DNA of 64,000 bases, from assembly GCA_003707065.3 (NCBI GenBank), contig PPXM03000006.1:558001-622000 (forward strand), read 5' to 3'. The position numbers and the translations under genes are program-made. The notes under the pieces were generated by a model that ran no database searches, had not been told where the DNA came from, and saw only the letters and a list, made by a program, of their open reading frames with translations. The stretch's first letter is position 1. Every line of letters starts with the position of its first letter. Shown in pieces: positions 1 through 64,000 of the stretch. Source of the stretch: Trigonopsis variabilis. Its lineage: Eukaryota > Ascomycota > Trigonopsidomycetes > Trigonopsidales > Trigonopsidaceae.

Positions 1-8
1 GAAACGAG

Positions 9-929
9 ATGGAGATGATGCTCCCAATGTCGCATCATCCAAACCGTGCAATGTCTGGTGTCGTTTCCATGCCCAATGCCCGCTTTGATGCCCCTAAATG
101 GGATCTTACCGATCAAGCCGACCTATTCCCTGTGATGCAGGATTCAAGGAGGCGATTTTCAGTACCATCTCAAGTCAATGCCCAGTCTGAACAAGGCTAC
201 GCGAACCCAAACGCGCCAGGGCCCAAGTTGGACCTTGGACCAATGCCTATTTATGACCAGACCCTGTCGGCTTTGGAGATGGCGATGGAGCCTCTAACCG
301 AGCTCTATTTCTCCCAACCCGGGTTCATTCCAAGAGACGATCACACTTCACCGGTCAGCAGTTATTCAAGTCTATCTTCAGGTCCCGCGAGCCATGCTGG
401 TACTCGCCAAATGACCGAAACGCAAGAGTCCCCTAGATCTTCTGACGGTGAGCCAACCGGCCATACCAGCCAAACCAAGGTCTACCAATGTCCTCACTGT
501 CCCAGTCGGTTCAACGTGAAAGGATACCTTACGCGGCACATGAAGAAGCACGCTGCTGTCAAGGTATACAACTGTCCATTCTTCAAGCTTGGCGGTTCTC
601 CTTGTCATAAAAATGGGGGCTTCTCGCGACGGGATACATTCAAAATTCACCTCATGACGAGGCATTTTGTTTTTCCTCGAGGAACAGAGGCTAGCGAGCG
701 GATAAAGACCGGGGGCTACTGCCGGAGCTGCATGAAGACGTTTGAGACTGCGGAGGAGTGGATCACGACTCATATTGAGAAGGATCAATGCGAAAGTTTA
801 CACAAGAACGCCCAGCTTGGATCTGGGCAAACTCCTTACGCGCCTGGAGTGTCGACGCAGTTTGACGCCGCGTACTGTTCTCAACCTTTTGTGTCGAGCG
901 TGGATTCGTCTTCGCCGCTGTGTGTATGA
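9..929 (+). CDS. Stp1/Stp2-type C2H2 zinc-finger transcription factor, possibly cut at left edge
   Basis: The protein has at least 306 residues. The reading frame is open to the window edge, so the ATG at 9 may be internal. A classical C2H2 finger lies at about 159-181 (C161, C164, H177, H181). It is followed by the atypical finger block of yeast Stp1, with C189 in YNCPFF, the motif GGFSRRDTFKIH near 203-214, and a last CxxC at 238-241. This finger order and spacing is typical of the Stp1/Stp2/Stp3/Stp4 family. In budding yeast Stp1 and Stp2 are latent factors released by the SPS amino-acid sensor to switch on permease genes. The upstream 150 residues are Ser/Pro-rich and look disordered. Family membership is firm; whether it answers to an SPS-like sensor is inference, and the N-terminal retention motif cannot be judged. 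Confidence 0.85.
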   Translation: MEMMLPMSHHPNRAMSGVVSMPNARFDAPKWDLTDQADLFPVMQDSRRRFSVPSQVNAQSEQGYANPNAPGPKLDLGPMPIYDQTLSALEMAMEPLTELYFSQPGFIPRDDHTSPVSSYSSLSSGPASHAGTRQMTETQESPRSSDGEPTGHTSQTKVYQCPHCPSRFNVKGYLTRHMKKHAAVKVYNCPFFKLGGSPCHKNGGFSRRDTFKIHLMTRHFVFPRGTEASERIKTGGYCRSCMKTFETAEEWITTHIEKDQCESLHKNAQLGSGQTPYAPGVSTQFDAAYCSQPFVSSVDSSSPLCV

Positions 930-1179
930 ATATGATTGGGCAGGTTTGTTTGCTAGTGGGTGAAAGGAGAATGGCTAAGACAATTCGATGGGATACGGAG
1001 TAAGGGTTTGACGACGTGCTGGAGGGTCGGTTGTATGTATTGAGTTATATCAGTTGTTTGAGGAGTGCACTACTCGTAGCATTCCTAGTCACGGGGCTCT
1101 TTGGGACCTGATTGCCTAGGATTGTTTCTCTGATATCCAGCGAATCAAAATGTAATGTAGCTTGATATATGGTTCTTGC

Positions 1180-2140
1180 TTATGAGCCACTGTCATCTCT
1201 CACTTGGGAGCTAAATTGCACCTGGATGACTTTGGCAACGGCAGCGTCCAGGTTCTTGACCTTCTGGAACAAGGGACTATTTTCAAGCGCCTTGTCTATT
1301 TCGTGCGGGGAGATCAGAGAGTTAAGATCGACGAATCTTATTGGGTTGCTCAGCATGGAATCCGACTGGAACAGATCAGCCAGCTCGAGAGTTTCGGCGC
1401 TCATGCAGGGAGTAGAGGAAGAACCACTGGACAATGTTGGCACATTGTCATCAGATTGTTGTTTGGATGATGCGCCTGAAGAAATGGACGCCGCCTCCAG
1501 CTCAGTTTGCGTAGCTTTGGCCGCGGTTTGAGCATCGGTGACAAACAGTAGCCACTCACGACAATTCGGGGAACTGAAACTCGAGATCCAAGAAGCAGGA
1601 AGGACGTTTCGGGACAGGTAGCTTTCATGGGAGGATACGGGTATGATGTCTGGTCGATTTGTATCGGGAAGGCAAGCGGAATCAAGTACGGAGGAATCAA
1701 ATGTTAGAGCGGCCTTCAAAAGGGCGAGGATCTGATGAGAATATATTGGCCCTGTCTGAGAGTCTTTTCCCGTGAAATTGTCTCTGCAAGTCGGGGATGA
1801 GGTCAGAACCCTGGCCAAGATTCCCTCAACATCCAGTTTGCCGTGATGTATCAAAGGGTGGGTCAATTTAGTGTGAACCATGACAATGGGTAACGCGACT
1901 GGATAATCTAGAGGAAAGTCAAGCGAGAAGCGAACGACAGCCCCGGAATATATCCCATGGAGGATAAATAGGACACCATACCACCGTCGGACACTAGCCG
2001 AGGGAAAGACGTAGATTCCTGGAGGAAGGCGCTTATGTAGAGATGCACTATCGTTAGAGGAAACTTGTTAGATCAAATTGGTCTTACAGTTCGGTCTTTA
2101 GTAATTGGTCCTTAATAGTCTTACTGAACCGGTCTGTCAT
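1180..2140 (-). CDS. FTS/AKTIP-like protein with inactive E2 (UBC) fold
   Basis: I rebuilt two exons, 2140-2088 and 2047-1180, around a 40-nt GT-AG intron (2087-2048) with CTAAC just before its 3' end. The joined frame gives 306 residues. After a short N-terminal helix comes an E2-like core: LPPGIYVFPS, RRWYGVLFIL, GAVVRFSLDFP, then FHPL-like THPLIHHGKLDV. At the place where active E2 enzymes carry the catalytic cysteine (in HPNI..GxICL) this protein has GKLDV, so it should not conjugate ubiquitin. This pattern is that of AKTIP/FTS. In animals and filamentous fungi FTS joins Hook and FHIP in the FHF complex, which links early endosomes to dynein. The C-terminal half (about residues 190-300) is Ser-rich with a helical end. 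Function as an FHF subunit is inferred from the family. Confidence 0.75.
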
Positions 2141-2789
2141 CGCCCAGGTTGCCAGGGAGGGAAACAGCCGTGGAACAAAGACAAAACTGCCAGACAGAAG
2201 AGGAGGAGAGAGAACCAGCAGCTTAACAGAAGGTCGCAATTTTCCCAAATTACCCAATTTCATGGTCTAAGATACTAAGCTATGAAAGAATGTGACTGAG
2301 AAATGGTCTAGTCGCGAGGCGGGCACAGGCGCATTCATTATAACTAGGGCGAGATCATACTTGGCTCGGCGTACTAAATCACGACGTTAATCTCACCTTG
2401 GGATCTGGGCCTTGTCATGAATCGACTACTTAGAATCTCTACAGAAGTGTATGCACTATATGGCTATATGACTTATTATGCGTCTCAGAATTTCACAAGA
2501 GTGCATTCATAGCTTTTAAAGAAATTAGCGCTAAGATCCATCAAAAGGCAATTAGCACAGATATAGAGTTACTTCGAAGGCAGCGGCGTTTTCGGATCGT
2601 CGCGGTATAGAAACATGGAACTGCTATACATTCTTTATTTGTCGGTTAACGATACATAAATAATGTGAGCAATGTATGTCTGTGTCTGTTATCGTTTGTT
2701 GATCTGAACAGCAAGCCAATCAGGCCAGCAGGACGAGATAAAAGAAGGCCGGTGTTCATAAACTTGACATCCAATGCTATATACATATA
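2141..2789. other. intergenic stretch
   Basis: This 649-base gap is the upstream region of the FTS-like gene and the downstream region of the first MOSC gene. No convincing open frame, tRNA or repeat was seen. It is AT-rich towards 2620-2790, as expected of a 3' flank. Confidence 0.5.
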
Positions 2790-3919
2790 CTAAATTACCC
2801 AATCAAAGACCGACCGTTCGGTCTGAGTACCTGTTACTTCAACCAAATCGCCAACGTGAATGAAATTTCCCCACCCTCGAGTACCGATACTTCCATACCG
2901 GCCGAATATTCCTGATTTCGCTCCTTTGTCTACCCTTCTATCCTTCATCAGCAACTTGAGTGGTTGGACCTTATTGGAGGGAAATATAGTTCCAGATGAA
3001 TAGTCCACATTCAAGATTTGACAGCGATAACAATTCGCTTCAAGTTCCAATACCACTGGATCTTGCTTGCCGGACGAGATGCTAAGTTTCGTCCAAAAGT
3101 CTTCCTCCCAAGCGTCGAGCTTGCTTGTGGGATCATTTTCCGCGGGGCCAAGTAGAATGTTAGGCCGTACTTTAGTAGTTTCAAACACTTTACCTCCCTC
3201 CGCTTCAAGATCCGTTGTTACTCCTCGATCGCTGCTATAAGTTTCTAGAGTAACTGATCGTTCCTGCCGGGCCTCTTGAACTCGTCGTCTTAATTCGGCT
3301 AGCGATGCGGTCGTTATTATCAGATACTGGCTAATAGAGTTGAAGCTAAGTGACACCGAGGGAGCTGGATCCCGGTAGAATGGCACATGTTTCATTAGTT
3401 TCTTCAGCGTCGTCGAAGACGCCTCTTGGTCCCTTTTGGCCGTCTTGTTCAGGCTGTCGCTCAAAGAAGGACGGCGCCCATCTCCTAAGAAGAGTACTTT
3501 GACGGAATATCCGAGGTGAGTAGAGAAGAAAAGACCAATCTCTAGACCAAGATCGTAAACATCGGCACCAGACCTGTACAAGACTAGCTGCCTTTTCTCC
3601 AGGTTTGTCGTATCAGGTACCAAAGGAAAAGTTATGGAGTCGTTAGTTGGAAGATGGACGACCTTCATGGCATCGCCGTCTACAAGTTCCGGCCGAAAGA
3701 GGCACATCTTCGGCTCAAGACTCAATTTCACTTGTTCCAGCTCACCATTCTTTTCTCGAACAAGCATAAACGTCCGATCATATTGGAACCCAATGTCAGT
3801 CACCTGGGCCTCTGACAAATCAAAAGGTAACGCCGACTTGATAGGATATACAAAGATCTTCAAGTTATAACAGGCATTCTGAGCTAACCTACCCTTTTGA
3901 TCTCCAGTTTTCCCTTCAT
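2790..3919 (-). CDS. MOSC-domain protein (mARC-like), upstream copy of tandem pair
   Basis: Exons 3919-3893 and 3857-2790 flank a 35-nt intron (3892-3858) and encode 364 residues. The start MKGKLEIKR then IFVYPIKSA matches the neighbouring paralogue and the usual MOSC_N opening, which is why I prefer it to the longer unspliced frame. The N-terminal half is a MOSC_N beta-barrel (IFVYPIKS, QYDRTFMLV, EPKMCLFRPELV) and the C-terminal half the MOSC domain (KVRPNILLG, ANCYRCQILNVDYSSG, FGRYGSI). Cys288 in that RC(x)xLNVDY motif lines up with the molybdenum-liganding cysteine of mitochondrial amidoxime-reducing component proteins. The family binds molybdenum cofactor and reduces N-hydroxylated substrates or handles sulfur. 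The substrate here is unknown, and no clear mitochondrial presequence is visible. Confidence 0.8.
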
Positions 3920-4315
3920 TCCGCGTTACAAGCAGCGGTTCTGGACAGCGCCTACGGTAAAGCAGGAAGTTGGCTGCGGTCAAGTTCCACGATAAATCCG
4001 GGTAACTAGATTAATCTATCTGGTCACAGGGAGCGCGTTCTCGATGACTGGGCTATTTGAGACACTGTCGTATGTTTGACGAATTGAATATAGTATAAGG
4101 TATCATACACAACATAAAAATATGATCATCTAACAACCAGGATCCCTTTTCCTAAAGACCGCACGGAGAAACTGATAACGGGATAAGGCTGTATATTCTG
4201 GAAGATAAGCTTAATCTGGCTCTCAAGCCGAGGTAGCGGGGCCGAAAAGCCCAATGGGTTACAGCTCCAATGGAACAAACGACACACACAACGTTGCCGA
4301 CAACAAGACTCTAAC
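3920..4315. other. spacer between the two MOSC genes
   Basis: This 396-base gap separates two genes pointing the same way. It is the promoter of the first MOSC gene plus the 3' flank of the second. No gene or repeat was found in it. Confidence 0.5.
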
Positions 4316-5424
4316 TTAAAGCTTCCAATCAAAGACCGTATGCTCAGTGTTCCGGTCAGTGACAGTTGCTCTATCACCCACGTGGATGGTGCGACCCCAG
4401 TACTCTGAACAAACACTGCCGTACCGGCCAAAAACGGCGGATTTCGTTCCCTTGTCGATGCGTCGGTCGCCCATCATTAGCTTGAGAGCTTGTACTTGAC
4501 CAGATGCAAAGTACTTGCCGGTCGCGTAGTCAACGTTAAGCGATTGACATCTGGTACAGTTGGCGGTCAAATCCATATCTATCGGTCGCGCTCCTTCTTC
4601 GTCTATGGGAGAAATGCGGACTCGTGACCAGTAATCTTCGTCCCATGGCTCCACGCTGGATTGCTCGCTCGCTCCTAGCACAATGTTTGGTCGCAACTTG
4701 GTCACCTCGTAGCGAAGACCTTCTTTTGCATCATAGTCTCCTGGGACTCCCCGTGACTGTCCGTACGCGCTTCTTTCCACATGTTTAGCGTCGAGTTCTT
4801 TTCGGACGCGTTGGCGAAGGTTAGCTAGGGATGCCTCATTGACCACTAAGAACTGGCTTACATCGGCGAAGGTGAGCTTGGCACCTCCGACAGAGCCACG
4901 CAGCGGTTTGAGGAGCTTGTTGAATAAGGCCTCGCGTGCAAGAAAAGGTCCATTCAGCAATGGCGACAAGGTAGGCCGATGTCTACTCCCTATATAGGCC
5001 AGCTTCACTGGATAGCCCAGGTGCGCGGAAAAGAAGAGTGACAGTTCCAAGCCCATGTAGAATGCGTCGACTTTGGAGCCATACATGTTAATCAAGACTG
5101 TCTCGAGACCTGTGCAGTCTGGGTCGAGTTCAAAGCTTATTCGGCTTCCACTCGGTAGATGTTCGACCTCTAGTCGCTCGTCCACTATGCGCTGACGGAA
5201 CAAGCTCATCTTTGGTTCTCGAGCTAGTTGCACCACCTTGGCTCCTTCCTTGCTAGGTGCCGCAAGGGTAAAGGTCCGATCATACTGGAACCCTCGGTCG
5301 GTGATCTTGGCTTCAGAAAGAGGGAGCGCTAGTGCAGATTTGAGGGGATAGACAAAGATCTTGTCTGTCAGTTAACTGGACCTTGTCGTCTCATGCTTAC
5401 CTGTTTCACTTCAAGTTCGGGCAT
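4316..5424 (-). CDS. MOSC-domain protein (mARC-like), second copy of tandem pair
   Basis: Exons 5424-5401 and 5359-4316 flank a 41-nt intron (5400-5360) and encode 355 residues. The intron sits at the same place as in the other copy, just before IFVYPLKSA, which supports both gene models and a common duplication. Domain order is MOSC_N then MOSC. The candidate molybdenum ligand is Cys279 in ANCTRCQSLNVDYATG, and the end is FGRYGSVCSEYWG...FDWKL. The two proteins are clearly homologous but well diverged, especially in the middle region around residues 125-210, so the duplication is not recent. The same caution on function applies: a molybdenum-cofactor protein of unknown substrate. Confidence 0.8.
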
Positions 5425-6038
5425 TCTTCTTTACTATAGTTTCCGGTAGCTATCATTCATGACAGTACCCAGTGGTGCTTTCGCCGTAACTAGGCCTTTA
5501 AAAGTGGGTCCTAGCTATCGTCCAGCCGCAGTCATCGTCGAAATGGGTAATCAGACCCGCAGGTACTTGCTCCGATAAAACTTGGCGCATGTTCCACTGG
5601 ACCATTACGCGATAAACCAAGCTTCAAGAAATAAACCTTTTTTTCTTCATCTATCGATCGAGATTTACTGCCTCAATGGAGCAATTTTGATCAAAGAACC
5701 AAATAAATGCAATGATTTCTCTGAAACTCCAATCCGGTTTCAATTGATGCTCCTCACTCTGCATACGCCATAGGAATTAACAATGACAGCTCAATAGTGT
5801 GTTTGCCTAGCGTCACGGGAATTGACGCTATTCCCATAAGCAGATCCACCGCGGCGTCAACGGTGACTAGTGACTACGCCATTGACACGGCAAAAGTCAC
5901 ACTAACTGACACCACGTTACTCTGCTTCAAGTGAGCTTGTTTCGAGATTGGCGTATTTGACTGCTTACCGCAAACTGCGTCTCGCAGAGTCGAGCAGGGG
6001 TCTGACGATCTCACGGTAGGCCAGCTCCAGCAAGCTCC
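5425..6038. promoter_or_regulatory. divergent promoter with TGAC-type inverted repeat
   Basis: This 614-base region lies between the second MOSC gene and the methyltransferase gene, which are transcribed away from each other. At 5809-5829 the arms AGCGTCA and TGACGCT are separated by 7 bases. More GCGTCA, GTGAC and TGACAC words follow up to about 5925. This looks like a cluster of bZIP (ATF/CREB-like) half-sites. Binding is not shown. Confidence 0.4.
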
Positions 6039-7463
6039 ATGAAGACTGCCAAGGATGGCGGCAAGAGGAAGAATGACGACAGAAACACTCCAACTATGGC
6101 GGCTCGAATAGAGGATCTGGAGTTTTCGGCAGCATGGGCATACACGGGAGTTTCAATGTGGGGGAGGCCTGCCCCTGTGAAGGATTTCATCGAGAATCCA
6201 GCCAGCAGTGACAAGCCATCCATTTCTATTGGAAATGTTTTGAATCGTCTGAGGAATCCTTCATCGTCTAATAGCTCTGGTTCGACTCCAGACACAGCTA
6301 AAGACGAGCCGCCCCAGCCAAGAACGATTAATTATATCTTTCCACTGGATTCGTCAGAAATGCTAAGGCAGCTTTATAAGAACACTATTTACGAATCAGC
6401 ATTTGGTGGCCCTGCTCTGATACCCCTGGACAATGCTTCAGACGTGCCGCAGACGGTGCTCGATCTCGGATGTGGCTCTGGCTTGTGGCTATTGTCATTC
6501 CATAGCCTGGTATCTAGTCGCTTTCCTGACATTGCGTCCTCCATAAAGTACACGGGAGTTGATATTGAGCCTCAGAATATATCCTTGCTAGAGGAGAAGT
6601 TACCCAGGTTCGAATTATGCCAGGCAGACCTATGTGACAAGACACCTCTGCCTTTCCGAGAAAACTCGTTTGATCTGATCAATATGAGAGATATTGGCTT
6701 AGTCGTTGGAATAGACAGTAAAAGATGGAGAAAGATATGGGCTGACGTCCTGCGGATCTTGAAGCCAAACGGCAAAGTCCAAATGCAAGACTGTGACTAC
6801 ATCCTACGGAGGCTAAATAGAATCGACGATGGTAATCGGTTCGGACAAGTAGTTCATCGGGGTACGACGTCGGAACCAATTACCACGGGGCCAATCAGCC
6901 GGGCCAACGCGAAGTTATACCATTATTTCGTTTCTCGACAGCTGAATCCAGCGCCCTGCGTACGGATATCCGGCTTTTTTCGTTCAGATCCGCACCTGGA
7001 ACTGGGAAGTGAAATCCGGCTAGCTCTACCGTTTCATCATCACGTCGAGGAGACTGAAGATTTTAGCTATGGGGGAGATGGCCCAGTTGATTCCAGAGAC
7101 TATCCGCTGGGGCTGGATACGAAAACTAGAAGCTGGCATCAGGGCGCTGGCGGGGACCCGGAGGCTGCGTCTTCAATGACTCGACATTTCTGGCTGAAAA
7201 CGCTAGTCGAGTTGTGTCCCGGTATGGTGCAACAGGGCATGCTATCTCCAGATCAAGCTCGACATCTGAATGAGGCATGTGCTCGAGCGCTGGAGGATCC
7301 AAACTTCACGACTGATGACCACGAGGGCCAGGATGAGAGCAATATAGACGGCGTTGGTAAGGAATGCTTAGAAGTGGGAGGATGGTGGGCGACAAAGGTT
7401 GAAAAGAGGACGTCCCGGACGGATACGAGGAGGAGTTTGTTTCCAGAGGTAGTGGCTCTGTGA
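6039..7463 (+). CDS. SAM-dependent class I methyltransferase of unknown substrate
   Basis: A single-exon protein of 474 residues. Motif I is V140-LDLGCGSGLW, which binds S-adenosylmethionine. A post-beta-2 acidic segment (YTGVDIEPQ) and the Asp-containing region QADLCDKTPLPF follow, then RENSFDLINMRDIG and ILKPNGKVQMQDCDY. This is the order expected of a Rossmann-fold methyltransferase of the methyltransf_11/25 type common in fungi. The N-terminal 100 residues carry a Ser/Pro/Asn-rich stretch and the C-terminus a helical domain with an Asp/Glu-rich patch. No motif tells the substrate; the general architecture resembles fungal LaeA/UMTA-like proteins, but I cannot assign it there. It converges on ARG8, with 99 bases between stop codons. 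Confidence 0.75.
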   Translation: MKTAKDGGKRKNDDRNTPTMAARIEDLEFSAAWAYTGVSMWGRPAPVKDFIENPASSDKPSISIGNVLNRLRNPSSSNSSGSTPDTAKDEPPQPRTINYIFPLDSSEMLRQLYKNTIYESAFGGPALIPLDNASDVPQTVLDLGCGSGLWLLSFHSLVSSRFPDIASSIKYTGVDIEPQNISLLEEKLPRFELCQADLCDKTPLPFRENSFDLINMRDIGLVVGIDSKRWRKIWADVLRILKPNGKVQMQDCDYILRRLNRIDDGNRFGQVVHRGTTSEPITTGPISRANAKLYHYFVSRQLNPAPCVRISGFFRSDPHLELGSEIRLALPFHHHVEETEDFSYGGDGPVDSRDYPLGLDTKTRSWHQGAGGDPEAASSMTRHFWLKTLVELCPGMVQQGMLSPDQARHLNEACARALEDPNFTTDDHEGQDESNIDGVGKECLEVGGWWATKVEKRTSRTDTRRSLFPEVVAL

Positions 7464-7562
7464 TTACTTCGAGGTGGACAAAAATGCATCATATAACTAT
7501 GTAAACTAGGAGAAATTTTAAAGGGATTATAGGTCAGAGATGGGGTACTGACGAGCGCTCAA

Positions 7563-8843
7563 TTAGAACTTGGCTAACTCGGCGTCGAGGATAATGATGG
7601 CATGATCGATCGTCTCTTTCTCGACGATGAGACCAGGGATGAGACGTAGCGTGTTATTTCCGGCAGTGAGGAGGAGCAGGCCGTGTTGGCGAACGGCATC
7701 GACGATGGAGCCAGCAGCCAAAGGTTGGTAGATCTCGACGCCGATAAGCAAGCCCTTTCCTCGGACTTCCTTGATGATCTTTGGATATTTGGCTTTGAGC
7801 TCGTTGAGCTTCTTGAACAAGTACTCTGATTTGTCCTTTACATCCTGGATGAAGCTAGGCTTGGAGGTCTCCTTCACGACGTGTCGAGCGACTCGGCACG
7901 ACAGAGGGTTGGCACCAAACGTGTTGCCATGGTCGCCAATGGATACGACATCGGCGACTTTGCCGTTGAGGATGTTGGCACCAATGGGGATGCCATTACC
8001 GAGAGCCTTGGCGGAGGTAATAATATCGGGATGAGCCTCGGGCCCGGCGATGGCAGCATGGGCCCAGAAGTTCTCGCACCGAGAAATGCCGCACTGGACC
8101 TCATCGTAGATCAGAACAGCATCGACTTCGTCACAGCGTTTGCGTAAGGCCCTGAGGAATTCCGGGGTGGCAGGGAAGATTCCGCCTTCGCCCTGGACGG
8201 GTTCGACAATGACACCGCAGGTCTTTTCGGTAATCAACTCATCAAGTCCCTCGACCTGGTTGAAAGTGCCTCGGTGGTTGAAACCAGGGACCAATGGTTC
8301 AAACGGAGCTCTATACTTTTCGGTCGAAGTCACCGAGACACAGCCAAACATGCGGCCATGGAACGAATTGGCAAATGATACCACCTCATATTTGTCGGTC
8401 CTTCCTTTGGACTTTCCGTATTTTCGAGCCCATTTCAAGGCGGCCTCGTTGGCTTCTCCTCCCGAGTTGCAGAAGAAGGCTTTGGAGGCATCGTGCATGC
8501 CGCCAGTCGCAATGGTAGCCTTTACTAATTCTTCAGCCAATCGCAGAGCCTGCTCGTTTTTGAACAAGTTTGAAGAATGAACCACTTTGGTGGCTTGATC
8601 CGCAAAGATCTTTGCAATCTCTTCATTGCCGTGGCCGAGAGCGTTCACGGCAATTCCAGCGGCGAAATCAATGTATTTGCGACCCTCATAATCATACAAG
8701 TAGCATCCCTCGCCATGGGTAATCACCAGATCCGGGACCTTGTAAAGAGTGAGCAGATAGGGCTGGGTCTCCTCAATCAGAGCAACGCTTTTGGATCCTT
8801 TAGTAGGATCAGGAGTATCTGGCACAACAAATGCAGAAGACAT
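7563..8843 (-). CDS. ARG8: acetylornithine aminotransferase
   Basis: From the ATG at 8843 the protein has 426 residues and runs collinear with yeast Arg8. It is a class III PLP aminotransferase that makes N-acetylornithine from N-acetylglutamate semialdehyde in the arginine pathway. Landmarks are AAGIAVNALGHG, FFCNSGGEANEAALKWARK, SFHGRMFG, VEPVQGEGG, YDEVQCGI, and the PLP lysine K279 in TSAKALGNG. Yeast Arg8 is a mitochondrial matrix enzyme, yet the segment before the fold (MSSAFVVPDTPDP) is not a good presequence. The frame stays open upstream of the ATG for about 27 codons with a basic KRSRR stretch but no AUG, so a targeting exon or another start may be missing from this model. ARG5,6 of the same pathway lies 35 kb away. 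Confidence 0.95.
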   Translation of the reverse strand: MSSAFVVPDTPDPTKGSKSVALIEETQPYLLTLYKVPDLVITHGEGCYLYDYEGRKYIDFAAGIAVNALGHGNEEIAKIFADQATKVVHSSNLFKNEQALRLAEELVKATIATGGMHDASKAFFCNSGGEANEAALKWARKYGKSKGRTDKYEVVSFANSFHGRMFGCVSVTSTEKYRAPFEPLVPGFNHRGTFNQVEGLDELITEKTCGVIVEPVQGEGGIFPATPEFLRALRKRCDEVDAVLIYDEVQCGISRCENFWAHAAIAGPEAHPDIITSAKALGNGIPIGANILNGKVADVVSIGDHGNTFGANPLSCRVARHVVKETSKPSFIQDVKDKSEYLFKKLNELKAKYPKIIKEVRGKGLLIGVEIYQPLAAGSIVDAVRQHGLLLLTAGNNTLRLIPGLIVEKETIDHAIIILDAELAKF

Positions 8844-10736
8844 GATGGTGCAACACGCAACTATGGAGGCTAGTTTATTTAACTCGAGTCTTCGGCTTCT
8901 CTTGCTTAATCTGGTAACCCGGGTATTTCACCCCAGATAGGAGACGGATGACCTCGAACAACAGACAGTCGACCCCGATTCAGGGCCATTAACAAGCGCC
9001 ACCCCACAATCCGATAAATTGATCCTTTCAGCTCCAAAATTTGGGTGTTGCCATGAACCAGTGTCACTTTGAGCCAGGCCGAGCACAGAGGTTGGTTTTA
9101 TCTTGTACTTGCCATGCGCTTGTTCTGGAACTTGTCTATGGTTCAAAAGAGTTCTGGCAGCTCCTCGGCTTCTTGACGCGACAGCGATTGCTTTCCTTAA
9201 ATTTAACTGGCGAGTGAAAGATTTTCTGATTCTTTGCAAGTGGCTCGTATATACACAAGTGTAGAATGCATCTAGTTTATTTATGCTTGTTATCAGGCAA
9301 TCTCGTTGAGACAACGTCTATCTCATTACCGTCTGTATCAACCTTTTACCGCTGCGTATCATTTTTAGAAGTCGGTTATTCGGCTTCCCCTCGCCATGCG
9401 GAACAAACTCAGTAGCTGTTCCCAACGGTTGCCCTGCAACGACCAGCGCCGCAAAGAGTTATCTGACTCGTATTCCGTAAAAAAACGTTCTGGTGCCTCC
9501 ACAGAAATAACTGTTTCGATCCATTTTATGCAAGAGTAGATACGAGGATCCGTGTACGTGTAATTGATCCATCTGGCTTGTTTCTCGAATGCGCACTCTG
9601 TCTGTTCCATTCTACTTGCCTCTAGATCCTGCTAGGCGTCTGTAGTTGACAGACTACCTTGAAGCTTGTACGATTGAGCATAAACAAGCTGTAAATGCTA
9701 CAAGTGCAGAAAACGATTATTGATCACGGGCACGTTGCGCTTATTGATGGCTATTAATGGCAAACCCCGGCGTCGTGGCTATGGCAAGAACGATGTTTTA
9801 TAATCACGAATCAAGCTCTCGTTCGGAAATCGGCAGTGCTACCTTGTGTTCTCACTCAAACAGTGAATTTTGCAAGGACTTTTGGTGAATTTGTCTCGGG
9901 ACAAAAGGCCTCTTTTCTCCCTAACAACCGCACCATGTCCCTCTAATGAAATAAATCCATCATCTCATGTTTTCTGGCCAGGAGAATCGACCAGAACCGT
10001 GATTAGTATAAAGAAAAGTGTGGCTGAAGTTTCTTTGTTTGGGATAGGTTCATGTACGAGCATGAGTGACGTCGATGATGGATGGTAACATGAAGATCTG
10101 CGATCAAGAGGGTATCTCAATCCGTCAAGGAAAGTGGGGTTTCGGCTGAGGCTTCAGGCCCACCCGGGTGGGTCGTAGATGGACCGAAAACAACCTTAAG
10201 TCTGCCAAGACGGTTAAAGAGGAATCTGAGACGTTACACTAGAGGCAAAAGAACACCGTTTAGCGTCGATGGACCCACCAGCGTTATGAGCCTGGGGTTC
10301 CATAACCATGGTAAAATTTAGCAGCACAAGATCGTAAGCCGATGACCCGAGTTTTTCCCAGATGGATCCTATTATCTCGGGCTTTTTGGATATACGACTG
10401 TCCTCTAGTATCGTGGGACCCACTTGGTCCTATATTTGGCCCTTTACCGCAACTTGGGCCACCAATGAATAAAGCAAACGAGAAATTGTCATCCACCTTC
10501 GCGAGACCAACATGGCCAACGCAGAACTGAAAACCGCGCTTACATCGTAAATCCTTTATCCCAGCTTCCACAATCCCTCGATTTATACTTTAGACCTTCC
10601 AAACGCGTCGTGCTTGAACCTTATGAACGGTCTCGGCATAGGCCGACACTTTAGCCGACTCTGCTCGTGCAACCGTTGCTGCGCTTTTCCAGTGGTCCTA
10701 AGCCGAGTGATCTCCACCTCTCAATAAAGAGCGGCC
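8844..10736. other. long gene-poor interval
   Basis: These 1.9 kb separate ARG8 from the Zn2Cys6 gene, so both promoters lie here. An 81-codon frame on the minus strand (9610-9365) has natural-looking composition but no recognisable fold and I do not call it. A perfect 14-bp palindrome, CCCACCCGGGTGGG, is at 10159-10172. A TGACGTC site is near 10067. No RNA gene or repeat was recognised. Confidence 0.4.
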
Positions 10737-13307
10737 ATGAGGGTGTCGTTAGCTTGCGCTGCATGCAGGTATGTCTCATTTTCTCTCCTCGAAGTTCTTT
10801 TGTTCCATTCGATTTGTCTTGATCTCTCTCCTTGGCCCTGTCTTGCGCTCTGCCATTTTCTCCATTGGCCCCCTCCTTCTCTCGCCAGCCAAATTTCGGT
10901 TTTGATTCGTCTGCCATTTTGTGCAATCCATTGAGCTGAAATTCGCCCTGAGGTGCAATTTGAACTCGCTGCTATATTAAACATAATTTTAGTCTCTACT
11001 CTGCCCCTATTTCTCAACGAGGAGAGTGAATGACCTCGCTAACTCTTTAGACGCTCCAAAGTCCGATGTGTTCACGAGGGCGCTCCTCCGTGTCGTCTGT
11101 GCAAATCCCAGGGACGGCTGGATTGCGAGCTTACGCTTCCCCTTTCAGTGATTAAATCTCGAGGAGAACGCAAAGATGGACAATCGATGGTTGCTCATGC
11201 CGAAAACTTCACCCACTCCGATCCTTCATCTGTTCCTCCAGTGCGCGCAGCAAGAAAGCGCAAGAAAAACGAGTCAGAGAACGACCAGTCATTGGGTGAA
11301 AACCGGACAAGTACAATAAGAGTCGAAAACCTCTCTTCGTCTCAGCGCATACACCCTCCTCCTCCTCCTCCAACCCAACAGCATCCTATATCATCGCCTG
11401 TACCTCCGGTTCTTCCTAAACCTCAAGCTCCTTTTACTAGTCCTCCTAAACTTGCGCTGTCACATGATACCAACGGCTCCATTGATTGGAATCCAAATTA
11501 TACTAAAGCCCAGCGGATGGCGGGAAGAATTCCGACTGAGCTGAGTATACATGCTTGCTGTGTATTCTGCGCACAGTTCCGTGAATTGGCCTTCTTTCAT
11601 TTACCCACTCTAGTCGATAATGTTCAGCGGGGGACCTTGTCTCCCCTTTTACTTCTTGCTATTTTTGCAGTCGCTAGTCACAATATTGGTAAACAACACT
11701 TGTACGATCTGTTTGGAACCGATTTCGCTTCTCAGTTTGCGGCTACGGCAAGCTCGGCGGCCATGGAGATCGTGTCGAGAGAGCCGAGCCTTGAATGTCT
11801 ACAAACTTTCTTGATCACTGGCTATTATGACTGGATCTGTAAAAACACGTATCGTGGCTGGATTTCGATCGGCATGGCTTGTCGACTGGCATTGGCTCTA
11901 CCGGTGTTTGGTTTACCGTGGACTGGGGTCATTCCAACCCGAGAAGAGGCCGTTCAGAGAGAAATTGTTAGCCGGACGATGTGGTCCGCCCATATTTTGG
12001 ACAGAATCGTCACAGCAGCGACCAACCGGCCGCAAGCAATGAGACTAAGTGATATCGAGGGTCGGATATCTTTACCGTCTAATGACGAAGACTTCCTGAA
12101 TGGCACATGCAGAACCGTGCTGCCTCACCAGTATCTTATTCAACTAGAAATGAGTCCAGACGCGGAAATCGGATTCGGAATGCTGGCCTTGGGGTATGAT
12201 ATTTGGGGTGATTTGGCTATATGGGCTTGTCAGGGTGGTCGGCATAATGATACGAGGCCTCCTTGGACTCCTAACTGCTCGTGGGACAGAACTAGAATGC
12301 GCTTACGATGTTGGTCACAGTGTTTGGTTCAGGAACGGAATGACTTTACCACAGAGAATCTCGTGCGGTATCAGAAAAAAGGCCAGGCTGAGGTGTTGGC
12401 TATGATCCATCTTCTTTATCATTTGACATTGGTCACTCTTCACCGTGAGTACATTTCTGTATCACCAATGTCAATTCCTCATGACGGACCAACTGGACCT
12501 GACGATCCAAAGATTTTTACTCCTCCTCATATGAAGGGATTCTGGGTCAATGCCGCTAGAGAGCTCTTCTCGTCTTGCCTTGCTATTACAGCCATCCTGT
12601 TTCTTTTGGATCAGTTCAATATTCAGCTAGAAACGCCAATGTCCGGCTTTTGTTGTTATACTGTTGCTTCTATGGGCGGCTACGCTTCAGTATGGCCGGA
12701 AATGTGTCCCGATAAGCTGACTTTGCCTTGTGCAGGGTATGTCTGGGACGGCGTACCAGGGTCGTGGGTCAAGCCCCTACGATTGCGCATTGAAAGGTTG
12801 ATTGGATCATGGCCTTCTGCTAGAATCTGGCTGGAAACAGTCACAAAATTGACTGAAACTTGGCGCACAGTTCGCAATATGCTGGAGCAATACGAACGTG
12901 AAGGTGGAGACAGCCGGACATTGCCAATGAGGCCGAGTAATATAAACGTGGGCCATCAAGGGCGTTTAGATCTGTTGCAATCGATTGTTCAGACTGTGAA
13001 TAAACAATTTTTGGACCTGAGAGGGAGCCTAAGTTATTTGGAACTGCCGCCTTTGAGACCGAGCAGGTTGGACATGTTGAGTCATGCCGCTGTTGCCGAG
13101 AACCACAGTGACGGCGGTGGTTCACCGTCAGGAGCAGCATTTAATGGACTAGATGCACGACGGCGGGAAGGATCAGACGAGCGCACTCCAACGTATTCTC
13201 AGACGCCGACCTATGGCGTTTCTGAAATGATGATACCGCTGTGGGGCCAATGGGATGATCCTCAGCAACCGTTGACGTCGGTTTTGGGAGGAATGAATAG
13301 CGCATGA
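10737..13307 (+). CDS. Zn2Cys6 fungal transcription factor with middle homology domain
   Basis: Exons 10737-10768 and 11051-13307 flank a 282-nt intron and give 762 residues. The intron cuts the zinc cluster: CAAC + arginine is split, and exon 2 continues RSKVRCVHEG, then CRLCKSQGRLDC. The joined motif is C-x2-C-x6-C-x7-C-x2-C-x7-C, the GAL4-type binuclear cluster. Without this splice the cluster is lost, so the model is well supported. After a basic linker (ARKRKKNE) and a proline-rich stretch comes the fungal_trans regulatory domain, about residues 145-330 (for example AIFAVASHNIG, YRGWISIGMACRLALAL). The C-terminus is Pro/Gly/Thr-rich and may activate transcription. The target genes are unknown, and no metabolic cluster surrounds it. 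Confidence 0.85.
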
Positions 13308-13605
13308 GTGTTTATAACGGGTTGATGTTTTGAGCAAGTATCTGGTGTGGTCTGTCTTGTATTGTTTTTGTTTGGTCATTTAGTAGTTTATGTCGGGTGG
13401 TGCTGGGAAGTCAACAGTTGTGGTGGATGTACTCTAGTCGCGATTGTAAGTTCTAGCAACGGAAGAGATGTACGGGTATGAAAGAGTCCTGTGTAGCACA
13501 CAACACTACAGCTCAAGCCTACATGACCATATGTATACCGATTACTTATCATACTATACTATCTTACACATCAATGACAATGCTTTTTCGAGTCTGTTGT
13601 TGAGC

Positions 13606-14793
13606 TTAAGCCCACTTTCCAAGGAGAGCCATAAGACCCATGCCCCAAAGCATGGTAATGACCATAAAGGCGAGCCGCTTGTTATCGCGGGTCCGATGAG
13701 GGTTGTAGAGGAAATCGTGAGCCAGGAATTCAACCAGGCCAGTGTAGATAAGGATACCTGCAGAGACTGAGTCCAAGACGCCAGAGATGATATTCATATT
13801 ATAAGAGCCCGCGTTGTAGGTGTATCTCACTCCGAGACCAATCGCTATAGCGATGGGAGTGCTTAGACCATAACACAAGCAAAGGACGTAAGGAACCCAA
13901 GTCAAATGATTAGGGAAAGTAATCGACGAGAACCGGGCACCGACACCCAAGCCCTCAAAAGTTTGATGGAAGACGAGGACGGGGTAGAGAGTGCTAAATT
14001 CATCGCCCACGACACCCAAGTTCAGCCCAATAATGACAGAGTGGAACAAGACACCAAACTCAAGGATAAGAGCCGAAACAAACTGTTTTCGGAATCCTTC
14101 TGATGTGGATTCCAGACTTTCAACGTCATCTAGGAGATCCTCTTCCTTTTTAGCCCATGCTTCAATGTCGCCTCTCGCTCGAGCAGCTTGGGCAGCCTCT
14201 TCGGTGGCTTCAGCGTCTCCACAGTGCCCAGCATCAAATTCCCCAGTATGCTCGTGGATGTGTGCGCCAGAGTGTGCGTGTCCGTCTTCCTCACCCGTAA
14301 TCATAGCTTCAGCATCGGGGTGGCTTGCATAATCGTGGCCATATTTCTCCTCGACGTAGCGAAGAGCACCGAATTCCATCAAAAACATCATAGTGAGCGA
14401 CGTCAGAACAATGGCAGGACACCAGGAATAGTCTGCCCAGTTTCCAGTCTGGGCAACACAGGACCAGCCTCCAATTTCACTGTAAGCAGGGTCAAGCAAA
14501 TGAATAAAGGCAGTGGCAATGATTACACCGGCACCGAAGAATCGAGCAAAAAGATACACATAGAGAGGAATCTTGAGCCATCGAATTCGTCGACTCACCA
14601 CCGGGAAAAATGTGAAAAAAGTTGCAACCCCGAAAATGACAAAAATGGCAGAAATTCGGGCTCCTAGGTGTCCGTTGTATTCATTGCTGGAATCATAGAC
14701 TCCCTGGATAACACAAAGCTTGAACGCATCGGTAACCGAGTCATCCGTCAAGGTTATAGTCGAAGGGTCGATGTCGTCGTACCAACCAGACAT
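13606..14793 (-). CDS. ZIP-family plasma-membrane zinc transporter (Zrt1/Zrt2-like)
   Basis: A single-exon protein of 395 residues with about eight membrane segments. The signature of fungal ZIP importers is present: FARFFGAGVIIATAFIHLL in segment III, the variable loop with a histidine-rich stretch (HAHSGAHIHEH), HSVIIGLNLGV in segment IV and HQTFEGLGVGAR in segment V. The last two supply the metal-coordinating His residues. The protein ends with a short hydrophobic helix, as in Zrt1. It should import Zn2+ (perhaps also Fe2+) at the cell surface. The acidic loop after the His-rich part (EAWAKKEEDLLDDVESLE) may be a regulatory or endocytosis region. Upstream, a near-perfect inverted repeat of ACCTTGGG suggests control by a Zap1/ZafA-type factor. 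Zrt1 versus Zrt2 cannot be decided. Confidence 0.92.
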   Translation of the reverse strand: MSGWYDDIDPSTITLTDDSVTDAFKLCVIQGVYDSSNEYNGHLGARISAIFVIFGVATFFTFFPVVSRRIRWLKIPLYVYLFARFFGAGVIIATAFIHLLDPAYSEIGGWSCVAQTGNWADYSWCPAIVLTSLTMMFLMEFGALRYVEEKYGHDYASHPDAEAMITGEEDGHAHSGAHIHEHTGEFDAGHCGDAEATEEAAQAARARGDIEAWAKKEEDLLDDVESLESTSEGFRKQFVSALILEFGVLFHSVIIGLNLGVVGDEFSTLYPVLVFHQTFEGLGVGARFSSITFPNHLTWVPYVLCLCYGLSTPIAIAIGLGVRYTYNAGSYNMNIISGVLDSVSAGILIYTGLVEFLAHDFLYNPHRTRDNKRLAFMVITMLWGMGLMALLGKWA

Positions 14794-14906
14794 TTTTTAT
14801 AAGCGAGTCGATAAGATAATGTAATTCAAGTTACTGCTTGCAGAAGCTAACTTGCTACCGATAGACTCGAGTTTGCCTGAATTGGACACAAACCTGTCTG
14901 AAAAGA

Positions 14907-14915
14907 TTTATATAA
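14907..14915 (-). promoter_or_regulatory. TATA box of ZIP transporter gene
   Basis: On the minus strand this reads TTATATAAA, about 115 bases before the ATG of the zinc transporter and just downstream of the putative zinc-response element. Confidence 0.5.
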
Positions 14916-14936
14916 GGACTTCTTTTGCTTTGACCA

Positions 14937-14961
14937 ACCTTGGGGGTTAAACGCCCAAGGT
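14937..14961. promoter_or_regulatory. putative zinc-response element (ACCTTGGG-N9-CCCAAGGT)
   Basis: Two perfect 8-base arms, ACCTTGGG and CCCAAGGT, are spaced by 9 bases. They lie about 25 bases upstream of the TATA box of the ZIP transporter. Yeast Zap1 binds ACCTTNAAGGT and Aspergillus ZafA recognises CAAGGT-containing sites; both arms hold the CAAGGT/ACCTTG core. The position and sequence make a zinc-dependent site likely, but binding is inferred. Confidence 0.55.
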
Positions 14962-17063
14962 GGACGCCGCTTTTGGCCCTGTGTCGACCTTTCCATCAAG
15001 GCGTCTAAGCACGTCCCCCCATTGCCAAGATCCACCGTCTAACTAGTTCAGGCCCGTGATACACATTGTTTGCCACACTGGCACTGCTACTCTTGGGAGA
15101 CAGCACCGGCCACGACGCCGTAAAAGGAAATCAATGACCGTAAAGGTCCTGGTACGAGTAGCCATTAGGTAGGTAAAATTTTCTATCTGGAAATATTTCT
15201 TTGCATTTGACTTGAGTTTATCGGTAAAACCTTTAACCGAAACGCAGAGTCCGTGGACCTGGGGCCGTAAATTGTATGGCTAAAGCAGTGGTACAAGTGG
15301 AGATGATCAGCGTGCTAAAGCAACACTAGGAGATTGCAAGCAGCTCGTAAGAAGAGGAGAATTATCGAGTTAATGTATTTGGTTTTATAGGAGTAAGTAG
15401 CAGATGGGATCAGAGTTGAATGGAAGGAACGTTGCAATTGACAGAGCAGCGGTAAAAATGCAAACGGCTCGACAGGGGTAAGAACGTCGGCTTTAGCTTA
15501 TTGACCGGCCCCTGGACCGTGGTTCTGGTATTGGATATCTCAGCGATCGCAGTTAGCGAGACGCTTTACCTTTTGGTGGCCTGTGACCCTTGAGGTTCTC
15601 AAGTCTAGTCGACCAATGGACTGACTGACAATTAGAGACGAGGCTCAAGCAGGTCAGACTTGGTGAAGACTATCGTCAAATGACGGGTCATGGGACAAAA
15701 ACAAGTCATCTTTGTAACGCAACACCTGTGAATGTGCCAAATGAGACAAAGATAGTCGTCTAAGAAACTCGACCGCAGGGCTGGGATAACAGTATCCTTT
15801 TGTCCCTATATTTCAGAAAGCGAACCGCAAGGCAATTCAAAACAAACATCTTTCCAAAATGAGCAAGGTTTTGCGCGAAATGCGACGCTCAGTTCTCGAC
15901 CTTTTCTTGAGGCTGCGTCCCTCTTGGACATTCAAACATTGAATTTTGACTAGTTAACAAGCGTTTGACGAGTTCACCTATCCATTAGGGGCATAAACTG
16001 TTTGACATGGTATGGGATTCTGTCTGGTCTCATTCTTGGTACTCGTGAGTCTGCTAGTTGACTTGATATTTGAGCTATAAAGAGAGAACCCGTCAAAGCC
16101 TCGGGTTAGTCTTGCTGTCTTAAATAGGCATCAGACCTTACCCTGTTAAAGAGGATGTTTGGTCTTATGTCGTTATTTGTAGACCTTCTTGGTCCCAATA
16201 GACTAAAGGTGCAAGCACTATTCAAAGACTTTTCAACAGAGATAGATCAGAGGCCTAGCGGTCTTTCGAGTGAGGTATTAACGTGCGCACGCAGCAGCTT
16301 GGAAGATCGACCGGGTATCCATTAGACAGCCCAAGAGAGACACTTTCTTTGCTGTACTGGTGATTCTTCCTCAAAGATGTTATATCAGTACCATCATCAT
16401 CACTTTTCCACTTTGGCAGGAGATTCAGAACCGGAATTGCAGGACTGGTTCGATTCAATGGACTGATCCATAAACTTACCCAAGCCATACATTCATGGAC
16501 TTCTAGACGTCTTATATACCTGCAGTTTTAAGATCTGCCTCTCCTAAACTACCACCCGCTCTATATGACTTTCATCTTCCTAGGTTATTTATACCCCTAC
16601 CAGATGCCCTGCACAGGCTTCTTAGAGCAGAGACACGCTGCGCTCACAGTCTGCAATACGCCTCCAGGGTCTATACCACCCTATCCAGGTCAAATGCAAG
16701 TCATACAAGTGAAGACCTTGCGAACGATATAGTTTCACGAAGCAAAAACACAAAATAGATCATCACAAATGAAACTCGTCTCATGTTGCACTATTAGGAG
16801 TCCAGACATCGCCCGCAAATCGTCCACGTACTCATTCGTTCCTCCTTCGCTCGGACCAGTCCTTCGCGTACACACCGCAGTATGCACTATGTAGATGGAT
16901 CGTGTATGTCATCTGGCAAGCAAGATTCGCAGATAAATGTCCAATGGATAACTAGTAAGGACAATCGGTCTCTAGGTACAGCAACGAAAAGTTATGTCAT
17001 TCAGGATGCGTGGCTAGCACACCATGAAGCTGCCGAGCGATTACTCAGGAACCATCTATTATA
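14962..17063. other. long gene-poor interval
   Basis: About 2.1 kb between the zinc transporter promoter and the oxidoreductase gene. Additional AAAGGT/ACCTTT words occur near 15140 and 15230. A 27-codon frame with a good AAAATG context begins at 15859 but has no recognisable product. I see no gene, RNA or repeat that I can support. Confidence 0.4.
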
Positions 17064-18137
17064 ATGGCAATTGGAATCGGTATTATTGGAACAGGAGTGA
17101 GAATAACTCAAAGGCTTTACGATTAACTGCAGATTTTCGCAAAAAGCCGGCATTTTCCTGCTATTCAGCAACAAGGCAGCGATTTTGCTCTGAAAGCGGT
17201 TGCGAATAGAACCCGAGCAAAGGCGCTTGATTTTGCGAAATTTGCCGAGGTCCCTGAGGACAAAGTCTACCAGACCATTGAGGAACTAGCCGCCGACCCA
17301 GACGTCGATGTTGTCGATGCGCTTTTGCCTGTCGAGTTCAACCTCGGAGCAATCGAGACCGTTGCGGGCAAATATGGCAAGCCTATCTGCATCGAAAAGC
17401 CAATTGCAGCATCAATTGAAGATGCAAAGTCAATTGTTGAGTTTGCTCAAAAGACGCCTATTCCCATCTTGATTCTCGAGAACTTCACCTACTACGAATG
17501 CTTGGGCCCGATTCGCGACCTTCTGCCAAAGATTGGAAAGGTGGAGCTATTTCGTTACAGCATTATCAAACCGTTTGATCCAAATAGTCCTTACTATGGC
17601 ACACAGTGGCGCCAGAACCCCAAACATATTGGAGGCTTCCTTTCTGACGGCGGCGTCCACTTTATGGCCTTGCTAACTGAGATACTGGGTCCCGTTAAGG
17701 CTGTTTCTGGATCTCATGTGACTCAAGTTCAACCGGTTTCCGGGACTTCAGATACTGCTTTATGCAGCTTGGAAATGGATTCAGGTGTATTTGGAGACTA
17801 TACATATAGTTCTGCTCTGGACTGTGAATCCGACGCTAAATTGATTATTTACGGTTCTCAAGGCTCGATTGAATATAAATTCGACAATCCCAGTCAAAGA
17901 ACTCTCAGACTGATTTCCAAATCTCGCCCTGAGAATGAAGTTACGATCGCTCTGGACCCAGAGAAGAACAATGGTGTTGATGCAGAGTTTCTCAATTTCT
18001 CCGAGGCCGTCAAAGCGAAGGATAAGTCCTTGATCAAAAACAAAGTCGAGAAGTCATTTCATCATTTCGCAATCATCGATGCAATGTTGAAGAGCGCACA
18101 AGACCATGGAAATAGAGTACAGGTCGTTAGAGCTTAG
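17064..18137 (+). CDS. Gfo/Idh/MocA-family NAD(P)-dependent oxidoreductase
   Basis: Exons 17064-17096 and 17133-18137 flank a 36-nt intron (GTGAGA...TTAACTGCAG) and encode 345 residues. The spliced N-terminus, MAIGIGIIGTGIFAKSRHFP, restores the Rossmann nucleotide-binding motif GxxGTGxxA. Other family marks are ANRTRAKALDFA after beta-2, DALLPVEFN, and the EKPIA motif whose lysine is catalytic in this family. The C-terminal half is the substrate domain (GGFLSDGGVHFMALLTEILG, with the conserved D-x3-H). Members reduce or oxidise sugars, inositol, biliverdin or related carbonyls. The substrate here cannot be told from sequence. Its 3' end faces YVC1, 75 bases away. Confidence 0.85.
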
Positions 18138-18212
18138 ACTGTGCAGGTATGGCACCATAGAATCCTAGACGGCAGCTTGGCTCGTAGAGTGTCACTGTAG
18201 GGCTTATCAAGA

Positions 18213-20946
18213 TCAGTTCGTAGTCACTTCATCCTGGTCCATTTTATCCAGAATTCGAACCATCATCCGTTCCACTCGGTCTATTGAGCTCTCCAGCTCA
18301 TTGAGCTGCCGCTGCATTTGAGCGAGACCTCCTTGGCTCGTTGGTCGCGTTCTCGAGCTATCACTCGCTGGTTGGACGAATGTCATGTCGTTCTCGTCAT
18401 CTTCGTCAACGTCCGCGTCACTCTCTCGGCCGCCCTGTAGATTTTCAGACGGAGGAGACTGATCTTCTGGAGACTGGATTCGCTCGCTAGCCGTGCCTTT
18501 GGAAGTAGCAGCAATATTCACCAGCTCTTGTAATCTCTGCTCGGGCGAGATCTCAGATAGTCGCCGAGGTCTAGAACTTGCACCAGAGATCACCCGCGAC
18601 AATCTGTCCCCTCCATCGCCTTCATGTTCCGCTCTATAGATGGTACTGGGCCGCCTTCCACCGACCGAATGGCCAGGATCGAGTTGTAAAAGAGATTGAG
18701 AGTCACAGACCATAGGATCGGAGGAGAGTAAAATATCGTCGAGCCTACGGTTTTTGGAAGCGTAATCATCCTGGAATCCGCTAAATGACTCTGTTTCAGC
18801 GTCGTAGTCGTCCAGAGTCATCCGCCGCTGGGTGCGCAGAGGCATGGGCCTGATATCGGCATCCGAAACACTGGAATGTCTACTTTCATCCCTATATGCA
18901 GAATAGAGACCGGATCTGGGATCGCCTGTGAGCTCGTTGATGGCACCCAACTGAAGATAGTCACTGCTATGTGGGTCACCACGGTGTCTAAAACCGTATC
19001 TTTGACGAACAGAACTGTTCAAAGAATTGGGGCGAGTAGAGGTAGCTCGGTTATCAACATCAAGGGTGTTTTCGAATACTTTGTCCAGCAGCTCCTCGTT
19101 CGAAAACCCTGCTCCTCGTGTCTTCTTTCTTTTGCTCTTTGATGGCGCTTTGGAACGACCAGGCCGGTGCGAAGGCAGTAGGGACCTTGAAGAAGATTGA
19201 GTCAAGTAATCTCGAGTATTTAGACCAGCTAAATCCACATAAGATTTGACGTTTGACTGGATATTATCCTTTTCTGGTTTGATGACATACCGTTCATAGA
19301 GAAAAATGGCAGCAAGAATGGGGAAATGGGAGACCTTGATTACGAAGCGGTTAAGAAGGATAAACTGGCGAAGAGGAAGGACATAACAGAGAGGGTGGAG
19401 TATAATTTCAAGAGGCATAAATGGAGGCGCATAAGCAAAGAAACTCGATGACTCAGACTTGATCATAGTGAGAGTATTGAGGGCAAAGAGATACTGATGC
19501 TCTTGGGCCGCATTAGCAGAGATTTGAGCAAAGCTGTTTGACATGACAGTCACAAGGATAGTGACAATCAAATATTGGGACAGGAACAGATATGACAGAA
19601 TAATCGCTCTGCCTAGATAAGAGTAATTTGTCCAAGAGTCCCAGACAGCTGGGGTGAAGCCAAACGAAACCTGCATCATTTGGTACGCAACGGTGCGACT
19701 TGTGTAAACATTCCTAGCAAATGACATGGAGAGAGCAACCCAGAACCCATAGGAAAACACAAAGATCAGAGTCAAACAGGCGATCATTTCGATGGACATT
19801 TTTCGCAAGGATATGAGCATTTGCGAAAAGACTTGGTATTTGTCGAGGGAGCTAAACAGTCTTGGACAGAGAAAGATAGCCAGCGTTGCGAGAACGTCAA
19901 ACGATCTCGAAGTCAGATAAGAAAAAGATGGAGAGGACGGGGAAAGGAAGTAGAGGATGTATATCCGAGCCAAAATATAACACAAGAGCAAACCAGAGAT
20001 GCATATGTCGAGCCATTTCCACAAGGACATGACGATCAAGCCGAAGCCATTATCCCATATAGCAATAACTTCTGGGATGATGAAAGCAAGAGACCAGACC
20101 CAAAAAAAGCACTCAAAGGAAGTGAAGGATTTGGGACGGTTCAGAAGAATCGTAACAAAACAGGCCAATAAGATCAAAAGCGATAACTGTTTCATGATGG
20201 AGCGATACTTCGGAACACGTAGACGAGATAGCTTAAAAAGACTAGCGTCTTTGTACCGGTATCTGATTGCAGATCCTTGTCTCCAATAGTCGAAAATAGT
20301 GCCGTCAAGGCGATTCAAAATAGAAAACCGATGGATCTTGTCCATTTCGGCGTTGAACACAATAGCACCGGACCAGATCTCGTCCATGATATGAACAAGA
20401 AGGGGGTGAGAGAGAAATTGTTTGGCGTCGCCTCGGAGAGCAATTTCAAGGGCACTAATTCGTTCATTCCGCGCAATCTTTCTCGTCGGTCTGGAAGATG
20501 ACTGTAAAGGATAAAAATCATAAGTCAGAGCTTGGAGCTGATGAGGGTTAGAATATAGTTAACCAAGTATCAGGCAAATTTCAACTTACTAGTTCAGATT
20601 CGTCGTATTCACGCAGCATCTTAAGAGCCAGCAATTCACATAGAGTCGCTCTCGTCGTCAAAACGCCAACTAAAGACATCTTCCTCTTCATCTCCTTGCG
20701 AAATTGGATCATGTTCGCCAATAGAGCATAAATTGTACCCAACGATTGCAACTCTTGACATTCCTCAAGAATTGGTCGCACCAAAAACGAGTATATCTGT
20801 GGACTCGTTAGCTGTTGGTAGCTAACCGACGTGTCCACTCGTTCTGCTATTTTTCCATGTATTAATAAGACCAAATCAGCTATAGGTATCGTTTCTAAGT
20901 AATCAACTGAAGGGTTGAGGGGATCATATTCCCCAGAATCAACCAT
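18213..20946 (-). CDS. YVC1: vacuolar TRP-type cation channel Yvc1
   Basis: Exons 20946-20590 and 20501-18213 flank an 88-nt intron (GTAAGT...TTTACAG) and give 881 residues. The soluble N-terminal domain ends with SALEIALRGDAKQFLSHPLL. The membrane region follows (LLILLACFVTILL, then several helices) and contains the pore-proximal block FGFTPAVWDSW, YLIVTILVTVMSNSFAQI and EHQYLFALNTLTM. These match yeast Yvc1 almost motif by motif. Yvc1 releases Ca2+ from the vacuole on osmotic shock and is gated by membrane stretch, Ca2+ and PI(3,5)P2. The long C-terminal tail is Ser/Arg-rich, with acidic patches (DADVDEDDENDMTF) and a final coiled-coil-like helix (LNELESSIDRVERMM). The gene is divergent from YND1. 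Confidence 0.93.
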
Positions 20947-21456
20947 GACTGTATAAAGTATAGAAGAGACAATTGAAAATAATGCAAATAAAGGTCATTA
21001 ATTAACCGAAGAATGTACTTCAAGGGCCTGCCTTAGGCGTTCATTCTTCACGCGTGTCGCGATCGCAGTTGGGAGAGATCAAAAGCCAAGTGATCGCACG
21101 ATCCAAATGTCTTTGACACAAGTCTATTGATCAAGTACCGCAATAACAACGAAATAGAGACCCTTGTTTCAGCTCTTGATGGCGGTCGCACTAAGAGGAG
21201 CAGACCACAACTTGACACACGCCTAGTTCAGTAGCGAGCCTGAAGAGATCTTCACAGCGACTACGTAATTCTCAGGTTCTTTGTCAGATTGGACATACAC
21301 ATAGATCATTCATTGGGTACGACAGCGGGCATTATCGCACAAACATCTTTGTCTGGGCTTATCTACTCTAGCTCAGATCGCCTTAGTGTGGTTGCTCTTG
21401 GGTGTGCGGTAACACTAGAGTGAGCAGCGCTTCGACATAACAGTCACACGTGACCG
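20947..21456. promoter_or_regulatory. shared upstream region of YVC1 and YND1
   Basis: 510 bases between two divergent genes. An ACGCGT word lies at about 21050. No gene was found in it. Confidence 0.4.
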
Positions 21457-23415
21457 ATGCCTCCTGGAGTTATCGAGAATAAATACAAATATGCAGTTAT
21501 TATAGATGCTGGTTCTAGCGGGTCTAGAGTACAAGTTTATCGGTGGATAGTAAATGAGGAGCCAACTCCTGGTCGATTGGTTGAGATCTCCCAAGGTGGA
21601 GCTGATTGGCATCTAAAGATCCACCCGGGGATCTCTACTTTTGCTGACAACCCGAAAGATGTATGGAAGCACCATTTGAAAAAATTGGTTCGTCATGCCG
21701 AAGACATTGTGCCCAAAGAGGCCCATTCTTCTACTCCTCTGTATGTCCTTGCTACAGCGGGAATGCGTTTACTTGAACAAGAGCAGCAGGATCGGCTGGC
21801 AGAACAGGCTTGTTCATTATTGAAGCGAAAGTCCAAGCTACTGATTGAAGATTGTTCTCACCATGTTAAAGTCATTGACGGCCAGGCAGAAGGCCTATAT
21901 GGTTGGCTGGCTCTGAACTATCTTTTAGGGGGGCTTGATCATCCTCAAGACCACGAGCATGGCCAGAACCATCATACATACGGCTTTATGGACATGGGTG
22001 GTGCTTCTGCTCAGGTAGCATTTGTGCCTAGGGAAGAAGAGGTTGAGAAACACAAAGAAGATCTCTATTTGGTTCGTCTTAGAGATCAGACAGGTTCCAA
22101 CATGGAGTGGAATGTTTTCGTTTCAACATGGTTAGGCTATGGTGCTAATCAGGCCCGATCAAGATACCTCGACAACCTGATCGAATCCTCGGAGTCTCCT
22201 GATGCTATACTTGATCCATGTCTTCCCAGAGGCGCAGAGATTGAATATAAACCCAATATAACCGTGGAAAAAAGCTATACGATAACAGGTGATGGAGACT
22301 ATGATCGATGCATCAATCTCACCTATCCTCTGTTGGGAGCAGACCTTCCTTGCAATGACGATCCATGTCTTTTCGGTGGAGTGCATGCTCCAAAAATAGA
22401 CTTTGATATCAACCATTTTGTCGGCGTCAGTGAATACTGGCATACAAGTCAGGACATCTTTCATATGGGAGGGGGGTACCGGTTCTCTGATTATGATGTC
22501 CAAGTCCGTGATTTCTGTTCCAGCGATTGGGAGACCATCTTAGCGAATCGCGATGCTAACGTCTATGATAAAAAGGTCGACGAAGATAAACTCCTTGATA
22601 CTTGTTTCAAAGCCGTGTGGGTCATCAATGTCCTCCACGAAGGGTTTGGCATTCCCCGGTACGGATATGATGAACCACCTCCTTCCCTTGTTCCCCGATC
22701 ATTTTCTTCCGCCTTCTCTCAGCCCTTCCAAAGTATTGACAAAGTCAATGGGACTCCCCTTTCATGGACTCTTGGTACTGCTCTTCTCTATGCCTCTTCT
22801 CAGATTATTACCTCAGATTCTTCTCCCGCGGTCGGCTACGGTCCAAAAGGAGGCGCCAACGATCTTTTCGTTCCCGCAGATCCTCTTCTGACGGCCGCAT
22901 CCTTCACAAAGGTCACTAACGCTCTCATTGCTCATCGCGTTCAGGGATTCTTTTTCCTTATTGTGATTATTTCAATTGCAGCTTTCCTATTTTTGGGAAA
23001 ATCTCGTCGCACTATTCTTTTCCGTGTCTTCAAGGCATCTTTTTATGACCTCTTCAGCATTTACAATCGCAAAGGGAATCAGGATGAGTCTGTGAATGAT
23101 AACTACGGTCTCGCAGAAGATCCAAATTATCTTGAACTGGGAGAATTTCTGCGGCCAGAATCACGTTCGTCTAGTCGAGCATCTCTCAGAAGCGAAGGGT
23201 ATAAGATGCCTCGCAGCAGCACAGCTGTTGATTTATCTGGGCTACCTCGTGGGCCTCTGCGAGCCAAGAGTAGCTTGGGATTTGTTGGGAAACCGTACAG
23301 TGACTATGAGGACACGCTCAGCAGCGACGAGTCGACTAGAAATCAAACTACAGGCCTTCGTCCTTTCCGCAGCCGTGAGCGTCTCTGGGCTGGTGAGCGT
23401 GATCTAAGGGACTAG
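21457..23415 (+). CDS. YND1: Golgi apyrase (nucleoside diphosphatase) Ynd1-type
   Basis: A single-exon protein of 652 residues of the GDA1/CD39 family. The apyrase-conserved regions are visible: ACR1 D17-AGSSGSRVQVY, ACR2 LATAGMRLL, ACR3 YGWLALNYLLGG and ACR4 D179-MGGASAQVAF. A membrane segment lies near residues 498-517 (FFLIVIISIAAFLFLG), followed by a cytosolic tail with Ser-rich patches. Catalytic domain first and anchor near the C-terminus is the Ynd1 layout, whereas Gda1 carries an N-terminal anchor. In the Golgi lumen it hydrolyses GDP and UDP left by glycosyltransferases, making the nucleoside monophosphates needed for sugar-nucleotide exchange. In yeast the tail also contacts vacuolar ATPase regulation. 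Confidence 0.93.
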   Translation: MPPGVIENKYKYAVIIDAGSSGSRVQVYRWIVNEEPTPGRLVEISQGGADWHLKIHPGISTFADNPKDVWKHHLKKLVRHAEDIVPKEAHSSTPLYVLATAGMRLLEQEQQDRLAEQACSLLKRKSKLLIEDCSHHVKVIDGQAEGLYGWLALNYLLGGLDHPQDHEHGQNHHTYGFMDMGGASAQVAFVPREEEVEKHKEDLYLVRLRDQTGSNMEWNVFVSTWLGYGANQARSRYLDNLIESSESPDAILDPCLPRGAEIEYKPNITVEKSYTITGDGDYDRCINLTYPLLGADLPCNDDPCLFGGVHAPKIDFDINHFVGVSEYWHTSQDIFHMGGGYRFSDYDVQVRDFCSSDWETILANRDANVYDKKVDEDKLLDTCFKAVWVINVLHEGFGIPRYGYDEPPPSLVPRSFSSAFSQPFQSIDKVNGTPLSWTLGTALLYASSQIITSDSSPAVGYGPKGGANDLFVPADPLLTAASFTKVTNALIAHRVQGFFFLIVIISIAAFLFLGKSRRTILFRVFKASFYDLFSIYNRKGNQDESVNDNYGLAEDPNYLELGEFLRPESRSSSRASLRSEGYKMPRSSTAVDLSGLPRGPLRAKSSLGFVGKPYSDYEDTLSSDESTRNQTTGLRPFRSRERLWAGERDLRD

Positions 23416-23560
23416 AATGTAAATTAGACCTGAGTTATCAGGATAGGCGTTGTCTTTATTTATGCTACTATTTGGTGACCCGCACGAGGTAGATTCTATT
23501 CACACTCTATATATATACACCACAGGTTGTAATCTATCTTTATCTATGTAAGTAAACTGG

Positions 23561-25723
23561 TCACAAGGTCGCGGGAGCTTGTCTAGCATGCTTGCGACGA
23601 GACAGGGCCGTGATTACTTGGCCAATCTTGTGGATACCGCCGTCCCACAATGGATAAAAAATGGCAACGAATGTAGTAAGGAAACACCATATAATAGCGA
23701 CAACTATCCATGCAATCCATAGCCCTTTCGAAAAAGTGTTTCGAGCACCGTACATGGGCAACGGCCATATGACCCACTGTCCAAAGAAGGTCAAAAAGCC
23801 CCAGATTGCAGAGACTTTAGCGGCGTGCTTCATATATTTGACTTTTTCAGGACTGAAATAAGTCTCAGGGTGGAAATGGTGGTTGAGGAATCCTTCATGA
23901 GCAAGATGCTCTTCTGTCTCTTCTTCGGGTGTTTCTTGCTTGTGCTGTTGGCCTGAATCATCGTTTTCGACAGATACCTGTCCCTTTGCTTCGTAATCCA
24001 CAGTTACATGTTCGTCTGTGATACTATTTTCTTCGGATTCTAGGTTGCCGTCGCTGTCTGAGCTATCTGAGCTATCTCCAGTGACTTTAATTTCCAAGAA
24101 CTCTTGCCAGTCATATTTCTGAGGCCACATATATGAAACAGCCAACGAAATAGGGAGCGGAACAAAGGTTGAAGTCAAGACACCATAAAGAGTACTTAAG
24201 GCTCCCTGTGTCGTTTCGATTGTCACTGCTCCATAGAGCGCCTTAGAAGTACCTAACCAGACAGCAAAACCACAAGAGATACCTATGAGCACTGCAGATA
24301 TGGCTGCTGGCTTGGTTTGTTTATTCCATAGTAGAGCGAAGCAGGTAGGGAAAAGACCAGGACAGACGACAATGCCGTAGAAATATACCAAAAAGTTGAC
24401 ATCCAGGTTTATTTCATACCAGATGAGAGAGAGTGTGGATAAGAGTGCCATTGCAATAAACACTGAAACATGGCATGCTCTAATGAGTTGCTTGTCGGTA
24501 CGTTTAGGGTTTATATAAGTACCATAGACGTCGTAGGAAAGGATAGAACTAGCCGCGATCAATTGGGCCGAAGTGACACTGGTCGAAGTCATGAAAATAA
24601 GCACCATCCATGCGCCTGCTCCTCCTTTTCCAGCTATAGCCTGGGCAACATAAGGACCCACTAGCCCTCCGTTTACCTCTGTGGAGGTCATTAAACGAGG
24701 ATAAGTAGGCCATCTAATATTTTTCGATTGTTCAAGAGCAATTGCACCCAATCCAATAACCGTTCCCCATAGCCAAGGTACACTGAAGTAAAAATTGCCT
24801 CCAATCAAGTAGCCGGGCACGGCAGCTTCGACGTCGGCTGAGAATGCTTTTTGCCAGAAGCCGGTATCAAGAACTACAAGTGCTGTATTCGAAAGGAAGT
24901 GGTTAATCCCGAAATAGATTCCTCCTTTGGACGTCATAGTCAAGAGAGAGCCATCCTGATTACCATTGACAGGATTCGAGATACTGTAGGTCTTGACCAG
25001 GTGATAGAATTCGCCCAAGGAGCCCACTGTAGTAATAGTTTTGAACACCAAAAGGAGAATAATGATCAAAGCAATAGTTGTGTGCACGTAGTCGGTCAGA
25101 TAAGTTGCACGCAGGCCACCGATCATGGTATAAATGGTCACCCCGAAAGGTACCAGATAGATCACTGCGACAGGATGCATTCCAGTCAGTGAATGGACAC
25201 AATTGGCTACTCCGACCATAAGAATGGAGAAGTTGAGACCGTTATTAGCCAACGATAAAAAGATCCAGATCCAATGGGCGAATGTTCCATAGCGGATCTT
25301 GATGAGTTCCAACATCGTGTGTGCGGTCGGCGCCTTCAGTTTTGTATGAATGGCCAGGTATCCAAAGCCTGCAATCATGGTGCTCTGTCCAGCAGCGAAC
25401 CATATGGGAGCAGATAAACCTAAGTTATAAGCAAGATAAGGGGATGCAATTAACGCTGTTGGATACAGCCAGGCGCTGATGACTGCACTAGCGGTCAAAC
25501 CGGTTCCAACTGATCTATTTGCGACCATAAACGTCTCCGACGAATTTGAGTCTTCTCCGAAAACCTTGAATAGTTGTCTAGTGACAAAGGCCATTCCTTT
25601 TGATTAGCTTCAAACAAATTTTAGAATAAGTATACCTAATGCAAAGAGACAGCCTAAGCCGATAATGATACCATAGCCAGCACCTTGTGTTAAAGGAGGA
25701 GGAGGTTGAGTAACTATAGACAT
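23561..25723 (-). CDS. DUR3: urea/polyamine permease of the sodium:solute symporter family
   Basis: Exons 25723-25636 and 25596-23561 flank a 39-nt intron (25635-25597) and give 707 residues. The first exon supplies PPPPLTQGAGYGIIIGLG, which matches the start of yeast Dur3 (PPLPQGAGYAIVLGLG). Then follow the multi-helix SSS core (TAHTMLELIKIRYG, GMHPVAVIYLVPFGVTIYTM, GGLRATYLTDYVHT) and a cytosolic acidic loop of Ser/Asp/Glu and Gln at about residues 560-620. The final two helices lie after that loop. Dur3 imports urea with protons and also polyamines and is normally under nitrogen catabolite control. No clear cluster of GATA sites was seen upstream. Confidence 0.93.
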
Positions 25724-26175
25724 TGTTTTCTCAATCTTCAACTCTTTTGATACTATGGAATCTGTAAACTACGCTATGTTATCGGTTCCACTATATATAC
25801 GACAATCTTGGGATCGGTCTAAGTCGACTACGACTCTCGGTAATGGTTATGCTTCGCTAAGATTGCGAAGAAGTTCGGCTCTTATGCGGCGCCGAAGGAA
25901 CATCGCCATCAGACTAGCGCGATGAGGCGGTTCTTCCCGCTGGATAATTTTGACCTCACTTTCATTGGATTCCGTCATGGTAGTCTGAACCCAAGAACAG
26001 GCTAGAGTATTAGCATCTAATTGGTCAAAGGACTAATCAGGCTCTCGTATAAGAGTGATAGTCTAATTTTCTATTGACTTTGTAATGCTACGAGTCTTGG
26101 TTTACAACTGAGTCATTCCGTTACCCCTGTATTTTTTTTGCAATCTCCATTTTGTCCCTTCGAGGAAAGACTGGA
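25724..26175. other. DUR3 upstream region
   Basis: 452 bases between the DUR3 start and the 3' end of the small zinc-cluster gene. A TATATATA-like stretch lies at about 25793-25800. No gene was recognised. Confidence 0.4.
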
Positions 26176-27138
26176 TTACCGGCTGTCTTTCGATCGACCT
26201 GAACCTGGACAAGCCAGGTCTAAACTTGTTCTTAAACTGCTTTCCGTGGGTTTGGGTAAAGTTTGATAGACGTCATCGTATTTGTCCGTCAATTCATTCC
26301 CAACCAGGAACTTGTTCAAGGATTTGCTGTAGAAGGGCGGCTCAGGGTTTGGCACGTGAAAGGGACGATCGAAATGGAAAGAACTAAGATAGGCTGCGGG
26401 GCGAACGTTTTGGGCTGCAAAGTCTCCCTTGAAATTGATCCAAGGGAACGGCTCCAATACAGGGAGACGCCCTTGAAGCACCGAGTATATCTCGCTATGA
26501 CCAATCTTGGGCGACGGTGTCTTAGCGGCAGCTCGTGGAAAGCTTTCGCTCCCAATCTTTTTCTCCCAACTTTGGTCGTCTCTACCCTTTTTCTCTCTTG
26601 TCTGTGCCTTTTTGACCTGACTCTCGCCAAAGTCTTCATTGTCCCGTTCTTTTCGTTTTCCGGCCCGCTTCAGATTCTGTCCAAAAAGGCTAGCATCCGC
26701 CACTTTTGGCCCTGGGGCTTGGATCCCGTGAAACTTCAGGACAGTTCCAATCTTATTATCTTCCACCCCGGCGATTTCATCTTTGGATCCAAGGTCAACC
26801 TTAATGGTGCTCCTAATTTTTCTGGCTTTCTTGTCACGATGCTGCTCCTCTTTCTCGGTCTTAACTTTCATCCCTATGTTTGCCTCTCGCCGCTGTTTGC
26901 TTGGTTTGCCGAGATTTGTACCATCTTTCCCACTCTCCTTCTCGATGCGGGCAGACTTCTTCAATTTAATTATGGCGTCTATTTCTGTCAAGCTTGCTCC
27001 TGTCATACATTGATGTTCCAACCCATTAACAGTACAAAACTCACAAGGGATTGACGGATTCAGTCGCACACACTTTGTTCTGCGTCGTCGACAAAAGCAA
27101 CAGCTGCTCGGACCTCTTCCTCTTCTTGGCTCGTTCAT
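26176..27138 (-). CDS. small, very basic Zn2Cys6 zinc-cluster protein
   Basis: A single-exon protein of 320 residues. The binuclear zinc cluster is at the extreme N-terminus: C13-x2-C16-x6-C23-x8-C32-x2-C35-x8-C44, with the basic stretch RRRRTK inside. The rest is rich in Lys, Glu and Arg (for example EKEEQHRDKKARKIR) and looks disordered. No fungal_trans domain follows, so the protein is only about half the usual size of such regulators. It may be a compact DNA-binding regulator, or an exon further on may be missing. Targets are unknown. The cluster is firm; the extent of the gene is less so. Confidence 0.65.
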   Translation of the reverse strand: MNEPRRGRGPSSCCFCRRRRTKCVRLNPSIPCEFCTVNGLEHQCMTGASLTEIDAIIKLKKSARIEKESGKDGTNLGKPSKQRREANIGMKVKTEKEEQHRDKKARKIRSTIKVDLGSKDEIAGVEDNKIGTVLKFHGIQAPGPKVADASLFGQNLKRAGKRKERDNEDFGESQVKKAQTREKKGRDDQSWEKKIGSESFPRAAAKTPSPKIGHSEIYSVLQGRLPVLEPFPWINFKGDFAAQNVRPAAYLSSFHFDRPFHVPNPEPPFYSKSLNKFLVGNELTDKYDDVYQTLPKPTESSLRTSLDLACPGSGRSKDSR

Positions 27139-28580
27139 AGTTGGAGGGCTGGAAGCAGAGGTAATGGAGAATATATATCCATCGCCTGGTCAGCCTTGAC
27201 GCCTGACGATGCGCCAGCGTCGCCTCTCTTTCATTTTATTTGGTTGAACTTTGGCCTCGAATAAAATATATGCATTTACCCTTTGTGACCTCACTAAGGC
27301 TGCCTGTTCCTTAATATTCTTTGCTTCCATCTTCGGTTTATAAATGACGATAGCTGATTCCTTGTTTTTTATTCTTCTATCTCTCAGGTTGGAGGAGTTT
27401 TTGCACTTCTTGTCCTCCTGTGTTTTGCCTTAGGTTTCCCTCTTTCTGTGTATTTCACACCCCTGGGCAAAGGCCGCCATTCTGAACGGCTTGATACTAA
27501 TCTATCTTTATTGGTTACTCGTATTTCCATAACTGTAATAATATGTCATTTTTTAGCTTTATAACTACTCACTCTACCAGCCCGTTTGCCGACTAAAATG
27601 TTCGTGAATATTTTGTCCTCTTCCTACCTAGCGACGGAATCTTGTGAGTGAAGTGATTCACTAGAGAAAAGGACGTATCTACACCACGTTAAACCATCAT
27701 CTCCTGTAAATACCAGCATCCCTAGAAAAAAAACTTACAAGGTCAACGCTAATTTCTTTTACACTCTAGTTTCACGATCCCAAGAAGGAATTCTGTCCCA
27801 ATCGGCCAGAAACGTTCCTGACCAGCCCAGAGACAGAAAGCGGAGATAGCCGTAGAACTTGCCGAACAAGTAAAGCACGACAGAAATATACTGCAAGGTA
27901 TCGAAATTCGATTAAAGTATGCTTGGGTTGTATACGGCAAGCATTCCTTTTCAGTTGTCTACATGCGGGCCAGGCCTAACTGGAAGAACAGCAGCTAAAT
28001 CTGACATATATTACATAATTTCAGCAAACTAGGCCTGTCATGAACAGTAAAACATTCTTGTTGGGCATGTCTTATTTGTCAAGTGGATAGTTGGCCGTGT
28101 TTACCCATTTCATCTGTTTAAGCAATATATATCTATCAGGTCTTTAATATTGCAGAAACTCGGGCTGCTATGTGGCCACTACGTGGGAGAGAGCATTTTG
28201 CTTTCTTCTTTCAAGAATTTTGCACTCGAGCATCCTCTTGACCGAGAGTGAAGAGGCTTTCAAAAACATAGAAAGGACGTTTGTCCATTCATATTTTTGA
28301 TTATTGGGAACGGAGCCTGCTCGGTTTTTTCTTACATCTGCGCGTGCAATGTAACCTCCTGGTTTAATTTTCATTGTTGTAGATTATAGAATTCTTTTTG
28401 ATAATAAGCCAGTTGGAAGAGCAGGTACAAAAGATTAGGAAGCTAGAGAGGGAGGTCTTATCTGCGCAGCCAGCACCGGATATTGTATCTTCAATTCAAT
28501 GTCCGAACTTTGCAACATGGGCTTGACGTAATCATGGATGGTGAAGATGGTAAAAGTCACCACCGCAAGTGTAACAGGAA
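27139..28580. other. gene-poor interval before tRNA-Cys
   Basis: 1.4 kb that is T-rich in parts (27290-27560). The short frames on both strands have no protein-like features. No RNA gene was recognised before the tRNA. Confidence 0.4.
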
Positions 28581-28653
28581 GCCCTGGTAGCTCAGTGGTT
28601 AGAGCGAGGGATTGCAGATCCCTAGGTCCCTGGTTCAAATCCGGGTCAGGGCT
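28581..28653 (+). tRNA. tRNA-Cys (anticodon GCA), no intron
   Basis: The 73 bases fold as a clover leaf. The acceptor stem GCCCTGG pairs with TCAGGGC, with one G-T at the inner end. The D arm is GCTC/GAGC. The anticodon stem AGGGA/TCCCT closes the loop TTGCAGA with anticodon GCA at 34-36. The T arm is CCTGG/CCGGG around TTCAAAT. The discriminator base is T, the known identity base of cysteine tRNAs. The A box starts near 28588 and the B box (GGTTCAAATCC) is at 28632-28642. The 3' CCA is not encoded, as in eukaryotes. Confidence 0.95.
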
Positions 28654-28658
28654 TGTTG

Positions 28659-28665
28659 TTTTTTT
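28659..28665 (+). terminator. RNA polymerase III terminator of tRNA-Cys
   Basis: A run of seven T starts six bases after the tRNA, as expected for polymerase III termination. Confidence 0.8.
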
Positions 28666-28887
28666 AAACTTTTGCTGGGAAGAATATTTATTTTATGTCC
28701 ATCTGCAGTAGCTATTATTTCGAAAAATTTTTGCGCTTCATTTCTGCTTGGCGAAAACAAGAGATAAGCAAGTTGCTCAGAGACCGTTACTGGTCACACG
28801 GACGGCTGGTTGCGGCCAAACGCGACGGTGAGGTTGGCAGCTGGTTGCTGGCACTACATTCAAACATCCGCAAGGGCTGTGGGCACA

Positions 28888-30276
28888 ATGGTGGTTGTTT
28901 CTCTAACAGTTGGCAAGCTAGATGCCAGTCTAGCATTACTGTTAACTGATAATCATTATCTGATTGAGTTTCCTTCGGTCTTACTACCGGCTGGAGTGGA
29001 AGCTGGCTCAATTGTGAATATTGATTGTCAATTGGATTTAGAAGCCGAAAAGAAAGAGAAAGAGAGTTTCAGAAGAATCCAGGAGCTTGTCCTAAAAGAT
29101 TTCGGGACAAATTATCCAAAGAAGCCGGTGTTGAGGCTGAGAAATGCCACACAGACATCGGTGGTACTGGAATGGGATCCAATCGAACTGTATACTGCTG
29201 AGTTGAGATACCTGGCATTATACAAGGACAAAACGAGATTAGGATTGATTCCCAATGCATTGACTACTACGAGTACCAAGCTCTCAGGACTATCCATCGA
29301 TACTGCCTATACATATCACCTGGTACTGGTCACGAGCGCTGGAAAATACACGAGTGATAATTTGACCGTTAAAACACATAAAATGACAGATTTATCAGGA
29401 ATCACGATCTGTGCGGGTATCATGTCTGATGAAGAGCGGCAGGACTTAGAAGCCATAGCGAAGCGGATAGGAGCAAAGCCAATTCAGGATAAAGTTCAAA
29501 TCGACACTACTCATTTTCTATGTACACAGGGCAAAGGTTCTCAATGGAAGAAGGCAGTTGAGCTGAATCTACCTGTTGTTCGTCCCGATTGGTTGAATGC
29601 TTGTGAAGCAGAAAAGAGAATAGTGAGGGTCCAACAGTATTATCTCAGTGAGACTAATATAACCGATAAGCAATGGCACCCACCAAAACCCAATGCGCCC
29701 TCTTATGAAGAAGCTATGGCATCAGGGTCGACATCACAACCTGCGCCTGGCTCAAGCGAAGCTGTCTCTAACGGAGGCTCTCAAGGATCTCAAGAATCAA
29801 CATCTTCAACACCCGCACCTGACACTAACCAAGATAACTCAAATCAAGCTATTAATTCAGAACATAATGAGCCTCAGCCGTCAACGGAAACAGAGAATGG
29901 CGAGCAGTCTGATGAAGTGAGCGATGAGGTCGCCCAAGAACTCGATGAACCATCACCGATCACTGATGATGCAGTTGAAAATAATGAAACGTTACCTAAT
30001 GGATCCAAGAATGAAGCAACCGAACCGACCTCTAGCGAAGAAACTGGCTCGTCTCCTTCCGCTGCCGCCGACGATAAAGATGACCAGTCAACCCCCCCGA
30101 ATGGAACAGAGTCGTCCGAAAAGAGTGAGGCAGAGAAAGATGAATCGAAAGATGTACCTGGAACTACCGAAGATGACGGCGCTAAAGAATCAGCGTCGGA
30201 CCAAGGCGAAGGTGCGAAAGCCAATGCGGAGAAGGCGGAAGAAAAAAAAGTACATTTCGATGAAGTTGACTTGTAA
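28888..30276 (+). CDS. CHS5: exomer scaffold subunit Chs5
   Basis: From the ATG at 28888 the protein has 462 residues. The frame is open further upstream, but homology begins at MVVVSLTVGKLDASLALL, the Chs5 start. The order is an N-terminal dimerisation strand/helix (about 1-55), a fibronectin III domain (about 75-165, ending TYHLVLVTSAGKY) and a BRCT domain (about 168-255, with THFLCTQGKGS and PVVRPDWLNACE). A long Ser/Glu/Asp/Asn-rich disordered tail ends in a Lys-rich cluster (AEEKKVHFDEVDL). Chs5 binds Arf1 at the trans-Golgi and, with ChAPs proteins, carries chitin synthase Chs3 and other cargo to the surface. The tail is shorter than in S. cerevisiae and lacks its repeated segments. Confidence 0.95.
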   Translation: MVVVSLTVGKLDASLALLLTDNHYLIEFPSVLLPAGVEAGSIVNIDCQLDLEAEKKEKESFRRIQELVLKDFGTNYPKKPVLRLRNATQTSVVLEWDPIELYTAELRYLALYKDKTRLGLIPNALTTTSTKLSGLSIDTAYTYHLVLVTSAGKYTSDNLTVKTHKMTDLSGITICAGIMSDEERQDLEAIAKRIGAKPIQDKVQIDTTHFLCTQGKGSQWKKAVELNLPVVRPDWLNACEAEKRIVRVQQYYLSETNITDKQWHPPKPNAPSYEEAMASGSTSQPAPGSSEAVSNGGSQGSQESTSSTPAPDTNQDNSNQAINSEHNEPQPSTETENGEQSDEVSDEVAQELDEPSPITDDAVENNETLPNGSKNEATEPTSSEETGSSPSAAADDKDDQSTPPNGTESSEKSEAEKDESKDVPGTTEDDGAKESASDQGEGAKANAEKAEEKKVHFDEVDL

Positions 30277-30385
30277 AGTGAATTATATCGATAGAGACTC
30301 GAGTTTCTGGCTGTAAAAGAAGAAGGTGGTCAAACCACGGTGTCATGTGACGTTGTGTTTTGCAAGACGGTCGTTCCACAAGGCA

Positions 30386-30392
30386 TATATAT
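30386..30392 (+). promoter_or_regulatory. TATA box of CFEM gene
   Basis: TATATAT lies about 160 bases before the ATG of the CFEM protein and is followed by a C/T-rich tract (about 30400-30450), a common fungal core-promoter layout. Confidence 0.4.
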
Positions 30393-30550
30393 GCATACAC
30401 TCTTGCACTCTGTCCAACACTCCTCCACCTACTTACTTGTCTTCCCTAAGCGAGTGCTTATTCCCTATTGCTAATTGCTTATATCCTAAATACTGTATCG
30501 TTAAGACGGAATTCATTCCCTATATTGCATTCGTTATCACCGGGATAAAA

Positions 30551-32181
30551 ATGGATACCAAATCATCGTCTGAGGCTAAATGCTTCATTAAACTATGCTC
30601 TCAAAGCCTTTTGGCAGTCTTGTTCTTTGCTTCAGGGACAGTAGGTCAAAGTGATACCCGATCTCGGGCCCCGGGTCTCCGTCCAAGCGCTCTTTTATTG
30701 TCTGCCCCCGAACCTCCTCCATGTCTCTACGTAAGTGGAAAATACCCTCATATCTTTTCTAATCATAGTCTTGTTTCCCTATCGTTGTCAGCCAGCGTGA
30801 GCAATGTGGTTCTTTGTACAGCTGCTTTTGCTTTAATGAAGTCTTTCTCGCTGCAATGAGCGACTGCCTTGCGACTGCATGTACCACGAGTGATGCTGCT
30901 GTGTCTTACGAATACGGAAACAGCTTTTGTGAACAAGTTGCCAACTTCACTCTTGAAGAGATTGATACCACTATTAATACCATCGTCTTGAAAGCCTCTC
31001 TTTTCGAAGGCCGTCTTGGCACGGAAATTGCTAGCGACCCAGCAAGCAGCAACGAGCCACAGGCATCTAGTACCGTGGAAGCCTCTGTGGAATCGTCTGT
31101 GGAAGCCTCTGACGATGAATATACGCTCGATATGGAAAATGAAGACGACGACGGAGGAGATCAAGATGAAGAGGAAGATGATGGTCTACTAAGCGCTGCC
31201 TTGCGAAAGCGTGATGATGAAGATGATAATGAGGAAGAAGATTATGATTATGATGAAAGTGAACGTCTGCTGATGAAACGTGACGACGATGGCGATGATG
31301 ACGATCATTACTATTTCTTTGAAGAAGAGGACTCTGACGATGAAGCTAGAAGGGCAAAACGTGATCTATTTGCACGCCCTAGCAGACGAGATGATGAAGG
31401 AGAAGACGACTCTGACGATGATAGCGATGATGACGAAGATTACCGATTTGTCAAGATCAAGAAACGTGCACATTACAGAAATCATGATGACGATGATGAT
31501 GATGATGACGACCATCATAAGAAATGCCATGTGATCTACGTTGGAACGGGAACGGGAACTGCTCCAATTGCTACAACCAACATTGGCGCAGTCTCTCCCG
31601 CATTTGGATGCGCCGGAGGCGACTGTGCTGTCAGCAGTGTTGGAGGCTCTAGCAGTGTTGAAGGCTCTACAGCTGTCGGAGTAGCTCCAATAGTGACCAC
31701 TGCTATTGCCCCCGTTCTTCAGGCACAAACTCCTAGTACAATATCTACATCTAATCGAGAGCAGCCCAATATTATCATTGTTTCTCCTATTTTGGCAATA
31801 GCAACTCCAGCGTTGGTTAATGCACCTCTGAATACTGCGACTGTTGAGACGGCCACTTCGACTTCGACTTTGACTATTTCTAACCTCGCTGACTTTCCAA
31901 CTAGTACCCTTTCTACGCTAACAACTTCTCAGACGAAGACCACCACTACGAGTGAAGCCGCTGAGGCTACTTCTGTGGGACAAAAATCACACACTCTGAG
32001 ACTGGAGTTCCCCAGTGTCTCAATAGCCAGACCTGGTGCCCAGCCAACAAATCCTCAAATTCCGCCGAATCGAAAAAGTATGGAATTGCCAAATATTGGC
32101 TCGAGCCTGTCACATAATGCAGCTTTTGGCGCAATGGTCCTTGCACTCGCCGGAGGGATGCTAGTTGCGATGTGCTTTTGA
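30551..32181 (+). CDS. CFEM-domain GPI-anchored surface protein with acidic Kex2-site region
   Basis: Exons 30551-30730 and 30769-32181 flank a 38-nt intron (GTAAGT...CTAATCATAG) and give 530 residues. The splice choice is set by the CFEM domain: it restores PPCLYSC, and the eight-cysteine pattern then runs QC, SC, FC, DC, AC and FC (YGNSFC). An N-terminal hydrophobic signal (LLAVLFFASGTVG) and a C-terminal tail (GAMVLALAGGMLVAMCF) after a Ser/Thr-rich region fit secretion and a GPI anchor. Between them, about residues 155-285, lies a very acidic Asp/Glu stretch broken by KR/RR pairs (LRKRDD, LMKRDD, AKRDLF, SRRDD, KKRAH) and ending with a DDDD-HH run. CFEM proteins often bind haem or act in wall structure and adhesion. 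The role of the acidic part is unknown. Confidence 0.85.
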
Positions 32182-32344
32182 TGAACGATGACTATTCCGG
32201 CATATGGGTTACACAGTCTATCTATATATATCATTAATTTCGTTTTATTTTATTTTAGATGAATAACAATATGTTCCTTCTTTTTTTCTCATTCCAGTAA
32301 TTCACACAAACAAGAATCTATATATAGTACAAATTTTTCTGACC

Positions 32345-33946
32345 CTAAGGTTGAACATAGTCTCCAGTATTGTAGAGACCAATGTCAACTTCGGCTTTTG
32401 CTTCACCATCAAGTAGTTTTGCTGTAGCAAAGTCCAAGTTTTGCTCGAGCTTCTTTATACGGGCATTGGCGCCACGTAGTTTTTCGATATAGAGGAGGTA
32501 GTCCTCGGCAACTCCAGTCACGTAACCTCCAGTGAAGACTCCGACTTCGAAATGAGAGATCGCCGGATTCTCCTGGGAACAGGCACTGACAAGGTCGTCG
32601 AGTCGCTGATAAATAACCATGTCCGCCCCAATTTCACTGGCAATCTGTTCCTCAGTGCGGTCGTAAGCAACCAAGCTGCGCGAATCAGCTAGATCGATAC
32701 CATAGATATGGTTATTTCTGATAGGAGGGGCACAAGAAGCAATGTACACGTTCTTAGCTCCTGCTTCCCTAGCCATGGCAACGATCTCTTTTGACGTGGT
32801 GCCTCTGACGATAGAGTCGTCCACAATTAGCACATTGTGACCAAGGAATTCGGTCTCCATGGCATTGAGCTTACGGCGGACTGAAGACTGGCGCTGTTTC
32901 TGATCAGGCATGATGAAAGTTCGGCCAATGTAGCGATTCTTCACAAAACCTTCCCTATATGGAACACCCAAAACGACTGAAACTTGGAGAGCGCTCGTTC
33001 GTGATGTATCTGGGACAGGGATCACGACGTCCACCGATTCCCGGAGCTTCTCGAGGGAGCCGAACTTGTTGATGATAGTAGCAGCAAGACGGTCTCCCAT
33101 GTTGATTCGGGAGCGATATACAGAGATTCCATCCATGACGGAGTCAGGACGGGCAAAGTAGACATATTCAAAGATATCAGGAGTATAAGAAACAGAAGGA
33201 ACAACCTGTCTGATGATTGGTTTGTCCGCATCCTTAGGGATGATGATAGCTTGACCAGGGAGAACATCTGTCCAGGTAGTAAAGCCAAGGGCTTTAAGAA
33301 CGACACTTTCAGAGGCAATCATATAATCGACTTTACCGTCAGCACGTTTACGTTGTCCCCAAGCAAGCGGTCTGATAGCATGAGGGTCCCGGAAACCAAT
33401 GATACCAAAGCCGGCCAGCATCATGACGCACGCATAACCACCTATACACTCCCGATAGACACCCTGTAGAGCTTCGAAGATATCATCGGCGTTGACTCTA
33501 CTCTTATTCGTTTTTTGAAGCTCGTCTGCAAAGACATTAAGCAACAATTCCGAGTCGGAGTCTGTGTTGATATGCCGATGGACGATTTGATCCATCTTTT
33601 CTTTGATTTCGCGCGCGTTAATCAAATTTCCATTATGAGCCATGGTGATACCATAAGGAGAGTTGACGTAAAACGGTTGCGCTTCGGCGCTGGCAGAAGA
33701 TCCCGCCGTTGGATAGCGCAGATGGCCAATACCCATATTTCCAATTAAGTTCGCCATTCGAGGACGAGTGAAGACATCTCGGGCCATACCGTTTCCTTTA
33801 CATTGGTACAATCTGCCGCGAGGACCGCAGGTGACGATTCCCGCAGCGTCTTGGCCACGATGTTGAAGGAAGAAAAGCGAATCGAGAAGCTCAGGAGCAC
33901 AATTTTCCATAGCATCTGCATAAAGCAGACCACAGATCCCACACAT
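32345..33946 (-). CDS. ADE4: amidophosphoribosyltransferase (first step of purine synthesis)
   Basis: The ATG at 33946 gives 533 residues beginning MCGICGLLYADAM. Cys2 is the N-terminal nucleophile of the glutaminase domain after Met removal, so this start is preferred over the longer open frame. Glutaminase marks are LQHRGQDAAGI, GHLRYPTAG and MAHNGNL. The phosphoribosyltransferase half holds IPVPDTSRTSALQ and the PRPP loop VLIVDDSIVRGTT. It converts PRPP and glutamine to phosphoribosylamine in the cytosol. It keeps the usual length and shows no oddities. A likely intron lies in the 5' leader (GTATGT at 34266, CTAACGTTGTATAG ending at 33951). Confidence 0.96.
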   Translation of the reverse strand: MCGICGLLYADAMENCAPELLDSLFFLQHRGQDAAGIVTCGPRGRLYQCKGNGMARDVFTRPRMANLIGNMGIGHLRYPTAGSSASAEAQPFYVNSPYGITMAHNGNLINAREIKEKMDQIVHRHINTDSDSELLLNVFADELQKTNKSRVNADDIFEALQGVYRECIGGYACVMMLAGFGIIGFRDPHAIRPLAWGQRKRADGKVDYMIASESVVLKALGFTTWTDVLPGQAIIIPKDADKPIIRQVVPSVSYTPDIFEYVYFARPDSVMDGISVYRSRINMGDRLAATIINKFGSLEKLRESVDVVIPVPDTSRTSALQVSVVLGVPYREGFVKNRYIGRTFIMPDQKQRQSSVRRKLNAMETEFLGHNVLIVDDSIVRGTTSKEIVAMAREAGAKNVYIASCAPPIRNNHIYGIDLADSRSLVAYDRTEEQIASEIGADMVIYQRLDDLVSACSQENPAISHFEVGVFTGGYVTGVAEDYLLYIEKLRGANARIKKLEQNLDFATAKLLDGEAKAEVDIGLYNTGDYVQP

Positions 33947-35659
33947 GGTACTATACAACGTTAGCTGACACTGGTCGGGTGGGTGCAGACGAACGATGAT
34001 GGAATAAGATTCAGTTATAAGATGTTTCCACACAGCCAACTAATAGCTTGAGTAGTCTAACGTCTTGATAAAATAAAAAATCATCCTCAAATATTGAAAT
34101 ACGGTCAAGACCAAACATCGAACCAAACCAGCCCGAGATGGAAAGCTCACGTCACGAGGCTAATAGAAGTCGAACAAAGATCAACTCATAAGACAAGATT
34201 GACTGTAAAGAGCCTTCTTGACCGCAAATAGAATAGTAGCTCGAACCCGTTTATTGAACGACATACCTGATTGGAAATGGCCTTTGGGCCTAGTTCGAGG
34301 CAGAGGAAACCGACAGCGCTGGAAATTTTTTTCTCCGTTGGGAGATCAACAGTGAGGACTGGGATTAGCCAGGCGACCGTTACCGAGCCCTCTTAGGGAA
34401 TATGTAACACCTGGAATGGCGAGAATGCCTGTCGGCATATCAAATCCGGCAGGTATCATTGGGTCATGCTGCTGTTCGAGGGCATGTGGTGTTGACCGTT
34501 CTTATAATGAATGTGTGGTGTGAGCTTGAGGAGAAGGTAATACGTATGACATAATTGGACACGAATCGAGTGAGCATGGGCCTTCATCTCGAGGGACTGG
34601 GAACGTGTTCTTTACATTTACGTACTGCAAGCATTTCCATGAGCATCCTGTCCGAGGATACCTCCGGCTTATGTGATGTCATGCTGATCACGATCTGAGA
34701 TCATGTCGGTTAGTCGGTACTGGTGGCACATTTCGAAGATGCTCAATATGACGATCTGAATGAAAGTTAGCTTGTGACACAAAGAAAGATGCAAAGGTTT
34801 GTGGATAGAGAAATGAGATATTATGTAGGCTGCGTGTGATAAAATAAGAGAAATGTCAATATCGAGGCATCGGAATAGGCACGTTCTGGACGGCAGTGCC
34901 GACCGAGGACTTGAAGAGGATGTGCAGTACTCTACGTGGAAGCTTGTTTAATGAGTATATACAGTCATCTGATAGATTAAGTGTTACAATTCAAGCCCGA
35001 GTATTGCATTGTTCTGATGGAAATGGCCTGTGCCACTGAAAAGTGCTTTCATTCGGCCCGATCACCGCTCATCTCTTGGGTCTTTCTTATCTTTTGCATT
35101 GTGATATCGATTAGACAAATTTCTCAGCGTGAACGCTGGTCTGCTCGGTGTAGAGACGGGGCGGACCAAAGGGACAGCACGATACTGGGGTGATTTGAGT
35201 TCGGGCACAAGGGTGTCAGGCAGAGACAGCATCTACCCATTCGACCTTGTCGGTGTAAAGGAAAGGTTGCCCCCACAATTCTGCAAGAATACAACATTTA
35301 CTGAGCTATGCTCAAATTAATTACTCTTAAGCAAGCCCAACGGTCTTATCACATAGGGTGATGGAGACACGGTTCTATGCTGGATTCACCCTAGGACGAG
35401 CATTAAGTGAGCGACAGAAGAAGCAGACCAGCAAATCCTCTCAACTAGCCAGAGTAGAGTAAAGAGTATCACTCAAGACGTTTGTAATTGATAGGCAGTC
35501 GGCAGCCGACCGAGGATGATCCGAGCTCAGGTGGTCCTATTGGGACTTCCTAATCGGGTAGCAACCGTTATGAATGCGGAGTAGGGTGTGGGGTAAAAGC
35601 GAAATCTTGGGGTATAAGTGTGCTTCCGTTTCCCCGGGTAGATAAAGAATAGTACAAAA
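33947..35659. other. ADE4 / citrate synthase divergent region with probable 5'-leader intron of ADE4
   Basis: 1.7 kb between two divergent genes. On the minus strand a GTATGT donor at 34266 and a CTAAC...TATAG acceptor at 33951 fit a 316-nt leader intron of ADE4. The presumed leader exon has no AUG. No other gene or RNA was recognised. Confidence 0.4.
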
Positions 35660-37078
35660 ATGCTTCGACTGTTGGTAGGCATCTCGAGAACTTGAATGTC
35701 AACTAACCTTGAGACCACTCGTGCCCGCTTAGCTCAACAAGCCCGAATCTTGAATTATCGAGGTCTCTCGACCAGTCTTAAGGAAGCAATCCGCGAAGTT
35801 ATCCCAGCTAAACAAGAACTGTATAAGAAAGTCAAGACTCAATATGGCGACAAGTCATTAGGTGAAGTCAAGGTCGCCCAGACTTTGGGCGGCATGAGGA
35901 CACTCAAAGCCATGGTTTGGGAAGGCTCCGTCCTGGATCCCAATGAAGGTATTCGCTTCCACGGCTATACCATCAAAGAGGCTCAGGAACTATTGCCCAA
36001 GGCCCCTGAAGGAGGTGAAATGCTGCCGGAAGGAATGCTCTGGTTGTTGCTTACTGGTAAAATCCCCACAGAGGAGCAGGTTCGCCAGCTCTCTAAGGAC
36101 TTGGCTGCTCAGGCCAATCTTCCAGATTATGCTGTCCAGCTATTGGACTCCCTTCCTCGGGATATGCACCCCATGACACAATTCTGTATTGCCGTGGCTG
36201 CTCTGAATAAAGACTCCAAATTCGCTAAAGCTTACGAGCAAGGTATTCCCAAGAATGAATACTGGGAATACGTCTTTGATGACTGCATTTCTCTCATCGC
36301 CAAAGCTCCCCAAATTGCCGCCAAGATCTACCTCAACGTCTATAAGAATGGCGCCAAGTTGAACCCAATCGACCCAGAGAAGGACTGGTCCTATAACTAT
36401 GCTTTGATGATTGGTAAACAGGACTCTCAGGGCTTTGTCGATCTCCTCCGTCTCTACTTCGCTCTCCATGGCGATCACGAAGGTGGTAATGTTTCCGCTC
36501 ACGCTACCCATCTCGTCGGATCTGCCCTGTCTGATCCTTTCTTGTCATATTCTGCCGGTCTTGCTGGTCTCGCCGGTCCTCTTCACGGTCTCGCTGCCCA
36601 GGAAGTGCTTCGCTTTATCCTGGACATGCAGAAATCAGTCGGTACTTCATACTCTAACGAAGATATCGAAAAATACCTCTGGTCGGTCTTAAATTCCGGC
36701 CGCGTCGTTCCCGGATACGGCCATGCAGTTCTTCGCAAGCCTGATCCTCGCTTCGATGCCCTCATGAAATTTGCAGACTCTCATCCTGATATCGCTGCCG
36801 ATCCAGTCTACCAACTTGTCCGCAAAAATTCAGAAATCGCTCCCGAAGTCCTCAAGCAGCAAGGCAAAACGAAAAACCCTAACCCCAATGTCGACTCCTC
36901 CTCGGGTGTTCTTTTCTACCATTATGGAATGACCGAAACTCTTTACTACACCGTTACATTTGGAGTGTCGCGTACTCTCGGTCCTCTCAGTCAGCTCATC
37001 TGGGATCGCATTTTAGGACTGCCGATCGAGCGTCCAAAGAGTTTGAGCTTGGAAAAGATCATTGAGACTGCACAATAA
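35660..37078 (+). CDS. CIT1: mitochondrial citrate synthase
   Basis: Exons 35660-35674 and 35714-37078 flank a 39-nt intron (GTAGGC...CTAACCTTGAG) and give 459 residues. The five-codon first exon MLRLL joins to TTRARLAQQARILNYRGL, giving a typical Arg-rich, acid-free mitochondrial presequence; the unspliced ATG at 35696 does not. The catalytic regions are intact: LHGDHEGGNVSAH, VPGYGHAVLR with the active histidine, and KPDPR. It condenses oxaloacetate and acetyl-CoA in the TCA cycle. There is no C-terminal peroxisomal signal (the end is ETAQ), so this is the mitochondrial and not the peroxisomal form. Methylcitrate synthase is a close relative, but the sequence reads best as citrate synthase. 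Confidence 0.93.
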
Positions 37079-37353
37079 TCAATTAGAATCAAAAATTGTG
37101 AATAGTAAAGTGTACATCGTGGATCTACTACGCATCTATGTAGAGAGCAAACCTCTATAGACAGGCAAACAAACTCCATTACTAGACAATAACCACTGGA
37201 CAACGCTAGACGACGATCTCACCGACACTGTATAGAATTCGCACAAAATGCCATCGGTAGACCTGTTCCCCAGATAGCTTGAAACAGCAAGATCACCTTC
37301 TCCAAACACAGCCAGATCCCTACTTTTCTCGTCTACCTTCCGTCTTGCTTCGT

Positions 37354-38222
37354 CTAGGTGAAATGGACCACTAGAGGGACAACAATCACGATAATAACGA
37401 TGATCACACCCCTGATATTAGCTATTTTATCGTCAACCCCTGTCACTCACGCAACCAAGCACATTCGCATCTTCATATCCTTCCACCACATCTGTTTGCG
37501 GACTCGGTTAGCTCCTCTCCGGAAGCCTTGAGCTGAAACAGCCAAGTTGTCTGTCTTGTCTTGCAAGGCATCTAAACGCTCACCCCTACTTTATCAGCCA
37601 ACAGTCGCTATTGTCAATCCTACCGTTCAGCCACTTTATTGATATTATCTCTCATAATACCAACAGTGTCGTCGATTTGCTAATAGTCAGCAAAATTCCC
37701 AGAGTAAATGGAGGAAAGAACAAGAGTAGACTTCTATATGGATCACTTTGACTAGTAGAAAACTTAAACTTGGTGAACAGTTAATAGATCTGGATATGTC
37801 GTGGTCTCAGGAGCTTGGCTCTTGTCCGGATGGGTAAACAGCACAATTATCTCAAGCATGAAGACGAGTATATAAAATCACAATCTTCTAATATCGTCGT
37901 AAAGGCTTCCAGAGATTTGCTCGATGCTAGAGCAAATCTCACCAGTAGACGCAAGCTTTGTATACTCTTGACTTTTTCACACATGATCCGAAAATTCTCG
38001 GTAGATGCCCATCTTTCCATTAAAACTATTAAATAAATCATAGTCTGATTGCTATTCATCGTAGCAAGATCTCGTCTTTCGAGTTGTCTCTTGTTTTCCC
38101 TTTCCTCTCACAACAGGAAAACTTACAGCTTGAATGGCAGCAGTACGGCTGCTCCCTGCATTCGTCTGGGCATCTTCGGTCCCTGCAGGAATATATGGAT
38201 CATAAGGTTGCGCTGATGACAT
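37354..38222 (-). CDS. SNC1: exocytic v-SNARE, synaptobrevin (Snc1/Syb1)
   Basis: Four exons were found by matching the protein: 38222-38127, 37679-37624, 37585-37451 and 37411-37354. The introns are 447, 38 and 39 nt. The spliced frame gives 114 residues (yeast Snc1 has 117). It reads [14 protein letters not shown], then [36 protein letters not shown] with the central SNARE arginine, [19 protein letters not shown], and [18 protein letters not shown] with the tail anchor ending PLVVHFT. It sits on secretory and endocytic vesicles and pairs with plasma-membrane t-SNAREs. The first intron is unusually long for this window and holds a perfect 11-bp hairpin. Confidence 0.95.
37912..37940. repeat. 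perfect 11-bp inverted repeat in SNC1 intron 1
   Basis: GAGATTTGCTC and GAGCAAATCTC are separated by 7 bases inside the 447-nt intron. In the pre-mRNA they form a stable stem-loop. I see no snoRNA boxes around it. Confidence 0.6.
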
Positions 38223-38563
38223 GATAAGCTGGAAGAAAAGGAGTTGTCTTGTTGCCACAAGAGGTTAAGAGAGGGGGGATGCCAAAGACAGGTCGTGATG
38301 CAACGGCTGTCTAAGCCTCCGCCTCCAAGTTTAAGAGTAAATTCCAGTTCTGTTACCGTAGAAGCTTTAATACTGCGAATTAATACTCCCCTTAACGTTC
38401 ATTTACGGACATTAATTAAATATCTTACTTCTCGGTCAGGCTATGTCGACGCGTGAGCTCTACACTTTGGGGCTAGCGGTTATAATACTGCAATCCCTTT
38501 CTACTGGCGGACTCTACGATGAAAACAAGTTCAAACGAAAAATCAATTACTATAGCCTGCAAC
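38223..38563. other. SNC1 upstream region
   Basis: 341 bases between the SNC1 start and the kinase stop codon. No gene was seen. Confidence 0.4.
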
Positions 38564-40402
38564 CTAAAACATCATTCCCAGAGACTCACTTTCCTGGCGG
38601 TTGGAATCGCCCCATAACTCCGATAGATTCAAGACTGCATTAGGATCTCCTTTCGAATGGCGGAAGGTAAATCCGACAAATGCTCCTCGTCGGAACGGTT
38701 GTGCCTTATCCGCCATTTGCTCAATATTAGTCTGTCTCTCATGAATATCCTTGTACTTTTTCATTTGCTCTTCGGAGCTAAAGTCATCAAAATATCCAGC
38801 ATCAGTCTCTGATTCAAGTTCCGGTTGGAAAGGAGGCTTAGCGGCTCTTAAATTATTAAAATCAACCTCTCGAAAGAAGGGATGAGCTTTAATTTCGTCA
38901 AACGAGTGGAGCCGTCGTGAGGGAATGGTGATAAGTTTCGTAATGAAATCCCAGGTTCGGTCACTGAACACCAGACGGCCATCTGGATATTGGGGGCGAA
39001 CAAAGACCTCTTGCCATTTTCGAAGATTGGCATACGTCTCTTGTATATTTGCTCCGCTGAAGGGAGGATAGCCCGCAATCGACTCGAAGAGCATACATGC
39101 AAGCGACCAGTAGTCTATTGTATAATCATACGGCCGTCCTTGGAGAACTTCGGGAGCCATGTATTCCGGAGAGCCAACGACCGAGCTAGCAAAAGTAATC
39201 TCGTTCTTTCTAAAGGTCCGATAGACATTCTGGCGTTCAGATATACTTCTTTGAGGAACAACCATATCTTTAACTGCGTCCAGTTTTTGTCTGAGATCAT
39301 CCAGGGTGGATGAAGACAGGGCTCCGGATGAAAGGCCAAAGTCAGTTAGTTTTATGTGTCCTGAGGAATCTATAAGGAAGTTTTCTGGTTTCAAATCTCG
39401 ATGAATAAAGCCAAGATCGTGAAGACTAGCAATCGCGGCAAACATCTCACTCATATAGAACCGCGCATTCTTGGGATGAAGGACGTCGGCTGCCATGAGG
39501 AGGGTTCGAAAATCCCCTCCAGGGACATACTCCATGGCAAGATATATATTATCGTCATCCTGAAAAGCATATAGCAACCTGACCAGCCATTCTGAGCGAG
39601 CGCTCGTCAAGATGTCTCGTTCAGTCATGACGTGACGGATCTCACCTAATTTGTGAAGTAGTCTTTTGTTCATCACCTTTAGTGCGCATATCTCCCTTGT
39701 GTCGGCCTTCTGAGCAAGATAAACTTGACCATATCCTCCCTGTCCAACTTGGGTGATAACCTGAAAATCTCCATACTTCAGTCTAGTACGACGTTTTCGC
39801 AGTAGGACACGTTCTCGTCCACGATAAGATTTCAATTGTTTGGCTCGTTCAGGCTCTGGGGTTTCTGCTAATGCAACTCGCACGGTAGCCTCACGTTTCT
39901 TCCGATCTCCCAAGTAAGTCAAAAGATCATAATAATAGTCCAGGAAGTACAATTGGGCCACGTTAGCCGCTCTCTGGACACTCGGACTCTCTAGTTTCGC
40001 TCTTTCGGCTATGTTTATGTGACCTTTTGCTGAATTCCATTTAAACTTCCCGCTGTAGTTTTCCTTCTCCGCTTGGTTCGTAACGTTCTTAGGGTGGATA
40101 ACAACGTTAGAGTCCTCTTTCATTAGTTTTCTGTCTGAAAGCTTTGCGCTCCGCTGTGAATCGGGAAAGGAAACATGCAAAGCGCTCAGGCCTTTCTGGA
40201 TCAAATCAATTCCACTAGCCGTCGAAGGCCTCTCAGGACTAGACTGTGAGCCACTAAAGCGGTTTATCGATGACCCAAGGTATTCCTGGGACTCCGGCGA
40301 CGGAGGCATGATGTTCGTGTTAGCTGCGATCTGCCGGTAAACATTGTTGCTCGGGTGACGCTTTTGACTACCACGCTCCTGCAACGGCTGCACGTGACAC
40401 AT
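38564..40402 (-). CDS. DBF2: NDR-family AGC kinase of mitotic exit/septation network (Dbf2/Sid2)
   Basis: A single-exon protein of 612 residues from the ATG at 40402; a second in-frame ATG at 40309 is also possible. The N-terminal Mob-binding region is about 140-205 (RAANVAQLYFLDYYYDLLTYL and the basic RERVLLRKRRTRLKYG). The kinase domain starts at the glycine loop G220-QGGYGQVY with Lys242, then HRDLKPEN and DFG. It has the long NDR insert before the activation segment (SSVVGSPEYMAPE). The hydrophobic motif FVGFTFRH sits near 586. These features and the sequence match Dbf2/Dbf20 and Sid2, which act with Mob1 at spindle poles and the division site to drive mitotic exit and septation. Cbk1/Orb6 relatives differ in the insert and ends. 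Confidence 0.92.
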   Translation of the reverse strand: MCHVQPLQERGSQKRHPSNNVYRQIAANTNIMPPSPESQEYLGSSINRFSGSQSSPERPSTASGIDLIQKGLSALHVSFPDSQRSAKLSDRKLMKEDSNVVIHPKNVTNQAEKENYSGKFKWNSAKGHINIAERAKLESPSVQRAANVAQLYFLDYYYDLLTYLGDRKKREATVRVALAETPEPERAKQLKSYRGRERVLLRKRRTRLKYGDFQVITQVGQGGYGQVYLAQKADTREICALKVMNKRLLHKLGEIRHVMTERDILTSARSEWLVRLLYAFQDDDNIYLAMEYVPGGDFRTLLMAADVLHPKNARFYMSEMFAAIASLHDLGFIHRDLKPENFLIDSSGHIKLTDFGLSSGALSSSTLDDLRQKLDAVKDMVVPQRSISERQNVYRTFRKNEITFASSVVGSPEYMAPEVLQGRPYDYTIDYWSLACMLFESIAGYPPFSGANIQETYANLRKWQEVFVRPQYPDGRLVFSDRTWDFITKLITIPSRRLHSFDEIKAHPFFREVDFNNLRAAKPPFQPELESETDAGYFDDFSSEEQMKKYKDIHERQTNIEQMADKAQPFRRGAFVGFTFRHSKGDPNAVLNLSELWGDSNRQESESLGMMF

Positions 40403-41277
40403 GTTCTTCTCCCAGCAAGAGATCGCAGGGTAAGTCTGTCTCGCATCTCGACATTTTTTTTATGGTACTGGGATACTTTTGAAAGTGAATAAGCGATGAC
40501 TTTGGTGCTGATGTCGGTTCTTTGAGTCACAGGTATACTATTGCTCAACAACAAGAAAGATGCTTATTCCGCAAGATGTCCCTTGCTTCTTTTCTTTGAA
40601 AGCGATAGATCTCTTGAACTATCTTTCTTGACTGCAAAAATTTACTGAGCTTAACTAGAGTTATATCAATTGGCAATAACGTGTTTCAAGTGACTATAGC
40701 TGTTTGGAGAACGCTGCTCACGGATTGTATAGAGGGTTTCATGACATGGTCGTTCTGGTGTATCGAGGATGGTCTTATACACCTTGAAGGAGATAGTGCT
40801 GCTAAAAATACCCTTGAACTCAGAAAGCCAGTAGAGAAAAACCTTCAGATCACCTTGTAGGGTTTGATCTTCGCTGCCCTGGAGCTAAATCAGCCAGAGA
40901 AGGCGCCCCGTGTAGAAATGGGAGGAGACATGGATAAACTTCTGGTATTTCAGAACCGATATTTATCCAAGCCATTAGAAACAAGTAATAAGAGGCGGAA
41001 GGTCTTTTTATTAGCAATGAAGCTGAGCTGCGCTTGAGACTACGTTGATTATCGGATCAAATTGTATACGATATCGCATGGCAGATCGCATGACAGGTGA
41101 GCGTGGACCATACTGCTGTGAGGTTGGTATAATGGCAGCGCGTTCCGTAACAGGTTGGTTAGTTTCACTCAAGATCAATGGTCTTAGAAGTCACAACATC
41201 ATAATAATCAGTCTCATGTAGTAACTAAGGATATACAGATATTCATGCTCGTAACCAGGACAAGTTTCTAAAATACA
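40403..41277. other. kinase upstream region
   Basis: 875 bases between the Dbf2-type kinase and the RPL14 stop codon. A tRNA-like snatch near 41120-41165 does not fold (see rejected items). Nothing else was seen. Confidence 0.4.
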
Positions 41278-41738
41278 TCACTTGGAAGCAGCGACGGCCT
41301 TGTTGAGAGCGTACCGCTTTTGCTTCTTTAACACCAGTACCTTGAAGCGATCAAAGTCGGATAGGTTGCTTCGGGTCTCCCGTTGAGCAATCTTCTTAGC
41401 CCAGGCAGAGGCAGCCCATTTTTCGGCGATTTTAGATTCGGCGAATCGTTTAGTGAGGCCAGCAGATCGAAGACCTCGAGTGACTTTTTCGACGACAAGA
41501 GGTGTGAGAACAATATTGGAGACACTGATTCCTTGTCGGGCAACGCCAGTGGTAGGGCCATCAATGAGAACCTGTCTGTTAGATTTCCGGTCTTGGGAGC
41601 AGTTGAGGTACTAACCCGTTTGTGGTCAATGATGTCGACAATGACAGCTAACTTATTAGCATAGGGGCCTTTGGTGAGGAGGACAACGCGGCCTAACTCA
41701 ACCAATCTCCAGTTGGAACTCTCGACAGTGGCGGGCAT
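41278..41738 (-). CDS. RPL14: 60S ribosomal protein L14 (eL14)
   Basis: Exons 41738-41616 and 41571-41278 flank a 44-nt intron (GTTAGT...ACAG) and give 138 residues, the same length as yeast Rpl14. The protein starts [19 protein letters not shown], and the splice joins IDHKR to [13 protein letters not shown], then [18 protein letters not shown] and the basic tail [16 protein letters not shown]. It is a component of the large ribosomal subunit with an SH3-like fold. A second AG four bases earlier would break the frame, so the distal one is used. Confidence 0.96.
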
Positions 41739-46084
<4,346 letters not shown>

Positions 46085-46122
46085 TAGATGTAACAGAGAC
46101 AATATATGATTGGATGATGCTT

Positions 46123-46921
46123 TTACATGAAAGCAAGGCTGCCAAACTTCTCCTTGTATCCCGGGAGGTTCCATTGGCCCTCCTTGACAAGCTCCTCGAC
46201 TTTCTTTTCGATGTCGGGTCGGGCCTTGGCAAAATCGTAAACCGTAAGTTCATCAAAAGGCTTGGCACTTTCAATGTTAGCCAATGTAGCCTCGAGGTCC
46301 TTGAGACTGGCGAGAACTTGTTCCTCGGTAGTCTTTGCGTTCTCGAGAGCCTTGGCCTCGAAAGCCTCGATGGTCTTCAATTCCCGAGGAAGATCATAAG
46401 AGGCAGGCTTGAAAGATGTGACAGCCTTCTCGACCTCAGCAACAATCTTGGTGTTGGCCAAAGTCTTCTTGTAGAAACCAAAGTCAACCTCGCTGGGTTG
46501 GCTGCTCAACTCGGCAATCTTCCGCCGAGCATCGTCATTGCGCTTCTTGAAAGCTTGTAGGGCACTGGCAGTCTGACCTTTGAGTCCCAAGTTGGTGATG
46601 ACCTTGGCCCAGTCGAATCGGCCGGCTACTGTTTTCTAGACCAGTTAGTATTCTTGCTTTCAATGCACCCTGAACTTCATCCTAGCTGGTATCTTTCATT
46701 TGTACAATCCCATGAGCCAATTACAAAGGAATTGAGTAAAAACATTATAGATTTCACATCATCCTAATGATGAATTGGTTTTCGAGCTCGCCGGACAGGT
46801 AGGGGGCCTCGAGCCCGGTAGATAGTCGTATAGCTCAGGAGGATCAAATTAATCAATCAGGGTAATGAGTCGAAATTGATTGAGAGTGCTTTCATTCGCG
46901 TTTAGTACTTACTGCAGACAT
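46123..46921 (-). CDS. ATP7: mitochondrial ATP synthase subunit d
   Basis: Exons 46921-46913 (only MSA) and 46635-46123 flank a 277-nt intron and give 173 residues (yeast 174). The splice yields MSAKTVAGRFDWAKVITNLG, then FKKRNDDARRKIAELSSQPS and NIESAKPFDELTVYDFAKA, ending WNLPGYKEKFGSLAFM, collinear with Atp7. The subunit is part of the peripheral stalk holding F1 to Fo at the inner membrane. The gene faces ARG5,6 with only 38 bases between stops. The long first intron directly after three codons is a pattern shared with ZWF1 and LSC1 here. Confidence 0.95.
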
Positions 46922-47883
46922 TCTTTCTAGTTAGGTTGTCAGGTTTTTCGGCACTACGGTTGCTAGCCTTCTGGAGTTGTGATTGGTGAGGGAGCAACGG
47001 CCGGGTAAATATCGCACCAGCATCCATCAGCCATGTCGGGTAGCGACAGTGGAGACGCGTGCAGAAGGGAAAGGCACAAGCAACAAGTTTATCTGTACGG
47101 CTCGTAGAGCTTTGAGCACTCTCCCACAGTTGATACGTCTCTAAATATTCTACATCAAGTGGTATATGGCAGAACAGCTAGATCCATCTGCACCTTCTAT
47201 CCTGATCGATTGTGTGAAAACGCAGAAACCGGCTGATAATGCCAATCCTTCTATCAAAGACATGGTAATGATAAAGTCTCCTATTGTATATTATATCCTA
47301 CCCCACTGAAGACGCCCAATAGAATCTCCATAACAAACACTTTTCTAGACAGAAATCTGGAAACCTTAGCATCGAAAAGAAAAGCTGGCAATGAAGTACA
47401 AATTGATAGAAAATGAGAAGCAAAAAGTATCCATGAATCTAAGAATTGAACGTGTTTCTGCAAGGATAGCGATTAATCGTGGGCCAGTATCATTGAAGAC
47501 GACAAAACTGGTCAGATAGTCAGAACATGATAACGTCGTGCTCACTCAACCATAACTTCAAGCTGTTCATCTCATTAAATATATCTACAAGATCCTTTTA
47601 TTTTCATCGTCTATTCGTTTGTGGTGCCTCGAGAATATACTGTCCTGTAGTAACGCCTAAAGTTGGCTGTCTATTCCCAAGCTAACTAGGTCCATGAAGT
47701 GACTCAGGCAACCATGATGACTATACGCACACGTCTTCCTGCCAATCTAGAATTACCAAACAAGAAACAGACGATTAGTGCCAATGACAGTAGAGAATAT
47801 CAGCCGTAAAAGTAAATGGTCGCTAGTGTGATACAGAATCTTTCCTTTATCTCCAGTATCATCAAACTTTTCTCTTTCCCATC
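46922..47883. other. interval between ATP7 and RPC34 with a possible small gene
   Basis: 962 bases holding the divergent promoters of ATP7 and RPC34. The only coding-like matter is the small candidate at 47166-47513, listed separately. Confidence 0.4.
47166..47513 (+). CDS. possible small two-exon gene, function unknown
   Basis: An ATG at 47166 opens a natural-looking frame, MAEQLDPSAPSILIDCV, that meets GTAATG after 33 codons. A CCTTAG near 47370 would join in phase to a basic, helical segment of about 48 codons. That segment holds KLAMKYKLIENEKQKV and ends INRGPVSLKTTKLVR with a stop near 47513. The C-terminal words faintly recall the NRIPxxLR end of Nbl1/borealin N-terminal domains, and the total length (about 82 residues) would suit Nbl1. 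The intron would be about 95 nt. This is a weak call: the unspliced frame stops after 47 codons, and no homology could be tested. Confidence 0.25.
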
Positions 47884-48839
47884 ATGGTGTCGGCAGAAGC
47901 TTCGGCCCTTCACAAGGCCATGCTTGAATCTAAACCACCGGGGCATCTGTATAATCAAGAAGATATCATTGGCCTAGCTGATGAAAAGAGTCAAGCGACG
48001 GTGATGTTGTATATCCAAGAGCTGAGTGATCTGGTGAGTAATAGCCCGCCTGTGCAAGTGAGTTATTAATTAAATAGGCATTAGTCAAGCTTCTTAAGCA
48101 AGGTGATGAGCTATGTTTTCAAGCCGTTTCTTTGACCGAGGCCACTAAAGTTCAAGGCATGACGGATGACGAAGCCATGATTTACTCGTTAATTGAAGCT
48201 GCTGGACGAGATGCTATCTGGGTACGGACCTTACGGATCAAAAGCAATTTGCACCAGTCAATCATTCAACGCTGTCTCAAGAAACTAGAATCAAAGATGT
48301 ATATAAAGTCGGTCAAGAGCGTTAAATATCCCACCAGGAAGTTTTACATTCTGGCGTCTCTGCAACCGAGCCAGGAACTGACTGGAGGACCGTGGTTTAC
48401 TGATTCCGAGCTGGATAGTGGATTCATTACCGATCTGACGAATATTATCTGGCAGTTCGTGGTGTCTAGGTCTTTCCCCGACCATTCTCTTCAAACATTC
48501 GATAGCCAATCCACATGGTGTCCTGGATATAAAAAGTTTCCCAGTCTACAAGATATCCATGACTTTATCCAGAAGTCTGCAGTCTCAAAGGTCGATCTCA
48601 CTATAGCAGATGTGCGGTCTCTATGTGATGTGTTGGTGTTTGATGGCCGTATCGAACGGTTGCCGGCATCCAGTCTGAGTTCTGGGAATGGTCCTCTGAC
48701 TTATCGTGCTACTCGAAATAGTATTCTAGAGAAAAGTCCCGATTCCATGGATGGACTTACTGGGCCCCCATGCTCTCGCGCCCCCGTCTATCTGCTCTGC
48801 AACGAAGAGACATATCAAAATGAGAGCGACAATTGGTGA
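47884..48839 (+). CDS. RPC34: RNA polymerase III subunit C34 (Rpc6)
   Basis: Exons 47884-48033 and 48078-48839 flank a 44-nt intron (GTGAGT...TTAAATAG) and give 303 residues (yeast 317). The spliced protein reads IQELSDLALVKLLKQGDELC, then the tandem winged-helix domains with AAGRDAIWVRTLRIKSNLHQ and KSVKYPTRKFYILASLQPS. The C-terminal part has the conserved GGPWFTDSELDSGFI and a third winged helix. It ends APVYLLCNEETYQNESDNW without the cysteine-rich end of some homologues. Rpc34 with Rpc82 and Rpc31 opens promoters and contacts TFIIIB. Confidence 0.94.
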
Positions 48840-48989
48840 GCGTGAACATCGCCCAAAATGTATTATATTGTATATTAGACACTAGAAAAGTTTTTGTTTC
48901 TATATCAGCGGGTGGCTATAGTCGCTCCGACTATTTACACTATATACAATAAAGTCAAGTTCCAGAAGAATAGGCCTTTCAAGGCGACT

Positions 48990-49904
48990 TTAAGCCTTTT
49001 TCAGCCGTTCAATCTGTTCATCCACTTTCTCCTGTCGCTCCTCCTCACTGAGAGGTGTCCAATCTTTTATATGCTGCTCAATTCGTTCCGCAGTATCTTC
49101 CGCATTATATTGTCGTCCCAAAGCATCAACAAATTGGCCCTGAGGATCCATCAAGTAAAAGAAAATGGAATGGTCTACTATATATTGCTGTCCAGGTTTC
49201 ACATCCGGCGGAGTCGAGAAATAGACTCGATAAGCTTTGCAGATGTTTTTGATCTGATCGTAAGTGCCAGTCAAGCCCACCATTTCAGGATGAAAGTCTG
49301 CCAGATATCGCTTAAGGACCTCTGGACTATCTCTTGCTGGATCGCATGTCACAAATAAAGCTTGAAGCTCGATTCCTTGAGCTTTCAACTTTTCGATCAC
49401 TTTGGCCATCTTTTCAAGCTCTTCGGGGCAAATGTCGGGGCAAAGCGAGAACCCAAAGTAGATCACAGAAAATTTACCTAAAAGATTATCCTGAGTAAAA
49501 GGTTTTCCATTATGATCCACTAAAGTGAAGGGACCTCCAACTAGAGGCTTTCCAACCCCTTTAGCTTGGGCAGCTGCCTGCTGAATAGCTTTCTCCTTCT
49601 TTTTCTGCTTGAAATAATAACTCAAGCCTATGCCTGTAGCAATAAAAAGCACCGCACTCTTCCAATTCAGCATTCCGACATAACTAACGTCCCGAGCTCT
49701 TTGGGGCGATCCAACTGGCTTCGATCCTCCCAGAGGAACTCGTGAGTATTGCTTCTTTGTAGGCTGCTGATCGGACGGAGTAGATGAAGACTTGTCAGAA
49801 GAAGTCGATGACGGTCCAGATTCACTCGCATAGAATCGATAAGCAGGCGCTCGAGAAAATCGGGCCCATTTTGTGCCAAGTGCAGGCAGTCGACGAGATA
49901 TCAT
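48990..49904 (-). CDS. SCO1: mitochondrial copper chaperone Sco1
   Basis: From the ATG at 49904 the protein has 304 residues. The frame is open further upstream, but MISRRLPALGTKWARFSRAP is an evident mitochondrial presequence. A Ser-rich linker, one membrane helix (SAVLFIATGIGLSYYF) and the thioredoxin-like domain follow. Copper ligands are C155 and C159 in FSLCPDICPEE and the histidine in VDHSIFFYL. Sco1 passes copper to the CuA site of cytochrome c oxidase subunit 2 in the intermembrane space. The C-terminus ends in a charged helix. It converges on RPC34, 150 bases away. Confidence 0.96.
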   Translation of the reverse strand: MISRRLPALGTKWARFSRAPAYRFYASESGPSSTSSDKSSSTPSDQQPTKKQYSRVPLGGSKPVGSPQRARDVSYVGMLNWKSAVLFIATGIGLSYYFKQKKKEKAIQQAAAQAKGVGKPLVGGPFTLVDHNGKPFTQDNLLGKFSVIYFGFSLCPDICPEELEKMAKVIEKLKAQGIELQALFVTCDPARDSPEVLKRYLADFHPEMVGLTGTYDQIKNICKAYRVYFSTPPDVKPGQQYIVDHSIFFYLMDPQGQFVDALGRQYNAEDTAERIEQHIKDWTPLSEEERQEKVDEQIERLKKA

Positions 49905-50235
49905 CGTAAACGTATCTATCAAGAACCAACTCAGAAACTTCTCAACTTGGTATCGATAGGACTTGTTCCTCAAGTCTGTCTCAGGGTGAGGTGGAGTGAG
50001 ATCAGGTGCCTGCTTTGTAACGGTCTTCCCACGTTCGAAGTTCGAAACCAAGTAAATTCCCGAATATTGATGACCTTAGAAAATACGAGCTAGCTTAGTA
50101 AACGCACGAGTATGATGAAAGATACTTCTAGGAAAGACCAATATAAGGCAACTGTGTGTCTAATTAGCGTACTACCTCCGGGAGATTTAAGACTAGTCAC
50201 TATACAAGCACCGCGTTGCGGTTGAAAATCTGATA
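49905..50235. other. SCO1 upstream region
   Basis: 331 bases upstream of SCO1 and downstream of the helical-repeat gene. No separate gene was seen. Confidence 0.4.
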
Positions 50236-52650
50236 CTAATATACACTAAGTTTCACTTTCTCTATTCGTTGAAAGGTGTCCATCTGCCGTCTCCATGCCT
50301 CCACTCGAGAGGAATCGACCCGGGCATGATGCATGAGTCTAAGCATCCATGCCATTTGTCCCTTTCTCATGAATTGTGTCGACTTACTATTTTGCACCAG
50401 GAGTATGGTTCGTTGCATCATTTTGTATACAATTCGCCTGGGAACATGCTTGATATGAACCCGGAAGCATTTTGAGTAGGAACGGAAGAAAATGAAGGCT
50501 TCCTTAAGAGGAACGCCTTTAGATCCTTGGACGATAAACATTCTTGTCATGAGCTCAAGAGAGACTTGTCGGTGATGAGGAAGTTCGGCCCATATTTCAA
50601 GCCCCATGGCAGCCTGGGCAGGACCCATTTTGGAAGAAGTGACGCAGAAATGGTGAAAGAGAGAATAAGGAACGTGTCGCAGGACTGCCAGACCCTGAGT
50701 CCTGATAGCTCTCAAAAGGAGAGCATGCGCAGGTTCAAGATTTCGTCTTGAAATGAATAAGTAGACAGTTGTATTGATGGAATTTTGAGTCAACAGGATA
50801 TTCTTGGCCCGTAAGGCTTTTATAAAAGCCATGCCGATATTGTCGTCCTTGCCGTAGGCCACTACACGAGGGACAACAGCATCCAGCAGGAGTTCTTGTA
50901 GACGCTCGTCAGCATTACCAATAACGTCTACCAGTAAATCACCAATCTTATCAATCTCTATCGTCATGCCATAGTCACCATTCTTCCCTTTAGCCAACCA
51001 GGGAATTTTCCTACCCAGCCAGACCGCCACAAGATCCTGAGCAAGTGATGCTTTGCATTCGTTTGAGATCTTTGATAGCTTCATGAAGTCCAGAATCGAC
51101 CTTTCATCTCGCGTTATGATGAGTTTTCTGAATATCGTCTCTGCCGACACAGAACAGATATCAACCGCTTTGGCCCGTTCGAAAGATAGAATCAGAGCCC
51201 AAAGTATAGCATCGGACACTGGGTACTTATAATCAACTGCTTTGTAATAAACCGTGGCCGTGGCACGAGTCAGGGAAGGCCTGATCATATACGAGGGCAA
51301 AGCATCAAGTAGATCAACTACTCTATTGACTTTTATGCTAGAATCGCGGCCCTTCCATATCAAAAGCTCGATTATATCTGGTAATCTGCGAATAATAGAT
51401 CCAGAAGGATGAAGTTTACACACCAGAACAGCCGGTTCCCAGGCTTTATATTTCAGACAGGAACCTAAAAGGATTTCAATTAGATCTGGAGACAATTTTG
51501 CTATACCAAGTTCATCAAGATGAACAAGGCGGTGAGCAAGAAGACTGGCAGAATATAAATTTCTGATAGGATAAATAAAATATCGGTAATCATCATCGTT
51601 TAGCTTTATCAAGGACGAGGATTCGTATTTCTGATGGCGAAGGATATCATTAGCAAAGTTTGATATGACAGAGATGGCCTTGGTCGTTAGATCGAGATTG
51701 GCAGTGCCCTGAAAGAAGGTTTTAATGAGATTGGTCATGTGGCCTGCACGCGACATGTCGGAAGAATTATCTGAATGAGAAGGAGGAGCGTCAATGATCT
51801 TTTTTAGAAGCTTCTGAGTGAAAATAGGATCTAATTCGGTCAGATGTTGGACGGCGACCGTCTGAATATAAGAAGGTTTGAGGAGCAGGGAGGAGGGAGA
51901 GTTGCAAGAAATATTCTCGAGAAGTTCTTCGGGTGTGGTGGAAGATAAGACATTCATCTGGGTATATACAGCAATAGACAATTGTTCATAGTCCATATTA
52001 AGATCATTAGCCAGAGCTCGCGCGATCTGGTCCTGTTCCAGAGAGATCAGTTCCCTGCAGAGGTCCACAGTCAAATCATATCGTAATTCTTGATTCTTTT
52101 CACACGTGATGATATTGACAAGGTGATCCAAGGCATCCTGGAAAGGAAAATTCTCCAGGGTCATCGAGACTAACTGCCGGTACATTCGACGACTGAGTAA
52201 GAGATGAGAGAAAACGGAAGCAGATCGAGGAGGTAACGTTAAAGGAGATAGCTCAAGGTATTGGAGCCACAAATGTCGAGGAGATATAGTACTTTTTAAG
52301 AGGTCGCTATGGAACTTCCGGATCTTTTCATTCAGCAATGGAGCAGAGCCGTCAGATTTGGATTCTGACAATGGTAACTGTAGTCTTGAAAGAATCTTCT
52401 TCAAGGATGCTATGAATTAGACGACAAACCCAAATGAGTTCCTACCTAGGAAAGATTGATCGACTTTGTCATCAGACAGTGGAATCTCCGCCTTTCTAGA
52501 TTTGTTTGATCTTTCATATTTCGCACCAGGAGCACAGAGACGATATCGGGGACTACAGGTTGAAAACAGGGCCTTAGAGGGTCCATGGCGGGATCGAGAA
52601 GAAAGTCTGCAAAGACATCGGACACGAGCCAAACATAAGGCCAAGGCCAT
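50236..52650 (-). CDS. putative mitochondrial helical-repeat (PPR-like) protein
   Basis: Exons 52650-52446 and 52409-50236 flank a 36-nt intron (GTAGGA...CTAATTCATAG) and give 792 residues. The first exon begins MALALCLARVRCLCRLSSRS and is Arg/Ser-rich with almost no acid for 50 residues, a good mitochondrial presequence. The remainder is all-helical with repeated short helical pairs (for example DLIEILLGSCLKYKAWEPAV; SINTTVYLFISRRNLEPAHA; KMGPAQAAMGLEIWAELP), reminiscent of degenerate pentatricopeptide repeats. I do not recognise a specific orthologue. Fungal proteins of this look bind mitochondrial mRNAs or ribosomes and diverge fast. The presequence is clear; repeat identity and role are inferred. 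Confidence 0.7.
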
Positions 52651-53253
52651 GGAAAATTATACCAGTTATACTGAGGCTTTATTTCCAAGGGGAAAACGGA
52701 TCACTAGATGTCGGTCCATGCACCCTAGGCCCTTGAAAGTTATTAGTCGACCAGTGTAACGACTGAAGATTTTAGACCAGCTGAAATTCAATAGATCAAC
52801 TTCTACGCTCCTTGTGGCTAAATTGGAGCTTCAGGGAAAAAAAGCAAGCTATAAATGTTCTTCAGGTGACTTTTGTACTTAGGGCTTTTCAGCATCTCTG
52901 TGTATTTCTGTGTGAAATATAAGATACAAGTATATAATCTATTAGGAATAATTCTGTAATCGATTAGAGAACAGATTTAATAATGAGTAATTATAGCTTT
53001 TCTATAGACTTGAGAAAGATTACGAGCCCTGAAAGATTTACTCATATTTCTTCGAGACATATAGAAAACTCAAAGGAGATAATCAGGGATTTATCGCTGC
53101 ACAAAATAAAGTAACACCGAGTGACATTATTGTCCTTTTGTTCTGAGTGCTTGCTACTTATTCTTCTTTCCTAGCTCGCAGTTGGATTATCCTCGGTTGC
53201 CACTTCACCGTCGACTAGACTTGCTTCCAACCGCTATCTCACGATTCATCGGA
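52651..53253. promoter_or_regulatory. divergent upstream region of ZWF1
   Basis: 603 bases, AT-rich at 52900-53110, between the helical-repeat gene and ZWF1. No gene was seen. Confidence 0.4.
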
Positions 53254-55438
53254 ATGGCAGACACAATTATTTCTCAGGCACATCAGTCCAACTCAGGGTA
53301 AGTTCAATTGGTCAGATAAATGCAAGGGATTCTTCTTGTCAAGCCTTTGGTATGAATTCAGGCAGACTAATCCTCGCTTTGTTGGTAACGTCACTATGCT
53401 TGTATCCTTAAATTACGTTTCTCGTCTCGATTGTTGGAATTCTTGGTACTCATCGCTCGATAAATAGGGGGTTATTATACCTATATTGTCGGCTAGGTTC
53501 AAATAGTATCTTATCCTCTCGCGGACCTCAGTCGGACCTCTGCACCCCACGGTTTCTCCGATGATGTCACTGGAGCTGCGTCTTTGTTTATGGAATTCTG
53601 TTTGATTTTTGTATACAAAAACTGTTGTGTTATTTTTCCGCCTGGAATTTTATCCTTCTTACATCCCTCTACTCTCCTTGAAGTGCCTCTAGACCTCTCT
53701 ATTCTTCATCGGTTACCCCCCACTAGACCTTTTGGGATATTTGGGGCTCCGGTCATGTCTTGTCCGAGGGCTGACTAAGGACGATAATGATATCGAGAGA
53801 CAAGATTGACGAACCATTTATTCAATTGAGATTCTTTTTTCACTTTTAATTCTAATTTTTTCGATTGAATAATCACTACATTAATGGTTTCTTGGGTCTG
53901 GGCTTGTCAGGAAGATTACCTCTATTAATTGTCTGCTGGCTTTGGGTTGTGCTAATATTAGGGAAAAATTTAAGCCTGGAGCTGCGATTGTTGTGTTGGG
54001 TGCGTCCGGAGACCTAGCCAAGAAGAAGACGTTCCCTGCGTTATTTGGGCTGTTCCGAAATGGCTTCTTACCTCCTCATGTGCATATTGTAGGCTATGCA
54101 AGGACGAAGATGGACGATGAGGAATTTAAAAAGAGAGCATCTTCCTATATAAAAACTTTTAGCGACGACGACAAGGCCCAATTGAAGGAATTTTTGTCAT
54201 TGCTGAGTTATGTCTCTGGCCAATATGATACAGACGAAGGATTCAAGAGATTAGAGAAGAAATTAGAGTCTTTTGAACAAGGAGCTGAACATGATCGCCT
54301 TTTCTATATGGCTCTACCTCCCTCAGTCTTCACCACCGTCGCCGAGCATCTCAAGGTAAACAACTATCCGGCAAACGGCAAGGCTCGTTTGATTGTTGAA
54401 AAGCCGTTTGGTCATGACTTGGCTTCTGCGCGAGACTTGATGCGGGCATTGGAGCCCATATGGAAGGAGGAAGATATCTTCCGTATTGATCATTATCTTG
54501 GAAAAGAAATGGTCAAGAACATCTTGATTCTTCGATTCGGCAATGAATTTTTGGGCGCCACATGGAATAACGAACACATCTCCAATATTCAAATCACATT
54601 TAAAGAGCCCTTCGGGACAGAAGGTCGGGGAGGCTACTTCAATGATATTGGAATCATCCGTGACGTTATGCAAAACCATCTTCTTCAAGTCTTTACCATG
54701 ATTGCGATGGAAAGGCCCCTTTCGTTTAATGCTGAAGACATTAGAGACGAGAAAGTTCGGGTGCTGAAGGCGGTCCCTCCCATAGATCCTAAGGACGTCA
54801 TCATTGGTCAATACACAAAATCAGAAGATGGGTCGAAACCAGGCTACCTGGATGACGAAGGTGTCCCCAAGGATAGTAGAACGGCCACTTTTGCAGCCAT
54901 GGTCTGCTATGTCCGTAACGAGCGCTGGAATGGAGTACCGTTTATTCTCAAGGCCGGTAAGGCATTGAATGAACACAAGGCCGAGGTGCGCATCCAGTTC
55001 AAGGATGTTGTTCCCGGGATTTTCTCAAGCATTCCTAGAAACGAGCTGGTCATTCGTCTTCAGCCTGACGAGGCCATTTACATGAAGATGAACCTCAAAC
55101 TTCCTGGACTCACCATGAAGACTATTGTCACAGAGCTTGATCTTACCTATCGTCGTCGGTTCTCGGACCTCAAGATCCCAGAGGCATACGAGGCTTTAAT
55201 CCTGGATGCTCTGAATGGAGACCATTCCAACTTTGTCAGAGATGATGAGCTGGATTTGTCATGGCGGATCTTCACTCCTCTGCTGCACTACCTAGACGAG
55301 AACCCCAAGGCCGTTCCTCTCAAGTATCCTTACGGCAGTCGAGGACCATCAATTCTCAACGATTTCTTGACGTCCTACGGTTTCGTCTATAACCAGCAGG
55401 GATATCAATGGCCTACGGAAGACGTCTCTCGTCTTTAG
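53254..55438 (+). CDS. ZWF1: glucose-6-phosphate 1-dehydrogenase
   Basis: Exons 53254-53297 and 53962-55438 flank a 664-nt intron and give 506 residues (yeast 505). The first exon MADTIISQAHQSNSG joins in phase to EKFKPGAAIVVLGASGDLAK. The NADP-binding GASGDLAKKKTFPALFGLF and the active-site RIDHYLGKEMVKN are intact, as are the later EVRIQFKDVVPGIF and LNGDHSNFVRDDELD blocks. It makes 6-phosphogluconolactone and NADPH, the entry to the pentose phosphate pathway. The long intron near the start recalls the intron-bearing ZWF1 of Yarrowia and may carry regulatory sequence. Confidence 0.96.
53298..53961 (+). other. 664-nt first intron of ZWF1
   Basis: It runs from GTAAGT to GCTAATATTAG. It is the longest intron seen here, 15-20 times the usual size. 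It is pyrimidine-rich in the middle (53580-53760) with no open frame that extends the protein. An alternative promoter or leader exon inside it is possible but not shown. Confidence 0.7.
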
Positions 55439-55788
55439 GAGTAAAATCATGAAATACGAGATTTTGTAACGTTCCAAGACTTGCGTAACTTCACAGAGGC
55501 GATAATGAGCCCGATACGAGTCGTATATCGTGACTATGTAAGCCGATATTATATATCACAATTGTTTACGGTTGGCCCCTAGATCCCAGAGGATAGACTG
55601 TGATACAGCCGCCAGTCTAAGCGTCGAGTGCCCCAGAGAATATTTTTCACACACTTGGGTGAGGGTAACAGTGGAATGAGATTCGCAGAGGGAATGACGA
55701 ATTTGAGATGACTAAGACGGGCGACTCATTCTGGCGTTACAAGGAACCAAAAAATAACGTTACGTCCAATTTTTTCCTGACTCATATC
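55439..55788. other. ZWF1-SER3 spacer
   Basis: 350 bases between two genes in the same direction. TGACTCA lies at 55778-55784, just before the SER3 start. An in-frame upstream ATG (55708) would add 27 residues but has no homologue support. Confidence 0.4.
55778..55784. promoter_or_regulatory. TGACTCA (Gcn4-type) abutting SER3 start
   Basis: A perfect Gcn4/AP-1 consensus ends four bases before the ATG. Serine genes are amino-acid-control targets in fungi, but the position so close to the start codon is odd, and chance is possible. Confidence 0.25.
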
Positions 55789-57186
55789 ATGACGTCTCCA
55801 AGAGATATTGAACAAGTGAGCCGAGATTTCGAGAATGCGGTCAGACTTAGCACCAGTCCTACTGCGACGTCACCTTCTTTCATGAGCATCTCACCTACAG
55901 GGAGGAGACGGGCTTCGCTTGCGGTGAAATCACTCAAGCCATTTAACACTGGAGATATCAAGATTCTGTTACTGGAAAATGTGAATGTGACTGCTATAGA
56001 CCTACTAAAGGAACAAGGATATCAAGTTGAGTTCTTGAAGACCTCTCTACCGGAGGAAGAGTTGATTGCCAAAATTAGGGATGTCCATGCTATTGGTATC
56101 CGATCCAAGACCAAACTGACAGCCAAAGTGTTACGAGAAGCCAAAAACTTGTTTGTCATTGGATGTTTCTGCATTGGAACCAATCAAGTTGATCTGGAAT
56201 ATGCTGCTCACCATGGTATTGCCGTGTTTAACTCTCCTTTCTCCAACAGTAGATCTGTTGCTGAGCTGGTGATCGCCGAGATCATCACTTTGGCTCGACA
56301 GCTGGGCGATCGTTCGATTGAAATGCACAATGGTGTCTGGAATAAAGTCTCTGCTAAATGTTGGGAAGTTCGAGGAAAGACTCTGGGTATTGTAGGGTAC
56401 GGACATATCGGATCCCAGCTGTCAGTTTTAGCTGAAGCTTTGGGAATGTCTGTTGTCTACACCGATGTTCTTCCAATCATGGCCATGGGAACCGCGAGGC
56501 AGTTACCTCTGGATGATTTATTGCGGGTTGCCGATTTCATTACTCTTCATGTTCCTGAGCTGCCCGAGACCAAAGGCATGATCTCTAGTGCACAGATTGA
56601 GAAAATGAAGCAAGGCGCCTACCTGATCAACGCTTCTCGAGGTACTGTCATCGACATTCCTGCTCTTGTCCAGGCTATGCAAAGTGGTAAACTTGGCGGT
56701 GCCGCGTTGGACGTCTATCCTCACGAGCCGGCCAAGAATGGACCGTTCTTCGACGATGCGTTGAATTCCTGGGCCACCCAGCTCCGCTCGCTCAAGAACT
56801 TGATCCTTACTCCTCACATTGGAGGTAGCACAGAAGAAGCTCAGAGCGCAATCGGCGTCGAGGTTGGTAGTGCTCTCATCCGATTCATCAACGAAGGCTC
56901 TTCGATTGGTGCCGTCAACTTTCCTGAAGTGTCTCTTCGGGCGTTGCAGCCTGATCAAGAGAACCATGTCCGTGTGTTGTACATCCATCGAAACGTCCCT
57001 GGCGTGTTGCGGACTGTCAACGAGATTCTTGCTGGACATAACATTGAAAAACAATTCTCTGACAGCACTGGTGACATTGCTTACATGATGGCCGATATCA
57101 GCGATGTCGATCAAGCCGACATCAAGGAGCTCTATACCCAATTGGAGAGGACTCCTTTCCGGATCATGACCCGTGTTCTCTATTAG
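55789..57186 (+). CDS. SER3: D-3-phosphoglycerate dehydrogenase (Ser3/Ser33)
   Basis: From the ATG at 55789 the protein has 465 residues and aligns throughout with yeast Ser3/Ser33 (469). A Ser/Thr/Pro-rich leader precedes LKPFNTGDIKILLLENVN. Key parts are FCIGTNQVDLEYAA, the NAD motif LGIVGYGHIGSQ, the substrate/catalytic arginine in NASRGTVIDIP and the histidine in LTPHIGGSTEEAQ. The C-terminal ACT domain (HVRVLYIHRNVPGVLRTVNE) usually mediates serine feedback. It catalyses the first step of serine synthesis in the cytosol. There is one copy here; Ser3 versus Ser33 is a yeast-specific duplication. Confidence 0.95.
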   Translation: MTSPRDIEQVSRDFENAVRLSTSPTATSPSFMSISPTGRRRASLAVKSLKPFNTGDIKILLLENVNVTAIDLLKEQGYQVEFLKTSLPEEELIAKIRDVHAIGIRSKTKLTAKVLREAKNLFVIGCFCIGTNQVDLEYAAHHGIAVFNSPFSNSRSVAELVIAEIITLARQLGDRSIEMHNGVWNKVSAKCWEVRGKTLGIVGYGHIGSQLSVLAEALGMSVVYTDVLPIMAMGTARQLPLDDLLRVADFITLHVPELPETKGMISSAQIEKMKQGAYLINASRGTVIDIPALVQAMQSGKLGGAALDVYPHEPAKNGPFFDDALNSWATQLRSLKNLILTPHIGGSTEEAQSAIGVEVGSALIRFINEGSSIGAVNFPEVSLRALQPDQENHVRVLYIHRNVPGVLRTVNEILAGHNIEKQFSDSTGDIAYMMADISDVDQADIKELYTQLERTPFRIMTRVLY

Positions 57187-57762
57187 GTTCAACCGCTAGC
57201 TGAGCTCTGTCGGAATTCAACACTCTGGCATGGATACAATAACGAAAAGTGCTCAATATAAGATGTGTAAAAGAATATAAATGTGTTTAGGTTAGATATG
57301 TTCCCACTGAGATAAGCGTATTACTCGACCACCGTCTATAGGCCGTAATGGGCACTAGACCAGGTTCTTAAAATTGCTACTGGACAAGATCCGAAACACT
57401 GATATCCACTGTATATCTATGTCTCGGTATAACGTTGGTTGAATCGAGATCAGGGCTTGAACGCCTGGCACCGACCGACCATCATGGCTCTCCATCTACT
57501 GCAACCAAATGTGATCATCTAGACATAAACAACAAATACCAGCTTGACTTGATTTCACCGCAAGCGCCTACTCGTTTCAGTTTCCAACTCCGGGTCCGTT
57601 CCAGAAGACGACAAAGTCACGGCTCAGAAAAGGGGTTGTGGGCCGGCTTTTAGTTCCGCCATGGTAGTACACCCCACCTTGGGTCATCCCTCTTACTACT
57701 ACACACCTTCCCTTTCCTCGTCTTACCCTTCTAGCTGAGGATTTCTTTTTACGGCATTGAAA
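57187..57762. other. SER3-LSC1 spacer
   Basis: 576 bases between two genes in the same direction. It contains a C/T-rich tract before the LSC1 start (57690-57750). No gene was seen. Confidence 0.4.
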
Positions 57763-59195
57763 ATGACCATAACGGCATCGCTACGAAGTTGCAAATTGTA
57801 AGTTTCAGACCCACTCAATTGATCTGAGAGGTCGCGTCCCTATAAAGTCTCTTGTCTCTTCCAGGTGGGGTTTCACGAGCTGCTCCATGCAGATGTTACA
57901 GCCGACCCCGCAGCAAGGTCTAATCTTCGGCCGAACAGGTTGGGCATTTGTTGTTTATGAGAAAAAAGGAATTGAACTGCATTCGATGGCTGGTTTAGCG
58001 TGTGTCGGTTAGAACTAATCATAACGTGGAGAGATGGGGTCATGTGACGGGTACGGATGAGCGATCTCCAGACATCTGAAACTCAAGAACAAGACTAACT
58101 ATGATCTAGTGCAAATCTCGGCTTTAAAAGATATCTATCTTCTTCAGCCGCTCGTCATTCATATTCTGATACGATCAAGAACTTGAAGATCAATAGCGAC
58201 ACTAAAGTTATCTTCCAAGATAAGTTGCCGGTTCGGTTGAGGAGAAAGCTAATCTTTACGCTTCACAGGAAAACAAGGTACTTTCCACGGTACTCAGGCT
58301 TTGGAGTATGGCACCAAGGTAAGACAATGGCATTATTTCGGCTAACAAAGTAGCTTGTGGGAGGAACCAACCCCAAAAGAGCAGGAGAGTCCCACCTGGG
58401 TCTGCCAGTCTTTGCCACAGTAGCGGACGCTAAGAAAGAAACTGGAGGTAAGTTGGAGCTATAAAAGCATATTCTGACCAAATTTTAGCCAACGCTTCAG
58501 CTATCTTTGTGCCACCTCCTTTGGCTGCTGCTGCCATTGAAGAGGCCGTTGCTGCCGAATTGGATCTTGTCGTCGCTATTACTGAAGGAATCCCTCAACA
58601 TGACATGCTTCGAGTGGTTGATATGCTCAAAAGCCAATCCAAGACTCGACTGGTTGGTCCCAACTGCCCTGGTATCATTGCCCCCGAACAATGCAAAATA
58701 GGTATCATGCCCTCTTCCATTCATAAGCGGGGACGCGTTGGCATTGTCTCGCGATCGGGCACGTTGACCTACGAAGCCGTGAACCAGACCACCAATGTCG
58801 GTCTTGGACAGACTCTTGTCGTCGGTATCGGTGGAGACCCGTTCAATGGAACAAACTTCATTGACTGTCTCAAGGTGTTTTTGGAAGATGAGGAAACTGA
58901 AGGTATTATTATGATTGGTGAAATCGGAGGATCTGCTGAAGAAGACGCAGCCGAATTTTTAAGAGAATACAACCTTTCTCGGGAGCATCCTAAGCCTGTC
59001 TGTGCATTTATTGCAGGTGTCTCTGCTCCCCCTGGACGTCGTATGGGTCACGCAGGCGCTATCATCTCTGGAGGAAAAGGAGGCGCCGAGTCTAAGATCG
59101 AGGCCCTGACTGCTGCTGGTGTCGTCGTTGAGGCTAGCCCTGCTCGCTTGGGTAAGGCTTTGTATGATGAATTCGTCCGGTCTGATTTACTTTAA
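57763..59195 (+). CDS. LSC1: mitochondrial succinyl-CoA ligase, alpha subunit
   Basis: Five exons: 57763-57797, 58110-58219, 58260-58318, 58354-58447 and 58489-59195, giving 334 residues (yeast 329). Introns are 312, 40, 35 and 41 nt; the second is AT-AC. The joined N-terminus [20 protein letters not shown] is a mitochondrial presequence, followed by YSDTIKNL and [18 protein letters not shown], the CoA-binding motif. [48 protein letters not shown] and the phospho-histidine in [14 protein letters not shown] are intact. With the beta subunit it makes ATP or GTP from succinyl-CoA in the TCA cycle. CTG codes leucine in SHLGLPVF, at a position conserved in the family. Confidence 0.96.
58220..58259 (+). 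other. AT-AC intron of LSC1
   Basis: The 40-nt intron begins ATAAGT and ends GCTAATCTTTAC. It interrupts the glycine codon (G + GC) of QGFTGKQG, which is invariant in this enzyme. No GT-AG choice nearby restores the motif and phase. The donor ATAAGT is U2-like and not the U12 consensus ATATCCTT, and the branch-like GCTAATC sits as in the GT-AG introns of this window. Splicing is inferred from the protein only. Confidence 0.85.
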
Positions 59196-59448
59196 ATTGG
59201 ATTTATCAGCTCAATTTGGTCCATGGCGGGTTTGCTGCCTTTGGTTGTCGCCCATTAATTGATAGATTGTACCAGCAGATGTCTTCAGCAACGTAGCTTT
59301 TCTTTTCGTGCCTCGTTTTACATTCTTTACGTAGCGTTTACTGTAGAATTGGTACTATTCCCAATAGCAAGATTACGTGAGTGTATTGCTCCGCCAGACG
59401 GTAAAGTCGACGGTAACGGTCCATTTTCCGACTCGATCCAAGGGGCCC

Positions 59449-60774
59449 ATGATCTCGGCGTTTATAATATATAACCTCAAAGGCGAGGTCTTGGTCTCGA
59501 GGACCTTTCGAGATAATCTTCGGCGGTCGATTGCGGACGTTTTCCGGGTGAACGTGATCAGTAACCCGAAGAATGTCCGGAGTCCCGTGTTGACGGTAGG
59601 ATCAACGAGTTTTTGCCATATCCGTCACGATAACTTATACCTCGTTTCTGTGTGCCGATATAATGTCGATGTCAGTGGAGTCTTTGAGTTTTTATATCGG
59701 TTTGCCGAGCTTGGATCTGGATATTTCAACAGATTTGACGAAGAAGCCGTCAAGACGAATTTCATGGTCATCTACGACTTGTTAGACGAGGTCTTGGATT
59801 TCGGATATCCTCAAAACACCGAAATGAATAGTCTGGAGCGATACATCAGTCGGGAGGGAGTCAAAACTAGGGCAAAGAAAGAAGTGGTAAGGATAAAGCT
59901 GGCTGGAGAGAGTGGGCTAACGTTCAAGTCATCGTCTATTACTAAGCAAGCTACTGGAGCTATACCGTGGAGACCTGTTGGAATCAAATATAAAAAGAAC
60001 GAGGTTTTTGTTGATGTGATTGAAGAGATCTCGGTTCTGGTGAATGCTAATGGATCCATCTTGCACCAACAAGTAGATGGCCATGTCAGAATTAAAGCTT
60101 TCCTCTCAGGAATGCCTGAATGCCGGCTGGGACTAAATGATAATATCTTACTAGAGAACTATCAAGAGAATAGTGAAGCTCTCTCAAAGCCGGGCATTGT
60201 CGCCTTACAAGACTGTCATTTCCATCAATGTGTTCGTTTGGGAAAGTTTGAGAGCGAAGGACTTATCTCGTTTGTTCCCCCTGATGGGGAATTTGAAGTT
60301 ATGAAGTATAGGGCATCCGAAGGGCTCCAACTGCCCTTTTTAATAGTTCCTATTATAACCCAAGAAGGCAAACTTCATGTCGACTTTCAGATCATTCTTC
60401 GCAGTCAATTCGATCCCAAGTTACAAGCTACAGACATTGTCATCAAGATTCCTGTGCCTCTCAATACCGTCAAAGTCTCGAACAACTCGTCCTCAGGAAG
60501 GGCCAAATATGAACCCAGCGAAAACGCGATAATATGGAAGATTTCAAGACTAAACGGCAGTCAGGAGCAAACCTTATCTGCAAAGGCGACCCTGACCTCA
60601 ATGACTCAAAGTGACAAGCCGTGGACAAGGCCGCCCATCAGTGTCAACTTCTCTCTATTGATGTTCACTTGTACAAGTCTGGAAATCCGGTTCTTGAAGG
60701 TTTCCGAAGATTATAGTCCTATCAAATGGGTCCGTTATCTAACTAAAGCTGGATCTTACGAGATTCGCTTCTAG
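59449..60774 (+). CDS. APM4: AP-2 adaptor complex mu subunit
   Basis: From the ATG at 59449 the protein has 441 residues and starts MISAFIIYNLKGEVLVSRTF, as in fission yeast Apm4; the upstream open frame is dropped. The N-terminal longin-like domain (1-140) has RRSIADVFRVNVISN and FGYPQNTEMNSL. The mu homology domain (about 170-441) has TGAIPWRPVGIKYKKNEVFVDV (read as two parts), FLSGMPECRLGLNDN and KWVRYLTKAGSYEIRF at the end. The closeness to Apm4 over Apm1 (AP-1) and Apm3 (AP-3) is judged from these segments. AP-2 links clathrin, PI(4,5)P2 and cargo at the plasma membrane. It converges on another endocytosis-type gene. Confidence 0.9.
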   Translation: MISAFIIYNLKGEVLVSRTFRDNLRRSIADVFRVNVISNPKNVRSPVLTVGSTSFCHIRHDNLYLVSVCRYNVDVSGVFEFLYRFAELGSGYFNRFDEEAVKTNFMVIYDLLDEVLDFGYPQNTEMNSLERYISREGVKTRAKKEVVRIKLAGESGLTFKSSSITKQATGAIPWRPVGIKYKKNEVFVDVIEEISVLVNANGSILHQQVDGHVRIKAFLSGMPECRLGLNDNILLENYQENSEALSKPGIVALQDCHFHQCVRLGKFESEGLISFVPPDGEFEVMKYRASEGLQLPFLIVPIITQEGKLHVDFQIILRSQFDPKLQATDIVIKIPVPLNTVKVSNNSSSGRAKYEPSENAIIWKISRLNGSQEQTLSAKATLTSMTQSDKPWTRPPISVNFSLLMFTCTSLEIRFLKVSEDYSPIKWVRYLTKAGSYEIRF

Positions 60775-60828
60775 CCAACATCTATTGTCTTTTACTTTGG
60801 GGAGTTTTTTATACATAAGATCTCGACA

Positions 60829-62423
60829 TCAGTGGCGCTTAGGAGGAGGAGGCGGAGGAGCTTTCTTGGACGCCGCCGCAGTACCTCCTGATGCTCCTCG
60901 AGGGGCTGGAGGCGGCGGCGGTTGTTGGTTGCTCGCAGCGGCAGGGAGGGACGTTGTGCTGTTCATTGCACTGGTAAGAGGAGTAGCAACTGCTCCAGCA
61001 TGCCACGTTTTTGTTTGTTGCACTGTTGGTCGGGCTGGTTTTGGGAGGATTTCAATTGCCTCTTGTATGATTGTACAATAAGGAACTGGAAATAGTCCCC
61101 GATCTCCATTGGCAAGGTTCTCACCAATCCACCATCCTGCATCGACCTCCGAATCCACACCCACCAGATCTCCGACCTCGACCGAGAGCTCATCCTCCGC
61201 ACTAGCTTGAAATTTATAATTCATTCGCACCACCTTCCTAGGATCCTCAACTTCTCTGTCTGCCATTGGCGAATCGCTCTCGCGTCTACTATTAGATGTG
61301 CCAGGGCGAGAAGGAAGAGACGGGGGAGGAGAGTCTTCTCGGATGGTGGCTGTACGAGAGTTTTGGCGAGGACGGGGCCCAAGCCGGCGGAGCTCGGAGG
61401 TCGAACCAGATCGTTGGCGAAGATCCGACAAGGATCGCTGGCGAGAGGGGGGATCATTCGATTTGACGCTGACGTTAGACATTGATCGATTAGGCCGAGT
61501 AGTAGGAGCTCTAAATAACAGTTAGACTCTGGTTTTCCCTTGATCTTACGGCTCAGGCCAGGTGCTTTGAAGATGAAGGAGAATTTCTCGGGCTTGGGTA
61601 CTAAATGTTAGCAGGCCAACAATATATTTGACATACTGAAAGTCAAGTTCTGCTTGGATAAAATCACTCAATGACCGATGGATAGTAGTTTCATTATCTT
61701 TGATCTTCTCCATCCTCGTATAAACCTCATCCAGGCTTTCTTCATATTTCACCCTTTGTCCTCGGGCCTCTTCTTCTAATCGAGAATCTATAAGTCAGCA
61801 AATCCATTTATTATCACTCTGGCTCCAGGGAGGGGCTTGCACGTGACCGCGTGATTGATCCCTAGATGGAGGACAGAGATTAGATAACGAGGAAAAATAC
61901 CTTCTTTCTTTGATGACTGGATTTTGGTGAGAATGGCATCGTAAGCTAAACGACGGGACTCCATCTTTTTCCGAGCAGTCTGCCGTTAGATGGGACTCCT
62001 TGGATCGTGACCGACCTGATAATCATAAAAGTAATCCAAGGCTCTAGAAATGGCGGAAACAGTGTGTGAAGATAACGAATCAACATAAGTTTCTTGCTCT
62101 CTGGCGATTTTTTGCTGACATGTTCCGAGGCGAGAGAGAGCTTGACTAAAATTCGAATCCTGCTCGAGCTCATCGCCATAAGAAGAGAAGGATTGACCAA
62201 GAATGTCGATTGGCAGAGCCTTGTCGCCATCTTGAGCATCTTTTCGTTTCGAAATGGACTTGACGTAAGTGCCAAGGGCCTTATTGATCCGATCTGTTCC
62301 GGTCTGTCGGACCTGAATCTCGTGTTCTAATTCAAGAAATTCTTCCGAAACTCGAGTTTTTTGTTCCTGCCCTAGACGCTCAGACGTCCATTGGCGGAAC
62401 TTGCCTATCTGTTTCGACATCAT
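60829..62423 (-). CDS. endophilin-like BAR-SH3 protein
   Basis: Four exons, 62423-62016, 61979-61901, 61787-61550 and 61510-60829, flank introns of 36, 113 and 39 nt and give 468 residues. The BAR domain (about 1-245) starts MMSKQIGKFRQWTSERLGQE and contains TYVKSISKRKD, LPIDILGQSFSSYG and RALDYFYDYQ. It ends VKYEESLDEVYTRMEKIKD ... LQSTWPEP. A Ser/Arg/Pro-rich linker precedes the SH3 domain (about 348-404: VVRMNYKFQASAEDELSVEV, GWWIGENL, GLFPVPYC). The tail is Ala/Pro-rich, ending KKAPPPPPPKRH. It resembles the endophilin-type BAR-SH3 proteins of filamentous fungi more than Rvs167. It probably bends membrane at endocytic sites; the role is inferred from the domains. Confidence 0.88.
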
Positions 62424-62961
62424 GGTTGGAAGAAAATGCAACAAGCTCTTGGTGACGGAGTCTCACTAATCCGGAACAGCCAGGATCCCTGGGTCAAGGC
62501 TACTGACTTTCTCGGCGAAAACTCCGCGTTCAAGTGGAGAGTTGATGTTCAATTGCTCAATATTCTTTCCTGAAATTAAAAAGAACTCGGCTTGAGCAAT
62601 CTTGAATGGTTCTACGCCCTTGTCCCTTGGCTTGGGCTAAATTTGGCTAGCGTAACACCAACGGTTCTAATCGTTAGTATCGTTGCCGCCTCTAACAGCC
62701 ATAAGGCCTTTAACTAAAGGGGCAGCCTCCCTTGCAACTAATCGTAGACTCAAGACATTAATTAATCCACAAACTTGCTTCAAGCGACCTGCCATGTAGC
62801 TTACTCAGTGAAACAGTGTCTATATGGCTCCACGCTCAGACCCGAATCTAATTCACAATTGAACATGTCCCCACCCTTCAATCAGACTCGTATCTACGTG
62901 CCCTCACTCCAGCTATTTTCCAAACTCTTTTGTCGGTGTAACAAGATTGGGTCTTTCATCC
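62424..62961. promoter_or_regulatory. divergent upstream region of endophilin-like gene and HIR1
   Basis: 538 bases between two divergent genes. No open frame, repeat or RNA was recognised. Confidence 0.4.
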
Positions 62962-64000
62962 ATGTATTTCATCAAACCGTCGTGGCTATGCCATATAGGT
63001 ATGGAAATAAAATATAAAAGAACCTAACACGTCACAGTTGATAATAAACGGTTTGAAATTTACTCTCTGGATGTCCATCCTGATGGAAAACGACTGGCCT
63101 CAGCTGGGCTAGGTACGTGAAAGCTAATCGGGATAAGGCAATTAATTGATCAGATGGCAAGATCAGAATTTGGTCGACGGAAGCTATATTCGACTGTATA
63201 GAGAATGAACCGGACCGTCCACGCCAACTGTGTTCTCTACCCGGTCACTCTGGAGGTGTAACTGTGGTGAGATTTTCACCAAACGGGCGCTATCTTGCTA
63301 GTGGATCCGACGATCGGGTCATTCTAATCTGGCAATTGGATTCGGAGGCTCCTCCTAGACGGGAATTCGGCGCTCAAGGTGAAGCGCCTACTGAGCAGTG
63401 GTCGGTCTGTAAAAGATGCGTTGGTCACGACAACGGTTGGTTATAAACTGTTATATTACTTCAACTAACTTTACTTGACGTCCAAGATTTGGCATGGGCT
63501 CCTGATTCGAGCATCTTGGTCAGCGCCGGTCTAGATAGCGCAATCATCATCTGGAATGGGTCCACTTTTGGTAAGCAAGGGTCCTATGGTATGGCTAACG
63601 AGAGAAAAAATCAAACGACTTGATATTCACCAGTCTCACGTCAAAGGCATAGCATTTGATCCTGCCAACAAGTATTTTGCTACTGCTTCGGATGACCGAT
63701 CGATGAAAATAGTTCGATACCATCGCATTTCGACGTCAGAAATTACGTTTTCTGTTGAAGCGACAGTCACCAAACCGTTTAAAAACAGTCCTCTGGTTAC
63801 TTATTTCCGTCGATGCTCGTGGTCTCCCGACGGCGGAGTCATCGCCGCAGCTAACGCGACCAATGGCCCCGTACCTACTGTATCTATAATATCTCGAGGC
63901 GTCTGGGATTCTGATGTCAGCCTAGTCGGCCACGAAGCTCCTATTGAGGTCACTTGTTTTTCTCCTCGAATTTACCAGTCTTCTGACTCACCCGAACCCA
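62962..64000 (+). CDS. HIR1: histone chaperone subunit Hir1 (HIRA), N-terminal WD40 part, cut at right edge
   Basis: Exons seen are 62962-62998, 63038-63112, 63154-63435, then 63478 (or 63487) to 63570, and 63605 to the window edge. Introns are 39, 41, 42 (or 51) and 34 nt. The joined protein reads [20 protein letters not shown], then [20 protein letters not shown] and [17 protein letters not shown]. Later blocks are [30 protein letters not shown] and CSWSPDG. It follows yeast Hir1 repeat by repeat. With Hir2, Hir3 and Hpc2 it deposits H3-H4 outside S phase and represses histone genes. The third intron may end in TG: that gives HDNDVQDLAW, while the next AG drops three conserved residues. Confidence 0.93.

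Follow-up and report, generated by a model that had tools for sequence, protein, structure and literature searches.

The stretch of DNA analysed here, which we call the window, is 64,000 nucleotides long and corresponds to C6:558001-622000 in a genome of 11.35 Mb and 15 contigs. It carries LSC1, the gene for succinyl-CoA ligase alpha, on the + strand at about 57.8-59.2 kb (Table 1). The relatives at the top of the homolog list (best 120 of 7999 scored) are budding-yeast proteins, led by those of Lipomyces tetrasporus and Dipodascopsis uninucleata (84% each). We found no second LSC1, since the sole match elsewhere in a whole-genome protein search was a 31%-identical relative on C4. In the 5' part of the gene (window 57763-58147), translation may begin at an ATG at 57763; a candidate intron of the form GTAAGT...CAG spans 57798-57864, and there is at least one further intron. 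The first exon in Table 1 is taken to begin at 58148, after the CAG at 58145-58147, but this start is a guess. Elsewhere in the window, at 41973-42080 and 42111-42188, lie the tandem C/D snoRNAs snR87 and SNORD24, also on the + strand.

Table 1. Features of LSC1 in the window around its AT-AC intron, with the basis of each assignment.
Feature	Position	Strand	Basis
LSC1 exon 5' of the AT-AC intron, ...NSDTKVIFQ + G	58148..58219	+	translation; query residues 1-26 matched
AT-AC intron, 40 nt, phase 1	58220..58259	+	sole placement rebuilding QGFTGKQG
Donor ATAAGT, U2-like, +5G, preceded by CAAG	58220..58225	+	bases; AYAARTAY implied in P0128 and P0042
Putative branch word CTAAT	58249..58253	+	inferred from the word
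AC acceptor (TTTAC)	58258..58259	+	bases; unique placement
Alternative acceptor, in frame, first AG past CTAAT, GFT lost	58267..58268	+	placement enumeration
LSC1 exon 3' of the AT-AC intron, GC TTC ACA GGA ..., 59 nt	58260..58318	+	translation, protein match
GT-AG intron, 35 nt, CTAAC	58319..58353	+	translation
LSC1 exon	58354..58447	+	translation, protein match
GT-AG intron, 41 nt, CTGAC	58448..58488	+	translation
Final LSC1 exon, including stop codon	58489..59195	+	translation, protein match

The original prediction placed an intron with AT and AC ends in LSC1 and held that joining the exons across it rebuilds the QGFTGKQG loop in phase. Both claims withstood an exhaustive enumeration of junctions, in which each last exon-1 base from 58150 to 58311 was paired with each first exon-2 base up to 58315, with a skip of at least 14 bases. 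A single pair restores the VIFQ-GFTGKQG loop, by removing the 40 nt between G and GCT in window 58219-58262 (G, then ATAAGTTGCCGGTTCGGTTGAGGAGAAAGCTAATCTTTAC, then GCT). VIFQ and FTGKQG do not survive together with any of the listed open GT-AG or GC-AG pairs. The position of the junction is fixed, because the flanking bases mismatch at both ends: the exon base ahead of the donor is G where the intron closes with C, and the intron opens with A where exon 2 opens with G. Retention of the 40 nt shifts the LSC1 frame. The loop can be trusted to mark the junction, since 119 of the 120 best-listed homologs keep GFTG (114 as GFTG[KR]QG, five as GFTG[KR]QA); the other, P0042, carries an insert. Most of the listed homologs are uninformative about whether an intron is present at this site. 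Judged from the coding sequence, the segment appears to have AT...AC ends at a coding junction.

That the intron is natural and belongs to the major spliceosome, as first proposed, remains the best reading of the sequence, given a +5G donor, a yeast-like branch word, a usual length and the presence of U2 and U6. ATAAGT shares positions +2 to +6 with GTAAGT and has the +5G by which U2-type AT-AC introns are recognized in PMC2831892. The predicted resemblance to the flanking GT-AG introns is borne out: 40 nt and CTAAT here, 35 nt and CTAAC or 41 nt and CTGAC there. The putative branch A would be 58252, 7 nt upstream of the final intron base. The prediction was also right that the donor is not of the U12 type. 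The donor ATAAGTTG departs from the ATATCC-like U12-type consensus, and the branch region AAGCTAATC from the CCTTAAC-like one, both as given in PMC3033335. Strong model matches to U2 and U6 genes, with the GTAGTA and ACAGAGA words intact, were found in the genome. A search for U11 and U12, which the prediction had proposed, was run together with U4atac and U6atac; none of these four models matched the genome. Control genomes were likewise blank for all six snRNA searches, U2 and U6 included, and the apparent absence of minor snRNAs therefore rests on U2 and U6 as positive controls in this genome.

Comparison of LSC1 among related species, also proposed at the outset, was made at the protein level, and in two other yeasts it points to an intron start with A and contradicts GT. 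A profile built from the window's LSC1 exon 1 and 11 homologous pieces retrieved 197 short proteins, of which 120 were listed. At the intron site, 115 of these have GF or GL, three could not be parsed (P0129 stops before the site; P0142 and P0224 lack DK) and one, P0213, is a pattern artefact. The one protein with DK is P0128, 61 aa, the NCBI entry "hypothetical protein POJ06DRAFT_245032 [Lipomyces tetrasporus]". Its first 51 residues, through KVLFQ, are identical to those of P0001, the 337-aa "alpha subunit of succinyl-CoA ligase" of the same species, a member of class Lipomycetes. After KVLFQ, P0001 continues with the joined loop GFTGKQG, and P0128 reads DKYSNFARFC and ends. The joined loop of P0001 speaks indirectly for removal of the intron. 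The two proteins are encoded on different contigs, possibly of different assemblies. With a GT donor, the codon begun by the shared G would encode Gly; P0128 has Asp, so the intron should start with AT or AC. We infer that the L. tetrasporus LSC1 intron at the same site begins with A(T/C) and not GT; its 3' end lies beyond what P0128 reveals.

P0042, a 341-aa protein from a cluster of 29 (sources lgn and ENA), has QDKYLNTTQQLIRNYKLTRHVIIRFTGKQG around the site. As a guess from its ENA source and from intron size (median 71 nt, PMC4479816), it might belong to Geotrichum candidum. Its loop, ...KVLFQ-DKYLNTTQQLIRNYKLTRHVIIR-FTGKQG, looks as though a 66-nt LSC1 intron had been translated. When the codons were enumerated for restoration of Q-G-F, only phase 1 was possible, with a start of AT or AC and a last base of C or A; the insert is thus not GT-AG. 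An AC ending is one of the six allowed. The K-L-T codons of the insert can spell AAGCTAAC, a CTAAC branch word, and D-K-Y (GAY AAR TAY) is compatible with ATAAGTAY in P0128 and P0042 alike. With the insert region as query, 62 candidates included nine proteins at E<=0.001. One is P0042, and the other eight are insert-free proteins with QGFTGKQG. Because an intron start of this unusual kind is also implied at this position in other yeasts, the LSC1 intron looks old and appears to have been missed by gene prediction.

The suggestion that AT-AC introns might be a lineage trait held at the LSC1 locus, through P0128 and P0042, but not genome-wide, where 120 other candidate loci were unconvincing. 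The genome has 113 occurrences of ATAAGT..CTAAY..AC (100 listed, LSC1 among them) and 63 of ATAAGT..CTGAY..YAC (all listed). Since these counts fall below those of the reversed patterns, a rough control (383 and 102, respectively), there is no excess of AT-AC candidates. By contrast, GTAAGT..CTAAY..AG, with 684 occurrences against 396 reversed, is above its control. The candidate survey covered 120 stretches, with about 40 further places outside it (a batch of 20, eight on C9/C10 and 13 unlisted). Neither open-frame testing, applied to the first 40 stretches, nor a codon score on all 120 gave a convincing second AT-AC intron. The open-frame test listed 42 placements, and three stretches, L024, L032 and L042, were checked by eye; each was rejected, as it reads straight through or fits a GT-AG intron. 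The 120 stretches contain 173 AT-AC pairs, for which the codon score reached 2.9 at most, compared with 3.8 for LSC1. Scores of at least 2 were obtained for 1/173 AT-AC, 5/91 AT-AG, 2/32 GT-AC and 9/33 GT-AG pairs. The score is weak alone: AT-AG pairs, a negative control, reached 4.8, and at the default threshold of 6 it recovered 0 of the window's GT-AG introns. Scanning the window by reading frame gave a list of 16 GT-AG candidates from which the two short-exon LSC1 introns were missing. AT-AC introns do not look like a genome-wide class here; LSC1 appears to be the one locus.

We consider it very likely that 58220-58259 is an old U2-type AT-AC (AT-AC II) intron of LSC1, which the ordinary spliceosome would remove and which is probably trapped in this form. 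U1 and U6 would read ATAAGT via positions +2 to +6, and U2 would read CTAAT. When the exons are ligated, A as first base and C as last base would match each other, as yeast mutation work indicates. According to PMC6726248, which cites Parker and Siliciano (1993), AT-AC is second only to GT-AG in efficiency among the end pairs of a mutated standard yeast intron; removal by the major spliceosome is therefore to be expected. Single changes, to GT-AC or AT-AG, would splice badly, so that a return to GT-AG would need two simultaneous changes. PMC2831892 likewise proposes that AT-AC U2-type introns may be "trapped", because both end bases must change to regain GT-AG, and this requirement is probably why AT-AC persists here.

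The simplest account of the relatives is that one U2-type AT-AC intron, with its phase-1 position and GAT-AAG start, was passed down to two yeast lineages at the least, and probably to three, including L. tetrasporus and the yeast of P0042. Alternatively, AT-AC ends could have arisen separately in each lineage. The LSC1 tree (39 chosen rows) leaves room for this: it puts P0042 in a group of nine proteins with strong support (100/95), away from Lipomyces, and the window's gene stands separate from both without firm support. One gene is too little for placement, however, since the same tree nests filamentous fungi among yeasts. Separate origins are nonetheless unlikely, as all three sequences agree in position and phase and have a compatible GAT-AAG start, AT-AC accounts for 0.019% of annotated fungal introns in PMC7072748, and the 120 candidate stretches of this genome yielded no second case. 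How far back shared descent reaches is a more tentative matter. It is possible, at somewhat less than even chances, that the AT-AC intron was present in an early budding-yeast ancestor and kept its ends since the first and last bases change only together; it may perhaps be a U12-type remnant from the loss of the minor spliceosome, and PMC2831892 proposes a U12-type origin for AT-AC U2-type introns. If this is true, LSC1 would hold a natural long-term record of the pairing between the first and last intron bases.

The ends themselves could also be read differently. The first AG past CTAAT is CACAG, ending at 58268, and its use keeps the frame, so that an AT-AG intron would give a protein without GFT as a main or minor isoform. 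We regard this as very improbable: GFTG is kept in 119 of the 120 best-listed homologs, the full-length L. tetrasporus protein included, and poor ligation is expected of intron ends that pair A with G. Even less probable is an ordinary GT-AG intron altered by a sequence or assembly error or by a strain mutation. The analysis covered one assembly of the genome, but two separate wrong bases would be needed, precisely at both compensating places, and the A start is independently implied in L. tetrasporus and P0042. The idea that a minor spliceosome removes a U12-type intron can be all but dismissed despite the AT-AC ends and the minor-spliceosome RNA genes detected in one fungus, Cutaneotrichosporon oleaginosum (PMC7072748), given the donor ATAAGT instead of ATATCC, the branch word CTAAT, the four minor snRNA models unmatched in a genome search whose controls were blank for all six, and the finding of PMC10639083 that Dikarya lack minor introns completely.

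Fungi have very few U2-type AT-AC introns. The LSC1 intron resembles AT-AC II introns such as those of sodium channels in its AT-AC ends and its U2-like donor with +5G, and it would share their major-spliceosome route and proposed trapping (PMC2831892). It departs from them in being 40 nt long, in belonging to a yeast gene for a core mitochondrial enzyme, and in lying in a genome where no minor snRNA was detected. U12-type AT-AC introns have the same terminal dinucleotides and differ in donor and branch word, and no minor snRNA was found here. PMC6726248 states that AT-AC ends are not in normal use among standard yeast introns. It also describes a SUT635 AT-AC protointron and an alternative AT-AC event in RPL30 of S. 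cerevisiae, in which the budding-yeast major spliceosome joins such ends. Those cases are noncoding or alternative, whereas removal of the LSC1 intron is required for an intact conserved protein. Caenorhabditis elegans also has AT-AC introns, seemingly without U11, U12 and U4atac; 59 were found, at least 42 were judged real, and they are probably U2-spliced (PMC3033335). It differs in being an animal with many such introns, where LSC1 is one conserved locus. Searches of literature mostly outside subscription journals found no report of AT-AC introns in Lipomyces or Saccharomycotina and, for hemiascomycetous yeasts or Yarrowia, only papers with unrelated titles.

Gene prediction often disallows AT-AC introns. 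The NCBI model P0128, cut short, and the database protein P0042, padded, appear to read into the LSC1 intron, which points to an annotation fault. The other short LSC1 proteins show a different pattern. Among the 120 listed (P0128-P0247), 80 end exactly at GFTG[KR]QGT and 17 hold GFTG[KR]QGTYV. These ends suggest a GT-donor intron five codons downstream (KQ/G), distinct from the yeast FQ/G site, and these short proteins probably belong to filamentous fungi.
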